The notes below the pieces were generated by a model. That model was not told the origin of the DNA, did no database searches, and saw only the letters and a list, made by a program, of their open reading frames with translations. The translations under genes were made by a program, and so were the position numbers. This document shows, piece after piece, positions 1 to 64,000 of a stretch of 64,000 bases of DNA (positions within the stretch are counted from its first letter, which is position 1; the number at the start of each line of letters is the position of its first letter). Source of the stretch: Candidatus Gastranaerophilales bacterium (GTDB taxonomy: Bacteria; Cyanobacteriota; Vampirovibrionia; Gastranaerophilales; Gastranaerophilaceae); contig CANQRH010000005.1 in assembly GCA_947626225.1 (NCBI GenBank), positions 62,001 through 126,000 on the forward strand, written 5' to 3'.

Positions 1-825
1 GCCTGATTGATTAAGTAATGCAGCCGCCGCTTTATCCGCTCCTGCCAAAGAACCGGTGTGAGAAGATGCCGCAGAAGCACCTGCTGCGGAACGTCCCGAT
101 TTCAATGCCAAAATCGGTTTTTTCTTGGTCACGCGTGATGCCAAACGTCTGAAATTTGACGGATTTTGGATTGATTCCATATAAAGAAGAATTTGTTGAA
201 CATCATCTTCATTTTCCCAGTATTCAATTGCAGTTTCAGCGTTAACGTCAGCCTGATTACCGATTGAAATGAATTGTGCAAAACCTAAGTTGAGGTCTTT
301 CAAGATATTCAAAATACCGCCGCCTAACGCACCTGATTGAGATACAAAACCGATGTTTCCTCTTTCGGGTAAAGATTCCGCAAAACAGCCGTCCATTCTG
401 ATGTCGGGATGAGTATTTACAACACCCAAGCAGTTAGGACCTACACATCTCATGCCGTATTCTTTTACTTTTGCAAGTAATTGTCTTTCGGCTTCGGCAC
501 CTTCAGCGCCTGTTTCTTTAAAGCCTGCGGTGATTATACACAAACCTTCAATGCCTTTTGCGTGGCATTGATCGATTGTATCAAGTACAAATTTTGCATT
601 AACAACAATAATTGCCAAATCAACATCACCGGGGATTTCACCAACCGATGTGTAAGCCTGTAATCCTTCGATAATTCCGCCTTTAGGGTTAACAGGGTAA
701 ATCTTACCGTTGAATTTGTACTCTTGGAGTCTTTTCATAATGTCGGAACCGATTGTATGTTCCTTTGTTGATGCACCGATAACCGCTATTGATTTCGGTT
801 TCATGATTTTGTCTAAATTACTCAT
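1..825 (-). CDS. Acetate-CoA ligase (ADP-forming), alpha-type region, partial
   Basis: Open reading frame starting at 825 and running off the left edge; 275 residues are visible. The N-terminus has a CoA-binding Rossmann motif (KSIAVIGAS, residues 11-19). A succinyl-CoA-ligase-like domain follows (GNIGFVSQSGALG). The last part holds SGRSAAG and SHTGSLAG (His near residue 256), a region conserved in ADP-forming acyl-CoA synthetases and probably the phosphohistidine site. The family converts acetyl-CoA, ADP and Pi to acetate, ATP and CoA, a fermentative ATP-yielding step. AAAGGA lies upstream of the ATG. It follows the radical SAM gene by 14 nt, so the two are probably cotranscribed. Whether a beta (ATP-grasp) domain is fused cannot be seen. 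A protein acetyltransferase of the Pat type is the main alternative. Confidence 0.85.
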   Translation of the reverse strand, partial: MSNLDKIMKPKSIAVIGASTKEHTIGSDIMKRLQEYKFNGKIYPVNPKGGIIEGLQAYTSVGEIPGDVDLAIIVVNAKFVLDTIDQCHAKGIEGLCIITAGFKETGAEGAEAERQLLAKVKEYGMRCVGPNCLGVVNTHPDIRMDGCFAESLPERGNIGFVSQSGALGGGILNILKDLNLGFAQFISIGNQADVNAETAIEYWENEDDVQQILLYMESIQNPSNFRRLASRVTKKKPILALKSGRSAAGASAASSHTGSLAGADKAAAALLNQSG

Positions 826-839
826 TTCTTATCCTTTCT

Positions 840-1463
840 TTAATATCCGTTTTGTATCCATTCTCTTACCCTGAATTTTGCACCGTAAGTGTTTGCAATT
901 TGTTCGCATTTTTCAAGGTTTATATGTCTGCCTTTGTAGCCTTCAACTATGCTCATTACTGTTGGAATACCTTCATCTTGGCAGGCTTTTGTAAAATTTT
1001 TCATCTCTGTATAAGCACCTTCAAATTTCGGCTTTGAAAGTTCATTGTATTCGCTTTCATTTTCACCGTTAAGACTTACGGAAAATTCATCAACGAGTCC
1101 TTTAAGTTCGGGTACAACGTTTCGTTTATAAATATAGTTTGCGTGTCCGTTTGTATTGACGCGGATTTTCACATTGGGGTGGGCAATTTTAATTTGTTTT
1201 GCGGTTTCTTTAAGAACTTCAAGTTTCATCATCGGTTCGCCGTAACCGCAGAATATAACTTCATTTGACGGATTTTCGGCATAAAGTTTTTCAAACTGTT
1301 CAATAACGTTTTTTGCCGTTGCATTTTCATTATCGAGCCACAAAGTCTGTCCGACAACATCGTCTTTATCGTTTCTAAGGCAGAATATACAGTCGTTTGT
1401 ACACATATTAGTCAAATTAATATAAATTTTACCGTCTAATAAATATGCTAAAGTGTTTGCCAT
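840..1463 (-). CDS. Radical SAM protein, TatD-associated type
   Basis: 207-aa protein with a radical-SAM cluster motif CTNDCIFC (CX3CX2C, about residues 20-27), preceded by the strand IYINLTNMC. A GYGEP motif follows (about residue 73), the usual SAM-binding GGEP-like loop. It is short for a radical SAM enzyme and ends without an auxiliary-cluster cysteine domain. The pattern matches small radical SAM proteins often found beside TatD-type DNases; no tatD gene is visible here. The reaction is unknown. AAGG lies upstream of the start, and the gene is followed 14 nt later by the acyl-CoA synthetase gene. Confidence 0.8.
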   Translation of the reverse strand: MANTLAYLLDGKIYINLTNMCTNDCIFCLRNDKDDVVGQTLWLDNENATAKNVIEQFEKLYAENPSNEVIFCGYGEPMMKLEVLKETAKQIKIAHPNVKIRVNTNGHANYIYKRNVVPELKGLVDEFSVSLNGENESEYNELSKPKFEGAYTEMKNFTKACQDEGIPTVMSIVEGYKGRHINLEKCEQIANTYGAKFRVREWIQNGY

Positions 1464-1521
1464 GACTAGCCTTTCAATAACAGAATTATTACACGCACAA
1501 AAAACATTTACAAGTATTTTA

Positions 1522-2586
1522 TCAGTTTACTTTTTCAATCACTCCGCCGCCGAGAACTTTGTCATTATCGTAGATTACTACAGACTGACCTAATGCAATG
1601 GATTTCTGGTAATCGTCAAAAATAACTTCAATGCCGTCATCAATAAGTTTTACGGTAACGTCTGCAGGCTGCTGGGTTGAACGGATTTTTGCCTGTGCTT
1701 TGAATTCTTTTTTTTCGGGCGGAATTATCCAGTTTAAATTCCCTGCTGACAGAGATTTTTTGAAAGTTTTTTCCGCAGGCCCGACGACAACTTCATTTGC
1801 CTCTTTATTCAAAGAAAGCACGTATAAGGGTTCGGTTGAAGAAATTCCGAGTCCTTTTCTCTGGCCGATTGTGTAATTCCAAATTCCTTTATGTGTGCCT
1901 AAAATTTTTCCCTCGGTGTTTACAATATTTCCTTCTTTTTCGCTTATGCCGAGAAGTTCATTATAATCTCCGTCATAAAAATCCTGACTGTCAGGCTTTT
2001 CCGCTGCAAGTAATCCGTTTTGCTTTGCTATTTCACGAATTTCAGATTTTGTGTGAGTCCCCAGCGGAAGAATTATATTTTTAAGCTGTTTCTGAGTTAA
2101 CCGGTAGAGAAAATAAGATTGGTCTTTATGCGGCGCAAGTCCCCTTTTAAGAATATATCTTCCGTTTTCTTCTTCTATTCGGGCATAGTGGCCTGTTGCA
2201 AACTTGTCAAATTCTATTCCGTTTTCTTTTGCCAGATGAGGCAGAACACCGAATTTCACGAGTGCATTACACCAAATACAAGGGTTTGGTGTTCTTCCTT
2301 GAATATATTCGGATTTAAAATTTTCCAAAACTATTTTTTTATACTGCTCAACGCAGTCAAAAACATAATAAGGAATATCAAGTTGTGAAGCGATTTTTCT
2401 TGCTTCTTCAATATCTTCCTTTTCGTCCGGGCCGTAGCAAGCGTTGCCGTGCCCCGATTTTGCGGCCATTCCGTTTGTACCCCAAATTGACATTGTTGCA
2501 CCTATAACTTCATGTCCCTGCTGTTTCAATATTAGTGCCGTAACCGATGAATCTACACCGCCGGATAGTCCCACAAGTATTTTCAT
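1522..2586 (-). CDS. mnmA: tRNA-specific 2-thiouridylase MnmA
   Basis: 354 aa, usual length. It activates U34 of Lys/Glu/Gln tRNAs with ATP and inserts sulfur. The PP-loop SGGVDSS is at residues 8-14. The first catalytic cysteine lies in TPNPCIWCN (C103 and C106), and the C-terminal beta-barrel has the GQRKGLG loop. Oddly, the second cysteine, normally in an ICF motif after SQD/STG, is missing: residues around 200-206 read DSQDFYDG, with Tyr where Cys is expected. A CxxC pair replaces the more common DxxC at the first site. AGGT precedes the ATG. It is divergent from the signalling operon that starts at 2671. Confidence 0.93.
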   Translation of the reverse strand: MKILVGLSGGVDSSVTALILKQQGHEVIGATMSIWGTNGMAAKSGHGNACYGPDEKEDIEEARKIASQLDIPYYVFDCVEQYKKIVLENFKSEYIQGRTPNPCIWCNALVKFGVLPHLAKENGIEFDKFATGHYARIEEENGRYILKRGLAPHKDQSYFLYRLTQKQLKNIILPLGTHTKSEIREIAKQNGLLAAEKPDSQDFYDGDYNELLGISEKEGNIVNTEGKILGTHKGIWNYTIGQRKGLGISSTEPLYVLSLNKEANEVVVGPAEKTFKKSLSAGNLNWIIPPEKKEFKAQAKIRSTQQPADVTVKLIDDGIEVIFDDYQKSIALGQSVVIYDNDKVLGGGVIEKVN

Positions 2587-2670
2587 TATTTTACCTTTTG
2601 TATTCTTATCATTTAAAAATTTGTATTATTGCCAAAAATATTGTACAATAAAAACAATAGGTGAAGCAGT

Positions 2671-4371
2671 ATGATAAAATGTGATACGGATATTATAAAA
2701 AAAGGTTTAAATCTGCTTGAGGACAAAGATTATTCTCAGGCATCAGATGTATTTGAACAGGCACATAAAATTTACTCCGAACAAAAATCGGATGAAAATG
2801 TTTCCGTTGTATTAAGTTTAAACGGAATGGCAAAATATCTGCTTGATAAAAATAATCTCGGAGAAGCTTTGAAACTTCTCAATGACGGCAGATATATGGC
2901 GCAATATTCAAAAGACTACACGGCAAAAATTGTTAACGAGTATGCACAAGGCACCGTTGATTTTGGCGAAGGCAATAGTGATGTTGCGCTTAAACATTTT
3001 AATAACGCCAAAAATCTTGCCTCAAATTACGGTGATGAACTGTCAATTATGGGATATGTTTTAACCCGTATAAAACAGATTACAAATAATATGGATTTTA
3101 CACTTCCGATAAAAAGTGATCCTCTTGTATCGCTTGTAAAAATAGGGCGTTCAATTACCGCCGTAACCGATATAAACGTGTTATTACGAGTAATAGCCGA
3201 GGAAACAAAAATTGCTATTCAGGCCGACAGATGTACTGTTTTTCTTTTAGATAAAGATAAAAACGAACTGTGGAGCAAAGTAGCTTTAGGACTTGACAGT
3301 CAAGAAATAAGGTTCCCTGCCGATAAAGGGCTTGCGGGATATGTTGTCAAAACCGGCGAACCCTTAAACATTCCCGATGCATACAATGATCCCAGATTTA
3401 ACCCTGATGTTGACAAGGAAACAGGATACACTACCAAAACAATTTTGTGCCTGCCTATCAAAAACAACAATCAGGAAATAATCGGTGCATTTCAGGTTTT
3501 AAATAAACTAAACGGTGTGTTTACCAAAAGTGATGAAGACTTGCTTGTGGCAATAGGCGGAAGTGCTTCAATTGCACTTGAAAATGCTCAGCTTTTCGAA
3601 CAGCAGAAAGAACTATATAAAGAACAAAAAGCTTTGTTTGAAAGTTTTATCGATACTCTTGCAACCTCAATCGATGCCAGAGATAAGATTACAGCCGGCC
3701 ATTCAAGCCGTGTAAAGCTATACTCAATGCTTTTGGCTGACAAATTGGGCTGTGATGAAAAATTAAAAGAACTTATCGAAAAGGCTGCAACGCTTCATGA
3801 TATCGGGAAAATCGGTATAAGAGATTCCGTGCTTCAAAAAGAGGGGAAACTCACCGATGAAGAATACAAACATATTCAGGAGCATGTCAGAATTACTCAT
3901 AATATTTTAAACAAAATTTACATGTCCGATGATTTTAAAATGATAACCGAATTTGCTTGTTCGCATCACGAAAAATATGACGGCACCGGTTATTACAGGC
4001 ATTTGAAAGGCGAGGAAATTCCCTACGGCGGAAGAATTCTTGCCGTAGCGGATGTTTTTGATGCCATCACGTCAAAACGCCATTATCGTGATAAAATGCC
4101 TATTCAAAATGTTATTGATATCTTAATCAGCGGGAAAAATAAACACTTTGACGGACAACTTGTTGATGCTTTTCTTGATATCTCTTTAGATAAGATTGTA
4201 CGGGTATTTTTGACTGAAAATCACAATTCGTTAAACGATAATGACTCTGAAATTTTGAGTCATTATAATCTACTGAATATATATGATTACATTTCAAATA
4301 ATAACGAGGAAAATAATGATATTGTAGAACTGTTTAACTTCTATTACTCGGGTAACAAAAAAGAGGATTAA
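2671..4371 (+). CDS. TPR-GAF-HD-GYP domain signalling protein
   Basis: 566 aa. Residues about 1-130 are TPR-like helices, about 150-305 a GAF domain (sensor), about 340-510 an HD-GYP phosphodiesterase domain. The HD pair is at about residues 376-377 (HDIGKIGI), and the second metal-site motif HHEKYDGTGYY starts near residue 432; the usual GYP is GYY. The family hydrolyses c-di-GMP; no transmembrane segment is seen, so it should be cytoplasmic. AGGTGAAG precedes the ATG. It is the first gene of a five-gene run and overlaps the next gene by one nucleotide (TAATG). Confidence 0.88.
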   Translation: MIKCDTDIIKKGLNLLEDKDYSQASDVFEQAHKIYSEQKSDENVSVVLSLNGMAKYLLDKNNLGEALKLLNDGRYMAQYSKDYTAKIVNEYAQGTVDFGEGNSDVALKHFNNAKNLASNYGDELSIMGYVLTRIKQITNNMDFTLPIKSDPLVSLVKIGRSITAVTDINVLLRVIAEETKIAIQADRCTVFLLDKDKNELWSKVALGLDSQEIRFPADKGLAGYVVKTGEPLNIPDAYNDPRFNPDVDKETGYTTKTILCLPIKNNNQEIIGAFQVLNKLNGVFTKSDEDLLVAIGGSASIALENAQLFEQQKELYKEQKALFESFIDTLATSIDARDKITAGHSSRVKLYSMLLADKLGCDEKLKELIEKAATLHDIGKIGIRDSVLQKEGKLTDEEYKHIQEHVRITHNILNKIYMSDDFKMITEFACSHHEKYDGTGYYRHLKGEEIPYGGRILAVADVFDAITSKRHYRDKMPIQNVIDILISGKNKHFDGQLVDAFLDISLDKIVRVFLTENHNSLNDNDSEILSHYNLLNIYDYISNNNEENNDIVELFNFYYSGNKKED

Positions 4372-5897
4372 TGAAAAAAGTTTTATACAAACTTTCCATA
4401 ATTGCGTTTATCGGTTCTGCCGCATTTGCGGGCGACTTTGATGTAATAAATCCCGCAAATCCTCTGTCTCCCGTTCCCGTTCAGGATAATACGATAGCAC
4501 TTCCCATAAAGAAAGCCACACTAACTCACAACAGTATTCACAATCAATATGTAATAGCTTTTGACAGATTTGTTCAAAGTAATGTTAAAGCTTCGTATAA
4601 CGATTTTAAAGTACTTATTGAAACAATGGACAGCAAAGATTATGCATATATGAAACTTGCTGAAAATATGGCTGATTTGGGATTTTTTAATCTTGCCGAT
4701 TTGGCTTCGTCTAAAATTGAAGATAAATCCGTATCCGATTTTCTTGTTGACGATATAAAAATTTACTACTTCCCGTCAAAAAAATTGAAAACGGATGATG
4801 AAATTTATCTCGGGGAAGTTTTTTCAAATATTATATACAATGACCAGAGCAGAGAAGCGACTGCGGAACTCGTTAAAAATACAAATCTCTTGGCGGAATC
4901 CGATTATGCAAATTATATAGCTGCTTTGGGGTATTTGAAATCGAATGATGTGATTAATGCGGAAAAATATATTGATGCCGCAATTTCGATGAATTCCGAA
5001 AACCTTAATTATAAAAAGCTCAAAGCCGAAATTTTATCTCAGGGCAAAAAACCTAAAAATTCAATTAAAATGATTGATTTTATTAAATCTCAAAATCTTT
5101 ATACAACTGATTTTATGGTGAAGGTAAAATCTCTTGAGCAATATGTGCTTTATAAATCAAAAAAAGATTATGCCGAAAAAATGTATCATCTCGGATACTA
5201 TTATTACTATGAAAATGAGCTTGCCAAATCTGTAAGAACACTGCAAAGTGCTTTAACAAATAAGAAAAAACAGAATAAATATGTTTACGGACTCTTATCA
5301 AGAGTTTATTTTGATATGCAGGACTATGACAAAGCCCATGACAGTGCATTAAAAGCCGTGAAACTTGACGGAAATAATTATAACGCACTTCTTGTACTGG
5401 GGGATTTGTGCAGCAGGAATAAGGATTACAAATCTGCGCTAAAGTATTATCAAAAAGCTGAAAATATTGAAAAAACCATTTCTCTCCCCGCAATAAAAGT
5501 TGCGCAAACTTATGAAAAACTCGGTAAGCCCAAAAAAGCACTTGAAATTTATGAAAAATTGGTAAGGTCATATAATGACTGTTTTTACGCCTATTATAAA
5601 ATTGCACTTTTTGATAAGTCAAAAGAGCTTGCTTATTTGAAAAAAGCCGTTTCAATTAATATGAATTTTACCGATGCCTGGATTGATTTAGGCAGATATT
5701 ACATTGAACGAAAAGATTATGTAAAGGCAAGAAAATATCTTGCAATAGCAAATTATATTGACGAAAACAGTTTTAGATATTATTATTATCAGGGGTTGCT
5801 GGTAAAAAATCAGGGAGCAGACGCTGCGGATTATTTTAAAAAGTCTTTGAATTTAAATCCCGATTTTGAGCCCGCGAAGAAGGAATTAAATTTATGA
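4371..5897 (+). CDS. Secreted tetratricopeptide-repeat protein
   Basis: 508 aa. The N-terminus MKKVLYKLSIIAFIGSAAFA is a signal peptide, so the protein should be periplasmic or surface-attached. From about residue 190 it has repeated TPR-type helices (for example AKSVRTLQSAL, YDKAHDSALKAVKLDG, YKSALKYYQKAE, YVKARKYLAIANYIDEN). No enzyme motif is seen; a scaffold role is likely. It overlaps the upstream HD-GYP gene by 1 nt and the downstream response regulator by 4 nt (ATGA), so translation is probably coupled. Confidence 0.8.
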   Translation: MKKVLYKLSIIAFIGSAAFAGDFDVINPANPLSPVPVQDNTIALPIKKATLTHNSIHNQYVIAFDRFVQSNVKASYNDFKVLIETMDSKDYAYMKLAENMADLGFFNLADLASSKIEDKSVSDFLVDDIKIYYFPSKKLKTDDEIYLGEVFSNIIYNDQSREATAELVKNTNLLAESDYANYIAALGYLKSNDVINAEKYIDAAISMNSENLNYKKLKAEILSQGKKPKNSIKMIDFIKSQNLYTTDFMVKVKSLEQYVLYKSKKDYAEKMYHLGYYYYYENELAKSVRTLQSALTNKKKQNKYVYGLLSRVYFDMQDYDKAHDSALKAVKLDGNNYNALLVLGDLCSRNKDYKSALKYYQKAENIEKTISLPAIKVAQTYEKLGKPKKALEIYEKLVRSYNDCFYAYYKIALFDKSKELAYLKKAVSINMNFTDAWIDLGRYYIERKDYVKARKYLAIANYIDENSFRYYYYQGLLVKNQGADAADYFKKSLNLNPDFEPAKKELNL

Positions 5898-6541
5898 AAA
5901 AGAATATTCTGATAGTTGAAGACCATGAATTAACAAGATTCGGACTCAAAACGACATTTGAGGGCGTAGACTATATCGGAGAAATTTTTGAAGCTGATTC
6001 CGCCGAAAATGCCATTGAGATTTTCAATAATAACAATATTGACATTGTGATTATGGATTTGGGGCTTCCTAATATGAACGGTATTGAAGCATCGGAAAAA
6101 ATCCGTTCTTCAAATAAAGATGTAAAAATTATTATCTTAACCTCTCATAATGATGAAAAAGAAGTTTTAAACAGTTTGAAAGCCGGAGCAAATGCATATT
6201 GTTCAAAAGAGATAAATCCTCAAAGACTTGTTCAGGTTGTCCAATCGGTAGCAGACGGCGCAGCCTGGTTTGATCCGAGTATTGCACATATAGTTTTGAA
6301 AGCAAGTTCCGGAGCACTTTCTTTTGAAACCGTTGACAATGCGAAAAAATATGATTTAACTGCCCGCGAGGCTCAAATTCTTAAACTTATGACGGAAGGT
6401 TACAGCAATATGGAAATTGCACAAATCCTCGTAATCAGCATAAATACCACAAAAGCCCATGTGGCAAGTATATTACAGAAACTTGAAGTTGATGACAGAC
6501 TTCAGGCAGCACTAAAGGCTTTAAAAAATAAGATTGTATAA
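5894..6541 (+). CDS. NarL/FixJ-family response regulator
   Basis: 215 aa. Receiver domain about residues 1-125: acidic pocket ED (9-10), phosphoacceptor Asp55 in VIMDLGLP, conserved Lys105. C-terminal LuxR-type helix-turn-helix about residues 150-212 (LTAREAQILKLMTEGYSN, then NTTKAHVASILQKL). Overlap of 4 nt with the TPR gene and 11 nt before a second regulator. No histidine kinase is in the window, so its partner is unknown. Confidence 0.92.
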   Translation: MKKNILIVEDHELTRFGLKTTFEGVDYIGEIFEADSAENAIEIFNNNNIDIVIMDLGLPNMNGIEASEKIRSSNKDVKIIILTSHNDEKEVLNSLKAGANAYCSKEINPQRLVQVVQSVADGAAWFDPSIAHIVLKASSGALSFETVDNAKKYDLTAREAQILKLMTEGYSNMEIAQILVISINTTKAHVASILQKLEVDDRLQAALKALKNKIV

Positions 6542-6552
6542 GGAGAAATAAT

Positions 6553-7149
6553 TTGCCAAACGTATTGTTGGTCGATGACAATTCAAAATATTTAAAAGAT
6601 GCTCTGCCGTTTTACGGATATGAAGTTCAGACAGCCGGCGACGGTTTTGAGGCGCTGAAAGCTTTGTCATCTAAAAATAAAAAATTTGACATTGTACTTC
6701 TTGATGTTATGATGCCTAATATGGACGGCTGGCAAACATTAAAGGCTGTTCGTTCTAATAATGATACAAAAAATTTGCCCGTAATCATGCTTACTGCAGT
6801 GAATGAAGATCAGAAAATGGTTTCGGGTTTGAAAAACGGAGCTGATGATTATATCGTCAAGCCGTTTATTCTGCCTAACCTTTTAGCCAGAATGGAAGCG
6901 GTTTTAAGACGAACTTACAGAGAAAATACAATTATTGAAAATGCGGATAAAAAAAATCCTCATACTCCTTTAACCGTCCGAGAAAAAGAAGTTTTAACGC
7001 TTGCTTCACAAGGATGTTCCAATAAAGAAATAGCTGATAAGCTTTTTGTCAGAGAAGTTACAATAAAATCACACATGAATAACATATTTAAAAAGTTAAA
7101 AGTAATGAACAGAACACAGGCGGTTTTGGTATATATGCAGAGCCGATAA
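6553..7149 (+). CDS. Response regulator with LuxR-type HTH
   Basis: 198 aa, TTG start chosen because AAGGAG lies 8 nt upstream and the receiver begins at once (PNVLLVDDN). Phosphoacceptor Asp51 (LLDVMMPNMDG) and Lys103 (DDYIVKPF) give an OmpR-like receiver, but the output is a LuxR/NarL HTH (LTVREKEVLTLASQGCSN, about residues 138-195). Second regulator in tandem with the one at 5894; the two receivers are clearly different, so this is not a recent duplication. Confidence 0.92.
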   Translation: MPNVLLVDDNSKYLKDALPFYGYEVQTAGDGFEALKALSSKNKKFDIVLLDVMMPNMDGWQTLKAVRSNNDTKNLPVIMLTAVNEDQKMVSGLKNGADDYIVKPFILPNLLARMEAVLRRTYRENTIIENADKKNPHTPLTVREKEVLTLASQGCSNKEIADKLFVREVTIKSHMNNIFKKLKVMNRTQAVLVYMQSR

Positions 7150-7162
7150 GAAAGAAGGTAAA

Positions 7163-7696
7163 ATGATAGATTATACTAAAGAAGAACTCGTTGAATTGTT
7201 GAAAAAAAATCCTGAAAAATTTAATGAATGGAAATATGATCAGGAAGATATTGATTTAAGCGAAGTTGATTTTTCGGGAATAACATTGAGCGAAATTGAT
7301 TTTTCCGACATAGATTTAAACTCAAGTTCATTTGCTGATTGCAGTTTGTCGTTTGTAAATTTTTCAAATACGGATTTAACATCGGTGGATTTTACGCGGG
7401 CAAGAGTTCTTGAATGTAATTTTACCGAAGCGTTACTTACCGGTGCCGATTGCAGTTATGCTGAAATGACATACTGCAACTTCTCCGATACGGATATGGC
7501 GGGCACTATATTATCCGAAACCGATTTAAGTAATTCCGATTTGACTTCTTCGGTAAATCTCAGCGCATCACGCTACGATGAAGATACCGTATGGCCGGAA
7601 GAAGATTTGCTTCCCGCGGATTTTGACGGAGCAAACCATAAAGACCTTTCCGCACTTCAAGATGATGAAGAAGATACAATATCCGAAGATTGGTAA
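7163..7696 (+). CDS. Pentapeptide-repeat protein
   Basis: 177 aa. Residues about 30-135 consist of pentapeptide repeats with the A(D/N)LXX pattern (for example VDFSGITLSEIDFSDIDL, CNFTEALLTGADCSYAEM), predicting a right-handed beta-helix. The tail is very acidic (DDEEDTISEDW). GAAGG precedes the ATG; it lies 13 nt after the second response regulator and ends the signalling run. The function of this class is usually unknown. Its stop codon abuts that of the convergent small gene at 7697. Confidence 0.85.
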   Translation: MIDYTKEELVELLKKNPEKFNEWKYDQEDIDLSEVDFSGITLSEIDFSDIDLNSSSFADCSLSFVNFSNTDLTSVDFTRARVLECNFTEALLTGADCSYAEMTYCNFSDTDMAGTILSETDLSNSDLTSSVNLSASRYDEDTVWPEEDLLPADFDGANHKDLSALQDDEEDTISEDW

Positions 7697-7897
7697 TTAA
7701 CCTTCGGCTACAACATGTGAAATCAATTCTCCGTAACTGTTCATGGAACCGTCGGTTTCTTCAATTATATAATTATAACCCTCTTTGTTTTCTATGGCTT
7801 TTTGAGCTTTTTGCAAAGCCGTATCGTAATCTTTGCAGGTTGCAATTTCTGTTTTTGTAAATTCCGAATGGTTTCTTTCCGTGTAAACGTGATACAT
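7697..7897 (-). CDS. Small protein of unknown function (66 aa)
   Basis: 66 aa, start supported by AAGGAATT upstream. No signal peptide or metal motif. It alternates short strand-like and helical stretches (YHVYTER, then a charged helix DTALQKAQKAIENKEG, then YNYIIEETDGSMNSYGELISHV). It directly follows cysE with a 2-nt gap and is probably in the tyrS-cysE transcript. Not recognised. Confidence 0.65.
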   Translation of the reverse strand: MYHVYTERNHSEFTKTEIATCKDYDTALQKAQKAIENKEGYNYIIEETDGSMNSYGELISHVVAEG

Positions 7898-7899
7898 AT

Positions 7900-8544
7900 T
7901 TAATTCCTTTCTATTTTTTCTTTTAATTCCTGAAGTTCATATTTCAAACGATTTAATTCACAGGTAACGGGATCGGGAATACGGTTGTGCATAAGAGTTT
8001 CGCTCATAACTTTTTGTTTTGTTATTTTACCCGGGACTCCCACAATCGTAGCGGATTCGGGAACATCTTCAATTACAACCGAGCCTGCGCCGACTCTTAC
8101 GTTATCACCGAGCGTAATATTACCGAGAACCTTTGCTCCGGCACCTACAATAACATTGTTTCCCAATGTCGGATGTCTTTTACCGTGGTCTTTTCCGGTT
8201 CCGCCCAGTGTAACCTGCTGGTAAATCAAAACATCATCGCCGATTTCTGCTGTTTCACCTATTACAACGCCTTCACCATGGTCTATAAAAAATCGTCTGC
8301 CGATTTTTGCGGCGGGATGAATTTCAATTCCGGTGATAATTCTTGTTATGTATGATATTATCCGCGGAATTAGAGGAATGTGCCATTTGTAAAGTCTGTG
8401 AGCCAGTCTGTATGCCGTTAAAGCATGAAGTCCCGGATAGCATAAGATTACCTCAAGCAGATTATTTGCAGCAGGATCCTTATCATAGATTACTTTAATA
8501 TCTTCTTTTACCTTTGTTATTCCGCGTTTTATAATTTCTATCAT
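7900..8544 (-). CDS. cysE: Serine O-acetyltransferase
   Basis: 214 aa. Acetyl-CoA plus L-serine gives O-acetylserine, the cysteine precursor. The N-terminal helices are short. The left-handed beta-helix begins near residue 75 with hexapeptide repeats ([31 protein letters not shown] in the family pattern). The catalytic region [10 protein letters not shown] and the [12 protein letters not shown] loop are present. The ATG overlaps the tyrS stop by 4 nt. Confidence 0.94.
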
Positions 8545-9761
8545 TTTACCAGTTTTGCAAATTTACGTTTACCTGCCTGTAATATTACGTTTTCGTCAAA
8601 GTTAAATACATAAGCCGTATCGGCAATTTTTTCACCGTTAACTTTAACACCTCCGCCTTGAATAAGACGTTTTGCTTCACCTTTGCTTGATGTAAATTCA
8701 AGTTCCGTCAGTACATCCAGAATACCTTTACGGTTCATATTTTTAACTTCTTTTATATCATCGGGAATACCTTTGTTTGAAACGACATTTATAAAAGCTT
8801 CCTGAGCTCTTTTTGCACCTTCTTCTCCGTGATATTCCGAAGTAATTGTAAAGGCAAGTTTTAATTTAATATCTCTGGGATTAACAGAGCCTTCTGCGAT
8901 TTGTTTATCGGTTTTCTCAAGTTCTTCTTTTGTTGCATCCGTTAGCAAGCTAAAGTATCTTGTAATAAGATTATCCGGAATGCTCATTAATTTTCCGAAC
9001 ATATCAACTTCGTTGTCTGTCAGAGAAATACAATGTTCGGGATATGTTTTAGACATTTTAACAACGCCGTCGGTACCTTCAAGCAAAGGTAAAAGCATTA
9101 CCAATTGCGGATATTTTTTGCCGTAAGCGGTTTGAATATCGCGTCCTAATAGGGTGTTAAATCTCTGATCCGTGCCGCCAAGTTCAATATCGGAATCAAC
9201 CGCAACGGAGTCATACGCCTGCATAAGCGGATAGAAAAATTCTACAATTGATATAGGACGTCCTTCATTGTATCTTTTTGCAAAGTCATCTCTTGTCATC
9301 ATTTGTGCAACGGTAACTTGCGCCGTAAGTTTCAAAAGTTCGGTAAAACTCATTGAATGAAGCCAGTCGGCATTATTAACAACTTCCGCATCGGAAACAT
9401 CCAAAACTTTTGACATTTGCTCAAAGTATGATTTTGCATTTTCCTGAACCTGCTCTTTTGTAAGTGCGGGGCGTGTTTCTGATTTGCCTGACGGATCTCC
9501 GACCATGGCTGTTGCACCGCCGACTATTAAAACAATTTTATGTCCGAGTTTTTGAAATTCTTTGAGTTTTCTCATTACGACGGTATGCCCCAAATGTAAA
9601 TCGGGACGTGTAGGATCCATTCCCAGTTTTATTCTTAAAGGGGTGTTTGTATCATGCGAATGCTGGAGTTTTACGGCGAGTTCTTCTATACCTCCGGGTA
9701 ATACTTCAGCGTTTCTTGTTAAATGTTTTGCCTGTTCAATAAATTCTTCTCTTATATCCAT
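8541..9761 (-). CDS. tyrS: Tyrosyl-tRNA synthetase
   Basis: 406 aa, class I synthetase. HIGH-type motif DLHLGHT at about residues 54-60, KMSKT near residue 235, and a C-terminal S4 RNA-binding domain (about residues 340-406, [17 protein letters not shown]). The insert and S4 layout match the TyrZ/TyrS-type enzymes of many bacteria. AGGAGA lies upstream of the ATG. First gene of a tyrS-cysE-small gene operon. Confidence 0.95.
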
Positions 9762-9806
9762 TGTAATTTCTCCTGAAGCTATTATACCGCAAAAAAATAT
9801 ATATTA

Positions 9807-9831
9807 AAAAACCGGTCAAAAACCGGTTTTT
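9807..9831. terminator. Bidirectional hairpin terminator
   Basis: Ten-base-pair perfect stem AAAAACCGGT / ACCGGTTTTT with the loop CAAAA, giving a T-run on both strands. It lies just after the stop of the tail-fibre cassette (minus strand) and before tyrS. Confidence 0.8.
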
Positions 9832-9835
9832 AATT

Positions 9836-10243
9836 TCAGCTGATTTGTGCAAGTTCATCACGCAATTTTTTAACTTCGGCGGTGTAATAATCAAGCCAGG
9901 ATGTATTTTCATCTTTTTGAGACGGTTCGGCAATTGCTCTGATTCGTTTGGTATCAAGCTTTTCAAGCTCGTATCTGATTTGGGAAGCCCGTTTTTCATT
10001 TTGAATTTGTAATTTTTTAGTTTCGGTTTCTTCCGGATTGAGTTTTTTCCATTTCCCGTTTTCAAATGAATATTCAGCTTCATCCGCGGCAATAACTGAG
10101 TTCTCATAAGGAATTATTCTTTTACCTTCACTTTGTGAATTTAACAGATAATCCCAATATGCATCGGTAATTTCAATTGCATTTTCAAAATTTTCTTCGT
10201 AAAATCCGTAATTTTTATTGTCTTTTGTTCCGTAATATTTCAT
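9836..10243 (-). CDS. Phage tail-fibre-assembly-like protein
   Basis: 135 aa. The N-terminus MKYYGTKDNKNYGFY and the C-terminal region (ELEKLDTKRIRAIAEPSQ, then TSWLDYYTAEVKKLRDELAQ) resemble phage tail fibre assembly/chaperone-type proteins. It sits 11 nt after a tail-fibre-like gene. A strong AAGGAGG precedes its ATG. No other phage gene is adjacent. The assignment rests on remembered sequence patterns and gene order. Confidence 0.6.
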   Translation of the reverse strand: MKYYGTKDNKNYGFYEENFENAIEITDAYWDYLLNSQSEGKRIIPYENSVIAADEAEYSFENGKWKKLNPEETETKKLQIQNEKRASQIRYELEKLDTKRIRAIAEPSQKDENTSWLDYYTAEVKKLRDELAQIS

Positions 10244-10254
10244 AAAAAACCTCC

Positions 10255-10956
10255 TTAATATCCGATTACAAAATAATTAGTAGACTTATAATTTCCTGTG
10301 GATCTGCAGGAAATACCTGTTAATGACTGTGATATAAGAAATGTATCTTGTGCACCGTAACCGCTTTGTCCCTGTTTGGTAAACAAAGGTACTGCATAAG
10401 TTTTATAAGCAAGAGGGTAAGTTATATCCCCCGGCATCCAATAACCCCATTGCAGTATTATACCGTTAGGAAATTTTAAATAACCATGAGAATTTATTGA
10501 AGATTTTCCCGTGGCGGAATTCCATTCGCTCCATACTGAGTTTTCGTAAGTTCGCGTAAAAATCTCCTTGTTTTCCCCGCCGTCAAACCAAATTTGTTTT
10601 ATGGCGGAATCTTCGCATCCGCTGACCATAAGTATTCCTTGAACAGCTTCTTCGGGGACATTTAAAGGGGTATAATCCGATTTAAATATGTAAGTACCGT
10701 TAGTTTTGTAATTATCTAAATCCGTTCCGGCTTCTTCCACCGTGTGTTCTTTGATTAATTCGGTTTTATCCGCTTTAGCTTCAAGCTCCTCATCAATAAG
10801 TTTGGTTAAAGTTTCTTTCAAACCCTCGACATCTTTGGATAATGAATCTTTATTGTTTGTAATGGTTTCTGCCAGTGCTATAAAGTTTGCATTGACTTCA
10901 TTTGCTTTGGCTTTTGTACCCGGGATAAACGAATAAGGTATCATTGAATTAGTCAT
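10255..10956 (-). CDS. Phage tail-fibre-like protein
   Basis: 233 aa. The N-terminus IPYSFIPGTKAKANEVNANF is typical of phage tail-fibre attachment regions. A predicted coiled coil follows (about residues 30-75). Then comes a pyocin-knob-like region (NYKTNGTYIF, IKQIWFDGG, VWSEWN, about residues 80-150). The C-terminal part begins GYLKFPNGIILQWGYW, typical of gp53-like fibre tips. AAAGGA precedes the ATG, and a good sigma-70 promoter lies at 11004-11033. Followed by the assembly-like gene and a terminator, forming a self-contained cassette. Confidence 0.75.
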   Translation of the reverse strand: MTNSMIPYSFIPGTKAKANEVNANFIALAETITNNKDSLSKDVEGLKETLTKLIDEELEAKADKTELIKEHTVEEAGTDLDNYKTNGTYIFKSDYTPLNVPEEAVQGILMVSGCEDSAIKQIWFDGGENKEIFTRTYENSVWSEWNSATGKSSINSHGYLKFPNGIILQWGYWMPGDITYPLAYKTYAVPLFTKQGQSGYGAQDTFLISQSLTGISCRSTGNYKSTNYFVIGY

Positions 10957-11003
10957 AGTTTTCCTTTCCGACTAATTTAATGAATATGTAAGGCGTTTAA
11001 CCG

Positions 11004-11033
11004 ATTATAACATACGATTGCAAAATCCGTCAA
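11004..11033 (-). promoter_or_regulatory. Sigma-70 promoter of the tail-fibre cassette
   Basis: On the minus strand TTGACG, an 18-nt spacer, then TATAAT, about 47 nt before the tail-fibre ATG. It overlaps the oppositely directed acpS promoter. Confidence 0.7.
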
Positions 11034-11046
11034 TGTTTGATAATAT
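11018..11046 (+). promoter_or_regulatory. Leaderless-type promoter of acpS
   Basis: TTGCAA, a 17-nt spacer, TAATAT, then exactly 6 nt to the ATG at 11053. No Shine-Dalgarno lies between. Transcription should start at or next to the start codon. Confidence 0.6.
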
Positions 11047-11052
11047 CATTTT

Positions 11053-11394
11053 ATGGCAATTGGTGTGGATATTGAAGATATTTCAAGATTTAAAGATAAG
11101 CCGGATTCGTTTTATTCGCGAATATTTTCCGTGGAAGAAATTGAATACTGCAAAAGATTTCCCGAGCCCGAGGGACATTATGCCGTAAGGTTTTGTGCAA
11201 AAGAAGCCGTTATAAAGGCGTTAAGTGCTTTCGGAATTTCCGCCGTTCTTTCGGATGTTGAAGTTTTTCATGATAAAAACGGCTGTCCGCAAATTAAAAT
11301 TAATGAAAAACTGAATAAAAAAGTAAAATTTCAGCTGAGTTTATCTCATGACAAATCCAAAGCGGTTGCGTTTGTTATAGCCGAAGAACTGTAA
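11053..11394 (+). CDS. acpS: Holo-[acyl-carrier-protein] synthase
   Basis: 113 aa, usual length. It transfers 4-phosphopantetheine from CoA to acyl carrier protein. The metal-binding Asp lies in GVDIEDISRF (about residues 4-13), and the second signature is FCAKEAVIKAL (about residues 55-65). Its 3' end overlaps the convergent pheA gene by 49 nt. It has no Shine-Dalgarno; see the promoter at 11018. Confidence 0.93.
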   Translation: MAIGVDIEDISRFKDKPDSFYSRIFSVEEIEYCKRFPEPEGHYAVRFCAKEAVIKALSAFGISAVLSDVEVFHDKNGCPQIKINEKLNKKVKFQLSLSHDKSKAVAFVIAEEL

Positions 11395-12236
11395 CTTCTT
11401 TTATAAGAGCCCAAATATCTCATAAATGTTGTGTTTTCTTTTACTTCTTTTAGGGTTGTGAGCATTTTGGGACTTCTTAAATTTCCGTCAAGATTTACGA
11501 TAAAAACGTATTCGTCAAATTTCTTTTTTGATGAGTAAGAAGCAATGTAGGACATATTAATTTGATTTTGCATAAAAATATTAAGAACATTCAGCAAGGC
11601 ACCGGGTTTGTTTGCGGTTGCAAAAGCAATTGATGTTGTATCGCTGTCTTTTCCGGCAGCTTCAAAATCACCGATTAAAACAAATCTTGTGTGATTATTT
11701 TTATCATCGCTGATGTTTTCTTTGAGAATATTCAAATTAAAATTTTCGGCTGTTTTTTTACATCCGATTGAAGCTACCGTCAAGTTATAATTTTGAAGGC
11801 TTCTTGCGGAATCCGATATACTTGAAGCTTCAATAATATTTGAATTATAAGGCATTTCGTTACGGATAAATTCCGAACATTTTGCGAGAACATTCGGCGG
11901 TGCGATTATTCCCGTAATTGAATAAATCTCTGTTGTTCTTGCAAGCAGGCAGTAATTTATCGGCAAACAGTATTCCGCAAGAATTTTTATGTTCGGATTA
12001 ATTGAAGCAAGCAGGTTGTCAAATGTTTCCCTGACCGTACCTTCTACTGAATTTTCAATCGGCAGTACCGCAAGGCAGTCCGGAGTTTCAGCCGCATATT
12101 CGGTTACCTGTTTAATTGTATTAAAACTTTGAGGGTAAACATTAATATTATATTGCTCGCAAAAATAATCTTTTGCCATTTCGCAGAAAGGATTATCAAG
12201 GAATACAATATTTCTTACATTTTCGAAATTTAACAT
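11346..12236 (-). CDS. pheA: Prephenate dehydratase
   Basis: About 296 aa with the start at 12236 (MLNFENVRNIVFLD), chosen because GGAAG lies upstream and a longer frame would overlap the divergent mutase gene. It converts prephenate to phenylpyruvate in phenylalanine synthesis. Catalytic domain about residues 1-185: substrate-binding motifs VLPIENSVEGTV and HTRFVLIG. C-terminal ACT regulatory domain about residues 200-280, with the phenylalanine-sensing ESRP motif degenerate (SYSSKK). Its last 16 codons lie antisense to acpS. Confidence 0.88.
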   Translation of the reverse strand: MLNFENVRNIVFLDNPFCEMAKDYFCEQYNINVYPQSFNTIKQVTEYAAETPDCLAVLPIENSVEGTVRETFDNLLASINPNIKILAEYCLPINYCLLARTTEIYSITGIIAPPNVLAKCSEFIRNEMPYNSNIIEASSISDSARSLQNYNLTVASIGCKKTAENFNLNILKENISDDKNNHTRFVLIGDFEAAGKDSDTTSIAFATANKPGALLNVLNIFMQNQINMSYIASYSSKKKFDEYVFIVNLDGNLRSPKMLTTLKEVKENTTFMRYLGSYKRSYSSSAITNATALDLS

Positions 12237-12293
12237 TTGATAAACTTCCGTATTTCTAATATTATTATAGCAGATTGAATATAGCGAGGCAAT

Positions 12294-13670
12294 ATGAGCG
12301 TAATTAAATTTGGTACGGACGGTTGGAGAGCCGTAGTCGGAAAAGATTTTTCGGCGGAGAATGTTCACACGGTAATAAAAGCAATCGGCAGATATGTTTA
12401 TGATAATTTCGGTCCGGATAAGAAGGTAATAGTCGGATATGATCCCAGAAATAAGGCGGAAGAATTTGCCGATAACAGTGCAAAACAGCTTGCCGGCTAC
12501 GGGTTTAATGTTTTGTTATCTCAAAGAGTTGTGCCTACGCCTGTTTTAGCTTACGGCGCAAAACATCTTAATGCGTGCGCCGTTATGTTTACCGCTTCTC
12601 ACAATCCGCCGGAATACCTCGGTATAAAATTTATTCCCGATTATGCGGGGCCTGCAACATCGGATATTACGGATGAACTTACGTTTAATTTAAATGTTCC
12701 GTTTACCTCCGATTGGAAGGGAAATGTTGAGAAGTTTGATTTTGCAAAGGATTATTTTTCTCATATTGAAAAACTTATAAATTTTGAAAAAATAAAACAA
12801 CTTAAAACAAATATAATATTTGACGGACTTTATTCGGCTTCGGTAGGTTATTTCGACAAACTTTTGGAAAAGCACGGAATAAAATTTACCGGGCTTCACA
12901 TGTATCATGATGTGAATTTTGGCGGCGGGATGCCCGAACCAAAGCCGAAATATTTACGTGAACTTATTGAAAAAGTAAAATCAACCGCAAATTCCGTGGG
13001 ATTTGCAAATGACGGGGATGCAGACAGATTTGGGGTAATAAACGAAGACGGCGAATATGTTTCGCCGAATGAAATTATATCAATACTTCTTCTTCATCTC
13101 AAAAATAATAAAGGTTACAACGGTGCTCTTATAAAAACGGTCGGTGCAAGTCTTTTGCTGGACAAAGCGGCGCAAGCTTGCGATGTTGAGGTTATTGAAA
13201 CCGCAGTGGGCTTTAAACATGTCGGAGAAGCAATGAGAAAATATAATCCGATAATCGGCGGCGAAGAATCCGGAGGATTGAGTATTCAGGGGCATATTCC
13301 CGAAAAAGACGGTATTCTTGCAAATCTTCTGGTTCTTGAGGCTATGGCTTACGAGGGTAAAACACTTGCCGAGCTTCAAAAAGATTTGTACAAGCTTACG
13401 CAGTGCAGGTTTTATAATGACAGGACGGATTTAAAATTAGAAAATTTTGATGAAGTAAAACCTGTTTTGGAAAATTTTGAAAATAAAAAAGAAATTGCCG
13501 GCATGAAAATTGTCCGTAAAGATAAAAAAGACGGTATAAAATTATATCTTGAAGATAATTTAAGCTGGATTTTGGTTCGCCCGAGCGGAACCGAACCTCT
13601 GTTAAGAATTTATTTTGAAAGTGACAGCCCTGAAAAACTTGAAAAAATAAAGAGTTTTTGCGCAGGTTAA
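12294..13670 (+). CDS. Phosphoglucomutase/phosphomannomutase family protein
   Basis: 458 aa alpha-D-phosphohexomutase. The N-terminal signature FGTDGWR is at residues 6-12. The phosphoserine loop TASHNPP is near residue 101. The metal loop DGDADRFG is near residue 240, the sugar-binding GEESGG near residue 323, and the phosphate-binding RPSGTEP near residue 428. It interconverts hexose 1- and 6-phosphates for glycogen and envelope sugars. Which hexose (glucose, mannose or glucosamine) cannot be decided from these motifs. GAGG precedes the ATG. Confidence 0.88.
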   Translation: MSVIKFGTDGWRAVVGKDFSAENVHTVIKAIGRYVYDNFGPDKKVIVGYDPRNKAEEFADNSAKQLAGYGFNVLLSQRVVPTPVLAYGAKHLNACAVMFTASHNPPEYLGIKFIPDYAGPATSDITDELTFNLNVPFTSDWKGNVEKFDFAKDYFSHIEKLINFEKIKQLKTNIIFDGLYSASVGYFDKLLEKHGIKFTGLHMYHDVNFGGGMPEPKPKYLRELIEKVKSTANSVGFANDGDADRFGVINEDGEYVSPNEIISILLLHLKNNKGYNGALIKTVGASLLLDKAAQACDVEVIETAVGFKHVGEAMRKYNPIIGGEESGGLSIQGHIPEKDGILANLLVLEAMAYEGKTLAELQKDLYKLTQCRFYNDRTDLKLENFDEVKPVLENFENKKEIAGMKIVRKDKKDGIKLYLEDNLSWILVRPSGTEPLLRIYFESDSPEKLEKIKSFCAG

Positions 13671-13710
13671 CAATTATTGTAAATTTTTGTAACAAAAATT
13701 TCCTGATTTT

Positions 13711-13738
13711 TAAAGTTTTAGGCTTAAAAAGCCGTAAT
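13711..13738 (+). promoter_or_regulatory. Sigma-28-type (FliA/SigD) promoter
   Basis: TAAAGTTT at 13711-13718, a 12-nt spacer, GCCGTAAT at 13731-13738. The consensus is TAAAGTTT-N11-GCCGATAA. It ends 34 nt before the 557-aa gene. The -35 half is perfect; the -10 half keeps GCCG. Confidence 0.6.
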
Positions 13739-13772
13739 ACTTCATGAACGATACTATGAAAGGAAATTTTCA

Positions 13773-15446
13773 ATGGGACTCGCAGCAGGACAAGCAAGAT
13801 TATTGACAATTACAGCCAGAAAATCTGACTGTGAATTTCAATCTATGCGATTGTCGCACCAAAAAATCGCGTTGGCGCGTGATTTGGCAAACTTGTCCAA
13901 TGAGTATCAAAATTCTTTAGATCAGACAAAATTGATTTACGATTACTACGGCAATGGTGACACAAGTAATGTTCTTACTTACAATACACTTATGACACCT
14001 TCCGTATTGAATGACTTTACACCCACGCTTGTAACGGACAGCATGGGCAGAGTTGTATTGAACAGTAAATATGCTGCAGCTGCACGCCAAGCCGGTATTC
14101 CGCAGGAAGGTTTGGGAACATTACCGTCTGAGGCTACGCGTAATAACTTTATACAGCAGTTAGCAGGCGTAGGATTAATAACGGATAAATTAGCACAATC
14201 TATACAGTCATTACCTTACAGCCAGCAGGCAGGCTTTGGCGGCGGTGCAACGGTTGTAAATAATATAGAAGATGTATCTTACGATGATTTGTTAAACGAA
14301 TATTTTGCAAATGTATCGGTCGGTGATATACTTAACGATTTAGAGGGCACCAAATATGAGTGGGATGAAGTCAATCATATGTCTGACAGATCAACAGCAC
14401 ATATACGTTCTCAAAATGATACCAATGATGATACTTTTGACCTTACCGAGAATGAATTAGGCAAATTAACATTAAAGGATTTGATAGATGGTGTTGACGG
14501 TAAGCATTATACAATATGGTTGGATGGTGATGACGGCGCAAACAATAGTGAAGCATACTTTAGATGTATTGGTAATATGGCAATTTGGGACAGATTGTTT
14601 GAGGCAATGTTTTCGGTATTAGATAACGGTACAAGTCAATCCGAACTTGCTTATAATTACGCGGTTACAACTTTTAAGGAAGAAATTCTTTCTTATAATT
14701 CCGATACAAATAGACCAACTACAGGCTGGCTTGGCGAACATAGCAGAAGAAGCGCTAAGAAAGTCAGAAAATGGGTTAGAGGGCAAACTAATAAAACAAA
14801 CGGTATTATTGTTGAGCGTAATAAACACAGTAAGTACAATACTTATGCAGGCATAAACCTTACCAACGCATTAAAACAATTCTTAACATACTACTATATC
14901 ATGGCAAACGGTTTTGCCAATAACAAAGATGCTTACGGTAACGATATTTACAAAGTTGCTACGGGATATAATTCACAGATAGTTGACAACAAATTTGTTG
15001 ATAGTAATGCAATTTTCCAAATAAGTACTGATGCATCGGTAAGCAGTGATGATTTGGCTCAAGCGGTATTTTATGACACTTTGTTTAACCAGATATGTGC
15101 TAACGGCTGGGTTGAAAATGAAAGAATTGAAGAACCGTCTTACTTGCAGGAAATGCTTCAAAGCGGCATGATGTTTATATCAAAACAGAAAGATGACTAT
15201 TTCTATTATCAATCAAATTATGCAACCGACAATTATATTAAAGAAATTGCCGATGAAACATTGATAGCAAAAGCGGAAGCAAAATATAACACCGAAAAAG
15301 CAAGACTTAATGCAAAAGAAGAAACAATCGATTTGAAGATGAAAAACCTTGATACGGAAATTTCTTCTCTGACTACCGAATATGATACGGTTAAGAATGC
15401 TCTTTCGAAGAATATTGAAAAATCATTTAAACGATACAGCGCTTAG
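13773..15446 (+). CDS. Clade-type protein with MGLAAGQARLL N-terminus (557 aa)
   Basis: 557 aa, no signal peptide or membrane segment. The N-terminal 50 residues (MGLAAGQARLLTITARKSD, then helical SHQKIALARDLANLSNEYQ) look conserved and helical. I associate this start with a multigene family in Gastranaerophilales and some uncultured gut bacteria; the function is unknown. The C-terminal 70 residues are a charged coiled coil (AKAEAKYNTEKARLNAKEE). Helical ends around a variable middle would suit a structural or secreted filament-like protein, but that is inference. AAAGGA precedes the ATG. A sigma-28-type promoter lies just upstream. Confidence 0.75.
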   Translation: MGLAAGQARLLTITARKSDCEFQSMRLSHQKIALARDLANLSNEYQNSLDQTKLIYDYYGNGDTSNVLTYNTLMTPSVLNDFTPTLVTDSMGRVVLNSKYAAAARQAGIPQEGLGTLPSEATRNNFIQQLAGVGLITDKLAQSIQSLPYSQQAGFGGGATVVNNIEDVSYDDLLNEYFANVSVGDILNDLEGTKYEWDEVNHMSDRSTAHIRSQNDTNDDTFDLTENELGKLTLKDLIDGVDGKHYTIWLDGDDGANNSEAYFRCIGNMAIWDRLFEAMFSVLDNGTSQSELAYNYAVTTFKEEILSYNSDTNRPTTGWLGEHSRRSAKKVRKWVRGQTNKTNGIIVERNKHSKYNTYAGINLTNALKQFLTYYYIMANGFANNKDAYGNDIYKVATGYNSQIVDNKFVDSNAIFQISTDASVSSDDLAQAVFYDTLFNQICANGWVENERIEEPSYLQEMLQSGMMFISKQKDDYFYYQSNYATDNYIKEIADETLIAKAEAKYNTEKARLNAKEETIDLKMKNLDTEISSLTTEYDTVKNALSKNIEKSFKRYSA

Positions 15447-15447
15447 T

Positions 15448-16167
15448 CTATCTGCAAATTTTGAGATTATGTGTATTTCGATTTTTGAGTTTGTCAATTC
15501 TTCCTTTGATAAATTCAGTTTCCGATGAAAAAGGTTTCTTGCGGAGAAACTTTCTGTAAAATCTCAATGCATCCGATGTTTTGCCGAGTTTTTCAAGGCA
15601 GACTCCTATACCGGCATATGCTTTATAATAGTCCGGATTTCGTTTTAAAAGGTCATTCAAAACAGCCGATGCCTCTCTGTAACAGCCGAGTTTCATCAAA
15701 AGAGCGGATTGGCAGTCGTATGCTTTGATAAATCCGGGGGAGTTTTCAATCAGTTTTTTGTAAATCATCATTGCAAGATCATATTCTTCGCACATTTCAT
15801 GAGAAAGTCCCAGTTGTAATACGGCATCAGGATTTTCCGGATTGATTTGCACGGCACGTACAAAATTCTTTATTGCATTGCAAGCACTTCCCTTAAGCTG
15901 ATAACATATTCCCAGTTCAAAATGAACATCAAACCAATCGTCTTTTAACTTAGCTGCGATTTCAAGATATTTTATCGCTTTCGATATCCGGTTCAGATGT
16001 TTGAAACATATACCGAGTTCAAAATAGCTTTTTGCATCGTTTCTGTCTATCAAAATTGCGTTAAGATAGTTTTTAACCGCTTCATTATACAAATTTTCAA
16101 GCCGAAAAACATTCGCTTTTTCGTAAAAATTGTCATGCGATGTGCTTATTTTTGTGCCGCTTTTCAA
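15448..16167 (-). CDS. Tetratricopeptide-repeat protein
   Basis: About 239 aa if read from the TTG at 16167, which has GGAGGAG just upstream. A longer frame reaches 16209 without a ribosome site. It holds five to six TPR units with good consensus (AVKNYLNAILIDRNDAKSYFELGICF, and similar). No signal peptide, so probably a cytoplasmic adaptor. It is convergent with the 557-aa gene, the stops being 1 nt apart. Confidence 0.8.
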   Translation of the reverse strand: MKSGTKISTSHDNFYEKANVFRLENLYNEAVKNYLNAILIDRNDAKSYFELGICFKHLNRISKAIKYLEIAAKLKDDWFDVHFELGICYQLKGSACNAIKNFVRAVQINPENPDAVLQLGLSHEMCEEYDLAMMIYKKLIENSPGFIKAYDCQSALLMKLGCYREASAVLNDLLKRNPDYYKAYAGIGVCLEKLGKTSDALRFYRKFLRKKPFSSETEFIKGRIDKLKNRNTHNLKICR

Positions 16168-16279
16168 TTTTCTCCTCCGAATCCATAATAATTTTTTTCC
16201 CGTACTCAAAGAACATCTGTTTGATGTAGAACTTTATCAATCATTGGATTTATTGTTATCGTTGTGGTATATATTTGTT

Positions 16280-17092
16280 ATGAAAAAGTTATGGATTTTA
16301 TTTATCTTAGCTGTTTGTTTACCTGTTTTTGCCGATGAAGTAGAGCTTTCGGGAATTGAAAAACAATCCGTTCAGCTTCCCAAACCGGAAGTAAATTCAA
16401 AACAGTCGCTGATTATAAATGATAGAGAGGTTCTGGCTGAGCTTACGGCATTGCAGAAAGAAAAAGATTTGGAAGATATTGAAAATCTGTGGAAAGGTAC
16501 GGTTGAAAATAATCAGGTTATAGGTTTTGCGCTGAAAAAACTCTCAACGCCGGAAAGCCAAAGAAGAATACATTCATCTCTTATGGCAAAAACACTTTCG
16601 GCAGTTGTTGCGGGTGCATCTTTTGCTCCGTCATTAATCGGTGCGGATTATGCTGTTCAATCCTCGGCGTTTGCCGCAGGCAGACTCGCACAAAACCTTA
16701 TAAACAAAAAAAATATTCCCACCGAAATCCCTCTTACCGATACGGAATTGATTGAACTTGCGGGATTGGTCGAGAATTTGCAAGATAAAATCATAACGGC
16801 TTATTACAATTACAAAAGTTCGCTTTCACAGTTGAAAGAAACACGTCAACGCCTGATTTTATACAATAAAAATTATACAAAAGCACTGGATGATGAAGAC
16901 TTAATGGAAATTTCAATATCATCTTCTCTCTATGACAACATGAGGATTGAAGAATTTTATTATATGGAGAATGCAAAAAAATATCATCTTGAACTGCAAA
17001 GACTTGCGGGTAAAAAAGTTGTGGACAAACTTAACTTGTACCAGTTTAATATGAATTCGACACTTGTCGGAGAAAAGGCGGTGAAACAGTGA
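16280..17092 (+). CDS. Secreted protein, first of a tandem paralogous pair
   Basis: 270 aa from the ATG at 16280 (a longer frame exists upstream, but MKKLWILFILAVCLPVFA is a clear signal peptide). After it comes an LW-G....IGFALKKL segment, then a hydrophobic Gly/Ala-rich stretch (AKTLSAVVAGASFAP), then long helices (LIELAGLVENLQDKIITAYY onward) resembling a helical hairpin. The same order recurs in the next gene. There is no Shine-Dalgarno; TATATA lies 6 nt before the ATG. Function unknown; the C-terminal helices recall TolC-type coiled coils, at low confidence. Confidence 0.75.
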   Translation: MKKLWILFILAVCLPVFADEVELSGIEKQSVQLPKPEVNSKQSLIINDREVLAELTALQKEKDLEDIENLWKGTVENNQVIGFALKKLSTPESQRRIHSSLMAKTLSAVVAGASFAPSLIGADYAVQSSAFAAGRLAQNLINKKNIPTEIPLTDTELIELAGLVENLQDKIITAYYNYKSSLSQLKETRQRLILYNKNYTKALDDEDLMEISISSSLYDNMRIEEFYYMENAKKYHLELQRLAGKKVVDKLNLYQFNMNSTLVGEKAVKQ

Positions 17093-17967
17093 AAATATTA
17101 TATACCGCTTTTATATTATCTTTGTTAATTTCTCCTTGCTTTGCGATTACTTATGAAGAATTGCAGGCGCCAAAACCTCCGGCTTACCGTACGGGGTTGT
17201 CGGAAATTCCGGAAAAAGAATATTTTGACGCTCCCGTTGAAGATAAGGTTTTGCGTGAGTATGCAAAAAAAGATGCCGAAAAATTTAACGTAAATGATTT
17301 AACTTACGCAGATTTAAGTATAAAACAGATATCAAAAGAAGTTTCGGCGGAACTGGAATTGGAACAAGAGGATATGGTCGGTGATTTATCGGTTTTATGG
17401 CAGGGTGCCGCATCTCAAAGCGATACGATTAACTTTGCGCTATACAAACTTGCAAATCCTGACGAAGATAAGCCCGATGAAAAATCCGTTAAAAAAGTTC
17501 TCACAACAATTGCCGGCATGTCAACTCTGGTCGGTGCGGGAATGGGTAACCCTCTGCTTGCCGGAGGCTCCTTAATCGGCGGCAACATCCTCGGCATAAT
17601 GTCACAGGATACAAAGGCTCTAAACTATAAATACACAAAAGTTACGGATGCCGATATGATTATTCTTGTCCGAAAGATTGAAGATTTACAACAAAAAACG
17701 GTGGATTTGTATTACGGTTATATGACATCCAGAAAAAAACTCAAAATGCTTGAGGAAATGACCGAAACCAGAAGAAAAAATTACGAACGCGCTCAGGATA
17801 TGTCAAAAGAACTTGTGCTTATTACGGATGCTTATTACAGAACTTCACTTGACAATCTTATGAAAGCTCGTTCGGATTTCTTTGCACAACGCGCCTCTCT
17901 TGAGCAGTTTGTGGGAAATGAAGTGTTTAAACAGTTTGAAGCGGATTTGGATAAGAGGGAAAAATAA
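17089..17967 (+). CDS. Secreted protein, second of a tandem paralogous pair
   Basis: 292 aa, GTG start overlapping the previous stop by 4 nt (GTGA). Signal peptide MKILYTAFILSLLISPCFA. It shares with its neighbour the LSVLWQGAASQSDTINFALY segment, a Gly-rich hydrophobic segment (about residues 145-170) and C-terminal helices (IEDLQQKTVDLYYGYMTSR, YYRTSLDNLMKARSDFFAQR). The last block ends in LEQFVG, similar to helices of outer-membrane efflux proteins. Likely a cell-envelope partner of the upstream protein; function unknown. Confidence 0.78.
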   Translation: MKILYTAFILSLLISPCFAITYEELQAPKPPAYRTGLSEIPEKEYFDAPVEDKVLREYAKKDAEKFNVNDLTYADLSIKQISKEVSAELELEQEDMVGDLSVLWQGAASQSDTINFALYKLANPDEDKPDEKSVKKVLTTIAGMSTLVGAGMGNPLLAGGSLIGGNILGIMSQDTKALNYKYTKVTDADMIILVRKIEDLQQKTVDLYYGYMTSRKKLKMLEEMTETRRKNYERAQDMSKELVLITDAYYRTSLDNLMKARSDFFAQRASLEQFVGNEVFKQFEADLDKREK

Positions 17968-18611
17968 TGTTTGTACCCTTTGAGATTAAAACGGGTAGTG
18001 AAAATATGCAAATTGACAGTGATTTGCTGGAATACGCAATTTCCTTTAAACTCGATGAACCCGTTTTTCGACTCTACGGCTGGAAACCCGCTTGTGTTTC
18101 GCTCGGAAGAAACCAAAAATCGGATTTTGTTAATACTGATTTTCTGGCATCAAAAGGAATAAATATGGTCAGAAGGTTAACCGGCGGACGGGCGCTTTTA
18201 CATGATGATGAAGTTACTTACAGCTTTATATGCCCTTTTTCGTATCTTAAAAACGGTGAAAATGTTTCCGAATCTTACAGGGAAATTTCTCAAATTCTTA
18301 TTGACGGATTTGAAAAGCTCGGTATAAAACTTAATTTCGGCGGAAATTCCAAGCATTCTCATGCCGATTACTGTATGCTCGTTTCAACCGGAGCGGATTT
18401 GTGCTTTGATAACAGAAAACTTATCGGTTCCGCTCAGGTGAGAAAAAACGGTTACATACTTCAGCACGGCTCCATATTGTACGATTATGACCGTAATCTG
18501 CTTGAAAAAATATTTAACGAAAAAATAGATACATCATCAATTATTTCGGTCAAAGAAATTAACCCCGATATTTCAAAGCGGGATATAATTGAGGTTTTTT
18601 CTAATTTTTAA
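17967..18611 (+). CDS. Lipoate-protein ligase / octanoyltransferase family protein
   Basis: 214 aa with the BPL/LplA/LipB fold. Signatures: RRLTGGRALLHDDEVTYS (about residues 72-89) and the lysine loop NRKLIGSAQVRKNGYILQHGS (about residue 145 onward). It moves lipoate or octanoate to lipoyl domains. It lacks the C-terminal accessory domain of LplA, which favours a LipM-like octanoyltransferase or a short ligase. The start overlaps the previous stop by 1 nt. Confidence 0.8.
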   Translation: MFVPFEIKTGSENMQIDSDLLEYAISFKLDEPVFRLYGWKPACVSLGRNQKSDFVNTDFLASKGINMVRRLTGGRALLHDDEVTYSFICPFSYLKNGENVSESYREISQILIDGFEKLGIKLNFGGNSKHSHADYCMLVSTGADLCFDNRKLIGSAQVRKNGYILQHGSILYDYDRNLLEKIFNEKIDTSSIISVKEINPDISKRDIIEVFSNF

Positions 18612-18915
18612 AATCTTCCGGCTTTCTTTCCGCAATCCATTTGCCCATTATGTACTGTTCGTAGCTTAATGCAAAATTGTATAATGCTTTTATGAGAACC
18701 CTTCCGCTGGGCGACTTTCCGACTATGAAAAAATCTCCTGATTTGTTTGACGCAAGCATTATTTCCTTATGAACAATTTTATCAACGTTGCTTTTCGGAG
18801 TTCTTGCAATAACAAGTTTAATCCATTCGCATAGAAGTTTTGATGTTGTTGTACGGTTATTTATTATGTCGTCATTGCGGCTTTGAAGATATTTTGAAAA
18901 AGCTTGTAAAATCAT
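18601..18915 (-). CDS. Hypothetical protein downstream of comF
   Basis: 104 aa from ATG 18915, which follows the comF stop by 1 nt and has GGAG upstream. Mostly helical and basic, with no signal peptide or known motif. It overlaps the convergent lipoate gene by 11 nt. Not recognised; the operon position suggests expression with rsmI and comF. Confidence 0.65.
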   Translation of the reverse strand: MILQAFSKYLQSRNDDIINNRTTTSKLLCEWIKLVIARTPKSNVDKIVHKEIMLASNKSGDFFIVGKSPSGRVLIKALYNFALSYEQYIMGKWIAERKPEDFKN

Positions 18916-18916
18916 T

Positions 18917-19555
18917 TTAATCTCCGAACGGCGAAGCACCTGCAAGACACACTATGTCGGTAATGCCGTTTTTGCCCAATTCTTTTATCATTTCTTCAAA
19001 AGTTGCGCCGGTTGTGCAGATGTCATCTATTAAAAGAATTTTTTTACCGTGATATGCTTCTTTGTTTACTTTGAAAGCTCCCTTGAGATTAAGCAGACGC
19101 TCGCTGCGTTTTAAGTTGTATTGCGGTTTTGTATCTTTTACTCTTATTATAAGGTCTTTGTTAAAAGTATCGGATGTAAGCCTGCAAAATTCTTCTCCGG
19201 TCAAATTCATGTGATTATATTTACGTTTTTTCTCTCGTTTTGAATTTATCGGCACCGGGACAACTTCATATTCGCCGTCTGATTTAAAATATTCTGCCAT
19301 AAATTTTGCAAGATAAAATGCCAGATCGGGCTGATTATGATATTTTAAACCTCTGATTAATTTTTGGAGATTTTTGTTATAAACTCCCGCACAGTATACC
19401 TCTTTGCCTTCTATAATCCTGTCCGCCCCGAAAGGTTTATGCTCCATTTCGTTGTAGCATTCGGAACACATTTTTACCGATTCTTTTGAAGATTTGCAAA
19501 AGTAGCATCTTTTTTTATAAACCCAGTCTAACAGCCCTTCAAGAAATTTTTTCAT
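18917..19555 (-). CDS. comF: ComF family phosphoribosyltransferase-like protein
   Basis: About 212 aa. The ATG at 19555 is preferred because it overlaps the rsmI stop as ATGA with AGGTG upstream; the ORF can extend to 19561. N-terminal zinc-ribbon (CYFC and CSEC, about residues 17-33), then a phosphoribosyltransferase fold with the PRPP loop ILLIDDICTTGAT (about residues 172-184). ComF proteins take part in DNA uptake in competent bacteria; here it may be a general DNA-metabolism gene. Confidence 0.88.
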   Translation of the reverse strand: MKKFLEGLLDWVYKKRCYFCKSSKESVKMCSECYNEMEHKPFGADRIIEGKEVYCAGVYNKNLQKLIRGLKYHNQPDLAFYLAKFMAEYFKSDGEYEVVPVPINSKREKKRKYNHMNLTGEEFCRLTSDTFNKDLIIRVKDTKPQYNLKRSERLLNLKGAFKVNKEAYHGKKILLIDDICTTGATFEEMIKELGKNGITDIVCLAGASPFGD

Positions 19556-20358
19556 ATACACCTTTTATAAATTTCGTTTTTATTTGCCCCGTATAATTCC
19601 GAAAGAATGACGGAAATTTCTTTTGCCTTAAATCCTTTTGAGTTAAGAATATTTATTTTATCGTCCAAATCATTAATATCATCTGATTTCGGTTCTCTTA
19701 ATATAACTCCCGCAATTTCTCCTTTTAAAATATTGCTGTTATAAAAATTTATTACATTTTCAACACTATCCGTGATTATTTCTTCAAAAACTTTTGTAAG
19801 TTCTCTGCCTGTTGAAACTCTTGCATTCGGTCTGCATTCTTTTATTGCCTCAAGCGAAGCAATGAGCCTGTTCGGAGATTCATAAAAAACAATATCGGTT
19901 GTTTGATAATTCTTTACAAGTTTTTGAATTTTTCCTGCGTTTCTCGGTAAGAAACCTGCAAAGAAAAAATCTTCTTCTTCCCTTGAAATTTGAGATAACA
20001 GCACGGCACAAGCATTTGCACCTGCAAGAGATGTTATTCTGTAATTGCGTTTTCTGAGTTCATCAACGATTACACTGCCCGGATCGCAGAATAAAGGAGT
20101 GCCGGCATCGGATACGAGCGCTATTTTTTTGCCTTCATCAAGAAACGACAGAAAAAGATTTACACGCTCTTTTTCGTTAAACTTGTGATAAGAAATACAT
20201 TTTGTTTTTATATCGTAGTGATTTAAGAGTTTTTGAGTTACCCTCATGTCTTCACAGGCTATAATATCTGCCGATTTTAGAACCTCTAAAGCTCTTAGTG
20301 TTATGTCGCCGAGATTTCCTATCGGAGTGGGAACTATATAAAAATCGTATTCCTTCAT
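19552..20358 (-). CDS. rsmI: 16S rRNA (cytidine(1402)-2'-O)-methyltransferase
   Basis: 268 aa SAM-dependent tetrapyrrole-methylase-fold protein. Motifs: IVPTPIGNLGDITLRALEVL (residues 7-26), the SDAGTPLFCDPG loop (about 84-95), and the FYESPNR motif (about 156). It methylates C1402 in the ribosomal P site. It has no Shine-Dalgarno: a promoter at 20365-20393 places the transcription start at the ATG. First gene of an rsmI-comF-hypothetical run. Confidence 0.93.
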   Translation of the reverse strand: MKEYDFYIVPTPIGNLGDITLRALEVLKSADIIACEDMRVTQKLLNHYDIKTKCISYHKFNEKERVNLFLSFLDEGKKIALVSDAGTPLFCDPGSVIVDELRKRNYRITSLAGANACAVLLSQISREEEDFFFAGFLPRNAGKIQKLVKNYQTTDIVFYESPNRLIASLEAIKECRPNARVSTGRELTKVFEEIITDSVENVINFYNSNILKGEIAGVILREPKSDDINDLDDKINILNSKGFKAKEISVILSELYGANKNEIYKRCI

Positions 20359-20364
20359 AAAAAG

Positions 20365-20393
20365 ATTATAAAAAAAATTACTTTTTCTTGCAA
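20365..20393 (-). promoter_or_regulatory. Leaderless-type promoter of rsmI
   Basis: On the minus strand TTGCAA, a 17-nt spacer, TATAAT, then 6 nt to the ATG. It overlaps the 3' end of bioC, so rsmI can be transcribed apart from the biotin genes. Confidence 0.65.
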
Positions 20394-21103
20394 ATAAAAA
20401 TTATCGGAGAATATGTCAAAGTGATTTTAGGATAGCGTTTTTTATATCCGCTGCAAAATTCTTTTACCTGTGTAAATGTTTGTTTTCCGAGAGAATTTAC
20501 ACCCGTAAATTTAAAATGAGCAAGCAGCTCTAACGGATTTTCAAAGCTCAGTACTTTTTCAAATTCTTCAACATGTAAAATATCAAAATTCTTTTTAAAA
20601 ATTGTTTTCAGTTCTTCCGCGGTTTTGTATTCAAGTGAAATTCCCGTCAAATCTCTGACTTCACGAAAATTTTCCGGAGAAAATGTTGAAAAAGCCAATA
20701 TACCGTCTTTATTTAAATTGTTTTTGCATATATCGGATATTTCATCCAAATTTTTAAACCATTGAAAAAGAGCGTTAGAAGCTATTAAATCAACTTTTTG
20801 GCGGACTTTTTTGGCATTGCCTTCATAAAATACGAATTCAGGTACAAATTCACTGACATAGTTTTTTGATTTCCCGGTTAAATCATTGGCAAAATATTTA
20901 TCAAAACGGATTTTTTGTACGATTTGTTCGGTTAAAATTCCTGCACCGCACCCAAGTTCAAGTATTGACGGGAAATAGGATTTAACCTTTTCCAATTCCG
21001 ATACGAGTTTCACCGCTGTATGCTTTTGTACAATGGCATTTTGACGATAAGTTTCAATGCTTTTTTCAAATCTGTTTTTTATTGTTTTAGGGTTTATCTG
21101 CAT
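20378..21103 (-). CDS. bioC: Malonyl-[acyl-carrier protein] O-methyltransferase
   Basis: 241 aa class I methyltransferase. SAM-binding motif LELGCGAGILTE (about residues 46-57), LIASNALFQWF motif (about 105). BioC methylates malonyl-ACP so that fatty acid enzymes can build pimelate. The assignment is strengthened by bioG and bioF directly upstream. It overlaps bioG by 10 nt. Confidence 0.9.
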   Translation of the reverse strand: MQINPKTIKNRFEKSIETYRQNAIVQKHTAVKLVSELEKVKSYFPSILELGCGAGILTEQIVQKIRFDKYFANDLTGKSKNYVSEFVPEFVFYEGNAKKVRQKVDLIASNALFQWFKNLDEISDICKNNLNKDGILAFSTFSPENFREVRDLTGISLEYKTAEELKTIFKKNFDILHVEEFEKVLSFENPLELLAHFKFTGVNSLGKQTFTQVKEFCSGYKKRYPKITLTYSPIIFICKKK

Positions 21104-21738
21104 AATATTTCAGTCCAGCTTTTAAAATTGTAATACGGGAAATGCCCGCTTTCAAACGTTTGAGCCGTATTCCCCCAAAAATTAAGCTGATTTTTCGGCG
21201 GGATAATTTTATCATTTGTGCTTACAACGGCAATATCATAATAGTTTTCATAATCGGTTTCGGAAAGTTTAATCCGTTCATAAAGTTTCAGTAATTCTTC
21301 CTCGCGGTTTTCTATCGACCTTTCAACCGGAGTTTTCATATATCTTTCAAATTCTGCCTGTGAGTCAAAAATATTTTGATAAAATTTGCCTTCCAGTCCT
21401 ATTTTTGCATGGCGCAATGTCAAAAGAAACGGTTTGACAGGAATACCGTAATTGTCGTCTACAGGCAGTGTTGTACCGTTCACGGCGATTTTTTTCGTGA
21501 AATCAGGCAATTCATTTCTGAGCCTGTAAGCCGTATAAACTCCCATTGACCATGCGATAAGAAAATATTGCTTGTAAACTGGAATTTGAGGGAGACTTTC
21601 ATTTCCGTAGTCGTACAATATTAAAACGTCATAATCTTTGCAGTCAAGAAATTCAAACGGTTTATGGTCAAAACTCCAGCCTGCAAAAAATATAATCAAT
21701 TTATCGTTATTTTGTTTGTTTAGCCAGTGTGATTGCAT
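21094..21738 (-). CDS. bioG: Pimeloyl-ACP methyl ester esterase, BioG type
   Basis: 214 aa from the ATG at 21738 (AAGGAA upstream); the frame can extend to 21759. DUF452/BioG alpha/beta hydrolase: FFAGWSFDHKPF near residue 18, and the nucleophile elbow AWSMGVY. It removes the methyl ester from pimeloyl-ACP, ending the disguise started by BioC. It overlaps bioF by 32 nt and bioC by 10 nt, so the three are cotranslated. Confidence 0.88.
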   Translation of the reverse strand: MQSHWLNKQNNDKLIIFFAGWSFDHKPFEFLDCKDYDVLILYDYGNESLPQIPVYKQYFLIAWSMGVYTAYRLRNELPDFTKKIAVNGTTLPVDDNYGIPVKPFLLTLRHAKIGLEGKFYQNIFDSQAEFERYMKTPVERSIENREEELLKLYERIKLSETDYENYYDIAVVSTNDKIIPPKNQLNFWGNTAQTFESGHFPYYNFKSWTEILCR

Positions 21739-22831
21739 TAAATAATTCCTTTTCTTCAATTTCTGTTGTAAGTGAAAGCCTTAATCTTGATGTCCCTTCC
21801 GGAACTGTGGGCGGTCTTACGGGAAGTGTAAAATATCCGTTTTCATACAAAATATTGCATGTTTCAATCGTTTTTTCGTTACTGCCTATGATTATCGGTA
21901 TGATGTGGCTTTCGCTTCCGGCTTTCTTGGCGGTTTCAAGCATTTTGACGCGCTTTTCATAAGTTTGGGCAAGTTTATTTTCAATAATCCACTTCGTAAA
22001 TGCAATATTAATCGGAGGCAATGCCGTAGAGAAAATAAACGAGCGGGCTTTGTTTGTAAGATATTCAATTATTGTTCCGTTTGAAACTGCAAAAGCTCCG
22101 ACAGAACCTATTGCTTTGCCGAATGTTCCGACAATCAAATCGATTTTATCCGTCAGAGAAAGAGTTTCGGTTACTCCAAGCCCTTTTTGACCGAAAACTC
22201 CGAAAGCGTGAGCTTCGTCAAGAATAAGTATGCAGTTAAATTTTTCTTTCAACTCCACAAGTTTTTCGATATCAGCAATATCACCGTCCATTGAAAATAC
22301 GCTTTCCGATACGATAAAAGCATTCTCAAAATTGTTTCTTTCCCTGTTTAAAAGCCTTTCCAAAGCTTCCGTATTATTGTGCGGATATCTGAAAAATTTT
22401 GCATCGGAAAGTTTCATTCCGTCAATAATGCTTGCGTGATTGAGTTTATCCGAAAAAATTACATCTTTCTTGCCCGCAAGCGAACTGTTTATACCTACAT
22501 TTGCATGATATCCGCTGTTAAAAAGCAATACACCCTGTTTGTTAAACATTTCGCATAAAAGAGTTTCCAACTCTTTGTATACGGGCAGAGTTCCCGTAAG
22601 AAGCCTTGCCGAAGCACTTCCGAAGGAGTAATCAAAATTTACGCCGTTCAAAAATTCTTCGGTTATTTTTTTGTTATCGGCAAAGCCCAGATAATTGTTT
22701 GATGAAAGGTTTAAAAGTTTTTTACCTTTGAAATAAATATATTTTTCATCTTTTTGTTCAATGTCTTTTATATCCCGAAAATGTGAGTGCTCTTTTAAGA
22801 TTTTGAGCTGATTGTCATAGTTTTCAAACAT
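21707..22831 (-). CDS. bioF: 8-amino-7-oxononanoate synthase
   Basis: 374 aa PLP enzyme of the alpha-oxoamine synthase family. It joins pimeloyl-ACP and alanine. Motifs: NNYLGFA, GSGSAR-like SFGSASARLLTG, DEAHAFGVFG, and the PLP lysine in GTFGKAIGSVGAF (about residue 234). First gene of bioF-bioG-bioC. It has no Shine-Dalgarno; the promoter at 22838-22866 should give a leaderless mRNA. bioA, bioD and bioB are not in the window. Confidence 0.9.
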   Translation of the reverse strand: MFENYDNQLKILKEHSHFRDIKDIEQKDEKYIYFKGKKLLNLSSNNYLGFADNKKITEEFLNGVNFDYSFGSASARLLTGTLPVYKELETLLCEMFNKQGVLLFNSGYHANVGINSSLAGKKDVIFSDKLNHASIIDGMKLSDAKFFRYPHNNTEALERLLNRERNNFENAFIVSESVFSMDGDIADIEKLVELKEKFNCILILDEAHAFGVFGQKGLGVTETLSLTDKIDLIVGTFGKAIGSVGAFAVSNGTIIEYLTNKARSFIFSTALPPINIAFTKWIIENKLAQTYEKRVKMLETAKKAGSESHIIPIIIGSNEKTIETCNILYENGYFTLPVRPPTVPEGTSRLRLSLTTEIEEKELFNAITLAKQTK

Positions 22832-22837
22832 ACTCTT

Positions 22838-22866
22838 AATTTAAGATAAAAGAGAATGATTGTCCA
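22838..22866 (-). promoter_or_regulatory. Leaderless-type promoter of bioF
   Basis: On the minus strand TGGACA, a 17-nt spacer, TAAATT, then 6 nt to the bioF ATG at 22831. Confidence 0.5.
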
Positions 22867-22918
22867 TATTGCCGATATTCGGGTGTATTAACATAACTTA
22901 ATAAATGCGGAAAAACAT

Positions 22919-22945
22919 TAAAGTTTTTGATTTATCTGCCGATAT
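22919..22945 (+). promoter_or_regulatory. Perfect sigma-28-type promoter
   Basis: TAAAGTTT at 22919-22926, an 11-nt spacer, GCCGATAT at 22938-22945. This is the FliA consensus with only the last base differing (and exactly the SigD -10). It lies 28 nt before the small gene at 22974. Confidence 0.75.
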
Positions 22946-22973
22946 TAAATTTATAATAAAGGAGAACAATGCT

Positions 22974-23132
22974 ATGTTAAAAAAGATTATATCCCCGTCG
23001 TGTAATATATGCGATAGTGTGGAATTTATATTAAGAGGAGCGAGAAAACGCCGCAATTTGGCGTTAGCGTCCGCAAGAAACGTAAATGCGGATGCGGGTA
23101 TAGAAAAAGTGCATTTACGCGCAGTAAAATAG
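22974..23132 (+). CDS. Small basic protein (52 aa) under a sigma-28 promoter
   Basis: 52 aa from ATG 22974 with AAAGGAG upstream; the longer frame back to 22905 would overlap the promoter. The first half has two Cys (SPSCNICDS); the second half is basic (RGARKRRNLALASARNVNA). No signal peptide. It has its own sigma-28-type promoter and a strong terminator, so it is a complete single-gene unit. Not recognised; a regulator of the sigma-28 regulon is one possibility. Confidence 0.6.
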   Translation: MLKKIISPSCNICDSVEFILRGARKRRNLALASARNVNADAGIEKVHLRAVK

Positions 23133-23140
23133 CACTGTTG

Positions 23141-23168
23141 AAAAAGACCTTCAAGGTCTTTTTTTTTA
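23141..23168 (+). terminator. Rho-independent terminator
   Basis: Stem AAAAAGACCT / AGGTCTTTTT with a 3-nt loop, followed by a T-run. It ends the small gene at 22974 and lies across the stop of the convergent dehydrogenase gene. Confidence 0.85.
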
Positions 23169-24197
23169 CGGTTTTATCAGGAATTTTATTGCTTTACCTT
23201 CAATATGTTGATTCATAGCCCATTCAACTTTTTCAAGCGGTAAAGTATCCGTTATGAGTTTTTCAACTTCAACTTCGCCCGATGCAATGTAATCCAATGC
23301 CATTCTGAAATATTTCGGGGTGTGATGAAAAACGCTCATAAGTTTTATATCTCCGTAATGCATTTTTGTGGTATCAAAAGTTACCGTAGAACCTGATTTA
23401 CAGCCGCCGAAGAAATGAACTGTACCTCCGGGGCGGACACAGGAAAATATTCTTTCCCAAATCTCCGGCAATCCGACACATTCAATTGCCACATCAAGCC
23501 CTTTATGTTCATCGGTAAATTCACGGAATATTTTTTCGGGGTTCGGGTATTTTTTCAAATCAACAATTTCATCGGCATGGGCAAATTCTTCCGCTGCTTT
23601 TAGTTTTATCGGATTTCTTCCCGCAACGATTACTCTTGCACCTTTCAGTTTTGCCAGTCTTGCAAACATCAATCCTATAGGACCTATACCTATAATCCCG
23701 ACACTCTGACCTTCTTTAATTTCCGTTCTTTCAACGCCGTGAACAACGTTTGCAAGCGGTTCACAAAATGCCGCTCTGTCAAAACTCAAATTGTCGGGAA
23801 GAATGAGCATGTTTTTCTCAACAATTCTCGCCGGAACGGTTATATATTCTGCATAAGCGCCGTTTAAAAGGTCAAGGTTTTCGCAGAGATTATATTCTCC
23901 TTTTTTGCAGAAAAAACATTCTCCGCAGGGTGCCGAATTAGCTGCCACCACACGGTCACCTTCTTTTACGTTAGTGACTCCGCTTCCGACTTTTTCGACA
24001 ATTCCAGCAAATTCATGTCCGAAACCGGACGGTACGGATTTTATAAGTACGGGATGTCCCCGCCTGAAAGTTTTTACATCTGTACCGCAGGTTAAGGCAG
24101 AAATAACTCTTACGACAACCTCGCCTTGTTCGGGAGGTTTTACCGTAACTTCTTCATACTTTATGTTTTGCGGCCCGTAATATTGTATTGCTTTCAT
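23166..24197 (-). CDS. Zinc-dependent alcohol dehydrogenase
   Basis: 343 aa medium-chain dehydrogenase. Catalytic zinc ligands around TCGTD (Cys37) and GFGHEFAG; the structural zinc cluster is CGECFFCKKGEYNLC (about residues 92-106). The NAD-binding loop is GIGPIGLMFARLAK (about 170). The closest types are sorbitol/threonine dehydrogenase-like enzymes; the substrate is unknown. It follows a second dehydrogenase with 4-nt overlap, AAGGACAC upstream. Confidence 0.85.
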   Translation of the reverse strand: MKAIQYYGPQNIKYEEVTVKPPEQGEVVVRVISALTCGTDVKTFRRGHPVLIKSVPSGFGHEFAGIVEKVGSGVTNVKEGDRVVAANSAPCGECFFCKKGEYNLCENLDLLNGAYAEYITVPARIVEKNMLILPDNLSFDRAAFCEPLANVVHGVERTEIKEGQSVGIIGIGPIGLMFARLAKLKGARVIVAGRNPIKLKAAEEFAHADEIVDLKKYPNPEKIFREFTDEHKGLDVAIECVGLPEIWERIFSCVRPGGTVHFFGGCKSGSTVTFDTTKMHYGDIKLMSVFHHTPKYFRMALDYIASGEVEVEKLITDTLPLEKVEWAMNQHIEGKAIKFLIKP

Positions 24198-25183
24198 ATC
24201 TGTGTCCTTGATATATTAATATATGCTTTCATAATTTTGTTTTTCATTGTATCATCAAACGCTTTTTGAATATCTTCAAACTCGTAAACGGCGGAAATAT
24301 TTTTGACATTGACTTTTCCGCTTTCCAAAAGCTTTAGAGAATCCTTTAAATCGTTCGGCGAAGGCGAATAGCTTCCGAGCACAGTTAATTCTCTGTAGTA
24401 AATTTCATTGTTGGGATAAGCTGTTTCATCGTGAGGGGTGCTTGAAAAGACAAGAATTTTCCCTCCGTTTCTCACATGTTTCAAAGCGGTATCAATTGCT
24501 TTGTCTGCTCCGGATGTCATAAAAATTATGTCGGCTTTGAAATCTTCGGGCAGTGTTTTATAAGCATCAATTCCGAAAGTTTTTAAAAATTCAACTCTTT
24601 CATTAATCAAATCACATCCGACCGTGTTAATTTGGTATGCTTTTAAAGCCTGTGCGGTTAACACGCCTATTGAACCAAGACCTATAACGCAGGCAATATC
24701 ACCGTCAATCGGATTTGCACGTTTAATTGCTCTGACTATACATCCTAAAGGTTCATAGAAAGATGCTTCAATACAGGTAAGGTTTTGCGGTTTTTTATGT
24801 GCAACATTTTTGAGATGTTCTTCAGACAGATATACAAATTCCGAAAACCCTCCGGGAATTATATTGGTGGTTTTAAAATGTTTGCACATTGAAACATTTC
24901 CGTGTTTGCAATAGATACATTCTCCGCAGGGAATATGATGCGAAGTTACAATTACATCACCGATGTTAAAATCAGTTTCGGAATTTATTTCTTCAATCCG
25001 TGCAACAATTTCGTGTCCTAAAACAGTGCCGTCTTTTGATATTTTATGTACGAATTTAACAATATCCGAACCGCAAAGTCCGCATCCCAAAACTTTTACA
25101 ATTGCACCTTGCTTGCCGTTCAAAGACAATTTCGGGGCATCTTTTATAACAATTTTATCATTTTGGATTACTGCCGTTTTCAC
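24194..25183 (-). CDS. Zinc-dependent alcohol dehydrogenase
   Basis: 329 aa, GTG start. Same family as the downstream neighbour: CGLCGSDI (catalytic zinc Cys), LGHEIVARIEE, CGECIYCKHGNVSMC structural zinc cluster, GLGSIGVLTAQALKA cofactor loop. The two proteins are clearly diverged, so they probably act on related steps of one pathway rather than being redundant. TAAAAT lies 7 nt before the GTG, with no clear Shine-Dalgarno. Confidence 0.85.
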   Translation of the reverse strand: MKTAVIQNDKIVIKDAPKLSLNGKQGAIVKVLGCGLCGSDIVKFVHKISKDGTVLGHEIVARIEEINSETDFNIGDVIVTSHHIPCGECIYCKHGNVSMCKHFKTTNIIPGGFSEFVYLSEEHLKNVAHKKPQNLTCIEASFYEPLGCIVRAIKRANPIDGDIACVIGLGSIGVLTAQALKAYQINTVGCDLINERVEFLKTFGIDAYKTLPEDFKADIIFMTSGADKAIDTALKHVRNGGKILVFSSTPHDETAYPNNEIYYRELTVLGSYSPSPNDLKDSLKLLESGKVNVKNISAVYEFEDIQKAFDDTMKNKIMKAYINISRTQI

Positions 25184-25204
25184 AGGAAGAATTTTACCAT
25201 AAAC

Positions 25205-25233
25205 TTGAAAAGATTAAAAATAAAATATATAAT
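25205..25233 (+). promoter_or_regulatory. Leaderless-type promoter
   Basis: TTGAAA, a 17-nt spacer, perfect TATAAT, then 6 nt to the ATG at 25240. No ribosome-binding sequence lies between. Confidence 0.7.
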
Positions 25234-25239
25234 TATTGT

Positions 25240-26214
25240 ATGGCAATTATAAGAAGGTTAAATTGTTTTGATTATCCTAAAATTAAGAAGATGATTTCCT
25301 ATCTGGGCTGTGATATTAACGACAAGTTTTTAAAAGCCATTAGCGAAGAACCCGCGGGATTTTTAAACAGTATTCTGCCTTTAAAATTTAAATTTAAATC
25401 GGAATCCTACATACTTCTTGAAGAAGATGAAATTTTGGGAATTATAACAATTGCTCCGACCGTCGGAAACCCTTATAAAATTAATATTACACGGCTTATT
25501 TTTAAGCAAAATTTGTATGATGTAGGCAAACAGCTTGTTGAATTTATTATTGCCAGATACGGTGCAAAAGGTGCCGTTACGTTTAATGTTATTGTTGATC
25601 AATCGCATGATGAGCTGATTAATCTGTTTATGGAAGGATGCGGATTCAGACATTGCAGTTTTGAAAATCTTTGGAAACTTGATAATTTTATACCGCAAAC
25701 ACATGATACCGCACTTTTCAGACATTGCCAGAACAGTGATGCAAAAGATGTTGCAATGCTTTACAATGCCGAATTAAAACCGCATTACAAACACTCTCTT
25801 TTAAGATTGGATACGGAATACAAAGAACCGGTATTTGCGGGGATGACAGGTTATTACAAAAATCGTTACGTGTCGGAAAATTCCGGCGGAATAACTGCTT
25901 ATCTGTCGATTACAACAAGTGATAATTTTAATTTTATTATAGATATTTCTTTAAATAACGGGTTTGAAATATCTTATGATGCCGTTATAAATTTTGCACT
26001 TTCGGAAATTACAAGCCGTAAAAAGAAATTCTGTGCATTTCTGAAACACAGACAGTATACAGTTAACGCGGATGTGTTTGAAAAATATCTTCACGAAAGA
26101 AATTTGAACTGTATACAAACTCAATGTGTACTTGTCAAAGATTTTTATAAACCGCTTAAACAAACGGAAAGTCCTCTGCAAATATTTCAATTCGGAGAAC
26201 TTTCATCAAATTAA
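25240..26214 (+). CDS. GNAT-like N-acetyltransferase-fold protein
   Basis: 324 aa, cytoplasmic. The N-terminal 130 residues look like a GNAT fold (IRRLNCFDYPKIKKMI start, SYILLEEDEILGIITIAP strands, then FMEGCGFRHC). The second half may hold another degenerate GNAT-like fold (FRHCQNSDAKDVAMLYNAEL onward). No classical acetyl-CoA loop is obvious, so activity is uncertain. The mRNA is probably leaderless. Confidence 0.6.
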   Translation: MAIIRRLNCFDYPKIKKMISYLGCDINDKFLKAISEEPAGFLNSILPLKFKFKSESYILLEEDEILGIITIAPTVGNPYKINITRLIFKQNLYDVGKQLVEFIIARYGAKGAVTFNVIVDQSHDELINLFMEGCGFRHCSFENLWKLDNFIPQTHDTALFRHCQNSDAKDVAMLYNAELKPHYKHSLLRLDTEYKEPVFAGMTGYYKNRYVSENSGGITAYLSITTSDNFNFIIDISLNNGFEISYDAVINFALSEITSRKKKFCAFLKHRQYTVNADVFEKYLHERNLNCIQTQCVLVKDFYKPLKQTESPLQIFQFGELSSN

Positions 26215-26271
26215 AAAATTTGTTTTTTTTGTGATAAAATTCCCGTATAAAAACATACAGGAGAAAAATTA

Positions 26272-27108
26272 ATGTTTAGTACCGATGTTGATTATGAGGT
26301 CGTTATATTTTCGGTAGGTGATACAAAAGCCGGAACAAAAATGGGAAAACTTCAGCTGAAAAATCTTTCCGATAATTCTCTTTTAAACTGCGTTTTATGG
26401 GAAGAAACCTTAAATCGTTTTGACAACAAAATTTTCAGAACCGGTAATATCGTAAGAATAGTTTCCGCATCGTTTAACGAAAAATTTAACAACTGCCTTG
26501 TATCATCTCTTTCGCTAATAAAAGAAGCAAAAACGGGATTGGACGAAAACGAGCGGGAAAAAACTTATGCGGAACTTGTTTCATATTTCGATAAAATTCG
26601 GAATGAAAAATTGAATAAATTCCTGACGGCATATTTTATGGAGCATAAAGAGCTTATCAAAATTATGCCTGCCGCTAAACTTATGCATCACAATTATATA
26701 GGCGGTTTGATGGTGCATATTCTTGAGTGTTTAAAATACGCGGAAATTAATATGGATACATCAAATTACAGATTTAACCGCGATAATATTCTTGGTGCCT
26801 GTATTTTGCATGATATCGGCAAAATCTTTGAATACACTGTTGATACGGAAACAGGTCTGATTGATTATGATGAAAACTTCAGAAAAGAATGGATTTCACA
26901 TTCTCAATACGGATTTACTTTATGTATGTCAAACGGCTTTAAAGAAATTGCCAAAATGATTGCCGCACACCACGGAAGAAGTGACTGGGGTGCGATTATT
27001 GATTTGGATGAAAAAGATTTGGAACCGGAACTTTATTTTATCCATCTGGTTGATAATTTATCGGCAAAATTCGGTAAAATTAATGTAAGGTATTTGGAAG
27101 GAGTTTAA
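26272..27108 (+). CDS. YhaM-like 3'-5' exoribonuclease (OB fold + HD domain)
   Basis: 278 aa. The N-terminal ~90 residues are an OB-fold (GKLQLKNLSDNSLLNCVLWE), followed by an HD domain from about residue 135 (HHNYIGGLMVHILECLKYA, ILHDIGKIFEYT, IAAHHGR). Same order as YhaM-type nucleases and related HD phosphohydrolases. AGGAG precedes the ATG. Only 3 nt separate it from the kinase-like gene downstream. Confidence 0.8.
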   Translation: MFSTDVDYEVVIFSVGDTKAGTKMGKLQLKNLSDNSLLNCVLWEETLNRFDNKIFRTGNIVRIVSASFNEKFNNCLVSSLSLIKEAKTGLDENEREKTYAELVSYFDKIRNEKLNKFLTAYFMEHKELIKIMPAAKLMHHNYIGGLMVHILECLKYAEINMDTSNYRFNRDNILGACILHDIGKIFEYTVDTETGLIDYDENFRKEWISHSQYGFTLCMSNGFKEIAKMIAAHHGRSDWGAIIDLDEKDLEPELYFIHLVDNLSAKFGKINVRYLEGV

Positions 27109-27111
27109 ATT

Positions 27112-27798
27112 TTGTCTAAATTGACTGAAAAGCATAATTACAAAGGTACACTGGTTTGTGTAGAAGGTATAGACGGCTCCGGAAAATCAACACAGCTTAC
27201 GCTTTTACGCGACTGGCTGAAATCCGCAGGGCAGGATGTTATATTTACCGAATGGAATTCATCAGAGCTTATCAGTCAGACGACAAAACTTGCCAAAAAG
27301 AAAAATATGCTTTCTCCGCGAACTTTTTCACTGCTGCATGCCGTTGATTTCGCTGACAGATTGAAACAGGTTATTGATCCCGCCTTGAAAGCAGGGTTTA
27401 TAGTTCTTGCTGACAGATATGCTTATACGGCGTTTGCAAGAGATGTTGCAAGAGGGGTTGATGCAAAATGGGTTAGAAATGTTTATAACTTTGCCATAAA
27501 ACCCGATTTGGCAATATATTTTGATATTAGTCCCGAAGCTTCAATGGAGAGAATTTGTGCTAACCGAGCACCGAAATTTTATGAAGCGGGCATGGACTTG
27601 AAACTCAGCACCGATCCTTATGAAAGTTACAAAATTTTCCAAGGCAGAGTTATAAAAGAATACAAAAAGATGGTGAAAGAATTCGGGCTTGTTAAGCTTG
27701 ATGCCATGGATTCAATACATTCAAAACAGCTTGCAATCAGAAAAATGCTCAGAGAAGTTCTTAAAAATAAAGGAGTGGACTTAAATGACACAATATAA
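27112..27798 (+). CDS. Thymidylate kinase-like protein (copy 1)
   Basis: 228 aa, TTG start with GGAAGGAG upstream. P-loop GIDGSGKSTQ (about residues 20-29), and DRYAYTAFARD (about 102-112) in place of the DRYxxSxxAYQ of classical Tmk. The lid region (KFYEAGMDLKLS) is that of the longer dTMP-kinase-like subfamily. Likely a nucleoside monophosphate kinase; substrate unproven. It overlaps the second copy by 14 nt. Confidence 0.8.
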   Translation: MSKLTEKHNYKGTLVCVEGIDGSGKSTQLTLLRDWLKSAGQDVIFTEWNSSELISQTTKLAKKKNMLSPRTFSLLHAVDFADRLKQVIDPALKAGFIVLADRYAYTAFARDVARGVDAKWVRNVYNFAIKPDLAIYFDISPEASMERICANRAPKFYEAGMDLKLSTDPYESYKIFQGRVIKEYKKMVKEFGLVKLDAMDSIHSKQLAIRKMLREVLKNKGVDLNDTI

Positions 27799-28456
27799 GA
27801 CAAAAAACGGATATGAAGGTCTGCTTATTGTAATAGAAGGAACTGACGGTTCGGGAAAATCCACTCAGCTTGAACTGCTTAAAAAATCCATTCAGGCGCA
27901 TTCATACGGTGTAATGGTTTCGGAATGGAAGACTTCCCGCCTTATTGCAGGTGTAATCGATGATGCAAAAGACAGAAACTTACTTAATGCCACAACATAC
28001 AGCCTTCTGTATGCCGCGGATTTTGCCGACAGATTGGAAAACCAGATTATACCCGCGCTTAAATCAGGTTTTATAGTCCTTTTGGACAGATATTATTACA
28101 CGGCTCTGGCAAGGGATGTTGTCAGAGGGCAGGATATTGAATGGGTAAAAAATCTGTATGACTATGCGCCCGAACCGGATTTGGTATTTTATCTTGATAT
28201 GCCGGTTGATGTCCTTCTGAAAAGAATCATCGGTACGACAGGACTTGATTTTTACGAAAGCGGACGTGATGTCGGATTTTCTACCGATTTTTACAAGTCT
28301 TTTGAAATTTATCAGAAAAAATGTCTTGAACAGTACAATAATATGAAATCCGAATACAATTTTATAAGTATTGACGGGACAAAATCAATTAAAGAAATAC
28401 ATAAATTTATGAATGATGAAGTGCAGAAAATTCTTAATTCGGGAGTTCTGGGCTGA
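27785..28456 (+). CDS. Thymidylate kinase-like protein (copy 2)
   Basis: 223 aa paralogue of the preceding gene. P-loop GTDGSGKSTQ, DRYYYTALARD, lid region DFYESGRDVGFS. GGAG precedes its ATG. The two copies share layout but differ at many positions, including the nucleotide-binding DRY loop, so they may have split functions (for example dTMP versus another nucleotide) or form a heterodimer. Confidence 0.8.
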   Translation: MTQYKTKNGYEGLLIVIEGTDGSGKSTQLELLKKSIQAHSYGVMVSEWKTSRLIAGVIDDAKDRNLLNATTYSLLYAADFADRLENQIIPALKSGFIVLLDRYYYTALARDVVRGQDIEWVKNLYDYAPEPDLVFYLDMPVDVLLKRIIGTTGLDFYESGRDVGFSTDFYKSFEIYQKKCLEQYNNMKSEYNFISIDGTKSIKEIHKFMNDEVQKILNSGVLG

Positions 28457-28508
28457 TTTCATATAAAAAGAGGTGTACTTTTTTTTAAAAATCATTATCA
28501 TATAAGAT

Positions 28509-29039
28509 ATGAAACGACTTTTAGCGATACTTTTTTTGCCGTTGTTTTTGGGAAATTTTGCGTTTGCCGACGGAGACTTGTGGGATAATTTCGGCGATAC
28601 AAATGTTTACGGACAAAAAGCAGTCAGTGATCAGGATTTTGAAAAAGCTCTTGAAAGTAAGCGGAAAAAGAAGAAAAAACGAAATAAAGACATTCCCAAA
28701 GGAGAAAGCTTTTCACAAAGCAACGAAACAAATGAACTGGTTGATACCACAAAAGAACCGTCTATATTGCTTATTCCCGTTACACTTAAACTCGCCGACA
28801 ATTCGGTTGTTCCTGTAGGACATTACGGCATTGAAGGCGTAAAAGAGGACGGCAAAGTCTTTTTAAAACTTTATCAGGGACATACGCTTACCGCAAAAAT
28901 CCCTGCTGAAGAAACAAATGACGACTTTGGAGAGCAGACAATTAATTTTGTAAAACTTATTCCGCACGGCGATTATCATGTGCAGATTATATACGGCGGA
29001 GTCGATTTCAATGCGTATTCCGTGATTGAGACAGAATAG
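28509..29039 (+). CDS. Secreted hypothetical protein
   Basis: 176 aa. Signal peptide MKRLLAILFLPLFLGNFAFA, then a strongly basic patch (SKRKKKKKRNKD, about residues 50-61), then a beta-rich C-terminal domain (about 75-176: SILLIPVTLKLADNSVVPVG, YHVQIIYGGVDFNAYSVIE). No known motif. No Shine-Dalgarno; TATCAT lies 7 nt before the ATG. Located between the kinase pair and deoB. Confidence 0.7.
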   Translation: MKRLLAILFLPLFLGNFAFADGDLWDNFGDTNVYGQKAVSDQDFEKALESKRKKKKKRNKDIPKGESFSQSNETNELVDTTKEPSILLIPVTLKLADNSVVPVGHYGIEGVKEDGKVFLKLYQGHTLTAKIPAEETNDDFGEQTINFVKLIPHGDYHVQIIYGGVDFNAYSVIETE

Positions 29040-29048
29040 GAGAAAGTG

Positions 29049-30224
29049 ATGAAAAGAGCGATAGTTATGGTGATAGATTCAATGGGCATTGGCGCGATGG
29101 ATGATTGCCGTGATTTTGGGGATGTTCCTGCATGCAATACTTTAAAAAATGTTTGTAAATATAATGAAGGGCTTTATGTTCCTAATATGGAAAAAATGGG
29201 CTTGGGCAACATTCAGGATTTTGAAGGGATTAGGCGAGTCGAAAATCCTTCCGCAGTATACGGAACAATGATTGAAAAATCCAAAGGTAAAGATACAACA
29301 ACCGGACACTGGGAAATGGCCGGACTTATAAGTGAAAAACCTTTTGCGGTTTATCCCGAAGGATTTCCGTCCGAACTTATTGAAAAATTTATTAAAGTAA
29401 CCGACTGCGGCGGTGTTCTTGCAAACCGTCCCGCAAGCGGAACCGCAATTATTGCCGAGCTGAATGACGAACATCACAAAACAGGATTTCCGATTGTTTA
29501 TACCAGTGCGGACAGCGTTTTTCAAATTGCCGTTGATACCGATTTAATTCCGCTTGAAACTCTTTATGATTGGTCTTTAAAAGCCCGCAAAATTTTGGAT
29601 GAAGGCGGCTGTAACGTATCTCGTGTCATTGCCCGTCCATATAAGGTTATTGACGGTGTTCCGACAAGAATTTCCAAAGACAGACGAGATTATTCCATGG
29701 TGCCTTCGCATACCGTTTTGAATGATATTAAAGATAACGGCGGAGCGGTAATAGGTATCGGAAAAATTGAAGATATCTTTTCCAAATCGGGCATAACTCA
29801 TGCAATCCATACAGGTTCTAATAAAGAGGGACTTGAACTTACTTTGAAAGCTGTTAAAAATGAATTGGATTTGGAAAATATAGCTTATATTCCGGATAAA
29901 AAATATTGTGATTTTTCATTGATATTTACAAATCTTGTTGATACGGATATGCTTTACGGGCACAGAAACGATGCAAAAGGCTACGGCAAAGCAATCGAAG
30001 AAATTGATACTTATGTTGATGATATTATAAATGCTATGACGGATGATGATTTGCTGATTATTACGGCTGATCATGGCTGTGATCCGACAGTTGAAGGCAC
30101 CGATCATACAAGAGAAAAAGTCCCCGTATTAATTTACGGCAAAGGAATAAAACCGCACAACGCAGGAATAATCTTCGGTTTTGATTATGTTGCAAAAACC
30201 GTTAAAGAACATTTGAGTTTTTAA
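29049..30224 (+). CDS. deoB: Phosphopentomutase
   Basis: 391 aa from ATG 29049 (AGGAG upstream; a GTG codon lies one codon earlier). Alkaline-phosphatase superfamily. Metal-ligand motif VMVIDSMGIGAMDD at the N-terminus, KGKDTTTGHWE near residue 80, C-terminal metal motif ITADHGCDPT (about 338) and GTDHTREKVP. It interconverts ribose/deoxyribose 1- and 5-phosphates. Convergent with lysS, stops 1 nt apart. Confidence 0.94.
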   Translation: MKRAIVMVIDSMGIGAMDDCRDFGDVPACNTLKNVCKYNEGLYVPNMEKMGLGNIQDFEGIRRVENPSAVYGTMIEKSKGKDTTTGHWEMAGLISEKPFAVYPEGFPSELIEKFIKVTDCGGVLANRPASGTAIIAELNDEHHKTGFPIVYTSADSVFQIAVDTDLIPLETLYDWSLKARKILDEGGCNVSRVIARPYKVIDGVPTRISKDRRDYSMVPSHTVLNDIKDNGGAVIGIGKIEDIFSKSGITHAIHTGSNKEGLELTLKAVKNELDLENIAYIPDKKYCDFSLIFTNLVDTDMLYGHRNDAKGYGKAIEEIDTYVDDIINAMTDDDLLIITADHGCDPTVEGTDHTREKVPVLIYGKGIKPHNAGIIFGFDYVAKTVKEHLSF

Positions 30225-30225
30225 A

Positions 30226-31758
30226 TTACTCTTTATTTCTCATTGTCGGGAATGCGATAACATCGCGGATTGACGGAGAATCGGTCAAAAGCATTACCAA
30301 TCTGTCAATACCCATGCCCATACCGCCTGTCGGAGGCATACCGTATTCAAGCGCATTTATAAAGTCTTCGTCAATTTCCATTGCTTCTTCATCACCGTTA
30401 GCTTTTGCAATGGCTTGCGCTTCAAATCTCATTCTCTGGTCAATCGGATCCGTAAGCTCGGAAAACGCATTTGCAATTTCCCAACCGTTAACTCTTGTTT
30501 CAAAACGCTCGGTCAGACGTTCGTTATCTCTGTGAACTTTCGCAAGCGGTGAGATTTCTCTCGGGTAATCTATAATATGACAGGGTTGAATTAATGACGG
30601 TTCAATTTTTTCTTCAAATACCGCTTCAACAACCTGTCCCCAATTCATATTGTCATCAACCGCCACATGAAGGCTCCTTGCGGTTTCTACAGCCTGTTTT
30701 GCACTGTAAATCTCCAAAAAGTCCACTCCCGTAGCTTCTTTTATTGAGCCGAGCATGGTTTTTCTGTCCCACGGAGGCGTCAAATCAATCTCGTGTTCGC
30801 CGTATTTGATTTTTGTAGTTCCCAAAACCTCTTTTGCAACATAAGCAACCATATTTTCGGTTAATTCCATCATATCATTGTAATCAGCGTATGCCTGATA
30901 TAGTTCAATCATGGTAAATTCAGGGTTGTGACGAGTGTCAATACCTTCATTTCTGAAGCATTTACCTATTTCAAAAACTCTTTCGGATACTCCGCCGACA
31001 ATTAATCGTTTCAAATAGAGTTCAAGAGCAATTCTCAAAGTCAAATCCATTTCAAGAGCGTTATGGTGAGTATTAAACGGTCTTGCATTAGCTCCCGATG
31101 CCGTAGTTTGTAAAATAGGGGTTTCAACTTCCAAATAACCGAGGCTTGCAAGATATTCTCTGATTTTTTGTATTATTAAACTTCTTTTTCTGAAAGTGTC
31201 GCGGCTGTCCTCGTTAACTATCAAATCGACATATCTTTGACGATATTTCAGCTCTACATCGGTCAAACCATGGTAATGAGATAAAGTTTCCGCTTTTTCT
31301 TTGCTTATCTGTTTGTTGGGCAAAGGAAGCAAAGCTTTTGAAAGAAGTTCCAAAGATGCAGCTTTTATTGAAAGCTCACCTCTCGGGGTTCTTCTTATTG
31401 TCCCCGTAAATCCCGCAATATCGCCGATGTCGATAAGTTTGAGCAGTTTCATTTGTTCTTCCGATAAATTTTCTTTATGGGAAAAAATTTGAATTTTCCC
31501 TTTATCATCCATCAAATCAATAAACATTCCCGTATTTCTTATTGCCATAACACGACCGGCAACGGAATATACATCCTCGGTTTCAACTCCGGCCTGTAAA
31601 TCTTTATATTTTTCCTGAAGTTCAGCGGAACTTGCAGTCTTATTGAATTTATAAGGATACGGATTTACCCCTTTGTCAGCCAAATCCGCAAGTTTCTGTA
31701 TTCTGGTTTGCCTTATTTGTTCTTTTGTTGAAGATATTTCCTGTGTTTGCTGTACCAT
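30226..31758 (-). CDS. lysS: Lysyl-tRNA synthetase, class II
   Basis: 510 aa from ATG 31758 (AAGGAAG upstream); the frame extends to 31812 without support. N-terminal OB-fold anticodon domain (VAGRVMAIRNTGMFIDLMD), class II motif 2 (FEIGKCFRNEGIDTRHNPEFTM pattern) and motif 3 (GGMGMGIDRLVMLLT). Usual length. Confidence 0.95.
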   Translation of the reverse strand: MVQQTQEISSTKEQIRQTRIQKLADLADKGVNPYPYKFNKTASSAELQEKYKDLQAGVETEDVYSVAGRVMAIRNTGMFIDLMDDKGKIQIFSHKENLSEEQMKLLKLIDIGDIAGFTGTIRRTPRGELSIKAASLELLSKALLPLPNKQISKEKAETLSHYHGLTDVELKYRQRYVDLIVNEDSRDTFRKRSLIIQKIREYLASLGYLEVETPILQTTASGANARPFNTHHNALEMDLTLRIALELYLKRLIVGGVSERVFEIGKCFRNEGIDTRHNPEFTMIELYQAYADYNDMMELTENMVAYVAKEVLGTTKIKYGEHEIDLTPPWDRKTMLGSIKEATGVDFLEIYSAKQAVETARSLHVAVDDNMNWGQVVEAVFEEKIEPSLIQPCHIIDYPREISPLAKVHRDNERLTERFETRVNGWEIANAFSELTDPIDQRMRFEAQAIAKANGDEEAMEIDEDFINALEYGMPPTGGMGMGIDRLVMLLTDSPSIRDVIAFPTMRNKE

Positions 31759-31825
31759 ATTTATACTTCCTTTATTTTGTGTAAACTCATAACAAAATTT
31801 TAGCACAAACATAAAAACATAAAAA

Positions 31826-34258
31826 TCAGGACTGTTTAATCATTTTATCTAACGTATTGTCTTCGTACCGGGCTGCCTGAGTGAATGAGGGATTTGTATT
31901 TTGGGGTGCAACTTCATAAGACTTAATAGGACGTTTGCCGGTTAAACGTTTCATAAAATCAAAGTATGCTTTTTTAAATCCCGTTGCATTTGTTTGTTTA
32001 TTTTCAAGTTCAATAAGTTCATCTCTTGTGTGAACACCTACCGGAACTCCTACGGAAGTCCTTGTCAGCCATTCACCTAATGTCGTATTTGTCAATGTTA
32101 TCCAGCTCATTCCAAACAGTGAACGATTATACTGATTTCTGAACGTACTGTTAAATAAGTCTATAAGAAGTGTTTGATAGAACAATCTTGAACCTTCCTG
32201 TACAAATCTTTCGTTGAATTTGGTTTTTGCGCCTTCCACATCATTACCGTTTGATTTGAGCATTACCATATTGTAGTTATCCGTCATAAGGAACCATATT
32301 GTAGCGATTGATGCGGCGGTTTTGGCAAGATTTGAAAGTTCGCTGTTTGAAATGTTTGACATCGTATCTGCGTTAAACGCTTTCATTATATTGTCACTTA
32401 CGTAAGACTTAAATTGTTTTTCGGTTATTTTGCCTTTACTCAAATTTGATGCTTCGCGTCCGATGTTTTCGATACTCTTTGAAAGTGACGAAACATCAGA
32501 AATCCTGTTCAAAAGTTCATTTTGTTCTTCGGTAAGTTTTGCATTTTTTGGATATTTTCCTTTGATTAAATCGTCTGCAAAGTTTTCCAGTCTTTTTGCG
32601 TCTTTTATATTATGGTCTTTTGCAAAATTCTTTATAATAAGTTTCAAAGTTGCATTGTCGGTGATATCAGGTTTAATAATTTGAGGTTTTTTGATAAACG
32701 GCTTAATAACCTTCATCACGAGGTTAAACGGCAGTGTAACGGTATTCCAGGCAAATTTGAACGGCGCTATAACAAAATTTACAAGCGGTTTAATTTTTTT
32801 GGATTTTGAGCCGAGGTTTACGTATTCTCCGTTTTGTGAACTTTGTGCAACTTTTCTGTATTTATCCGCTAAATCTTTGAAATTATTTTTTTCAAGAACA
32901 TCGGCGATTTCTTTAATTTTTTGTGATGAAACTTTGTAATCGGATATTTCAGTTAAATTGTTATAAATCTTTTTAAAGAAACCGGAGAATGCTTTCCACT
33001 GCTTTTCAACCGCATTAATTTTTCTGAGGCCTTTCAGTGCAAACCCGCCTGCAATTATAAATGCGGAAGCTTTCATCAATGTATCGAAAGATAATAGCGG
33101 TTTTTGCTGTTTATCTTCATTGGGAGCGGATTTAAATGAAGTTTCAGCTTTTATTTTTGCTTCGGGAGCATTATTTCTTTGGTTTTCTTCGCGGGCTTTT
33201 TCAGGTGTCAATTTTGTAATGTGTTTACCGTTAATTAATCTTGAAAATGCTTCGGTAACAAGAGTTGTTATACCGGTCATCATGAAAATACCGAGTGCCG
33301 AATTGTTTATGTATTTTTGAAGCGCACCGAGAGTAATAAGTGTTATATATGCGTTGAATCCTATTCTTGCGGCTTCCTGTTTAAATCTTACACTTTTTTC
33401 TTTTTTTGCCGCTTTTTCATCATCATCCATCATACGGGAAAGGTTGTAAGCATCGTTTGCAAGGAATATTGCGGGCGGAATTCCGGAAACAATTCTGTTT
33501 AACGATCGTTCATGTTTTGTGTCGTAATTGCCGGTTTTCGGATCAAACATTTTAACCGACTGGCGGAACATTCTGGAGGCAATTTCTTTATTGTTTTTAT
33601 CTTTAAGCTCTTTTGACATTTCAAAAAGTCCGCGCAGAGAATTAACTTCCGCATCAATTTTTGAGCGTTGTCTTATACTTGCGAAGAAGGAATGTTTAAG
33701 AGTTTTATCTGCCCAAGGTTTAAACGGTTTGATTTTCCCGATTAGGCTGACAACGCCGTTTAATATATCCGCGGGAAGAATTTTAAACGGATAAATCATG
33801 CCGTCCCATATCAATTGGGGAACGGTTTTTTTGTTGAATGTGATTTTATCGCCTTCTATATTTACAAGTTTTTTTGTAAGTTTGGATTTTTTTAAATGTT
33901 CAAGGTGATTATTTATTATTGAGTATTCAATTCCTGATTTTTCTTTTATAAATTTTGAGAATTCCGAAATACTGTATTCTCCGGCTTTTTTATAAGCGGG
34001 AGCAAATCTCAAAGCCAAACCTGCTGTCAAAATTACACCCAAAGTAGCAAGAAGCGGTTTCATTTTGTCATCTTTATTAGGCTGAGTATTTTCACCTTTA
34101 AAAGAAAGACCTTTAAAAGATAAATTCTTTGAATTACTTTTTAAAGGTCTCTCTGAAATATTGGACATGTATGGAAGGGAAAGCGGTTCCGGGGATAAAT
34201 ACCCCTTTGTCTTTTCTCGATGTATCAGGGTTGTTCTGGTGATACTTCCAATTAGCAT
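31826..34258 (-). CDS. Large membrane-associated protein with internal duplication (810 aa)
   Basis: 810 aa. The basic N-terminus contains the tandem motif NLSFKGLSFKG (about residues 45-55). Hydrophobic segments lie near residues 68-90, 300-345, 395-412, 490-515 and 665-690. A unit of about 85 residues appears twice: IPPAIFLANDAYNLSRMM... to TLVTEAFSRL, and IATIWFLMTDNYNMVML... to TTLGEWLTR. Regions between are basic and helical. GGAAGGA lies about 11 nt before the ATG. Not recognised; probably clade-specific. Confidence 0.7.
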   Translation of the reverse strand: MLIGSITRTTLIHREKTKGYLSPEPLSLPYMSNISERPLKSNSKNLSFKGLSFKGENTQPNKDDKMKPLLATLGVILTAGLALRFAPAYKKAGEYSISEFSKFIKEKSGIEYSIINNHLEHLKKSKLTKKLVNIEGDKITFNKKTVPQLIWDGMIYPFKILPADILNGVVSLIGKIKPFKPWADKTLKHSFFASIRQRSKIDAEVNSLRGLFEMSKELKDKNNKEIASRMFRQSVKMFDPKTGNYDTKHERSLNRIVSGIPPAIFLANDAYNLSRMMDDDEKAAKKEKSVRFKQEAARIGFNAYITLITLGALQKYINNSALGIFMMTGITTLVTEAFSRLINGKHITKLTPEKAREENQRNNAPEAKIKAETSFKSAPNEDKQQKPLLSFDTLMKASAFIIAGGFALKGLRKINAVEKQWKAFSGFFKKIYNNLTEISDYKVSSQKIKEIADVLEKNNFKDLADKYRKVAQSSQNGEYVNLGSKSKKIKPLVNFVIAPFKFAWNTVTLPFNLVMKVIKPFIKKPQIIKPDITDNATLKLIIKNFAKDHNIKDAKRLENFADDLIKGKYPKNAKLTEEQNELLNRISDVSSLSKSIENIGREASNLSKGKITEKQFKSYVSDNIMKAFNADTMSNISNSELSNLAKTAASIATIWFLMTDNYNMVMLKSNGNDVEGAKTKFNERFVQEGSRLFYQTLLIDLFNSTFRNQYNRSLFGMSWITLTNTTLGEWLTRTSVGVPVGVHTRDELIELENKQTNATGFKKAYFDFMKRLTGKRPIKSYEVAPQNTNPSFTQAARYEDNTLDKMIKQS

Positions 34259-34629
34259 GTTATAATTGTCCTTCCCTTCGGTTATTTTCTATCGAACAAA
34301 AATTTTTGACAACCCCATGATATAAAAAAATTTACAATAATTTATAAAAGAATAATTAAAGTTTGATAAAAGAATAAAATTTCATGCAAACGGAGGATAC
34401 TTTAATAAAAGAAATAGTATATTCTAAAAATGTCAGGCATGCTCTGAGACAACAATTATTACAAAATATTAACCAATTCTAAAGAAATGTTAATACGGCT
34501 GAAATCATGTAGTCATCATGGTTTTGGGGAGAAAAAAAAGAACGGGAAAAGGTTAAAAATAAAAAAGTTGTCCAAGACTGTCGTATAGAGTACAATTAAT
34601 TTATTGAACTTCTTGTAAGGGTAGGATTA
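34259..34629 (+). other. Intergenic region between the 810-aa gene and yggS
   Basis: 371 nt, very AT-rich. It holds the promoter region of the 810-aa gene on the minus strand (TTGTCA near 34312) and the yggS promoter on the plus strand. A 32-codon ORF (34384-34482) has no ribosome site or family resemblance and is not called. No RNA gene is evident. Confidence 0.4.
34568..34596 (+). promoter_or_regulatory. Sigma-70 promoter of yggS-sepF
   Basis: TTGTCC, a 17-nt spacer, TACAAT. The ATG is 33 nt further, preceded by GGTAGGA, so this transcript has a normal leader, unlike several genes in the window. Confidence 0.7.
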
Positions 34630-35292
34630 ATGCAGAGTAAGGTTAGTAAAAATCTTTTACAAATACAGGAAGAAATCGCACCTTATAAACCGAATATTAT
34701 TGCAGTAACCAAATATTTTGATGAAAAAGCTGTAATTGAAGCATATCAAGCAGGATTGAGGGATTTTGCCGAATCCAGAGTTAATGATGCAATAGAAAAG
34801 ATTAACAGACTGGATAAGCAAATAAGAGAAAATTCAAGGTTTCATTTTATAGGACATCTTCAAACCAATAAAGTTAAAAAAGTTGTCGAATACTTTGATT
34901 TTATACATTCCGCAGATTCGGTCAGACTTGCCGAAATTATATCCCGTGAAGCTCAAAATCAGGGGAAAATTCAAAATATTCTTCTCCAGATTAATATTTC
35001 GGGAGAAGAACAAAAGTTCGGATTTTCGCCGGATGAAGTTTTTCAGGCTTTTGAACAAATCAGGCAGCTTCCGTCAATAAATATTTTGGGACTGATGTGT
35101 ATGACGCCTCTCGGAGCTGATGAAAGTGTACTTGAAAATATATTTTCAGAGGCTCAAGGTTTGAAAGAAAAGTTGGAGTCATCATATAAGTGCTGTTTGA
35201 GAGAGCTTTCAATGGGCATGAGTCAGGATTATGCGGTTGCGGTAAAGTACGGTGCAACAATGTTAAGGATTGGTAGAAAATTATTTAAATAA
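34630..35292 (+). CDS. YggS-family pyridoxal-phosphate homeostasis protein
   Basis: 220 aa. PLP-binding lysine in the IIAVTKYFDE segment (about residue 24-33), then FHFIGHLQTNKVKK (about 75), and C-terminal LSMGMSQDYAVAVKYGATMLRIG. The family holds PLP and affects amino-acid and vitamin B6 balance. It is followed by sepF, a conserved pair in Gram-positives and cyanobacteria. Confidence 0.92.
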   Translation: MQSKVSKNLLQIQEEIAPYKPNIIAVTKYFDEKAVIEAYQAGLRDFAESRVNDAIEKINRLDKQIRENSRFHFIGHLQTNKVKKVVEYFDFIHSADSVRLAEIISREAQNQGKIQNILLQINISGEEQKFGFSPDEVFQAFEQIRQLPSINILGLMCMTPLGADESVLENIFSEAQGLKEKLESSYKCCLRELSMGMSQDYAVAVKYGATMLRIGRKLFK

Positions 35293-35306
35293 ACGGAGGA
35301 AAAACG

Positions 35307-35813
35307 GTGGCAGTAGTAACAGACAAAATTAAATCGGTAGTAGATTTCTTAGTAAAAGGTTTTGAACCAAGAGAAGATGTCTTTGAAATAATGAAAGACG
35401 AAGTCGGTGAAGATTATGAAGTACGTGATAATTTAGCGGTAGATCCGGCTTACAGTTATCAGGCAAGCACAGATAAATCTAACGATTTGAAAGTAGTCAG
35501 CCATCCGGGATTTAAAGGCGGTTATGAAGTTAAAGTTATTGAACCCCGTTCATTTGAAGATGCCGCATCTATTGTTCAGCAGCTGAGAAACGGAAAAACC
35601 ATCGTTCTAAACCTTCATCTTTTGGATAAAGAACAATCACAAAGAACTATTGACTTTGTTTGCGGTGCAGCTCATGCACTTGACGGCAAACCTCAAAAAG
35701 TCGGTGACTTGGTATTTGTATTCACTCCGTGCAACGTTACTTTGTCTGTTGATGTAAATGCAAATCAAAATAAATTTAATGATTCTTTGTGGAGAGCTCC
35801 TTCTCTGCAGTAG
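35307..35813 (+). CDS. sepF: Cell division protein SepF
   Basis: 168 aa, GTG start with GGAGGA upstream. The N-terminus (KIKSVVDFLVKGF) is a possible membrane-targeting helix. The C-terminal SepF core runs about residues 70-155 (VKVIEPRSFEDAASIVQQL, TIVLNLHLLDKEQSQRTIDFV, GDLVFVFTP). It binds FtsZ and anchors the Z-ring. 14 nt after yggS; followed by a strong terminator. Confidence 0.94.
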   Translation: MAVVTDKIKSVVDFLVKGFEPREDVFEIMKDEVGEDYEVRDNLAVDPAYSYQASTDKSNDLKVVSHPGFKGGYEVKVIEPRSFEDAASIVQQLRNGKTIVLNLHLLDKEQSQRTIDFVCGAAHALDGKPQKVGDLVFVFTPCNVTLSVDVNANQNKFNDSLWRAPSLQ

Positions 35814-35847
35814 TTTCATTTTAATATGAGAAAGAGAGATAGTTGAC

Positions 35848-35875
35848 AAGGGCGTAATTTACGCCCTTTTTTATT
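35848..35875 (+). terminator. Rho-independent terminator after sepF
   Basis: Stem AAGGGCGTA / TACGCCCTT, 3-nt loop, then a T-run. Confidence 0.9.
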
Positions 35876-35944
35876 TACCTTGCAGGCAGAATTTTTTTAT
35901 GTTACATTTCGGCTTGTAACAGATTATATAAGAGGTAAAAAATT

Positions 35945-36604
35945 ATGCAGGCGCGCAGAGCAGCAAGAGAATTAGCTTTTATACTTTTCTCACAATTTGA
36001 AAAGAAAATTACAAATTATTCAAAAGATGATTTGCAGGATATAATACTTAAATCGGTAAGAATTTTAACCAGCAGTGCGGGAGATGAACTGAAAAACGCA
36101 TTGGGTTCTTTAATTTCCATGAGAGAACAAATTGAAAATTACGAAGCCGATTCCGAAATTAACCTAAACAGACCGATAGGAGCCGTAAATCTTGCCGTTC
36201 CTATTCCGATGACATCAGATATGACCGACAAAATCAACGTTATGATTGATATTGCAGAAAAGTCGCTTCTGGCACTTGAAATTGCTGAATTTACCACTCT
36301 TGATTCTCAAAATGATGTAAAAGATTATGCTATTCAAATTGCCGAATATTTTCAGAAAAACCATACGGAAGTTGATGATATTATTCAAAAATATGCCAAA
36401 AACTGGGATTTGGGACGTCTGGTTAAAATGGACAAAGACATTTTAAGAATTGCTATTGTTGAACTTTTGTATGTAAAAGATGCTCCGATGAAGGTTGTTG
36501 TTGATGAAGCACTAGAACTTGCAAAAAAATATTCAACCGATGACAGTGCATCATTTATTAACGGTATTCTTGCAAAGGTTATTGTTGATTACGGTATAAA
36601 TTAG
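35945..36604 (+). CDS. nusB: Transcription antitermination factor NusB
   Basis: 219 aa, longer than the usual ~140, because of an inserted middle region (about residues 45-85). N-terminal RRAARELAFILFSQF and C-terminal ILRIAIVELLYVKDAPMKVVVDEALELAKKYS are typical. It binds boxA RNA in rRNA transcription complexes. GAGG precedes the ATG; an inverted repeat (TGTTAC...GTAACA, 35900-35921) lies just upstream. TAGTG overlap with ftsY. Confidence 0.9.
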   Translation: MQARRAARELAFILFSQFEKKITNYSKDDLQDIILKSVRILTSSAGDELKNALGSLISMREQIENYEADSEINLNRPIGAVNLAVPIPMTSDMTDKINVMIDIAEKSLLALEIAEFTTLDSQNDVKDYAIQIAEYFQKNHTEVDDIIQKYAKNWDLGRLVKMDKDILRIAIVELLYVKDAPMKVVVDEALELAKKYSTDDSASFINGILAKVIVDYGIN

Positions 36605-37518
36605 TGTTCGGATTTTTTAAAGATAAATTTAATAATCTTAAAAGTACGGTTTCCAATACCGCACAAGCACTTGTGGGTAATGTGGTCAGTGCGGCGGGCG
36701 GTGAAGAAGAATTTGGCGAATTCGTGCTTGATGATATGGAAGATACTCTTATAAGTGCGGATTTAGGCGTAGATTTTGCCTGCGAACTTATAGACAAGCT
36801 CAGAGATAATTCAAAAATTAAACCTTCGCAGGTTAAAGAATATTTGAGAGAAGAATTTTTGAAAACTTTAAAAAATGCCGGCAGTACGGAATTGAACTAT
36901 ATTGACGGCGGTTTAAATATTTATTTTATTGCCGGTGTCAACGGAGCCGGTAAAACAACTTTGATTGCAAAACTTGCTTATAAGTTTAAAAATGCAGGGA
37001 AAAAAGTTCTTATTGCAGCGGGTGATACTTTTCGTGCGGCAGCGGAGGAACAGCTTGATATCTGGTCACAGCGTGCCGGTGCGGATATAGTCAGAAAAGA
37101 TAAAGCGGATGCGGCATCTGTGGTTTTTGAAGCCGTGGAAAAAGCCCAAAACGAAAAATATGACGTGCTTTTGATTGATACGGCAGGACGTCTGCAAAAT
37201 AAATTTAATCTTATGGAAGAACTTAAAAAAATAAAATCCGTTATTGATAAAAAATCTCCCGATTCTATGCGTGAATCAATACTCGTGCTGGATGCAAACA
37301 CGGGACAGAACGGTTTGCAGCAGGCAAAAGTTTTTTCCGAGGCGGTAAATTTGACTTGTGCCGCGCTTACAAAGTTGGACGGCTCGGCAAAAGGAGCAAT
37401 AATACTCGCTGTTGCAAAAGAAATGAAACTGCCTGTGAAGCTTATCGGTGTGGGTGAAAAGATGGAAGATTTAAAAACATTTGATGCGGAAGAATTTATC
37501 AAGGCTCTGTTTGAATAA
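36604..37518 (+). CDS. ftsY: Signal recognition particle receptor FtsY
   Basis: 304 aa, GTG start overlapping the nusB stop by 1 nt. SRP-type GTPase: G1 GVNGAGKTT (about residues 104-112), GDTFRAAAEEQL, G3 DTAGRLQNK, TKLDGSAKG, and C-terminal GVGEKMEDLKTFDAEEF. It lacks a long acidic A domain, as in many bacteria, and begins with an amphipathic helix (MFGFFKDKFNNL). Confidence 0.95.
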   Translation: MFGFFKDKFNNLKSTVSNTAQALVGNVVSAAGGEEEFGEFVLDDMEDTLISADLGVDFACELIDKLRDNSKIKPSQVKEYLREEFLKTLKNAGSTELNYIDGGLNIYFIAGVNGAGKTTLIAKLAYKFKNAGKKVLIAAGDTFRAAAEEQLDIWSQRAGADIVRKDKADAASVVFEAVEKAQNEKYDVLLIDTAGRLQNKFNLMEELKKIKSVIDKKSPDSMRESILVLDANTGQNGLQQAKVFSEAVNLTCAALTKLDGSAKGAIILAVAKEMKLPVKLIGVGEKMEDLKTFDAEEFIKALFE

Positions 37519-38165
37519 TGATTTTAGAAAGTATAAAAACCAAATGTCAAAACAGGATTGAACTTTTAGGCGATGCCTCGGCAAAAGTTCTTATTATAGG
37601 TGTATTTCACGGAGATGAACCGCAGGGAAAATTTTTAATTGATGAATATTTGAAGGAAAATTCTTCGGATAAACTTTTATTTATACCATGCTTAAACCCT
37701 GACGGGATGGCAAATTCCATGCGTACAAACTCAAACGGGGTTGATTTAAATCGTAATTTCCCGACAAAAAACTGGGGAAAAAATTTGGGGGAGAATGCTT
37801 CTTGCGATGATGAAACAACCGATTATTACGGCGGGAAATTCCCCGCAAGCGAGATTGAAACTCAGTTTTTAATTAATGTAATTGAAAAATACAAGCCTCA
37901 ATTGATTTTAACGCTTCATGCACCGTATAAAGTCATAAACTTTGACGGCCCGGCAAAGGAAATCAGCGAAAAAATAGCCGAAATAATTAATTATCCCGTT
38001 GAGGCAAGTATAGGATATCCGACACCGGGAAGTTTCGGGACTTATGCCGGAGTCGAAAGGCAAATCCCGGTTGTTACGCTGGAACTTGATGAACAGTGTG
38101 ACAAGGAAGATTTGATTGAACCGGTTTTTAAAATATTCGACCTTTTAAAAGTTTTTTTGTTGTAG
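37518..38165 (+). CDS. M14-family zinc carboxypeptidase (MpaA-like)
   Basis: 215 aa. Zinc-binding HGDE (about residue 33-36), substrate region NPDGMANSMRTNSNGVDLNRNFP (family pattern), LTLHAP with the second zinc His, and C-terminal VVTLELDEQ with the likely catalytic Glu. Similar to murein tripeptide amidase MpaA, which trims peptidoglycan peptides in the cytoplasm; no signal peptide. Starts inside the ftsY stop (TAATG). Confidence 0.82.
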   Translation: MILESIKTKCQNRIELLGDASAKVLIIGVFHGDEPQGKFLIDEYLKENSSDKLLFIPCLNPDGMANSMRTNSNGVDLNRNFPTKNWGKNLGENASCDDETTDYYGGKFPASEIETQFLINVIEKYKPQLILTLHAPYKVINFDGPAKEISEKIAEIINYPVEASIGYPTPGSFGTYAGVERQIPVVTLELDEQCDKEDLIEPVFKIFDLLKVFLL

Positions 38166-38189
38166 AATTTAAGAAAAAGAGGATTATAA

Positions 38190-39563
38190 ATGAGATTGCA
38201 CAATTCTTATACAAACACGATTGAAGAATTTACTCCGATAGAAGAAAATAAAGTAAAAATGTACGTTTGCGGACCAACGGTATATGATTATGCACATCTG
38301 GGGCATGCAAGATGCTATATTACATGGGATGTGCTATACAGATATCTGAAATTTAAAGGATATGACGTAACTTATTGCAGAAATGTTACCGATGTTGACG
38401 ATAAAATTTTGAAAAAAGCCGAAAACGAAGGCAAAACCCCGCAAGAGGTTTCTCAATTCTGGTATAATCAGTTTACAAATTCCATGAAGGCGTTGAATAA
38501 TTTAAAGCCTGATATTGAACCTTTTGCAACAAAAACTCTCGGCGAAATGATTGCGATAGTTAAAGACCTTATAAATAAAGGTTATGCTTACGAATCCGAG
38601 GGAGATGTATATTTTAGGGTGAAAAAATTCCCAAAATACGGCTATCTTTCAAAACAACCGATTGACAAACTGGAAAGCGGTGCAAGAATTGAAGTAGGCG
38701 AACAGAAGGAAGATCCGCTTGATTTTGCTCTCTGGAAAAAGGATGAAAAATTCGGTTATAATTCACCTTGGGGAGTCGGCCGTCCCGGATGGCACATTGA
38801 ATGTTCGGCAATGAGCAGAAAACATCTCGGAAACACTATTGATATTCACGCAGGCGGTGCGGATTTGATTTTCCCGCATCATGAAAACGAAATTGCACAA
38901 TCCGAATGTGCTAACGGCTGCCGATTTGTAAATTACTGGCTTCATAACGGTTTTGTTACCATCAATAAAGAAAAAATGTCAAAATCACTGGGAAATTTTC
39001 TTACCATTGATGAACTTTTGAAAAAATATGACAGCAATACAATAAGATTTTTTATATTGACAAATCATTACAGAATGCCCGTAGAATTTTCCGATGAGGC
39101 GCTATTATCCGCTCAGGCAGGTGTCAGACGTTTGCTTAACGCTAAGCGAAGTGAAATCAACGAAAATCTTGATATTACCAAAAGCGAAGAATATAAACAG
39201 TTTACGCAGGCTATGGATGATGATTTAAATACGTCAAAAGCCCTTGCCGTACTGTTTGAGCTTGCAAATAAAGCAAATAAAGATGATAAAGACGCGTATA
39301 CACTGCTTAATAAACTTGCATCAGTTCTCGGATTTACGTTTGACAAGCCTTCATTGAGCGAAGAAGAAGTTAAAAATGCGGTAAAACATGTCAGCGAAAA
39401 ATTAGGCAGAGAATTTGAGTCAATGGAAGAAATTATCCGTTACAGAAAAGAGGCACGTGAAGCTAAAAACTGGGATATTGCCGATAAAATTCGTATTTCA
39501 CTTGATGAAGCGGGTATTATACTTAAAGATTCAAAAGACGGAACAAGCTGGGAAGCTAAATAA
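38190..39563 (+). CDS. cysS: Cysteinyl-tRNA synthetase
   Basis: 457 aa class I synthetase. Zinc/active-site CGPTVYDYAHLGHAR (about residues 27-41), WHIECSAMS, HHENEIAQSE, and KMSKS (about 262). AGAGGA upstream. Last gene of the nusB-ftsY-M14-cysS run. Confidence 0.96.
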   Translation: MRLHNSYTNTIEEFTPIEENKVKMYVCGPTVYDYAHLGHARCYITWDVLYRYLKFKGYDVTYCRNVTDVDDKILKKAENEGKTPQEVSQFWYNQFTNSMKALNNLKPDIEPFATKTLGEMIAIVKDLINKGYAYESEGDVYFRVKKFPKYGYLSKQPIDKLESGARIEVGEQKEDPLDFALWKKDEKFGYNSPWGVGRPGWHIECSAMSRKHLGNTIDIHAGGADLIFPHHENEIAQSECANGCRFVNYWLHNGFVTINKEKMSKSLGNFLTIDELLKKYDSNTIRFFILTNHYRMPVEFSDEALLSAQAGVRRLLNAKRSEINENLDITKSEEYKQFTQAMDDDLNTSKALAVLFELANKANKDDKDAYTLLNKLASVLGFTFDKPSLSEEEVKNAVKHVSEKLGREFESMEEIIRYRKEAREAKNWDIADKIRISLDEAGIILKDSKDGTSWEAK

Positions 39564-39568
39564 TCATA

Positions 39569-40423
39569 TTAACTTTTGCATGGCGATAACCATTTGAGTT
39601 TTATACCGAAAATGTTTAATATATTTCTTTTAAATTCACCTTTATAAGGATGATAAAGCAAATCGTCTTTTTTATTCAGGCATTCATCTCCGACATAGAT
39701 ATGTTTATTAAAAGTTATTTTTTTCTCAACTATGGCATTACATATAAAACCGCCGTTCATAAGTTCTGTCGGTACGAACAATTCACAGTTTATCCAGCGG
39801 GAATTCTTGTCTGAAAGACATTTTTTAAATATTTGAGCATGTTCAAGACGTTTATTATATAAATAAGATATCGCACTTTTTTCTAATATGCATACCTGAA
39901 ACATTCCTCCGTATAATTCTTTTGAGTCATCATAAATCCAATCTAATCCGAAAGTCCAAAATTCGGTATTTTTTAAAGTGCCGTTAAATATGCAAATTAA
40001 CAAATGTGATTTTTTATCTCTATATTTATCCAAAAACGGTTTGTAAGATTCTCCGTTGCAGTAAATATCGTAGTCAAACTGCCAGTAATATTTGTAATCG
40101 GGAAAATACTCTCTCACGTAATAAAACCGGTAATCGGCGTTATACCACATGATTTTGCCGAAATCATCAGTTTCTTCCGAAAAATAATAATTTGGAAGAT
40201 TTAGTTTTTTATGAATGTTAATATCGAATAAAAAACATTTAACTTTTGTTCCGAAAAACTCTTTTTCACAAACGGGGAAATCGTATTGAATATTTAAATT
40301 CGTATTATCTATACATAATATAACATCATCACCGGATTTGCAAAGTTTTTTATATTCATCAATAACATTTTTATTAATTATATGTGTTGAAATGAATTTG
40401 AGCGTATCAGAGGTTTTATTCAT
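39569..40423 (-). CDS. Glycosyltransferase-like protein (copy A of mirrored pair)
   Basis: 284 aa, cytoplasmic. A DxD-like motif FDYDIYCNGESYKPF (about residues 116-130) suggests a nucleotide-sugar glycosyltransferase fold. The end FGIKLKWLSP is typical of polysaccharide-cluster enzymes. It is the near-twin of the gene at 45060: the first ~140 residues are almost identical, the C-terminal half clearly less so. GGCAGAG lies upstream of the ATG. Divergent from an XRE regulator at 40641. The exact family is uncertain. Confidence 0.65.
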   Translation of the reverse strand: MNKTSDTLKFISTHIINKNVIDEYKKLCKSGDDVILCIDNTNLNIQYDFPVCEKEFFGTKVKCFLFDINIHKKLNLPNYYFSEETDDFGKIMWYNADYRFYYVREYFPDYKYYWQFDYDIYCNGESYKPFLDKYRDKKSHLLICIFNGTLKNTEFWTFGLDWIYDDSKELYGGMFQVCILEKSAISYLYNKRLEHAQIFKKCLSDKNSRWINCELFVPTELMNGGFICNAIVEKKITFNKHIYVGDECLNKKDDLLYHPYKGEFKRNILNIFGIKLKWLSPCKS

Positions 40424-40483
40424 AAAAACTCTGCCTCCGTATTGCTATTTGTTGATATAAATTTTTCATAAAATCCATACAAA

Positions 40484-40505
40484 TTATTGTTTCATACAAC
40501 AATAA
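40484..40505. repeat. Inverted repeat between copy A and its XRE gene
   Basis: TTATTGTT, 6-nt gap, AACAATAA in the 217-nt divergent intergenic region; a possible operator of the XRE regulator. Confidence 0.35.
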
Positions 40506-40640
40506 ACATTAATATTAGACCTTCGTATAAAGTTTAATTTCTTCAATATATAAATAAATCCCTGTGTACTATTCATATATTTATGCATATAATTATATAT
40601 CAATACACTTATATGTCAATGACCATTTATAATTTTATAA

Positions 40641-40868
40641 ATGCTAAATAAAAGAGATATATACAGAATTATCGGACACAATATCCGAGATGCAAGAAAA
40701 TCAAAAAATCTGACACAGGAAGATTTTGCGGAACTTATGGACAAATCTTGGAGTTATATTGCCAAACTTGAAACGGGTACTCAAAATTTTTCTATAGGAA
40801 AACTTATTGACATAGCGGGATTTTTACAAACAGACCTTGAAAAACTGTTAAAAATAACCAAAGATTAA
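40641..40868 (+). CDS. XRE-family transcriptional regulator
   Basis: 75 aa made of one XRE helix-turn-helix (IGHNIRDARKSKNLTQEDFAELMDKSWSYIAKLETG pattern, residues 12-60). No effector domain. TATAAT lies 7 nt before its ATG without a Shine-Dalgarno. Divergent from glycosyltransferase-like copy A and 21 nt before the spoIID-type gene. Probably controls the divergent gene. Confidence 0.85.
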   Translation: MLNKRDIYRIIGHNIRDARKSKNLTQEDFAELMDKSWSYIAKLETGTQNFSIGKLIDIAGFLQTDLEKLLKITKD

Positions 40869-40889
40869 TATTTGTCATATAATAATTTT

Positions 40890-42614
40890 ATGAAAAAGAC
40901 AGTTTTATTAATTTTTTCTTTAATAATTTTTTCTTGTTCCGGGTTTGGTTTTGTTCATATTCCGCAGGCTGCGATTGAGTCGGCAAAGCAGGCTGAAACG
41001 GCGGCCGTTCAAAAACCGTCGTCACCGGTTGTCAGAGTAGGCATCGGAAATAATAATTTTTCAACATACAAATACAAAGAAATAACCGTATTTGGAACGG
41101 GTGATACGCAGATATATGATAACGGGATGCTGATAGGAAATTTTAATCCCAATCAAAATGTGCGTATAACTTTCTCAAACGGAATGTTTAATATTTATAC
41201 GCCTGAAAATACTCAGCCCGAAACGGTATCAGGTCCGGTTCAAGTGACGAGTAATTACGGGCTTCTCGGAGTTGCGGGATTAAAAAGATCCGGTTTGCAA
41301 GCTTTGTTTCATGGTGCTTTTGAACTCGTTAAATGCTCAAAAGATGAATTTAATCTTGTAAATATGGTTGAGTCCGAAGAATATTTAAAAGGTGTTGTCC
41401 CGAATGAAATGCCGGTTGCATTCGGTCTTGAAGCATTGAAGGCACAGAGTGTTGCCGCAAGAAATTATGTTTTGTCCCCGAGACCAAAGGCTTCTTCTAA
41501 TTATGACGTTGTTGACAGTGTGGCAAGTCAGGTGTATTTCGGCGCTAATACGGAAAAAAGTCTTGCAACACGTGCTGTACAGGAAACTGAGGGAATTGTT
41601 GCACTTTACGGATGGGATTTAATACTTGCCCAATATTCGTCTACGGCCGGCGGATATACGGAGAGTTTTAACAATGCGTTTTCCGATCCCGTGACAAAGC
41701 AATTTCCGTCACATGAAAAGCCGTATTTGAAAGCTGTACCTGATATTATAGGGCAGACTCCGCTGAATAACGAAGAAGATGCAAGTGCTTTTTACAGATC
41801 ATTACCTTCATCTTATGACATACGTTCGTCTTATTACAGATGGGAAAGAGAATGGAGTGCGGATGAACTGAAAAAAGCATTACAGTCGACTCTGCCTGCA
41901 CAATCCGCAACGGGTTTTGTGAAACCTGCTTTTTCTCAGTCGGATAAACTCAGTGATATTAAAGAAATAAAAGTTTTGAGGCGCGGTGATTCGGGTAAAA
42001 TCATTGAAATGGAAATAGTTACCGACACACAAACTTATAAAGTTTATAAAGAACTCGTGATAAGAAGGCTTATGGTTTGCAAAGGTAAAGCACTGCCGTC
42101 TGCAAATGTCGTTTTTGATAATGTAACGGACGTAAACGGAAATCTTGTTTCACTAAAAGCATATGGCGGCGGTTTCGGACATGGCGTGGGTATGAGCCAG
42201 TACGGTGCAGGCTTTATGGGAAACGAATTACACAAATCATTTGATACGATATTACAGCATTATTATACGGGAATTACGCTGGGGACAAATCCCGTGATTT
42301 TGTCCTCAAATTCAGAACAGAACTGTATTGAGCAGAGTTTTTATGCTCCGGACAAATATGCCAAAATTATTATAGATAACAAATACGGGGTGGAAAGTTT
42401 AAAAGTTGATATCAACGGTCGTGAAAGAGTTTTTGAATTGCCGAGAGAATTTATCGGACATAAAAGATATTGTGAAATAGATATTTCCGATTTTATTCAT
42501 AAGGGCAGAAACACTATTATTTTCTCGTCACCCGAATTTAAAACGGTGTCAAACAAAGGGTTAAGGTTATACGTGGAATTGGTGAAGAAAGATGACAGCG
42601 GATACGTCTGGTAA
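40890..42614 (+). CDS. SpoIID/LytB domain protein
   Basis: 574 aa from ATG 40890. Signal sequence MKKTVLLIFSLIIFSCSGFG; the Cys could be a lipobox. SpoIID domain about residues 150-470: EYLKGVVPNEMPVAFGLEALKAQSVAARNYVL and GGGFGHGVGMSQYGAGFMG. SpoIID acts as a lytic transglycosylase on denuded glycan, and LytB homologues enhance amidase; in non-sporulating bacteria this is a peptidoglycan-remodelling protein. TATAAT lies exactly 6 nt before the ATG, no Shine-Dalgarno. Confidence 0.85.
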   Translation: MKKTVLLIFSLIIFSCSGFGFVHIPQAAIESAKQAETAAVQKPSSPVVRVGIGNNNFSTYKYKEITVFGTGDTQIYDNGMLIGNFNPNQNVRITFSNGMFNIYTPENTQPETVSGPVQVTSNYGLLGVAGLKRSGLQALFHGAFELVKCSKDEFNLVNMVESEEYLKGVVPNEMPVAFGLEALKAQSVAARNYVLSPRPKASSNYDVVDSVASQVYFGANTEKSLATRAVQETEGIVALYGWDLILAQYSSTAGGYTESFNNAFSDPVTKQFPSHEKPYLKAVPDIIGQTPLNNEEDASAFYRSLPSSYDIRSSYYRWEREWSADELKKALQSTLPAQSATGFVKPAFSQSDKLSDIKEIKVLRRGDSGKIIEMEIVTDTQTYKVYKELVIRRLMVCKGKALPSANVVFDNVTDVNGNLVSLKAYGGGFGHGVGMSQYGAGFMGNELHKSFDTILQHYYTGITLGTNPVILSSNSEQNCIEQSFYAPDKYAKIIIDNKYGVESLKVDINGRERVFELPREFIGHKRYCEIDISDFIHKGRNTIIFSSPEFKTVSNKGLRLYVELVKKDDSGYVW

Positions 42615-44160
42615 TATGGAAAAAAATACAACAACCGTACTCAGAGCCGCATGGATTATAGCGGTTGTTACAATTGTAAGTAAACTTATCGGGTTTGTAA
42701 GAGATGTTATAATCGCCAAATATTACGGCGCTTCTCTGGTTTCGGATGCTTATTACTATGCTTATCAAATCCCGTCGCTTTCTTTAATTTTGCTCGGCGG
42801 TGTTGGCGGACCTTTTCACAGTGCTACCGTTGCTGTTTTTTCAAAGTTGATACCTTCCCTTAACGAAAAGCCGTCCGATGAAGTGAACAAGCTGTATTCA
42901 ACTTTTATGACGGCTGCAACATTGTTTTTTCTTATACTTTCGGCAATCATGCTGATTTTTCCGAAACAAATAATGGGGTTGATAATAGCCGGCGGCTCGG
43001 CTGAAATGATATCTCTTTCGGCCGAACATTTGAAGATTATGACACCTTTGCTTGTTATAGGCGGAATTGTCGGTATTTATTACGGAATATTGATTATATA
43101 TAAGCAGTTTATGCTGCCTAATCTTTCGCCTATTATTATGAGCGCCGCAATTATCGGAATTGTAATTGCCGTTCCGAATGATAATAAGGGTTATGCTCTT
43201 GCCTGGGCAACAACAATCGGTGCAATTCTGCAGCTTGTTATTCAGTATCCGAATGTAAAAAAACTCGGTTTTTTGTGGAGACCTAACTTTAATTTTGTTA
43301 ACAACCCTAATTTTAAAGCGATAAATGAACTGTTGTTCCCTGCTATATTGAGTTCAACGGTAGGACAAATCCATATATACGTTGATATGTTCTTTACATC
43401 ATCAATATCCGAAGGTGCTTGGACTGCAATCGGTTATGCAAACCGTGTTTTCCAATTTCCTGTGGGAATTTTGGTTACCGCATTTTTGGTTCCGTTATTT
43501 CCGATATTTTCAAGATTGGTTGCGAATAAGGACATGAACGGTATAAAAACTTATTTTAATAAAGGGGTAGGGGTGCTGTTTTTTGCTTCAATCCCGATTA
43601 TTATAGGGATAATAACAGTCGGATATGATGCGGTTAAAGTGGTATTTGAGCGTGGTGCATTTGATGAAAATGCCACATTTATGGTTACGGAAGCTCTGTG
43701 GTTTTTATCTGTTTCAATACTGCCGTATGTTTTCAGAGATTCTATAACCAGAGTTTATTACTCGTTTAATGATTCAAAAACTCCGTTTGTTGTTGCCTTC
43801 TCATCTATAGTTTTAAAATATCTTTTAAATTATGTCTTTATAACGAAGATGAACGCGGGTATCGGCGGGATTACACTTTCAACATCACTTGTTACTCTTT
43901 TTAATGCCGTTGTGCTGGGTATACTGATTTTAAGAAAGTTGAAAATGGATTATGCGGGGCTGTTTAAAAATCTGGCAAAAATGTGCATTGCCGGCATTAT
44001 TTCTTTTATCTTATGTTTTTCATGCGCAAATTACCTGTCTGCAGGAATTTTAAGAATATGTATTGTGGGAATTGTTTGTTTGACAAGTTATACGGCATTG
44101 AACCTTGTTTTCAAAACGGAATATGTAACGGAATTAAAAAATAGGATAATAAAAAAATGA
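42592..44160 (+). CDS. murJ: Lipid II flippase MurJ
   Basis: 522 aa from 42592, or 514 aa from ATG 42616; neither has a strong ribosome site. MATE/MviN fold with about 14 membrane segments; signature ASKLIGFVRDV-like VSKLIGFVRDVIIAKYYGA near the N-terminus. It moves lipid II across the membrane. Either start overlaps or abuts the spoIID-type stop, linking two peptidoglycan genes. Confidence 0.9.
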   Translation: MTADTSGNMEKNTTTVLRAAWIIAVVTIVSKLIGFVRDVIIAKYYGASLVSDAYYYAYQIPSLSLILLGGVGGPFHSATVAVFSKLIPSLNEKPSDEVNKLYSTFMTAATLFFLILSAIMLIFPKQIMGLIIAGGSAEMISLSAEHLKIMTPLLVIGGIVGIYYGILIIYKQFMLPNLSPIIMSAAIIGIVIAVPNDNKGYALAWATTIGAILQLVIQYPNVKKLGFLWRPNFNFVNNPNFKAINELLFPAILSSTVGQIHIYVDMFFTSSISEGAWTAIGYANRVFQFPVGILVTAFLVPLFPIFSRLVANKDMNGIKTYFNKGVGVLFFASIPIIIGIITVGYDAVKVVFERGAFDENATFMVTEALWFLSVSILPYVFRDSITRVYYSFNDSKTPFVVAFSSIVLKYLLNYVFITKMNAGIGGITLSTSLVTLFNAVVLGILILRKLKMDYAGLFKNLAKMCIAGIISFILCFSCANYLSAGILRICIVGIVCLTSYTALNLVFKTEYVTELKNRIIKK

Positions 44161-44732
44161 TTATAAAAAATGCCGATGAAATTAAACAAGTTTTGGAAAA
44201 CGACGGAGTTATCGCTTTTGTAACCGATACGGTATGGGGTTTGGGCTGTCTGCCTTCAAGTGAAAAAGCCGTGAAAAAGATTTACGAAATAAAAAAACGC
44301 GAACCTCAAAAACCGTTAATTTTAATGTCTGATGATATATATCATCTTCTTGAATACGTAAAACCGATACCTAAAGCCGGATGTCAATTGATTAAAAAAT
44401 ATTTTCCCGGTGCATTAACAATCGTTACGCAAAAAAGTGACAAAACACCGGATTATGTAACCTCATCCATGCCAACGGTGGGCATTCGTGTGCCTGATAA
44501 TGAAGTTTTTAAAGAAATTTGTGCATCAGTGCATGTCCTTGCAACAACCAGTGCAAACCTTTCTCATCAACCGAGTGCAAAAAGTTATGAACAGGCTGTT
44601 GAAAATATGCAGGGGCTTGTCGATTTGATTATCCCCGATTACGGTTATTTATGCAAAGGTTTGGAATCCACAGTTGTCGGAATTTTGGATGATGAAGTCA
44701 GAATATTCCGTCAAGGCGCCGTTATAATTTAA
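44157..44732 (+). CDS. tsaC: Threonylcarbamoyl-AMP synthase (Sua5/YciO/YrdC)
   Basis: 191 aa, 4-nt overlap with murJ. FVTDTVWGLGC (about residues 20-30), KKREPQKPLILM, the LTIVTQ strand, SANLSHQPS and ESTVVG. It makes the precursor of tRNA t6A37. YrdC domain only, without the Sua5 C-terminal domain. Confidence 0.9.
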   Translation: MIIKNADEIKQVLENDGVIAFVTDTVWGLGCLPSSEKAVKKIYEIKKREPQKPLILMSDDIYHLLEYVKPIPKAGCQLIKKYFPGALTIVTQKSDKTPDYVTSSMPTVGIRVPDNEVFKEICASVHVLATTSANLSHQPSAKSYEQAVENMQGLVDLIIPDYGYLCKGLESTVVGILDDEVRIFRQGAVII

Positions 44733-44940
44733 AATCCAATAATTCAATTAAATTCATTCCCAAAGCTTCAGCAATTTTGGAAAGTGTAGAAAATTTCGGA
44801 TCAATTATTCCGCATTCAATTCTGCTTACAGTCCGCGTTGTAAGCCCTGTCTTTAGTGCTAAATCAAGCTGAGACATTTTTCTTTTACCGCGTTCAAATT
44901 TTATTTTGTAACCGAGTTTAAGAAAGTCATCTTGTTCCAT
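44722..44940 (-). CDS. XRE-family transcriptional regulator
   Basis: 72 aa, a single XRE HTH (LGYKIKFERGKRKMSQLDLAL, TTRTVSRIECGIIDPKFSTL). Its stop overlaps the tsaC end by 11 nt. Divergent from glycosyltransferase-like copy B; a palindrome in the intergenic region (44966-44979) lies between the -35 and -10 of the copy B promoter and is a good candidate for its operator. Confidence 0.85.
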   Translation of the reverse strand: MEQDDFLKLGYKIKFERGKRKMSQLDLALKTGLTTRTVSRIECGIIDPKFSTLSKIAEALGMNLIELLDFKL

Positions 44941-44957
44941 TTTATTATCGTACTAGC

Positions 44958-44986
44958 TTGACATATATATTTCGATATACTAAACT
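44958..44986 (+). promoter_or_regulatory. Promoter with palindromic operator in the spacer
   Basis: TTGACA, a 17-nt spacer, TAAACT. The spacer contains TATAT-TTCG-ATATA (44966-44979). Binding of the divergent XRE protein here would block transcription toward copy B. Confidence 0.55.
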
Positions 44987-45059
44987 CCTATTATAAGACA
45001 TAAAATACATGAAATAGTAAAAAAGTATTAATATTTAAAGACAAAATTGGTTCTGAAAA

Positions 45060-45920
45060 ATGACAGAGAAATGTTCGGATACGCTTAAATTTATTTCAAC
45101 TCATTTAATAAACCGGAATATAATCAATGAGTACTTAAAACTTAGTAAATCCGGCGGCGATACTATATTATGTATAGATAATACGAATTTAAATATTCAA
45201 TCCGATTCCCCCGTTTGTGAAAAAGAGTTTTTCGGAATAAAAGTTAAATGTTTTTTATTTGATATCAATATTCATAAAAAACTGAATTTGCCAAATTATT
45301 ATCTTTCCGAAGAAACCGAAGATTTCGGCAAAATAATGTGGTATAACGCCGATTACCGTTTTTATTACGTGAAAGAGTATTTCCCGGATTACAAATATTA
45401 CTGGCAGTTAGATTATGATATTTATTGCAACGGAGAATCTTACAAACCGTTTTTCGATAAATACAAGAACAGGAATACACACCTTTTAATTTGCGGATTT
45501 CGCGGATTATTAAAAGATTCTGCCTGGTGTTGGACTCATAAACTGGACTGGATTTATGATGATAAGGCGGATTTATACGGAAGTTTTTTCCCTGTTTGCA
45601 GATTGGAAAACAATGCAATAGCATATTTATACAAAAAGCGCCTTGAACAGGCGGAAAAATTCAAATCATATATAGGGTGTGAAAATGCGTTATGGACTCA
45701 TTGTGAATTGTTTGTCCCGACAGAGCTGATTGACGGCGGTTTTAAATGTAACGCGATAATTGAAGAAAAAATTGATCTGCAAAAAGGATATTGTCAAGGC
45801 GATGAATGTTTTTACACAAAAGATAACTTGCTCTATCACCCGTATAAAGGCATATTTAAAAGAAAGATATTGAAAATCGCAGGATTGAAATTTAAGTGGT
45901 TAGAGCCTGTTAAAAATTAA
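45060..45920 (+). CDS. Glycosyltransferase-like protein (copy B of mirrored pair)
   Basis: 286 aa. Same architecture as copy A at 39569: DYDIYCNGESYKPF motif (about residues 118-131), C-terminal IAGLKFKWLEP. Copies A and B share exact DNA runs (for example about 36 identical nt around codons 38-49), then diverge after about codon 150. Its stop precedes the U32 gene by 31 nt. The donor/acceptor is unknown; surface polysaccharide is the likely target. Confidence 0.65.
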   Translation: MTEKCSDTLKFISTHLINRNIINEYLKLSKSGGDTILCIDNTNLNIQSDSPVCEKEFFGIKVKCFLFDINIHKKLNLPNYYLSEETEDFGKIMWYNADYRFYYVKEYFPDYKYYWQLDYDIYCNGESYKPFFDKYKNRNTHLLICGFRGLLKDSAWCWTHKLDWIYDDKADLYGSFFPVCRLENNAIAYLYKKRLEQAEKFKSYIGCENALWTHCELFVPTELIDGGFKCNAIIEEKIDLQKGYCQGDECFYTKDNLLYHPYKGIFKRKILKIAGLKFKWLEPVKN

Positions 45921-45951
45921 ATATCGAATATTTTTATCATATAATTTACCC

Positions 45952-47706
45952 ATGAAACGAGTTGAACTTCTTGCACCCGCAAAAGATAAGAAAACCGCAT
46001 TTGCGGCAATAAATTCGGGATGTGATGCCGTATATATCGGTGCTGCAAATTTTGGCGCACGCAAAAAAGCCGGAAATTCACTTGAAGATATCACAGAAAT
46101 TGTAAATTATGCTCATAAATTTTATGTAAGGGTTCATGTTACTGTCAATACAATTTTGACGGATGATGAGCTTATTGAAGCCCGAAAACTAATAAAAAAG
46201 CTTTTTGATATAGGCGTTGATGCAATAATCGTACAGGATATGGGGATTTTAAAGCTGGCACTTGACGGAGAAATCCCTCCGATTGAGCTTCATGCAAGCA
46301 CCCAGTGCGATAACAGAACCGTTGAAAAAGTAAAATTTTTCAGCGATATGGGAATATCACGAATTATTCCGGCAAGAGAACTTTCACTTACTGATATTAC
46401 AAATATTTGCAAATCGGTTGATGCCGATATTGAAACATTCGTCCACGGTGCATTGTGTGTATCATACAGCGGACAATGCTATATGAGTTACCGAATCGGC
46501 GGACGTTCCGCAAACAGAGGAGAATGCGCACAGGCTTGCAGAAAAAAATATTCACTAATTAACGATAAAGGGAAATATATTGCAAAAGATAAGTACCTTT
46601 TGAGTTTAAAGGATTTTAACGCCTCTAAATACTTGAAAAACCTAATTGATGCCGGGGTGAAATCATTTAAAACTGAAGGCAGGCTTAAAGATGAAAACTA
46701 TGTAAAAAATGTTACTCTTTTTTACAGAAATGAAATTGATAAATATGCACTAAAGACTTCTTCGGGCAAAGTGTTTTCGGATTTTGAACCCGATGTGCGA
46801 AAGAGTTTTAACCGCGGATTTACGGATTATTTTTTAAACGGCAGGGAAAAATGTTATAACTTTGAAAGCCCCAAATCAATCGGTGAAAAGCTCGGTATTG
46901 TTGATAAAGTTACGGACAAATATTTTACGATAAAAAATTTGAAATACAAACTTCATCCCCAAGACGGACTGTTTTTTGACGGCATGGGCTGTTTAATCAA
47001 CAGAGTTGAGGGTGATAAAGTTTTTCCTAACAAAACAGACGGGATAAAATCCGGTCAAGTTATTTACAGAAATTTTGATGCCGAATTTGAAAAGAAACTT
47101 TCAAATTCAAAAACCAAACGCAGAATTGCCGTAAAATTTTATTATAAAAACAATATTTTAACTGCCGAAGATGAGGATAAAAACCTTGCGTATGTCAATA
47201 TTGAGGCCTTTGAACAGCCTAAAAATCCGGATAAGATGAAAGAAACCTTCTTAAATCATCTTTCAAAGACGGGCGAGAGTGATTTCTATGTTGAGAATAT
47301 TGATATTCAAGATGAAATTCCGTTTCTTCAAATTTCCAAAATTAACGAAATTCGAAGGGAAATTCTATCAAAACTTATGGACGAAAGATTAAAAAATTAT
47401 CCTAAAGTTTTGCAAAAGTCGTTGAAAAGGGTTGAATTTCCATATAAAAAACTTGATTACAAGGCAAATATACATAACAAAAAAGCAAAAGAATTTTATG
47501 AGAAGTGCGGATGTAAAGTTTGTTCAATGTCGTTTGAAAGCGGAGGTTTTGCTGATGAGCTTATGCGCACAAAACATTGTCTGAAATATGCATTTGATAT
47601 GTGCAAAAGTCCCGAAAAGCTTTTCCTTGTTGATGAAAAAGGGGTAAAATATCCGCTTGAATTTGACTGTAAAAATTGTGAAATGGTTGTGAAAAATTGC
47701 AAATAA
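45952..47706 (+). CDS. U32-family peptidase / tRNA-rRNA hydroxylation-type protein
   Basis: 584 aa. U32 core: LLAPAKDKKTAFAAINSGCDAVYIGA (residues 5-30), ELHASTQCD, FVHGALCVSYSGQCYMS and the Cys cluster RGECAQACRKKY (about residues 185-196), plus a C-terminal DUF3656-like region. Relatives include RlhA (23S rRNA hydroxycytidine) and TrhP (tRNA). TATAAT lies 6 nt before the ATG (45940-45945), no Shine-Dalgarno. Confidence 0.87.
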   Translation: MKRVELLAPAKDKKTAFAAINSGCDAVYIGAANFGARKKAGNSLEDITEIVNYAHKFYVRVHVTVNTILTDDELIEARKLIKKLFDIGVDAIIVQDMGILKLALDGEIPPIELHASTQCDNRTVEKVKFFSDMGISRIIPARELSLTDITNICKSVDADIETFVHGALCVSYSGQCYMSYRIGGRSANRGECAQACRKKYSLINDKGKYIAKDKYLLSLKDFNASKYLKNLIDAGVKSFKTEGRLKDENYVKNVTLFYRNEIDKYALKTSSGKVFSDFEPDVRKSFNRGFTDYFLNGREKCYNFESPKSIGEKLGIVDKVTDKYFTIKNLKYKLHPQDGLFFDGMGCLINRVEGDKVFPNKTDGIKSGQVIYRNFDAEFEKKLSNSKTKRRIAVKFYYKNNILTAEDEDKNLAYVNIEAFEQPKNPDKMKETFLNHLSKTGESDFYVENIDIQDEIPFLQISKINEIRREILSKLMDERLKNYPKVLQKSLKRVEFPYKKLDYKANIHNKKAKEFYEKCGCKVCSMSFESGGFADELMRTKHCLKYAFDMCKSPEKLFLVDEKGVKYPLEFDCKNCEMVVKNCK

Positions 47707-47734
47707 AAAAGAGAGGTTTTTGCCTCTCTTTTTT
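47705..47734. terminator. Bidirectional terminator between U32 gene and tpiA
   Basis: Stem AAAAAAGAGAGG / CCTCTCTTTTTT with a 6-nt loop, T-runs on both strands. Confidence 0.9.
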
Positions 47735-47751
47735 GTTAATTTTATAAAAGG

Positions 47752-48552
47752 TTAAACACCGCATGCAACTTTCATTGTGTTGGCAATGATTTCGTTGAAG
47801 CTTTCGGCTTTAAGTGAAGCACCGCCTACTAAAGCACCGTCAATGTCTGATTTTGACATTTGTTCGGCGATAGTTGCAGGTTTAACGGAACCGCCGTAGA
47901 GGATTCTGATTGAATCACCCGCGGTATTTCCGGCAACTTCTTTAACTACATTTCTAATCATTGCTATTACTCTGTTAGCTTCATCGGAATCACAAGTTTT
48001 TCCCGTTCCGATTGCCCAGATAGGTTCATAAGCGATAACTGATTTTGCAACATCTTCTGATGAAATACCTTCAAGAGCTGATTTAATCTGACCTGAAATC
48101 CAGCTGTCAGTGATGCCTTGTTCTCTTTGTTCAAGGGTTTCACCGCAGCAGATAATCGGTGTAAGTCCGCCTGCTAAGATTGCTTTAGCTTTTTTGTTAA
48201 TCATTTCGTCTGTTTCAGAGAAATATTGGCGTCTTTCCGAATGCCCGATAATTACATAACTGCATCCGGCATCTTTAAGCATTTCAACGGAAATTTCGCC
48301 CGTGTAAGCTCCTGAACTTTCCCAGTGGCAATTTTGACCTGCAATTGCGATTTTTGTTCCGCCGCAGCCGCAGTCGCATTTTACTGTTTCTACTGCGGAA
48401 ATTGATGTAAATACCGGAGCAATAACAATTTCAGGTAATTGAGTTGCCGAGTAATCTTTTACAAAGTTTTTAATACCTTCAAAAACTGATTTGGCTTCGG
48501 ATTGAAGCAAATTCATTTTCCAGTTTCCTGCAATAATAGGTTTTCTTGACAT
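47752..48552 (-). CDS. tpiA: Triosephosphate isomerase
   Basis: 266 aa. NWKMN near the N-terminus, catalytic His in VIIGHSERR, catalytic Glu in AYEPIWAIGTGK, phosphate loop GGSVKP. A short Cys-rich insertion (VKCDCGCGGTK, about residues 58-68) is unusual for the family. AAGGAGAA upstream of the ATG. Confidence 0.95.
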   Translation of the reverse strand: MSRKPIIAGNWKMNLLQSEAKSVFEGIKNFVKDYSATQLPEIVIAPVFTSISAVETVKCDCGCGGTKIAIAGQNCHWESSGAYTGEISVEMLKDAGCSYVIIGHSERRQYFSETDEMINKKAKAILAGGLTPIICCGETLEQREQGITDSWISGQIKSALEGISSEDVAKSVIAYEPIWAIGTGKTCDSDEANRVIAMIRNVVKEVAGNTAGDSIRILYGGSVKPATIAEQMSKSDIDGALVGGASLKAESFNEIIANTMKVACGV

Positions 48553-48651
48553 AACTTTTCTCCTTTTCCTGTAAACATTATATGAAGAAAAAAAATATTT
48601 GCAAAGAGCAGTACTTTTTTCGGAGTTATTCTTGGGACGGGGAATTATTAC

Positions 48652-48674
48652 ACAAAAAATCCCGCCGAAGCGGG
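48652..48674 (-). terminator. Rho-independent terminator of the EF-hand gene
   Basis: On the minus strand CCCGC-TTCG-GCGGG followed by ATTTTTTG. Confidence 0.85.
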
Positions 48675-48695
48675 AAATTCCTTTCCTGAACGTTA

Positions 48696-49247
48696 CTAAG
48701 ATTTATTGTTAGATTTGTATTTGTAGCTTAATAAGCTGTATGTATCGCTTGTTGATGAACTGTCTCCGTAGAATACGGACATATCTGTTGCACGTCTGTT
48801 GTTAAATTCATCTTCAACTTCCATGCGGGCGCAATTTATATCATAAGCCGATATTTCCGCGCTTGTAATTCTTCCGTCATGATTTGTGTCCATATCGTCA
48901 AAGTGTTCAAGAATTTTTGTCATTGTGCTTTCCGATAACCCGCTTGAACCGGATGCGTAAAGCTGTGTCAATTCAGCTTTGGTCAATCCTTGAGTTGATA
49001 TCATGTTTGACAGATTGTTCATTTCTTCGGAAGTTATTATTCCGTCACCGTCTTTGTCTATGTTGGTAAAATTGCTCTGAAGATACGACGCAAAGGACTG
49101 GTTAAGTACATTTAAATTTGTACTTTTTGTTCTTGCTTCGTTAAGTTTTTCAAGTGTTAATCCTTCGGGATACTGAGATGCAAGATATGAATACGTGTTT
49201 GTCAGTCCCGAATAAATTCCCGATAATATACCGTTGTTATTTGCCAT
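48696..49247 (-). CDS. EF-hand calcium-binding protein
   Basis: 183 aa. Two canonical EF-hand loops: DKDGDGIITSEE (about residues 60-71) and DTNHDGRITSAE (about 117-128). No signal peptide; N- and C-termini are helical, with a basic tail. GAGGTAG upstream of the ATG, own terminator. Prokaryotic EF-hand proteins of this size often buffer or sense calcium; the target is unknown. Confidence 0.85.
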   Translation of the reverse strand: MANNNGILSGIYSGLTNTYSYLASQYPEGLTLEKLNEARTKSTNLNVLNQSFASYLQSNFTNIDKDGDGIITSEEMNNLSNMISTQGLTKAELTQLYASGSSGLSESTMTKILEHFDDMDTNHDGRITSAEISAYDINCARMEVEDEFNNRRATDMSVFYGDSSSTSDTYSLLSYKYKSNNKS

Positions 49248-49347
49248 AAATATCTACCTCAGTCACATTTTAATTATTTTACGGGAAAAGTCAAACCTCC
49301 ATATAAATGATATTTGTAAAAATATGTAACAATAGTACGAAAATTCC

Positions 49348-49375
49348 TAAAGTTTTTCGACTAAACTGCCGATTA
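49348..49375 (+). promoter_or_regulatory. Sigma-28-type promoter
   Basis: TAAAGTTT, a 12-nt spacer, GCCGATTA; 33 nt before the ATG at 49409. Close match to the FliA/SigD consensus. Confidence 0.7.
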
Positions 49376-49408
49376 ATAATTTGTTCACATAAGAAAAAGG
49401 AGTGTGTA

Positions 49409-49630
49409 ATGGACGAAAAAAAACTTACGGATATGGAAGATTTGATGCTTGATTACGGTGAAATGACAAGTTTTGATTTCAATTCACTTGATTACAGGCA
49501 GGTTAGGGAGCTTCAGAGAGTTACGGGAAGTGAATATTCCGACAAGCCCTATGCGTTTAAATACGGAAATTTTGATTTGGTAGACATGATTCATTCATTT
49601 TTAACCCAAAATCAAAAAGGAGAAGCATAA
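49409..49630 (+). CDS. Small acidic protein (73 aa) under a sigma-28 promoter
   Basis: 73 aa from ATG 49409 (GGAG upstream); the longer ORF back to 49307 would read through the promoter. Acidic N-terminal half (DEKKLTDMEDLMLDYGEM), aromatic-rich C-terminal half. Overlaps the next small gene (TAATG). Not recognised. Confidence 0.65.
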   Translation: MDEKKLTDMEDLMLDYGEMTSFDFNSLDYRQVRELQRVTGSEYSDKPYAFKYGNFDLVDMIHSFLTQNQKGEA

Positions 49631-49842
49631 TGAACGATAAAGAACTTTTTGAAAACAATTGTCTTCCTCTCTTTTGGCTTGAAGATGAGGAGCGGTTTGA
49701 AAAACCCGCAGTACAGAGAAAAGATTTAAACACTCTTTTATCGGAGCTTGAAGAAATAAAAAACAGGATAGATGATATCTCGGCAAGAGAATGGCATCTT
49801 GCAAAACTGTTAAATTTACACAATGCCGGAATTTCCGGTTAA
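49630..49842 (+). CDS. Small helical protein (70 aa)
   Basis: 70 aa. N-terminal LFENNCLPLFWLEDEERFEKP, then a heptad-like helix (NTLLSELEEIKNRIDDISAREWHL in the pattern of a coiled coil). Cotranslated with the preceding small gene and ended by the terminator at 49861. Unknown; the pair may form a complex. Confidence 0.6.
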   Translation: MNDKELFENNCLPLFWLEDEERFEKPAVQRKDLNTLLSELEEIKNRIDDISAREWHLAKLLNLHNAGISG

Positions 49843-49860
49843 GGCTACCGGGCCTGGGTA

Positions 49861-49892
49861 AAAAAAATTCCGCATAACGCGGAATTTTTTTT
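49861..49892. terminator. Bidirectional terminator
   Basis: Stem AAAAAAATTCCGC / GCGGAATTTTTTT, 5-nt loop. It serves the small-gene pair and the convergent Cys-rich gene. Confidence 0.88.
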
Positions 49893-50097
49893 AAGCAAAT
49901 TTAGGAATGCCCGCAGCATTAATGAGAATGTCAATAACTTTCGGCATTTGGCACTTAAAGGAATAATTGCCGTTTCTGAGCGAACATTTTGTGCAGTCGC
50001 ATTTGATTGAATAACATTCCAAAGCCTGCTCCGTCCAGTTTTGAGTGACGGATTCCGATAATTCCCCGTTGTTTTGCGGATAAAATACTTCTTCCAT
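49891..50097 (-). CDS. Small cysteine-rich protein (68 aa)
   Basis: 68 aa from ATG 50097 (GAGGTG upstream); a TTG 4 codons earlier is less likely. It carries ECYSIKCDCTKCSLRNG then SFKCQMPKVIDILI: five closely spaced Cys, suggesting a zinc or iron-sulfur site. A GCCGATAA box (50134-50141, minus) lies upstream. Not recognised beyond a pattern I associate with Gastranaerophilales genomes. Confidence 0.6.
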   Translation of the reverse strand: MEEVFYPQNNGELSESVTQNWTEQALECYSIKCDCTKCSLRNGNYSFKCQMPKVIDILINAAGIPKFA

Positions 50098-50133
50098 AGA
50101 ACACCTCAATACTTAACCCATTTATATTTTAAA

Positions 50134-50141
50134 TTATCGGC
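50134..50141 (-). promoter_or_regulatory. Sigma-28 -10-like box GCCGATAA
   Basis: Perfect GCCGATAA on the minus strand, 36 nt before the start of the Cys-rich gene. No clear TAAA -35 at the right distance, so weak. Confidence 0.3.
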
Positions 50142-50269
50142 ACTGAATTTTAATCCTTCAAACAGTTGAAAAATACCTTAAATATTCGGCTTAATAATTC
50201 TTAATGAAAAAGGCAATTTTTTCTGCATTAAATACTTTATATATATAAAGGATACAAGAGAGGATTTCT

Positions 50270-50758
50270 ATGGTCGATAAAGTAAGCGGTATAACCGAAT
50301 CTAATGCATCATCTATACAGTTAAATAAAAAAGTTACGAACCCGTTTATCAATACTGTTTTCAATTTAAGAACTAAAAAAGGTGAAGCAGGTGAAACATT
50401 AACTGTTCGGGAAATGCTTTATGAACAAGCGGCTAATCTGCCGGCAAATATCCGTGAAAAATATCTTGAATTTCTTGAAAAGGGTGAAACTAAAAGAGAT
50501 TTCATTGATATGCTCAATGAAAGATACGAGAAAAAACAGGCTGAATTTGAAGCCGCTTGGGCTGAATATCAGGCATCTAAAGATAATCTTAAATTATTAA
50601 CGAAAATATATGAAACATTAGAAAAGAAATATGCAAATTCGGACAGCGATTTTGAACAATCAAAAGTTGAGCTTGCATTTAAGAACGCAAGAATCAGTGA
50701 AATGAGCACTGATGCATTACTCGGTAAATGTTCCGACATTGCACACAGAATTGTTTAA
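50270..50758 (+). CDS. Coiled-coil protein of unknown function (162 aa)
   Basis: 162 aa, mostly helical. Residues about 85-150 form a charged coiled coil (RYEKKQAEFEAAWAEYQASK, IYETLEKKYANSDSDFEQSK). No signal peptide. Moderate GAGAGG upstream. The upstream 160 nt contain no clear promoter of either type. Not recognised. Confidence 0.65.
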   Translation: MVDKVSGITESNASSIQLNKKVTNPFINTVFNLRTKKGEAGETLTVREMLYEQAANLPANIREKYLEFLEKGETKRDFIDMLNERYEKKQAEFEAAWAEYQASKDNLKLLTKIYETLEKKYANSDSDFEQSKVELAFKNARISEMSTDALLGKCSDIAHRIV

Positions 50759-50786
50759 CCTTTGTAACATCTGTTTTTAACCATGC

Positions 50787-50846
50787 TTGCAATTTTTTCT
50801 TTATATATTATCCTATTCCTGTAGAGTGCTTACGCCAATAACACTC
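50787..50846 (+). promoter_or_regulatory. rpsO promoter and short leader hairpin
   Basis: TTGCAA, 16-nt spacer, TATCCT (50809-50814), then a leader hairpin GAGTG...CACTC (50824-50846) just before the ribosome site AAAGGA. It might take part in S15 autoregulation; low confidence. Confidence 0.3.
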
Positions 50847-50866
50847 AACAAGTAAAGGATAAAAAT

Positions 50867-51130
50867 ATGAACCTTAAAAACAAAAAAGAAATCGTTAAAA
50901 AGTACGGTAAAAATGAAAAAGATACAGGCTCTACGGCAGTTCAGGTTGCCATGATGAGTAAAAAAATTACCGAGCTTACCGAACATTTGAAAACAAATCA
51001 AAAAGATTTCGCCACTAAAAGAGGTCTTTTGATGATGGTAGGTAAAAGAAAAAAACTGCTTTCTTATTTGAAATCTCAAAATCTCGAAGAATACAGAGAT
51101 TTGATTAAAAAACTCAAAATCAGAGGTTAA
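50867..51130 (+). CDS. rpsO: 30S ribosomal protein S15
   Basis: 87 aa, usual size. GSTAVQVAMMSKKITELTEHL and KRGLLMMVGKRKKLLSYL are the family signatures. AAAGGA upstream; terminator directly downstream, so it is a single-gene unit. Confidence 0.96.
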   Translation: MNLKNKKEIVKKYGKNEKDTGSTAVQVAMMSKKITELTEHLKTNQKDFATKRGLLMMVGKRKKLLSYLKSQNLEEYRDLIKKLKIRG

Positions 51131-51133
51131 CAC

Positions 51134-51160
51134 AAAGCCGGCCGCAAGGTCGGCTTTTTT
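51134..51160 (+). terminator. Rho-independent terminator after rpsO
   Basis: Stem AAAGCCGGCC / GGTCGGCTTT (one G-T pair), GCAA loop, T-run. Confidence 0.9.
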
Positions 51161-51281
51161 AATGTTTCTTAATAAAATTCCAAGATTAGGACAAATTTTT
51201 TTTTCAGTGTCCTTAAATAATTTATGTTAATCTCTCCCATAAGACCTTTCATGTTTCCGCGTGTTTTTATAATCTGTATTC

Positions 51282-51309
51282 TTGACCTAAAATTTTTATA
51301 AACTATATT
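51282..51309 (+). promoter_or_regulatory. Leaderless-type promoter of hydF
   Basis: TTGACC, a 16-nt spacer, TATATT, then 6 nt to the GTG start at 51316. No Shine-Dalgarno. Confidence 0.6.
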
Positions 51310-51315
51310 TAAGTT

Positions 51316-52494
51316 GTGAAAACATTAAAATCAATGAGATTACACATAGGATTTTTCGGCAGAACAAATGTCGGCAAATCTTCTCTGCTTAACAGAATTA
51401 CAAATCAAGAAATATCCATTGTATCGGATATTGCGGGAACTACAACTGATGTTGTTGAAAAATCCATGGAACTTTTGCCTGTCGGTCCGGTTACCTTCCT
51501 CGATACCGCAGGGCTTGATGATGACACGGAACTTGCTTCTCAGCGTATTGAAAAAACAATGAAAATTATTAACCGTATCGATGCTGCGGTGGTTGTATGT
51601 GATTATAACGGCTTTACGGGCTATGAAAATGAACTTGTCCGAAAACTTGACGAACTGAAAATACCTTATCTTATTGCAGTTAACAAATGCGATATAGAAA
51701 AAAGAATTGTTGAAGGGTATGAAAATATTTTGTATACCTCAATTAAAGATGAAGATATTGTTTTCAAATTTAAAAATGCGCTTGTAAAACTGCTCCCTGA
51801 TGATTTTGTAAATTCGCCGAAAATCGCGGGTGATCTGGTTGATGCGAAAAGTACGGTTATACTTGTAATTCCGATTGATAAAGAAGCACCCAAAGGAAGA
51901 ATAATTTTACCGCAGGTGCAAACTCTGCGTGATTTGCTTGACAGTGACTGTTTGGTTTATACGGTAAAGGAAACGGAACTGGAACAGGCGCTGCAAAATC
52001 TGAAGACTCCGCCTTCACTTGTAATTACGGATTCTCAAGCATTCAAAAAGGTATCGGAAATTGTTCCCGAAAATATTGCACTTACGTCTTTTTCCATTCT
52101 TTTTGCAAGATTAAAAGGAGATTTGGGCGAATTTATTAACGGTGCAAAAGCGATTGATGATTTAAAAGACGGCGACAGAGTTTTGATTTTGGAAAGCTGC
52201 ACGCATCACGCTATTGAGGATGATATAGGCAGAGTAAAAATTCCCGCTCTATTGCGTAAAAAAACAGGGAAAAACCTTGTTATCGAAAACTTTGCAGGTC
52301 ATGATTTCCCCGATATAAGCGGATACAAACTAATAATTCATTGCGGTGCCTGTATGACAAACAGACGTGAGGTTCTCTCAAGGATTATACTCGCAAACAA
52401 AGCCGCTGTACCAATTACAAACTACGGGATTGCTATATCTTACTGCCTCGGAATATTGCCGCGCGCCGTAAAGATATTTAGTACAAAAATATGA
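51316..52494 (+). CDS. hydF: [FeFe]-hydrogenase maturation GTPase HydF
   Basis: 392 aa, GTG start. N-terminal Era/TrmE-like GTPase: GRTNVGKSS (about residues 15-23), DIAGTTTD, DTAG, NKCD. Dimerisation domain in the middle. C-terminal iron-sulfur domain with ESCTHHAIEDDIGRVKIP and HCGACMTNR (Cys ligands). It carries the di-iron subcluster to hydrogenase. hydE, hydG and hydA are not in the window. Confidence 0.93.
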   Translation: MKTLKSMRLHIGFFGRTNVGKSSLLNRITNQEISIVSDIAGTTTDVVEKSMELLPVGPVTFLDTAGLDDDTELASQRIEKTMKIINRIDAAVVVCDYNGFTGYENELVRKLDELKIPYLIAVNKCDIEKRIVEGYENILYTSIKDEDIVFKFKNALVKLLPDDFVNSPKIAGDLVDAKSTVILVIPIDKEAPKGRIILPQVQTLRDLLDSDCLVYTVKETELEQALQNLKTPPSLVITDSQAFKKVSEIVPENIALTSFSILFARLKGDLGEFINGAKAIDDLKDGDRVLILESCTHHAIEDDIGRVKIPALLRKKTGKNLVIENFAGHDFPDISGYKLIIHCGACMTNRREVLSRIILANKAAVPITNYGIAISYCLGILPRAVKIFSTKI

Positions 52495-52528
52495 TAACAT
52501 TTTTGTAATTTGCCGATAGTATTGAATT

Positions 52529-52834
52529 ATGTGTGAGGATAAGGAACTTAAAAAAGTCGGGCTGGAGCTTATGTTTATGACACCCGAAAAAGGCTCCGGC
52601 AACGAGTGGATTACGGCGGTAGAACTTGCCAAAATGGTTGAACTTCCGCTTGAAACCGTCAAAAGAAAATTGGTTATTCTCCGCGATAAAGAAATCGTAA
52701 GAGTTAAAGGTATTAAACCTAAATACTGGAAGTTTGATGATTATTCTTTTCAGAGAATGGATGAAGATGATGAAGTCTACAAACTTCTGTGCAGCTTTGA
52801 TGATGTTGATTTTGACAGATTTTTTAACTATTGA
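52529..52834 (+). CDS. Small winged-helix-like protein (101 aa)
   Basis: 101 aa. Residues about 25-70 look like a winged helix (EWITAVELAKMVELPLETVKRKLVILRDKEIVRVKG), followed by an acidic aromatic tail. TAGTAT lies 6 nt before the ATG, no Shine-Dalgarno. Next to hydF; may regulate neighbouring genes. Not assigned to a named family. Confidence 0.65.
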   Translation: MCEDKELKKVGLELMFMTPEKGSGNEWITAVELAKMVELPLETVKRKLVILRDKEIVRVKGIKPKYWKFDDYSFQRMDEDDEVYKLLCSFDDVDFDRFFNY

Positions 52835-52858
52835 TTATCTTTATGTTATGATTAACTT

Positions 52859-52969
52859 ATGGAACTCTTAAGGAAATCAAAATCTGAACTCGTCGGGGGG
52901 GGGGCAAAAGCAATGATTTATTCTGTATCAGGGACGGTTGGAAATATAATCGGCGAAATACTGCTGTAA
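52859..52969 (+). other. Short ORF containing the G10 tract (N-terminal part of a phase-switched gene?)
   Basis: 36 codons from ATG 52859, running through the G10 tract and stopping at 52967-52969. With 8 or 11 G instead of 10 the same start would read on (via KSNDLFCIRDGWKYN and KHYKIINFFGLKFKL) directly into the DUF1796-like frame below. No clear Shine-Dalgarno. Confidence 0.45.
52895..52904. repeat. Homopolymer tract G10
   Basis: Ten consecutive G in a region of about two-thirds A+T. No other such tract occurs in the window. Length changes here would switch the reading frame of the gene that follows. Confidence 0.95.
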
Positions 52970-53010
52970 AGCATTACAAGATTATAAATTTCTTCGGGCT
53001 AAAATTTAAG

Positions 53011-53748
53011 TTGAATACGGCAAGATACCATTACAAATGTATCTTCTGCGATTTGCTGGTTCTGTATCGAAATTATAAAGATAAAAAAACGGTTTCGGAT
53101 TGTAAAAGTTATAAAATTATTCCGCTCGGACAATATTGTTTCCCGCGCGTAATAACTTCTTTCAGTAAATTAAAGCCCTTGAAAAAAGACGGAGAAAAAA
53201 CATACCCGTTTGATTTGGCTTTTTTCAATGAGATGGATGCTGTGACGGAACTAATTAACACAAAATTTGAAAAATTTTATGACGATATGGAATATGATTA
53301 TGAACATAAATATTGGATTAATAAAAAATGGAATGCCGTTTTTAACCATGAAGCCGATTTTACATTGAAACAGTTTAAAGAGAGATATAACGCCAGAATA
53401 AAGAATTTATACGAGGATTTTAATGATAAATCTTCATATAAATTCTTCGTAATAGCAACTTTTTCCAAACTTTCAGCTCTTGTTCTTGATGATTTGGTCA
53501 AAACTCTTTATAAGTATAATCCGGACGGAAACTTTATATTAATAATTATTTCTCAGAATGTAAAACAAATAAAATATTTTAATGAAAAAATATATGTTAT
53601 AAATCAAACCGAAAAATTTGTAAATTTATCGGACTGGATTCAGGAATTAAGAGAGCTGTCAACAAAACAATCAAGAAAGATTTATAATAAAGTAACAAAA
53701 GAATTGAAAAAAATTATTCTGACAAAATTTCAACATAATAATTTTTAA
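53011..53748 (+). CDS. DUF1796-like papain-fold protein, 5' end out of frame
   Basis: 245 aa if read from TTG 53011. The frame is open back to 52888, but it contains no ATG/GTG there. KIIPLGQYCFPRVIT and KTYPFDLAF match the S-LG-x-C ... PFD signature of DUF1796 (putative papain-like cysteine peptidases), usually found in surface-polysaccharide clusters; Cys in GQYC and His in VFNHE are likely catalytic. The residues before 53011 look coding, so the true start is probably upstream across the G10 tract at 52859. Either phase-variable (now OFF), a pseudogene, or a homopolymer length error. Confidence 0.65.
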   Translation: MNTARYHYKCIFCDLLVLYRNYKDKKTVSDCKSYKIIPLGQYCFPRVITSFSKLKPLKKDGEKTYPFDLAFFNEMDAVTELINTKFEKFYDDMEYDYEHKYWINKKWNAVFNHEADFTLKQFKERYNARIKNLYEDFNDKSSYKFFVIATFSKLSALVLDDLVKTLYKYNPDGNFILIIISQNVKQIKYFNEKIYVINQTEKFVNLSDWIQELRELSTKQSRKIYNKVTKELKKIILTKFQHNNF

Positions 53749-53800
53749 ATTTATTAATTATTGACAGTTTTTATACGTTATTAAAAAAACTTAAATTATT

Positions 53801-54247
53801 ATGGAAAATAATTTTTATTTGCTTATAATATCCATGATGTTAAGTGTACCTCCCATAAGTCATATAAGTTTTACTTCCCGTCCGATGCAGGATGCAGTCT
53901 GTGTTTCGCGCATGCTTCTCAGAAACGGTTACAATAAAAGCGAACAGGATTACTATAAGTTTATAAACTCCGAGATAAAAGAATTACGTCAGGCAAGGCT
54001 TAATAATGATCAGGACAATACGGAAGAAGAAGTGGGAGATATCTTATTTGATACAATCATGCTTGCGGATTATTACGGGGTTGATCCTGCCGCCGCTCTT
54101 GAACGAACCAATAAAAAAATCTCAAACAGGGTTGCTCTTGCAAAACAACTCGCAGGCAAACCGCTTACCGAAATAAGTTTTCCTCAACGTATTACATATT
54201 GGAATATTGCAAAAGAACAGCTGAGAGCACTCAATTTGGAAGCCTAG
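53801..54247 (+). CDS. MazG-like nucleotide pyrophosphohydrolase-fold protein
   Basis: 148 aa. After a short hydrophobic start and an ISFTSRP motif, the MazG-type all-helical core is visible: SEIKELRQARLNN, then EEEVGDILFDTIMLADYYG (metal-binding ExxE and EExxD, about residues 58-95), and LERTNKKISNRVA. The family hydrolyses non-canonical NTPs. The N-terminal 30 residues are unusual. Confidence 0.75.
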   Translation: MENNFYLLIISMMLSVPPISHISFTSRPMQDAVCVSRMLLRNGYNKSEQDYYKFINSEIKELRQARLNNDQDNTEEEVGDILFDTIMLADYYGVDPAAALERTNKKISNRVALAKQLAGKPLTEISFPQRITYWNIAKEQLRALNLEA

Positions 54248-54259
54248 AAATTTTGAATT

Positions 54260-55192
54260 TTATGTAAGTTCATTTTGCAGTTTTTTGGAATTCAGGTAAT
54301 GTTTATATGCACTTTCTCCGTAAGATTGCATTGAAGGACCGGAGTTGTAATTTTCAAAAGCTTTTCTGATATCCGAAAATCTGTTTAATGCCCTTCTTAA
54401 ACGATATGCGCCTATTCTGATATTGAGCGCCGAATCCTTTCTGATTGCATTTAAAAGTTCCGTGCTGTTCTTATTGTCATATAAAATTTGTCCGAAATGA
54501 CCTATTCTTTTATATAGCTCGTCAAAGTTTTCAGATTGTTTATAGGGAATAACTATGTCCCGGTTTTTGTTCATATTAAAGTTGTTAAAACCAAAAATGA
54601 AAGTGTTATCGGTGTGTTTTTCTTTTAATTCATCAAGTTTTGCAAATAAGTTTTTTAAAGAATCGCCAAATTCATTTTTTAATATTTTTCCGAATTCTTT
54701 GTCATATTTTTCAGGGCTTTGATACATATCTTTGAGAACTATTGATGTAACTTGCATCATACCGCTGCCGTTATCAAATTTTGTTTTTTCCGCAAAATGG
54801 GTTTCTTGTTTGGCAACTGCAATAAGTGCATTCAAGTCAATGCCTGTTTCTTCATGAGCATCAACAATCATTTCTGCGACTTTTTCTTTATTAACGTTTT
54901 TTGCAGCTAAATCATTTGTTATAACGTTTATTACGTGTTTTTCTTTTTGTAATCTTTCGCTGCTTTTTTCAATAATGCCCATAGGTTTTACGTATTCAAA
55001 ACAATCCCAGGGAATTGTATGATTAAATTTATACACGGTATCGGCAAGTTTTCGGGGAAAATGTGCTATTTCGCTTCTGACAAAATTATCCGGGATTTGA
55101 GCAGGTAATTTTGACACTGTCTTTTCTGCGCATGATGAAAGTGAAACAAGTGCCGAACATGATATTATTCTTATTGTGTTTAGAATTTTCAC
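54260..55192 (-). CDS. Lytic transglycosylase-like lipoprotein
   Basis: 310 aa, GTG start, AAGGAAAT upstream. Lipoprotein signal with a lipobox-like SLSSC near residue 21. SLT-type domain: LNALIAVAKQETHFAEKTKF (catalytic Glu near residue 131), GSGMMQVT, then NIRIGAYRLRRAL and AFENYNSGP further on. Likely cleaves peptidoglycan in the envelope. An internal spacer of about 80 charged residues separates the motifs. Confidence 0.8.
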   Translation of the reverse strand: MKILNTIRIISCSALVSLSSCAEKTVSKLPAQIPDNFVRSEIAHFPRKLADTVYKFNHTIPWDCFEYVKPMGIIEKSSERLQKEKHVINVITNDLAAKNVNKEKVAEMIVDAHEETGIDLNALIAVAKQETHFAEKTKFDNGSGMMQVTSIVLKDMYQSPEKYDKEFGKILKNEFGDSLKNLFAKLDELKEKHTDNTFIFGFNNFNMNKNRDIVIPYKQSENFDELYKRIGHFGQILYDNKNSTELLNAIRKDSALNIRIGAYRLRRALNRFSDIRKAFENYNSGPSMQSYGESAYKHYLNSKKLQNELT

Positions 55193-55430
55193 AGTTATTT
55201 CCTTAGGGTATTTGATATAAATAAAAATCGTAAAAATATTTTTTGCTATGTATATTTATCTTTACGGTATGGGGTATCGGGGAATCCCTTATTTACTCTA
55301 TCATGAAAAATAAATTTAACAAATATTTATCGGGTAAAAATCATACTTTTATGAAATTTTGTTAAAATATCAGGCAATTTTTTATGAAAATCGGCGGATA
55401 TAAAAAATTAGAATTAAAAATTTTAATGTA

Positions 55431-55988
55431 TTATAAATCTCTGATTTTTCTTGCCGGATTTCCGACAACCAAAGAATTATCGGGAATGTCTTTATTCACA
55501 ACACTTCCCGCTCCGATTACCACATTGTTACCTATTTTTACCCCCGGCAATACTACAACATTTCCGCCTATCCAAACATTATTTCCCACACTAACGGGTT
55601 TTGCATATTCCAGCCCTTTATTCCTTGTTTCATAATCCAGAGGATGGCCTGCGGTATAGAAAGCACAATTAGGTGCAATAAAAACATTATCACCAAAAGT
55701 TACTTTTGCACAATCAAGAATTATTAAATTATGATTTGCATAAAAATTTTCGCCTAATTCAATGTTATAGCCGTAATCACACATGAAAGGCTGTTCGATT
55801 AAAAAATTGCCATGTGCCTTCCCGACAATTTTTTTAATTAATTCGTTTCTTTTTAGTGTTTCATTCGGTGCAAGATTGTTATATTCATAACAGTGCATTT
55901 TACAATTTTCCCGCTCTTTTATTAGTGCTTTATCATAATTGGCGTCATATAAGATGCCTTCGAGCATTTTTTCTTTTTCGGTTTTCAT
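55431..55988 (-). CDS. Sugar O-acetyltransferase (maltose/galactoside type)
   Basis: 185 aa left-handed beta-helix acetyltransferase. N-terminal Mac domain (EKMLEGILYDANYDKALIKE), catalytic His in TAGHPLDYETR, hexapeptide repeats (VSVGNNVWIGGNVVVLPGVKIGNNVVIGAGSVV pattern). It acetylates sugars with acetyl-CoA. A truncated gene lies directly upstream on the same strand. Confidence 0.9.
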   Translation of the reverse strand: MKTEKEKMLEGILYDANYDKALIKERENCKMHCYEYNNLAPNETLKRNELIKKIVGKAHGNFLIEQPFMCDYGYNIELGENFYANHNLIILDCAKVTFGDNVFIAPNCAFYTAGHPLDYETRNKGLEYAKPVSVGNNVWIGGNVVVLPGVKIGNNVVIGAGSVVNKDIPDNSLVVGNPARKIRDL

Positions 55989-56016
55989 CAGGACAGTTTT
56001 TCCTTTTTTATATTAT

Positions 56017-56327
56017 TTAAAAATTTTTATAAACTTTAATACCGTTTCTGTCATAAATAATAGCGCGATAGGATTCTATCTTTTTTGTATTATCAAAGAC
56101 TTTATCATTATATACGTAAAAAACAACATCTGCACTATCCGGATTTTCGATTTTATGCTTTTGCATAAAATCTTTATAATCGACATTTTCTTCAATAGGA
56201 TATTGACCGGTTTTTACATTTCTTCTGTGGAGATTATATTCAATTTTAATTTTTTCACCTTGAGCAGTATTATTTTTTATTGCGTTAAAAATTTCTGTTT
56301 TATCTGAAATTAATCTGTTGTAAGTCT
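56017..56327 (-). pseudogene. 5'-truncated gene remnant next to a repeat element
   Basis: The minus strand has an open, coding-like frame of about 103 codons without a start, ending in TAA at 56017: its product includes DKTEIFNAIKNNT, EKIKIEYNLHRRNV, DYKDFMQKHKIENP, VVFYVYNDKVFD, SYRAIIYDRNGIKVYKNF. Upstream it runs straight into repeat copy A (56328-56456) and meets a stop. Probably the 3' part of a gene cut by the repeat. Confidence 0.55.
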
Positions 56328-56456
56328 GTAGGTCGGTTTTACCAAACCGACAATATCAAAATACTACGCTTTAGCATGTAGGTTGGGCATACATGCCCGA
56401 CAATTTCAAAAAGCCCCGTTGCTTCTTAATTTGTCGGATTAGTAAATCCGACCTAC
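56328..56456. repeat. Palindromic repeat element, copy A (129 bp)
   Basis: Begins GTAGGTCGGTTTTACC and ends with ...AAATCCGACCTAC: 9-bp perfect terminal inverted repeats, extending imperfectly to about 25 bp. It contains three hairpins (GTCGGTTT/AAACCGAC, GTTGGGCAT/ATGCCCGAC, GTCGGATT/AATCCGAC). Related to copies at 57599, 58371 and 60929. Confidence 0.85.
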
Positions 56457-56459
56457 CTT

Positions 56460-57515
56460 TTATCTGTTGCCAAACAATACTGCATAAACTTTAGGAGATA
56501 ATCTTTTTATTAGTACAGATAATATTATACAATATATGATATTTAAAATAGGACAAAATATATATCCAAGTGATATATAAAGGATTTGAGTGTTTAACAT
56601 TGCATATAAAAGTTTGCTAAAAAAATTAAGATTAAATCCATGTAATAAATATATACAAAAAGTGTATTTTGATATTTTTAATAAGTATTGTTTTAAATTA
56701 CAGTCTTTAAAACTAAAAGCAAATGAAATTATACACAAACAACCTATAAGAGTTTCAAAATTTCCCAATGCAAAATTATATTTAATTTTATAACAATGCA
56801 GAATAAATAAAAGAATCATCCCTACAATATAGATAAATTGTAATTTGTATTTGGCAGCATATGTTTTTATTTTAAACAAATCAATATGATTTAATGCAAA
56901 ATATGCACCGGCTGACCAATAAAATATTGAAGAAACCCCTGAAATAATATTTCTGCAATTTGTAAAGTAAGATATATACAGATATAAAATTCCCAATAAA
57001 AATACAAATTTTATATTAAATTTTTTTATAATAAATTTGATAAAATCACAAAATAGATTAAGAAGCATCAAGTTTCTCAAAAACCACAATGTAAATAATA
57101 TAGGGTAAGCGTTTCTATAACCGACAAAAGCATTTACCCAATCCGAAATTTTCCAATTTTCAATTGTAAATCTGGGTTCTAAAGTATAAAATACAAAAAA
57201 ACTTATTAAATTAAAAATTATATATGGGATAAATAAAGTTTTAAACTTCTTTTTTAAATTATCTTTGTAAGAGTATTCTTTCGTGTAAAGCAAAAATGCA
57301 GAAACAAAGAAAAATAAAGGTACAGCAGTTCGTGCTATAACAACGGAAAGACTATACTGAATGAAATCAAACCACACCGGAATACCTCCGACAAAATATA
57401 TTGGTTCTATGTAAGAATGTGTATAACAAACAAAAATAATAGCGATTGCTTTTATTAAATAAATTGCTTCTGATGTATTTTTATCAAGTTTTTCCAATAT
57501 TCTTCTTTCAAACAA
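56460..57515 (-). CDS. Acyltransferase family 3 membrane protein
   Basis: About 351 aa with around ten hydrophobic segments. The start is uncertain (TTG at 57515; no clear ribosome site). IKAIAIIFVCYTHS near the N-terminus holds the conserved His region; TAVPLFFFVSAFLLY is the second signature. Such enzymes O-acetylate or succinylate surface sugars. Strongly AT-rich codon use, matching an accessory gene. Confidence 0.82.
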   Translation of the reverse strand: MFERRILEKLDKNTSEAIYLIKAIAIIFVCYTHSYIEPIYFVGGIPVWFDFIQYSLSVVIARTAVPLFFFVSAFLLYTKEYSYKDNLKKKFKTLFIPYIIFNLISFFVFYTLEPRFTIENWKISDWVNAFVGYRNAYPILFTLWFLRNLMLLNLFCDFIKFIIKKFNIKFVFLLGILYLYISYFTNCRNIISGVSSIFYWSAGAYFALNHIDLFKIKTYAAKYKLQFIYIVGMILLFILHCYKIKYNFALGNFETLIGCLCIISFAFSFKDCNLKQYLLKISKYTFCIYLLHGFNLNFFSKLLYAMLNTQILYISLGYIFCPILNIIYCIILSVLIKRLSPKVYAVLFGNR

Positions 57516-57598
57516 ATGTAATGAATAAAATAAAAAAAACCTTACATTATTAATTTTATATTAACTGTTCGGAATGTCAACGAGATCAAACGAGTATT

Positions 57599-57626
57599 GT
57601 ATGTCGGATTTACTAATCCGACATAC
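57599..57626. repeat. Palindromic repeat, single hairpin copy B
   Basis: GTATGTCGGATT, 4-nt loop, AATCCGACATAC: 12-bp perfect stem; one arm of the repeat family. Confidence 0.8.
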
Positions 57627-57639
57627 AGACTGCAACACT

Positions 57640-57668
57640 TTGTACAATAGCATTTTCTATGATAAAAT
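57640..57668 (+). promoter_or_regulatory. Leaderless-type promoter
   Basis: TTGTAC, a 17-nt spacer, TAAAAT, then 6 nt to the ATG at 57675. Confidence 0.6.
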
Positions 57669-57674
57669 CCGTTT

Positions 57675-58370
57675 ATGGATAAAATTTCTGCGATAAATTC
57701 TATTGATGCCTTTGAGCTTCACAAAATTCTTACATCAAATAAACTTTCAAACCGGCAAAAAGTTGATTTTTTAAGAAACAATGCGCATATATTGAAGAAT
57801 GTTTCGACAGAAAACATAACAAAAAAAGAATTGGAGCAAGTGTTAAAAAATCGACCGCTCATTCGTTTCCGTCCGCTTAAAAACTCTTTTACCAAACAAG
57901 GCGATATGAAACTTCTCGCTGAAGCTTTAGGCGTTGAAAAGAGTGAAATTAACAGATGTATAAATTCTGTTATTGATTCTAATTTTCTTATCCAAAACAA
58001 AGTCGATAAAGACAATATTGAAAAAATGAAAATGTATGTTTTCCGACACGGAACAAAAAAACAGGTCGAGGGATTTTTAGAGTATGAGTTATCTGATGTG
58101 AAAACCACGCTTCAAAAGCTTTATAAGACACTCGAATACAATTCCGGCGGCTTGGCGGATTATTTTTCAAGACCAATACACAGAATGGACAATAATACGC
58201 TTGCAAGACTTTATAACATTATAGACAAAAGTCTTAAAAATTCCGCAGATGCAGGCTATGTAACAGATATAAATTCTCATGCCGAATGGGCTTTGATAAA
58301 AATTTACGAAATCCAAAATAATTCAAAATTAATCAAAGCGTATGATTTATACAACAGTTTAGAAGGATAG
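57675..58370 (+). CDS. Hypothetical helical protein (231 aa)
   Basis: 231 aa, soluble, mainly helical and basic. No family recognised. MKLLAEALGVEKSEINRCI (about residue 78 onward) is faintly HTH-like. Its stop is followed immediately by repeat copy C. Leaderless-type promoter upstream. Confidence 0.6.
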   Translation: MDKISAINSIDAFELHKILTSNKLSNRQKVDFLRNNAHILKNVSTENITKKELEQVLKNRPLIRFRPLKNSFTKQGDMKLLAEALGVEKSEINRCINSVIDSNFLIQNKVDKDNIEKMKMYVFRHGTKKQVEGFLEYELSDVKTTLQKLYKTLEYNSGGLADYFSRPIHRMDNNTLARLYNIIDKSLKNSADAGYVTDINSHAEWALIKIYEIQNNSKLIKAYDLYNSLEG

Positions 58371-58417
58371 ATGTCCGACCTGCCTTCTTAATTTGTCGGA
58401 TTAGTAAATCCGACCTA
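58371..58417. repeat. Palindromic repeat element, partial copy C
   Basis: Only the right end of the element: ATGTCCGACCTGCC, then GTCGGATT/AATCCGAC hairpin and CCTAC. It abuts the stop of the gene at 57675. Confidence 0.8.
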
Positions 58418-58563
58418 CAGACTTGATAACCATTAGTTGAATTGCTAACAGAGTCTATACAAGTATAAGTTGTTCCATTAATTTCAATGTTTTTTCCATT
58501 TGCAATTGTTAATGTTGCATATAACTGTTCTGCAGTTAGTGCAGAATTTAAACTAGTATTCAT
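58418..58563 (-). pseudogene. 3'-truncated small gene
   Basis: ATG 58563 with GAGGAAG upstream; encodes about 47 residues of ordinary sequence (TAEQLYATLTIANGKNIEIN, TYTCIDSVSNSTNGYQ) before the frame enters repeat copy C and ends in repeat-encoded residues. It follows the Kelch gene by 11 nt, so it was the next gene of that operon. Confidence 0.5.
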
Positions 58564-58574
58564 AATTTACTTCC

Positions 58575-59771
58575 TCATCTTAATATTTTAAACTTTATAA
58601 TTTTTCTATTTTCTTTTCCGTAAAAATTTCTGAAAATTTTATTTGTTTCTCCTCCAATAATGTAGACTTCATTGTTGTTTATTAAAATTGATTGGTGCCC
58701 GAATTTAGCATATGGCATATTGACAATTCTATAAAATTCATTTTTCCTTACATCATATATTTCTGCAGAATTAACTTTTATATCATGCCCTTCCAATAAC
58801 CCAGTCAATATTGATGATGGAGTCAAGCCACCATTTAACAAAATATATTTATTATTCAAGCTAACAGCAGAACTGACATAATTTGTTCCTATAAAACAAT
58901 AATCTCTTATAATTGAAGATGATGCCAATTTTGAAAAATTTTTTGATTTTATATCAAATTTAAGTGTTAAATTATATCCATTAAAATTCCTATCTACTAA
59001 ATATATAAAAATAAAAATTTTATCTTTTGATTTTATCATATGAGAAATTCTTTGATTATTAACTCCAGAATTAGGATAGTTCCCATATGGGAAATTTAAT
59101 TTAGTCAATTTGTTATGTTCTATATCAAAGATATACGCATTAGAAATTGACATAATTAAAATTTGCGTATCATTTAATTGTATGCTTTTAGGAAATCCTA
59201 TATTTTCATTAGTAAGAAAAATTTGTTTATCATGTGTTTTGGGTTTAAAAATCCCAATTTCATACTGATTATTTGATTTATGTGATATATAAAAAATGTT
59301 TTTGTTATTTAACAATAAATGATTTAGTAAATCATTATTTAAATTTTTAGTATAGGTAGAGAAAGTATTATCATATATATAATCAATTTTATTACTGTTT
59401 ATATTATATACCACTGACATTCCACACCTTGAATTAATACATGCCCTTAGCAAGAAAATTCTATTATTATCTATTAATACTCCCTCTGGATAATGTCGTA
59501 AATTGTGTTTAAAATTAAATATCTCTGAAATCCTATTATTAATATCATAAATTTCATTTGGAATAGGAGGTCTATCAAATGAATTTCCAAGAATAAAAAT
59601 CTTATTATTTTGCATCAAAAAAGCATCTGCATTAGGATGTTGATAATTTAAACTTCCTACTGTTTTAAAATATCCAAAACGAGATTTATAAATTTGACTA
59701 ATACAAAAAATAAGTATTATAAATAAAATAATTCCTAATAACAGATAAATTTTTTGATTATGTATTTTCAT
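58575..59771 (-). CDS. Membrane-anchored Kelch-type beta-propeller protein
   Basis: 398 aa from ATG 59771 (a GTG one codon earlier is possible). N-terminal membrane anchor (IYLLLGIILFIILIFCISQI). The rest has repeated blades (AEIYDVRKNEFYRIVNMPYA, INNNEVYIIGGETN; earlier FILGNSFDRPPIPNEIYDIN) typical of Kelch/galactose-oxidase propellers. Very AT-rich. Probably exposed outside the membrane, binding proteins or sugars. Confidence 0.8.
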   Translation of the reverse strand: MKIHNQKIYLLLGIILFIILIFCISQIYKSRFGYFKTVGSLNYQHPNADAFLMQNNKIFILGNSFDRPPIPNEIYDINNRISEIFNFKHNLRHYPEGVLIDNNRIFLLRACINSRCGMSVVYNINSNKIDYIYDNTFSTYTKNLNNDLLNHLLLNNKNIFYISHKSNNQYEIGIFKPKTHDKQIFLTNENIGFPKSIQLNDTQILIMSISNAYIFDIEHNKLTKLNFPYGNYPNSGVNNQRISHMIKSKDKIFIFIYLVDRNFNGYNLTLKFDIKSKNFSKLASSSIIRDYCFIGTNYVSSAVSLNNKYILLNGGLTPSSILTGLLEGHDIKVNSAEIYDVRKNEFYRIVNMPYAKFGHQSILINNNEVYIIGGETNKIFRNFYGKENRKIIKFKILR

Positions 59772-60120
59772 CACTTCTTTATTACCTCAATTTTAAGTAG
59801 AATATAATATTTTTTTATTCTTAATTAAAATCAATAAGTTTATGTCCTAAGACCTAAAATAATAAACATTTCATTCTATCTCTTACCAATTATCTAGAAA
59901 AATTTCAAATAAAATATACGTCCATTGTCCCCAAAAACTATATTTTTGAAATATTTCTCGTACATGGTATTATATTCCAACAACTTTGTCAAACCATGGA
60001 TGGATTATATAAAACCTGAAGATATGTGTAAAGAAACACATGGTTTGATTATTTGAATCATTTAGTTTGATTATTTCGGCAAGTTAATTTTAAATTTTTT
60101 ATAATAATTTATGAAATAAT
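59772..60120. other. Intergenic region, about 350 nt, no gene called
   Basis: Very AT-rich. A 30-codon ORF (59964-60056) with KPWMDYIKPEDM lacks a ribosome site and could be a gene remnant. No repeat copy or RNA gene seen. Confidence 0.4.
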
Positions 60121-60292
60121 TTATCTATAACTTCCAACTTTTCTTCCGTATTTATCGTACTCGGTAATTCTACCCGATGAATCTTTTTTGAACGAGCCTG
60201 TCTTTTGCCCGTAAGCATCATAAGAATTAGTATTGCATAGAGCAAAACTTGCAGTTATAAAAATTATATTTAAGGTTTTTTAAACCTTTCAT
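60121..60292 (-). pseudogene. Frameshifted small secreted protein gene
   Basis: ATG 60292 with GGGGTG upstream starts MKGLK, then a run of six A (60276-60281 on the opposite strand) breaks the frame. Dropping one A gives a signal peptide (TLNIIFITASFALCN) and a mature part with YDAYGQKTGSFKKDSSG and YDKYGRKVGSYR, ending TAA at 60121. As written, translation stops after 21 codons. Confidence 0.55.
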
Positions 60293-60367
60293 AAATCACC
60301 CCAAATTAATATCAAAAAACACCATTGCCATGATGTTAAGGATACAATAAAAAAATTAAAGTAAATA

Positions 60368-60871
60368 CTAACTATACAAATCTTTGAGGATACGTTTTTC
60401 AGTATTTGCAGTTAAAAATTTACCTTCTTCTTTAGCCTTATTAATTATTGTTTTTAAATATCTGATCATAGGTGATGAAGTAGTAAGTTCACTACTAATT
60501 GTATTAAAAATTACATTTTGTTTTTGTTCTACAGTTTGTTTTGTTAAATTTTCTATTGCAGTTAAAAAATCTTTTGCTGAGGCAGATACAATATCTTGAT
60601 TATGATTATCTTTCAAAATAGAAACATTGTATTTATCTCCAAAAATTTCATTAAATAATCTCAAAGAGTACATTCTACCCTTTTTAGTATCTTGAGACAT
60701 AATATCAACAACGGTTGTTGGCTCACCCATATTTTTTAGTTTTGAAGTGATTTCTGCTAATTTCTCAGGTGTCTTTTTTAACTCGTAAGTTGCACGCCAA
60801 CCGAGTTTTGACCCGAAATTGTGATTATAAAATTTTTGATTTCTAATCTCCATTGCTAACTTAAAAACCAT
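60368..60871 (-). CDS. Hypothetical protein (167 aa)
   Basis: 167 aa from 60871 or 161 aa from the internal ATG at 60853 (MEIRNQKFYNHNFGSKLG); no convincing ribosome site for either. Helical, charged, with no signal peptide. The early NFGSKLG may belong to the short N-terminal motif class seen in other proteins here. Not recognised. Confidence 0.55.
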   Translation of the reverse strand: MVFKLAMEIRNQKFYNHNFGSKLGWRATYELKKTPEKLAEITSKLKNMGEPTTVVDIMSQDTKKGRMYSLRLFNEIFGDKYNVSILKDNHNQDIVSASAKDFLTAIENLTKQTVEQKQNVIFNTISSELTTSSPMIRYLKTIINKAKEEGKFLTANTEKRILKDLYS

Positions 60872-60928
60872 AAAGAAATTTAATTGCCATAGTTTTTACA
60901 ATTATTTACAATCATTATTTAAAGCATT

Positions 60929-61064
60929 GTAGGTCGGTTTTACCAAACCGACAATATCTAAATACTCAAACTACGCTTTAGTCTGTAGTTTGTGCATTCC
61001 TGTCCACAATTTTAAGATGTCTCTATTGTTTCTTAATTTTGTCGGATTAATAAATCCGACCTAC
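60929..61064. repeat. Palindromic repeat element, copy D (136 bp)
   Basis: Full-length copy: GTAGGTCGGTTTTACC at the left end, ...AAATCCGACCTAC at the right. The outer hairpins are intact; the central hairpin has decayed compared with copy A. It ends 13 nt from the tRNA-Ser gene. Confidence 0.85.
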
Positions 61065-61076
61065 AGTGTTTTTATT

Positions 61077-61163
61077 CGGAGAGGGTGGGATTCGAACCCA
61101 CGGTGAGCTTTCACCCACATAGACTTTCGAGGTCCACACCTTAAACCGCTCGGACACCTCTCC
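61077..61163 (-). tRNA. tRNA-Ser (anticodon CGA)
   Basis: 87 nt including discriminator G. Acceptor GGAGAGG/CCTCTCC, D-arm with CGAGCGGTTTAAGG, anticodon stem TGGAC/GTCTA with loop CTCGAAA (anticodon CGA), long variable arm GTGGGTGAAAGCTCAC, and TTCGAATC T-loop. CCA is not encoded, as is common in cyanobacteria-related lineages. Its 3' end faces the accessory region. Confidence 0.95.
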
Positions 61164-61178
61164 ATATCTTTTATTCTA

Positions 61179-62429
61179 TCACAAAATATCTTTATGATGA
61201 AACCGCTTTTCTCCGGTAACGTAATCCCCCGCTATATGACCGTTTCCAACCAATTTATATTTGTAAATCGTCAACCCTTCCAATCCCACAGGACCTCTGG
61301 CATGTGTTTTGTTTGTCGATATTCCGACTTCCGCTCCGAAGCCGTATCTGAATCCGTCCGCAAAACGGGTTGATGCGTTAAAATATACTCCCGCTGAATC
61401 AACTTCATTCATAAATTTTTCGGCGTTTGCCTTGTTTTGGGTTATTATGCTGTCAGTATGCCCCGAACCGTATGTGTTTATATGTTCTATTGCTTCATCA
61501 ACATCGTTAACCGTTTTATATGCCAAAATCTTATCACCATATTCAAAAGACCAGCTTTCGGGATTATTGATAAGTTTTATTTCCGATAACTGTAAAGAGG
61601 CCAAAAGATCGTCTTTCTTTGGAAATTTTTTATGAATTAAAAGCGTTTCAACAGAATTGCATGCACTCGGGTATTGAGTTTTCGCATCGGTAACAACCCT
61701 TATTGCCATATCCGTATCTGCTGTTTCATCAATAAAAATATGGCAGATACCGTCAGCGTGACCGAGAACGGGAATTTTCGTATTTTCTTTTATGTATTTT
61801 ACAAGTTTATTTCCGCCTCTCGGGATTATAAGATTTATATACTTATCACATTCAAGCATTTTTGCCGCATCTTCACGGGTAAATACCTGCTGAATAACAT
61901 TTTGAGGGAAATCGGGAATTCGGAGTAATACGGAATTTATGACGGATAAAAGTTTTTTATTTGTGTTAATTGATTCTTTTCCGCCTTTAAGAATAACTGC
62001 GTTTGCCGATTTAATTGCCAGTGATGCTATTTGGACTATTACATCAGGACGTGCTTCAAAAATTATTCCCAAAACGCCTATGGGACAAGATATTTTATAC
62101 AATGTTAAGTCTGTGTCTAACTCTCTTACAAGTAATTTTTTGTTCACCGGATCTTCAAGCCGTGCAATTTCTCTGACACCGGAAATCATATCGCGCATTT
62201 TGTTTTCATCCAGTTTAAGCCGGTTGAATACCGATTCTGTAATTTCTCCGGAATGTACAAGTTTTTCAGCTTCATCCAAATCAAGTTTGTTTGCTTCAAA
62301 AATTTCCGCGGAAGATTTTTCTATTTCTTCGGCAATTTTTAATAGCGCTTCATTTTTGGTTTGTTCCGTGAGATAGGCAATTTTGAGTGAAGCTTCTTTT
62401 GCATCTTTTGCTATTTGTGTAAAATCCAT
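61179..62429 (-). CDS. proA: Gamma-glutamyl phosphate reductase
   Basis: 416 aa aldehyde-dehydrogenase-fold enzyme of proline synthesis. Catalytic Cys in YPSACNSVETLLIH (about residue 256), IFEARPDV, LKGGKES, and C-terminal ARGPVGLEGLT. It takes glutamyl phosphate from ProB, encoded 6 nt upstream on the same strand. Confidence 0.96.
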   Translation of the reverse strand: MDFTQIAKDAKEASLKIAYLTEQTKNEALLKIAEEIEKSSAEIFEANKLDLDEAEKLVHSGEITESVFNRLKLDENKMRDMISGVREIARLEDPVNKKLLVRELDTDLTLYKISCPIGVLGIIFEARPDVIVQIASLAIKSANAVILKGGKESINTNKKLLSVINSVLLRIPDFPQNVIQQVFTREDAAKMLECDKYINLIIPRGGNKLVKYIKENTKIPVLGHADGICHIFIDETADTDMAIRVVTDAKTQYPSACNSVETLLIHKKFPKKDDLLASLQLSEIKLINNPESWSFEYGDKILAYKTVNDVDEAIEHINTYGSGHTDSIITQNKANAEKFMNEVDSAGVYFNASTRFADGFRYGFGAEVGISTNKTHARGPVGLEGLTIYKYKLVGNGHIAGDYVTGEKRFHHKDIL

Positions 62430-62435
62430 TTTCCC

Positions 62436-63575
62436 TCACAATAAAGTTATGTTATCTCTTGTTATTATTGCATCATAGTTTTTGAAACCGAGAATTTCCA
62501 TAATGTTATCGGAATGACAGCCGATTACTTTTCTGCAGGCATCGGAATCATAATTGACAATTCCTCTGGCAATTTCGTTATGTTCTTCATCAAGGATTGA
62601 TATTACATCGCCTTTTTTAAATTCGTTTATGACTTCGCACACTCCAATCGGAAGCAGGCTTTTTTGAGCGAGCAAAGCCTGTTTTGCACCGTCATTAACG
62701 GTAATTTTCCCGATAATATTGGTTGCATACCCGATCCAGCGTTTTTTATCCGACATCCCTTCATTTTGCGGAAGAAACATTGTCCCGAGTTCTTCGCCTT
62801 CAAAGATTTTTTTAATTACATAAGGTATTTTACCGTTTGCTATTAAAACTTTACCGCCGAAACGCGTAACCATTCTTGCGGCTTCAAGCTTTGTTCTCAT
62901 ACCGCCCCTTCCGCCTGATGATGCATCTGTTCCGAGCGAAAGTATTTCATCCGTTACTTCTTCAACTTTTCTTATTATATTTGCATTCGGATTAACTTTC
63001 GGATTCTCATCATAAAGCCCTTCAATATCGGAAAGAATAATAAGCAAATCGGCATCAAGTTCGCTTGTAACAAGCGCGGATAGTTTGTCATTATCCGAAA
63101 AGCAAACCTGCATATGTTCATACTGCGGATCAACTTCTACAGTCGACACGGTATCGTTCTGGTTAATTATCGGAACAACTCCGAGTTCAAGAAGTTTGTT
63201 CAGTGTGGTTCTTAAACTGAGGTAACGTTTCCGGAGCGAAAAATCATCTTCCGTTAACAAAATTTGAGAAGATACAATCCCGTAAGTGTCAAATCCTTCT
63301 TCGTATATAGACATAAGTTTGCCCTGTCCGATTGCGGCACAGGCCTGTTTAAGTGCAACGCCTTCGGTATTGTCAAGTCCGAGTCTTTTTTTCCCGAGTC
63401 CGACGGCACCGGATGTTACAACAATTACTTCTTTACCCTGTCTTACCAGCCGCGCCAAATCTTCTATAAACGAGAAAACTCTGGGCAATGACACATAGCC
63501 GTCATCTCCCCTGAGTATATTTGTTCCGAATTTGAAAACTATTCGTTTGGCTTTTATAAATTCTTCTCTTTTCAT
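62436..63575 (-). CDS. proB: Glutamate 5-kinase
   Basis: 379 aa. Amino-acid kinase domain about residues 8-260 (KFGTNILRG, VTSGAVGLGKKRLGL, INQNDTVS, GRGGMRTKLEAA), then a C-terminal PUA domain (about 285-370, GDVISILDEEHNEIARG). First step of proline synthesis, usually inhibited by proline. Lies between dxr and proA in one run. Confidence 0.96.
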   Translation of the reverse strand: MKREEFIKAKRIVFKFGTNILRGDDGYVSLPRVFSFIEDLARLVRQGKEVIVVTSGAVGLGKKRLGLDNTEGVALKQACAAIGQGKLMSIYEEGFDTYGIVSSQILLTEDDFSLRKRYLSLRTTLNKLLELGVVPIINQNDTVSTVEVDPQYEHMQVCFSDNDKLSALVTSELDADLLIILSDIEGLYDENPKVNPNANIIRKVEEVTDEILSLGTDASSGGRGGMRTKLEAARMVTRFGGKVLIANGKIPYVIKKIFEGEELGTMFLPQNEGMSDKKRWIGYATNIIGKITVNDGAKQALLAQKSLLPIGVCEVINEFKKGDVISILDEEHNEIARGIVNYDSDACRKVIGCHSDNIMEILGFKNYDAIITRDNITLL

Positions 63576-63587
63576 AGCTAAATTATA

Positions 63588-64000
63588 TTACAAAAAAGTG
63601 CTGATTATCTTTTTCGTTTCTTCTCTGACTTCTTTATCAACTTCAAAAATTTTATCAAGTGACGGATTCTTAGCTGCTGTATGATTATCACACATTTGTT
63701 TGGTTATTTCAAAAATATTATATAATTTTATTTTCCCTTCAAGAAATGCAAATACAGCTTCTTCGTTTGCCGCGTTCATACAAACCGTTGCGGTACCGCC
63801 GATTTTTCCCATATTATAAGCAAGCCTTACGGAAGGAAATTTATCAAAATCGGGCTTTTCAAAATCCAATCTTGCAATATCGGTGAAGCTGAAACTTTTG
63901 GATTTTATTCCTTCAAAACGTTCGGGATAAGTTATTGCATATTGGATAGGTATATGCATGCTCGGCAATCCCAGTTGTGCAATTACGCTTCCGTCTTTAT
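63588..64000 (-). CDS. dxr: 1-deoxy-D-xylulose 5-phosphate reductoisomerase, C-terminal part
   Basis: The frame is open to the right edge; about 137 residues are visible. GSVIAQLGLPSMHIPIQYAITYPER is the conserved C-terminal-half signature, followed by CMNAANEEAVFAFLEGKI. It makes MEP in the non-mevalonate isoprenoid pathway, the pathway expected for a cyanobacterial-type lineage. The proB start follows its stop by 12 nt. Confidence 0.93.
   Translation of the reverse strand, partial: KDGSVIAQLGLPSMHIPIQYAITYPERFEGIKSKSFSFTDIARLDFEKPDFDKFPSVRLAYNMGKIGGTATVCMNAANEEAVFAFLEGKIKLYNIFEITKQMCDNHTAAKNPSLDKIFEVDKEVREETKKIISTFL

Follow-up and report, generated by a model that had tools for sequence, protein, structure and literature searches.

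A pair of genes of phage type lies among housekeeping genes in the window, the whole stretch of 64,000 nucleotides analyzed here, which comes from a 1.59 Mb genome of Candidatus Gastranaerophilales in 12 contigs. One gene encodes a tail-fibre-like protein and the other, separated from it by 11 bases, encodes a putative fibre-assembly protein, called the helper below. Both are flanked by tyrS on one side and acpS on the other and have no further phage genes nearby, exactly as the original prediction had placed them. The features are:

8541-9761, minus strand: tyrS, one flank of the gene pair
about 9806-9831, minus strand: terminator-like AT-rich hairpin 3' of the assembly gene
9836-10243, minus strand: putative fibre-assembly (chaperone-type) gene, 135 aa, from its PHROG 188 match and from relatives located directly 3' of phage fibre genes
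10255-10956, minus strand: fibre gene, 233 aa, from the open reading frame and its translation
10258-10506, minus strand: Gp53-like or H-type-lectin-like tip, residues 151-233, from Pfam, PDB profile and fold match
10507-10758, minus strand: pyocin-like knob, residues 67-150, from PDB profile and fold match
10777-10905, minus strand: coiled-coil helix, residues 18-60, from the structure model
10852-10956, minus strand: constant anchor, residues 1-35 (MTNSMIPYSFIPGTKAKANEVNANF...), from conservation among relatives
10960-10969, minus strand: ribosome-binding site GGAAAGGAAA ahead of the fibre start
11004-11033, minus strand: sigma-70 promoter TTGACG-18-TATAAT, 11 of 12 consensus matches, with TG before the -10 (extended -10)
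11053-11394, plus strand: acpS, the other flank, divergent from the fibre gene

The promoter that had been proposed for the pair is well conserved. Upstream regions score 11 or 12 of 12 in 51 of 67 cases (25 of 31 sequences within the genus and 26 of 36 from other genera), where shuffles expect 0.5. By its appearance it would be a standing promoter of the plain sigma-70 type, unlike a late phage promoter. An AAAGG-type ribosome-binding site is retained in most relatives. The claim of a terminator holds in part: the hairpin is there, with a fold z of -2.42, but it falls outside the interval 9836-10956 to which the terminator had been assigned and was not called by the pattern scanner.

Domains and fold of the fibre and its helper

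Pfam, PHROG, PDB profiles and a structure model agree on a tail-fibre-like protein with an anchor, a coiled coil, a pyocin-like knob and a gp53-like tip, the architecture originally read from the translation. Pfam Gp53-like_C (PF21882) matches residues 161-233 (E 3e-5) with 24.9 bits, exactly the curated cut-off, and is also matched by 11 of 30 fibre relatives from other genera, at best with E 9.4e-15. A PHROG tail fibre family matches the window fibre with E 1e-8, and the genus fibre profile finds gp53 of phage AP22 (E 8.9e-7) and the R2 pyocin fibre knob (E 2e-4) in the PDB. The AlphaFold2 model (mean pLDDT 81.6, pTM 0.43, with residues 1-9 poorly predicted) consists of a helix at residues 18-60, a knob at 67-150 and a tip at 151-233. 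It aligns to the R2 pyocin fibre with a VIA Z of 11.8 over 165 residues, the rmsd of 50 resulting from a differing domain orientation. Fold comparison pairs the knob with fibres of pyocins, P68 and Mu; for the tip it returns gp53, the R1 pyocin foot and H-type lectins. The alignments to gp53 (4mtm; Z 8.8, rmsd 3.0, 81 residues) and of the tip to the H-type lectin Helix pomatia agglutinin (Z 6.3, rmsd 2.3, 66 residues) have Z values in the range of 6-9 that is possible from a common structural arrangement alone. The modeled fold suggests that the tip may be glycan-binding. No signal peptide or hydrophobic leader was visible by eye in the fibre and no export route was found for it. NCBIfam and the defence library PADLOC returned nothing for the fibre and helper pair.

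The helper matches PHROG 188 ‘tail fiber assembly’ with E 2.6e-5 over residues 1-66, which is the N-terminal half only, and the same family is matched by three of 16 helper relatives. It found no match in Pfam, nothing usable in the PDB search and no informative match in fold comparison, whose list includes no fibre chaperone, a result that weighs neither for nor against such a fold. The prediction of a tail-assembly-like gene is upheld by PHROG, and judged from sequence the identity of the helper is less firmly supported than that of the fibre. Among relatives, the gene after the fibre is nearly always a helper, mostly with a common C-terminal part, and varies together with the tip.

Distribution and chromosomal address

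Of the 33 genus genomes, 31 have a single copy of the fibre, among them all 27 of high quality, at 43-58% identity to the window copy. The two members without a match, G002 and G005, are both 89% complete; the G002 locus as read ends inside pheA, and in G005 no pgm was found and tyrS has other neighbors. A candidate second copy in the window's own genome was rejected, as the weak match is an SMC-like ATPase, which leaves one real copy. Searched across the order, the genus profile is matched in 150 of 383 genomes. With an anchor-only profile, 154 of the 383 genomes were positive (a single match in 148, two matches in six), representing 30 of 52 genera and leaving 22 genera with no match. Class-wide, 121 of 382 genomes match, with only three, all weak, lying outside the family. 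None of the listed fibre matches contains an internal stop. A DNA pattern for EVNANF occurs in 40 of 117 family genomes; since four of the 30 places read (L132, L133, L134 and L143) encode other proteins and one (L142) has no frame, the profile search was used for the counts. Where relatives of the locus bear names, these are mostly Candidatus Gastranaerophilales or Melainabacteria assemblies. One record labelled Fusobacterium sp. CAG:439 (L064) carries the fibre locus and is evidently a Gastranaerophilales genome.

In all 30 genus loci that were read, the helper is adjacent to the fibre and at least one of acpS, pheA and pgm lies beside the pair. No further phage gene was recognized between the pair and its housekeeping neighbors at these loci, nor any larger phage block. 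Among 66 named loci, 65 adjoin pgm/pheA/acpS and/or tyrS/cysE within 4.5 kb: both flank groups are present in 46, tyrS/cysE only in nine, and pgm/pheA/acpS only in ten, several of which end at a contig boundary; the exception with neither is L111. In 30 further loci of 3 kb, a flank is within reach in 21 and not in nine, of which at least four are not fibres. The original prediction had proposed looking for the IPGTKAKANEVNANF start elsewhere, and the outcome is a sequence with hardly ever more than one copy, located mostly at this address wherever flanks are within reach. No copy broken by a stop appeared among the listed matches and no larger prophage at the 30 loci; disrupted copies and a larger prophage at the site were what the prediction had named as evidence against itself.

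Empty sites were found in the genus g5. In G077 and G087, pheA is directly followed by tyrS, at distances of 40 and 19 bases, and the sister species G058 and G074 carry the pair between these same two genes. In most other fibre-negative genomes examined, tyrS and pgm have other neighbors. Its absence from many sister genera and from two g5 species indicates that the pair is dispensable.

A 557-aa protein starting MGLAAGQARLLTITARKSDCEFQSM (window 13773-15446) belongs to a family that recurs near the fibre locus in relatives (also L089 and L096), and a minus-strand gene of about 180 aa, with a start like MxISFTGIRNASYI, recurs between the helper and tyrS/cysE in L077, L085, L088, L098 and L109. 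The best TyrS in six genomes (L196-L201: G110, G108, G105, G002, G130 and G089) is just 32-36% identical to that of the window, which looks like a replacement by a tyrosyl-tRNA synthetase of a different type.

Constant anchor, exchanged tips and phage counterparts

Measured as open frames, fibre length varies between about 190 and 600 aa. The anchor is strongly conserved: a comparison of 24 sequences, each of 40 aa, from many loci shows 11 invariant columns. The tips joined to it, compared over the C-terminal 110 residues of 65 proteins, belong to at least three unrelated classes, with 47, 12 and 4 members, plus two singletons, one of them truncated. Between close species pairs, the DNA is mostly 85-98% identical in the upstream region and the anchor and drops to about 40-60% in the tip. 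Where the alignment extends that far (L080/L081 and L105/L106), identity recovers to about 80-90% within the helper gene or beyond it; the drop is also seen in L100/L101, is weaker in L061/L064 and is not clear in L091/L095. In L080/L081 the dS is 0.10 for pgm versus 2.3 behind the anchor. The drop in three close pairs is allelic tip exchange by recombination.

The fibre is under purifying selection. In 13 of 15 hand-picked close pairs dN/dS behind the anchor is 0.05-0.27 and the remaining two are saturated; many dS exceed 1, and such values are rough. A check of conservation and selection, also suggested originally, thus gives a conserved anchor, exchanged tips and constrained protein sequence. 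Within the genus, fibre distance tracks that of pgm and cysE (rho 0.65 and 0.73, Mantel p 0.001), nearly as well as the acpS control does (rho 0.76 and 0.78); pgm and cysE served as distance yardsticks and pheA, with some frames mis-set, was left out. Since the fibre follows species history almost as closely as acpS, tips within the window's genus are mostly inherited.

Phages share parts of this gene pair. The whole window fibre has no match in the viral contigs, and the phage records contain seven partial matches, covering the knob and part of the tip at 31-35% identity, and none for the helper gene or the 40-aa anchor. Using other fibres as queries, that of L080 matched 12 viral contigs and those of L105, L109 and L076 none. 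Five viral contigs (L260, L261, L265, L266 and L267) carry same-type tips followed by helper relatives, the helper likeness being judged by eye. The helper gene itself matched 28 viral contigs; in 23 of these an open reading frame, often a tail-collar-type fibre, ends at most 50 bases upstream, and the upstream frames in L287 and L295 match chromosomal tips. The anchor is absent from all of these viral contigs, the best scores being 8.0 bits in the helper-search set and 4.3 bits in the L260 set. Because phage fibres share tips and helpers without the anchor, what sets the chromosomal gene apart is a constant anchor of another kind, combined with a tip and helper of phage type.

The anchor was detected, at 36-51 bits, in 15 other viral contigs, which hold its closest relatives found outside the family. 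In L115, L118 and L120 the anchor protein is located directly behind a virion-protein-like gene. Two of the viral contigs, L113 and L114, combine the anchor with a tip type known from the chromosomal locus, and L113 also has a helper relative. There, a 744-aa fibre with collagen-like repeats (L113 9992-13711) ends in a match to the third-class chromosomal tips, and the anchor is on a short protein of 200 aa, near this tip-bearing fibre but separate from it. The third-class tip and the helper relative are hints of a related host.

Possible roles and known relatives

The gene pair is an intact, mostly single-copy, address-fixed and tip-exchanging fibre with its helper, located outside any recognized phage. 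That the anchor is kept and the tip swapped suggests that the bacterium, not a virus, is now the user of the fibre. We put at about even the chance that the Gastranaerophilales cell has domesticated a fibre module of phage origin and now uses it as a stand-alone fibre that binds glycans and swaps its tips. In this reading the helper would act like the fibre-assembly proteins of phages and fold the trimer, and the anchor would attach to a single, conserved cellular partner. The tip could bind a glycan of gut mucus, food or neighboring bacteria, so that the fibre would work for the cell as a lectin-like adhesin, either bound to the surface or released, and new tips may alter its specificity. Of the domesticated adhesin named in the original prediction, domestication is supported by the data, and we infer the adhesin part. 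Speaking against domestication, the pair is dispensable, no export route was found, and such strong conservation of the anchor suggests that it docks on a partner, which on phages is the tail.

An alternative that we judge unlikely is a fibre that binds receptors on behalf of a particle whose other genes lie at another place in the genome, such as an unrecognized, fixed tail-like particle or gene transfer agent, or of resident prophages. A phage fibre requires an anchor and a helper, an anchor that stays the same implies that its partner does too, and the gene transfer agent of Rhodobacter does have some fibre genes outside its main cluster. However, the window's own genome contains no contractile sheath, baseplate J, TP901-type tape measure or HK97-type portal (PF04860), and these occur in just five, six, six and one of the 33 genus genomes, respectively, yet 31 have the fibre. 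The search covered those four families, with control genomes positive each time, and its result applies to particles built with them. The contractile prophages of G001, G017 and G026 (loci L165, L167 and L168) have their own fibre of 716-720 aa, a helper-sized gene and an amidase-like gene, and these fibres start with a sequence marginally similar to the anchor (8-12 bits). The plain sigma-70 appearance of the promoter also seems to disagree with late expression of the phage kind. Within the families searched, these observations do not support the cassette for a tailocin or prophage elsewhere that was originally considered. Separately, Mu-like contractile prophages are sporadic in the genus (L165-L170). 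They line up genes for a large fibre, a helper-like protein of 104 aa and an amidase-like protein, and over its full length the L165 fibre matches a PHROG family whose members are equally long.

The viral relatives of the anchor raise a different, rather improbable option, in which a constantly made host fibre enters the tails of infecting phages instead of or beside their own, so that the progeny are misdirected or poorly infectious. Its appeal is that the nearest anchor relatives outside the family are proteins of those 15 viral contigs, that L113 and L114 bear a locus-type tip (with the L113 helper relative), that the tip types are common to phages, and that the promoter is strong and standing. 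Weighing against such an anti-phage role, the L113 anchor protein is a short one and not the tip-bearing fibre, and the defence library gave no match. About as improbable is a variant in which infecting phages take up a standing stock of fibre made by the cell, with an anchor fitting the tails of its own phages, which resets the host range of their progeny and protects kin, the tips being copied from phages; it would be a defence that retargets virions.

We regard it as very unlikely that the pair is a passenger, a fibre cassette repeatedly recombining into the site with phage DNA at no benefit to the cell. The clean presence and absence in g5 and the tip types common to phages would fit this, but passengers decay, and the pair is intact and conserved: near-universal in the genus as one copy with open frames, under purifying selection, and with its promoter and anchor preserved. 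The prophage relic of the original prediction, a simple remnant of a decayed phage as phage-type domains without other phage genes nearby might imply, can practically be dismissed, given purifying selection and the same two genes in the same place at 30 genus loci with no further phage gene, intact in 31 of 33 genomes.

A literature search on tail fibres, tailocins and solitary or domesticated fibres in Gastranaerophilales, Melainabacteria or Vampirovibrionia, with subscription titles mostly outside its scope, returned nothing relevant (PMC6591296 is irrelevant in its accessible part). The locus amounts to a natural catalogue of paired tips and helpers. Domestication offers a testable guess at how Gastranaerophilales may stick to hosts, food or neighbors, loading of the fibre onto infecting phages would, if true, be a new kind of defence, and the partner of the anchor is a concrete target.

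In pyocins, a fibre gene is followed by an assembly gene, and the fibre has a constant N-terminus and a variable foot. The R-type pyocin fibre resembles the window fibre in having a knob followed by a lectin-like foot in the same order, a lectin fold being described in the accessible part of PMC6363177. Unlike the R-type pyocin, the window genome lacks sheath, baseplate J and tape measure genes, and its fibre is just 233 aa long with a 35-aa anchor and its own promoter amid housekeeping genes. The Gp53 fibre of AP22 (PF21882, 4mtm) shares the C-terminal tip domain, but its anchor and shaft differ and the window fibre is not on a phage. The streptococcal proteins PblA and PblB are of tail origin. 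They are encoded by a phage (prophage SM1) and serve the bacterium as surface adhesins, according to the accessible parts of PMC4508584 and PMC2920869. In contrast to these proteins, which remain within prophages, the window fibre is outside any recognized phage, fixed in the genus and tip-swapping. The Mu-like contractile prophages (L165, L167 and L168) resemble the locus in placing a helper next to the fibre and, marginally, in the N-terminus of that fibre, but their fibres are 716-720 aa long, inside tail operons and sporadic. The known cases of domesticated phage parts are whole tails, injection machines or transfer agents; here a receptor-binding fibre has apparently been kept alone, at one address in many genera of an uncultured gut lineage, with its tip exchanged as in phages and pyocins.

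Follow-up and report, generated by a model that had tools for sequence, protein, structure and literature searches.

We propose that the run of ten G residues near the start of a DUF1796-like gene in a Candidatus Gastranaerophilales bacterium is a slipped-strand contingency site, one of about 27 in its genome and part of a poly-G phasome that would be present in the majority of the family's species, with prepilin-like genes and surface or glycan genes as its targets. We put the probability of this reading, which is drawn from sequence, at roughly 85%. According to the model, replication slippage would gain or lose single G's in the tract; at 10 G the ribosome would make a 36-residue dead peptide (OFF), and at 11 or 8 G it would read through into the DUF1796-like protein (ON). 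Tract length would vary within the population, switching would change the cell surface, and the locus would be OFF as assembled, inside a clade-wide and largely default-OFF phasome.

A G10 tract between a start codon and a DUF1796-like frame

The window, that is, the whole stretch of DNA analysed, comprises 64,000 nt of the forward strand of contig CANQRH010000005.1 (assembly GCA_947626225.1, positions 62,001 to 126,000), and the features of the locus are collected in Table 1. The tract, bordered by CTCGTC on its 5′ side and CAAAAGC on its 3′ side, begins 36 nt after the ATG at 52,859. This ATG joins the frame of the ORF at 53,011–53,748 (TTG start, 245 aa), which stays open upstream back to the tract, only if the tract has one base more (G11) or two bases fewer (G8). 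The tract, the ATG and the frame end at 52,969 had been placed exactly to the base in an earlier note on this DNA, and its statement that 8 or 11 G would join the ATG to the downstream ORF is borne out by our frame reading.

Table 1. Features of the switchable locus, in window coordinates
Feature	Position	Strand	Remark
HTH-like gene, upstream of the switchable gene	52529..52834	+	adjoins hydF across much of the genus; edge of a variable insertion
Promoter-like site TTAACT-17-TATGAT, TG before the second hexamer	52824..52852	+	consensus match only
Probable ATG start of the switchable gene	52859..52861	+	first ATG in the frame entering the G10 tract
G10 tract, proposed slippage site	52895..52904	+	G10 = OFF, G11 or G8 = ON (predicted)
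TAA ending the ATG frame at G10	52967..52969	+	sequence reading
Open frame for the DUF1796-like protein, downstream of the G10 tract	52905..53748	+	listed ORF from TTG 53011
MazG-like gene, after the switchable gene	53801..54247	+	missing together with the switchable gene at the site in G002

The start codon is the softest part of the switch model, since no Shine-Dalgarno (SD) sequence was found before the ATG and the TG-extended −10-like hexamer ends only 7 nt before it; the start may be leaderless or coupled. Promoter-like consensus matches in the region numbered 11, against 8.1 expected. A hairpin at the tract was considered and rejected, as folding was no better than that of shuffled sequences.

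In a profile search, the predicted product matched DUF1796 (PF08795) with 23.3 bits over model positions 2–118 of 166, so that its earlier assignment as DUF1796-like holds, barely above the Pfam cut-off of 23.0 bits. Of 97 genomes, counting the source genome, 32 have a DUF1796 match, and the nearest homologue of the window gene has 37% identity; no named close relative of the gene was found in the genome contig collection. The single-sequence structure model (pLDDT 40) was unusable, and no structural relative was found among solved structures, the nearest match being at chance level. In homologues elsewhere, 45–60 residues precede the DUF1796 domain, and the stretch upstream of 53,011, KHYKIINFFGLKFKLN, is matched in one homologue (L059), which has its ‘KIFKFFGIKI’ segment in common with the window frame. 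Therefore, the segment between the tract and 53,011 is probably coding, as its residues had earlier been said to look.

The DUF1796 homologues read from other genomes have no G tract near the gene start, hence the association of G10 with DUF1796 is private to the window copy. Homologues that start at 53,011 and lack the tract had been named beforehand as evidence against switching; the tract is indeed lacking, but the homologues do not start there, and turnover of tracts between homologues is normal in contingency loci. DUF1796 genes may usually lie in surface polysaccharide clusters, as the earlier note has it; the window gene has an HTH gene on one side and a MazG-like gene on the other. In the closest of the relatives compared at the locus (G002), the HTH gene is followed directly by a convergent SLT gene, with neither the DUF1796-like nor the MazG-like gene, from which the switchable gene looks like an accessory insertion. 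Among the relatives compared, the source genome alone has the switchable gene at this site, and genome and contig searches, including the 97-genome set, found no second copy of the locus, though records very close to the source genome may have lain outside their reach.

This private occurrence, the tractless homologues and the missing SD sequence would all suit a decaying gene, namely a pseudogene with a one-off frameshift in which any translation begins at 53,011. We give this explanation very little credence, because the frame remains open for about 840 nt after the tract with a domain match, and because the frame is broken precisely at a G10 run of the kind enriched at 5′ ends genome-wide.

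Long G and C runs in the source genome

The source genome (G000, 1.59 Mb) contains 27 G or C runs of 9–15, against 0.04 expected by extrapolation for runs of at least 9, and a whole-genome pattern search found none of exactly 8, all 27 long runs being of 9–15 and their lengths forming a second peak at 9–11. Pattern searches and fetched stretches were the basis of the genome-wide counts. In a 464-kb sample, consisting of the window and 20 stretches of 20 kb from the same genome, G and C runs together numbered 637 at length 4, 74 at length 5, 5 at length 6, none at lengths 7–9 and one at length 10, the window tract being the sole run longer than 6. Since the 20-kb stretches were picked before counting but between known tracts, the class of long runs is taken from the whole-genome search.

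The runs are concentrated at gene starts. Under a strict rule (SD and ATG within 60 nt, and 200 nt of open frame behind the tract), 13 of the 27 tracts lie at most 60 nt after an SD sequence and ATG with a long frame behind them, compared with 5 of 76 runs of G5–7 and 255 of 3000 random sites (8.5%). When both strands were read at each tract, most gene-linked tracts were found soon after the start codon and few in mid-gene. About ten of the tract genes are type IV prepilin-like, with FTLAE or FSLAE motifs; the others include those for a GT9 glycosyltransferase, a HAD-like hydrolase, radical SAM enzymes, a hexapeptide transferase and an SLT protein. Eight prepilin genes have a resolvable state, with three ON, three one base short and two two bases short, and this mixture is the pattern expected of drifting tracts.

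Errors of homopolymer length in assembly or sequencing, with the genes truly in frame behind stable tracts, deserve mention, as the data are MAGs and homopolymers are error-prone. Such errors are very unlikely to be the explanation: the tracts occur far beyond chance and at 5′ ends, one assembly holds different lengths with ON and OFF copies side by side, and many related MAGs carry contig names in the style of SPAdes or MEGAHIT. The naming of many motif-bearing MAGs like short-read assemblies also makes long-read homopolymer error unlikely as a general cause.

Several individual loci merit description. Two tract-controlled genes (L034:2977-4638 and L040:2841-4910, on contigs C2 and C4) combine a prepilin N-terminus with YadA-head repeats and a Peptidase_S74 chaperone domain, and could possibly encode pilus-tip adhesins. 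A C11 tract at C2:147251-147261 (L035:3252) lies upstream of, and abuts, a promoter-like site, TTGCAT-17-TATAAT, of a prepilin gene that has G10 in its leader, so that one gene may possibly be switched at both the transcriptional and the translational level. At L033 (C1:298292 to the contig end), a G15 run is followed by high-GC sequence unlike the remaining genome, and this contig end looks like a chimera or contaminant.

Prepilin tracts, their lengths and their strand in relatives

Of 117 genomes of the family, 103 contain tracts; the number per genome runs from zero to over 100, and the largest count obtained was 176, in a member of the same genus as the source (G026). Most other families of the order have them in few copies, with overlapping windows counted; such runs are also present elsewhere in the phylum, in larger genomes, so that plain tract counts outside the family mean little. 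In three near-complete genomes of the source genus (G025, G006 and G018), a prepilin gene is associated with 47 of 51, 36 of 39 and 20 of 21 of the tracts fetched, respectively. The tract sits in the leader ahead of the processing site, and cleavage would therefore leave the mature pilin without it.

Copies differing by a single base were found among close sequences: L170 has G11 and L174 G10, with 94.4% flank identity and no flank gap, and L167 and L172 have lengths of 10 and 11 within closely similar flanks. Tract length differs in 6 of 16 pairs at 90–95% flank identity and in none of the five pairs above 95%. Taken with the length peak at 9–11, the 5′ position, the mixed frames and the surface-type genes, these one-base differences uphold the slipped-strand reading of the earlier note for the genome and the clade, and we infer the same process at the window locus itself. 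Three features expected of a contingency locus were found: a homopolymer above chance, a position at which one unit gained or lost would change the frame, and recurrence of such tracts in surface-type genes of the genome.

The distribution of states is uneven. Among 117 resolvable prepilin genes of five genomes (G025, G006, G018, G000 and G004), 98 are one base short, 11 in frame and 8 two bases short, and in G025, G006 and G018 exactly one base is wanting in 90 of 102 (41, 33 and 16, respectively); the usual length in these three genomes is G10, and a majority of their G11 copies read in frame. This near-uniform G10 is unpredicted by plain drift and counts against the simple contingency reading. 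It could be used by productive frameshifting, in which the ribosome or RNA polymerase slips by a fixed −1 on G10 or C10 and makes the full protein from a G10 gene, the ‘OFF’ state being a fixed low-expression design; in the other frame, a stop codon often lies just past the tract, which also suits this explanation. We nevertheless hold it to be improbable, because tracts of 9, 11 and 12 exist as well, the reading frame is intact in most G11 copies, the states in the source genome are mixed, and the G strand tracks the replichore rather than the gene, which a mechanism at the RNA level leaves unexplained.

That the tract is a separable addition to prepilins follows from G021, a 1.8-Mb genome of the same genus whose very large prepilin family does without it: there are 128 N_methyl matches and almost no G tracts, and in a sample of 20 fetched, the prepilins that could be resolved lack the tract and are nearly all of the ordinary short-leader type. 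A block, TGYTATAATAGTGATATG, is conserved between the tract and the prepilin motif at many G025 loci (L112, L114, L140 and others), and might provide an internal promoter along with a second start, bypassing the tract. Dispersed sequences, for example ‘VSGQAARLG’ and ‘HSEGACPKESS’, are inserted in the leaders of L162, L176, L181 and others, a sign of the free variation of prepilin leaders.

The tracts of the genus are also oriented. Among the listed tracts, the strand switches along the contigs 4 times in 47 neighbours in G025 and 2 times in 61 in G006, and GC skew is positive on the G strand at 43 of 51 and 38 of 39 tracts, respectively, which holds too for tracts that are C on the coding strand (7 genes in each genome). 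A flank, yTTC-G10-CA-N5-8-AGCTT, is common to both gene orientations. Both polarity and flank are features of the genus and are weak in the source genome. When 84,980 species genomes were scanned for the flank motif, the matches listed were almost only Gastranaerophilales MAGs, the remaining ones being some other bacteria, one Ruegeria, and a bin named ‘Fusobacterium sp. CAG:439’ with contigs that match G004, a member of the genus.

A bolder interpretation, which we consider unlikely, is that the tract is a replication-oriented cis-element on the leading-type strand that keeps a large set of prepilin genes at G10, a single base short of the reading frame; each cell would then express only a small random subset, with a dedicated replication-linked factor perhaps setting the length. 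We do not make such an element our main claim for three reasons: the shared flank and polarity may come partly from paralogy, with the C-reading genes forming one old family; strand-biased mutation could account for the polarity without special machinery; and two genomes of another genus (G138 and G175) have mixed tract strands and different flanks.

Three other origins or roles were rejected. A polar segregation or Chi-like motif does not fit the too few copies, nearly all at 5′ ends of prepilin genes; templating of the tract by a retron or DGR does not fit the PF00078 searches, with no match in G000, G025 or G006 and one in G018; and a viral origin of the motif does not fit its single viral contig, L317 (IMGVR_UViG_2523533517_000007), in which it neighbours a prepilin gene of host type on the margin of a prophage-like stretch. 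On this contig, the edge with the C10-type tract and the prepilin gene adjoins phage structural genes.

Relation to known systems and biological meaning

Like canonical type IV prepilins (PF07963, N_methyl), the tract genes have the FTLAEVLITLGIIG motif and the cleavage context; unlike them, they have a long leader extension that holds the G tract, the G021 leader being short and tractless. In Neisseria, pilus-associated genes such as pilC are phase-variable through poly-G near the signal peptide. The Gastranaerophilales genes resemble pilC in having a homopolymer in the cleaved leader of a pilus gene, where a change in length need not alter the mature protein, but differ in number, with dozens of separate prepilin genes per genome instead of one or two genes. 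The poly-G contingency loci of Campylobacter, whose lengths peak at 9 (53%) and 10 (26%) in the PhasomeIt survey and of which 5% read C on the coding strand (PMC6321876), are similar in having coding-sequence G tracts of about 9–11, a frame switched between ON and OFF, and about 20 loci per genome (PMC6321876). However, Campylobacter belongs to an unrelated phylum, and in the Gastranaerophilales genus length 10 dominates, 14–35% of gene-linked tracts read C, and a genome may hold up to 176 tracts, with prepilin leaders as the main site.

No paper on phase variation in Gastranaerophilales was found, and titles on Melainabacteria do not point there, in a search whose scope left out preprints and most subscription journals; this agrees with the earlier remark that no such switching is described in the lineage. 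If true, the phasome proposed here would be the first homopolymer phase variation described in the gut lineage of the Cyanobacteriota, as far as the searched literature shows, and probably among the largest phase-variable pilin sets known. The strand-locked, flank-conserved tracts would offer a natural test of the effect of fork direction on homopolymer slippage. Finally, a default-OFF repertoire of 20–50 or more prepilins in a commensal suggests a stochastic display of pili, as a defence against phage or immunity or for adhesion.
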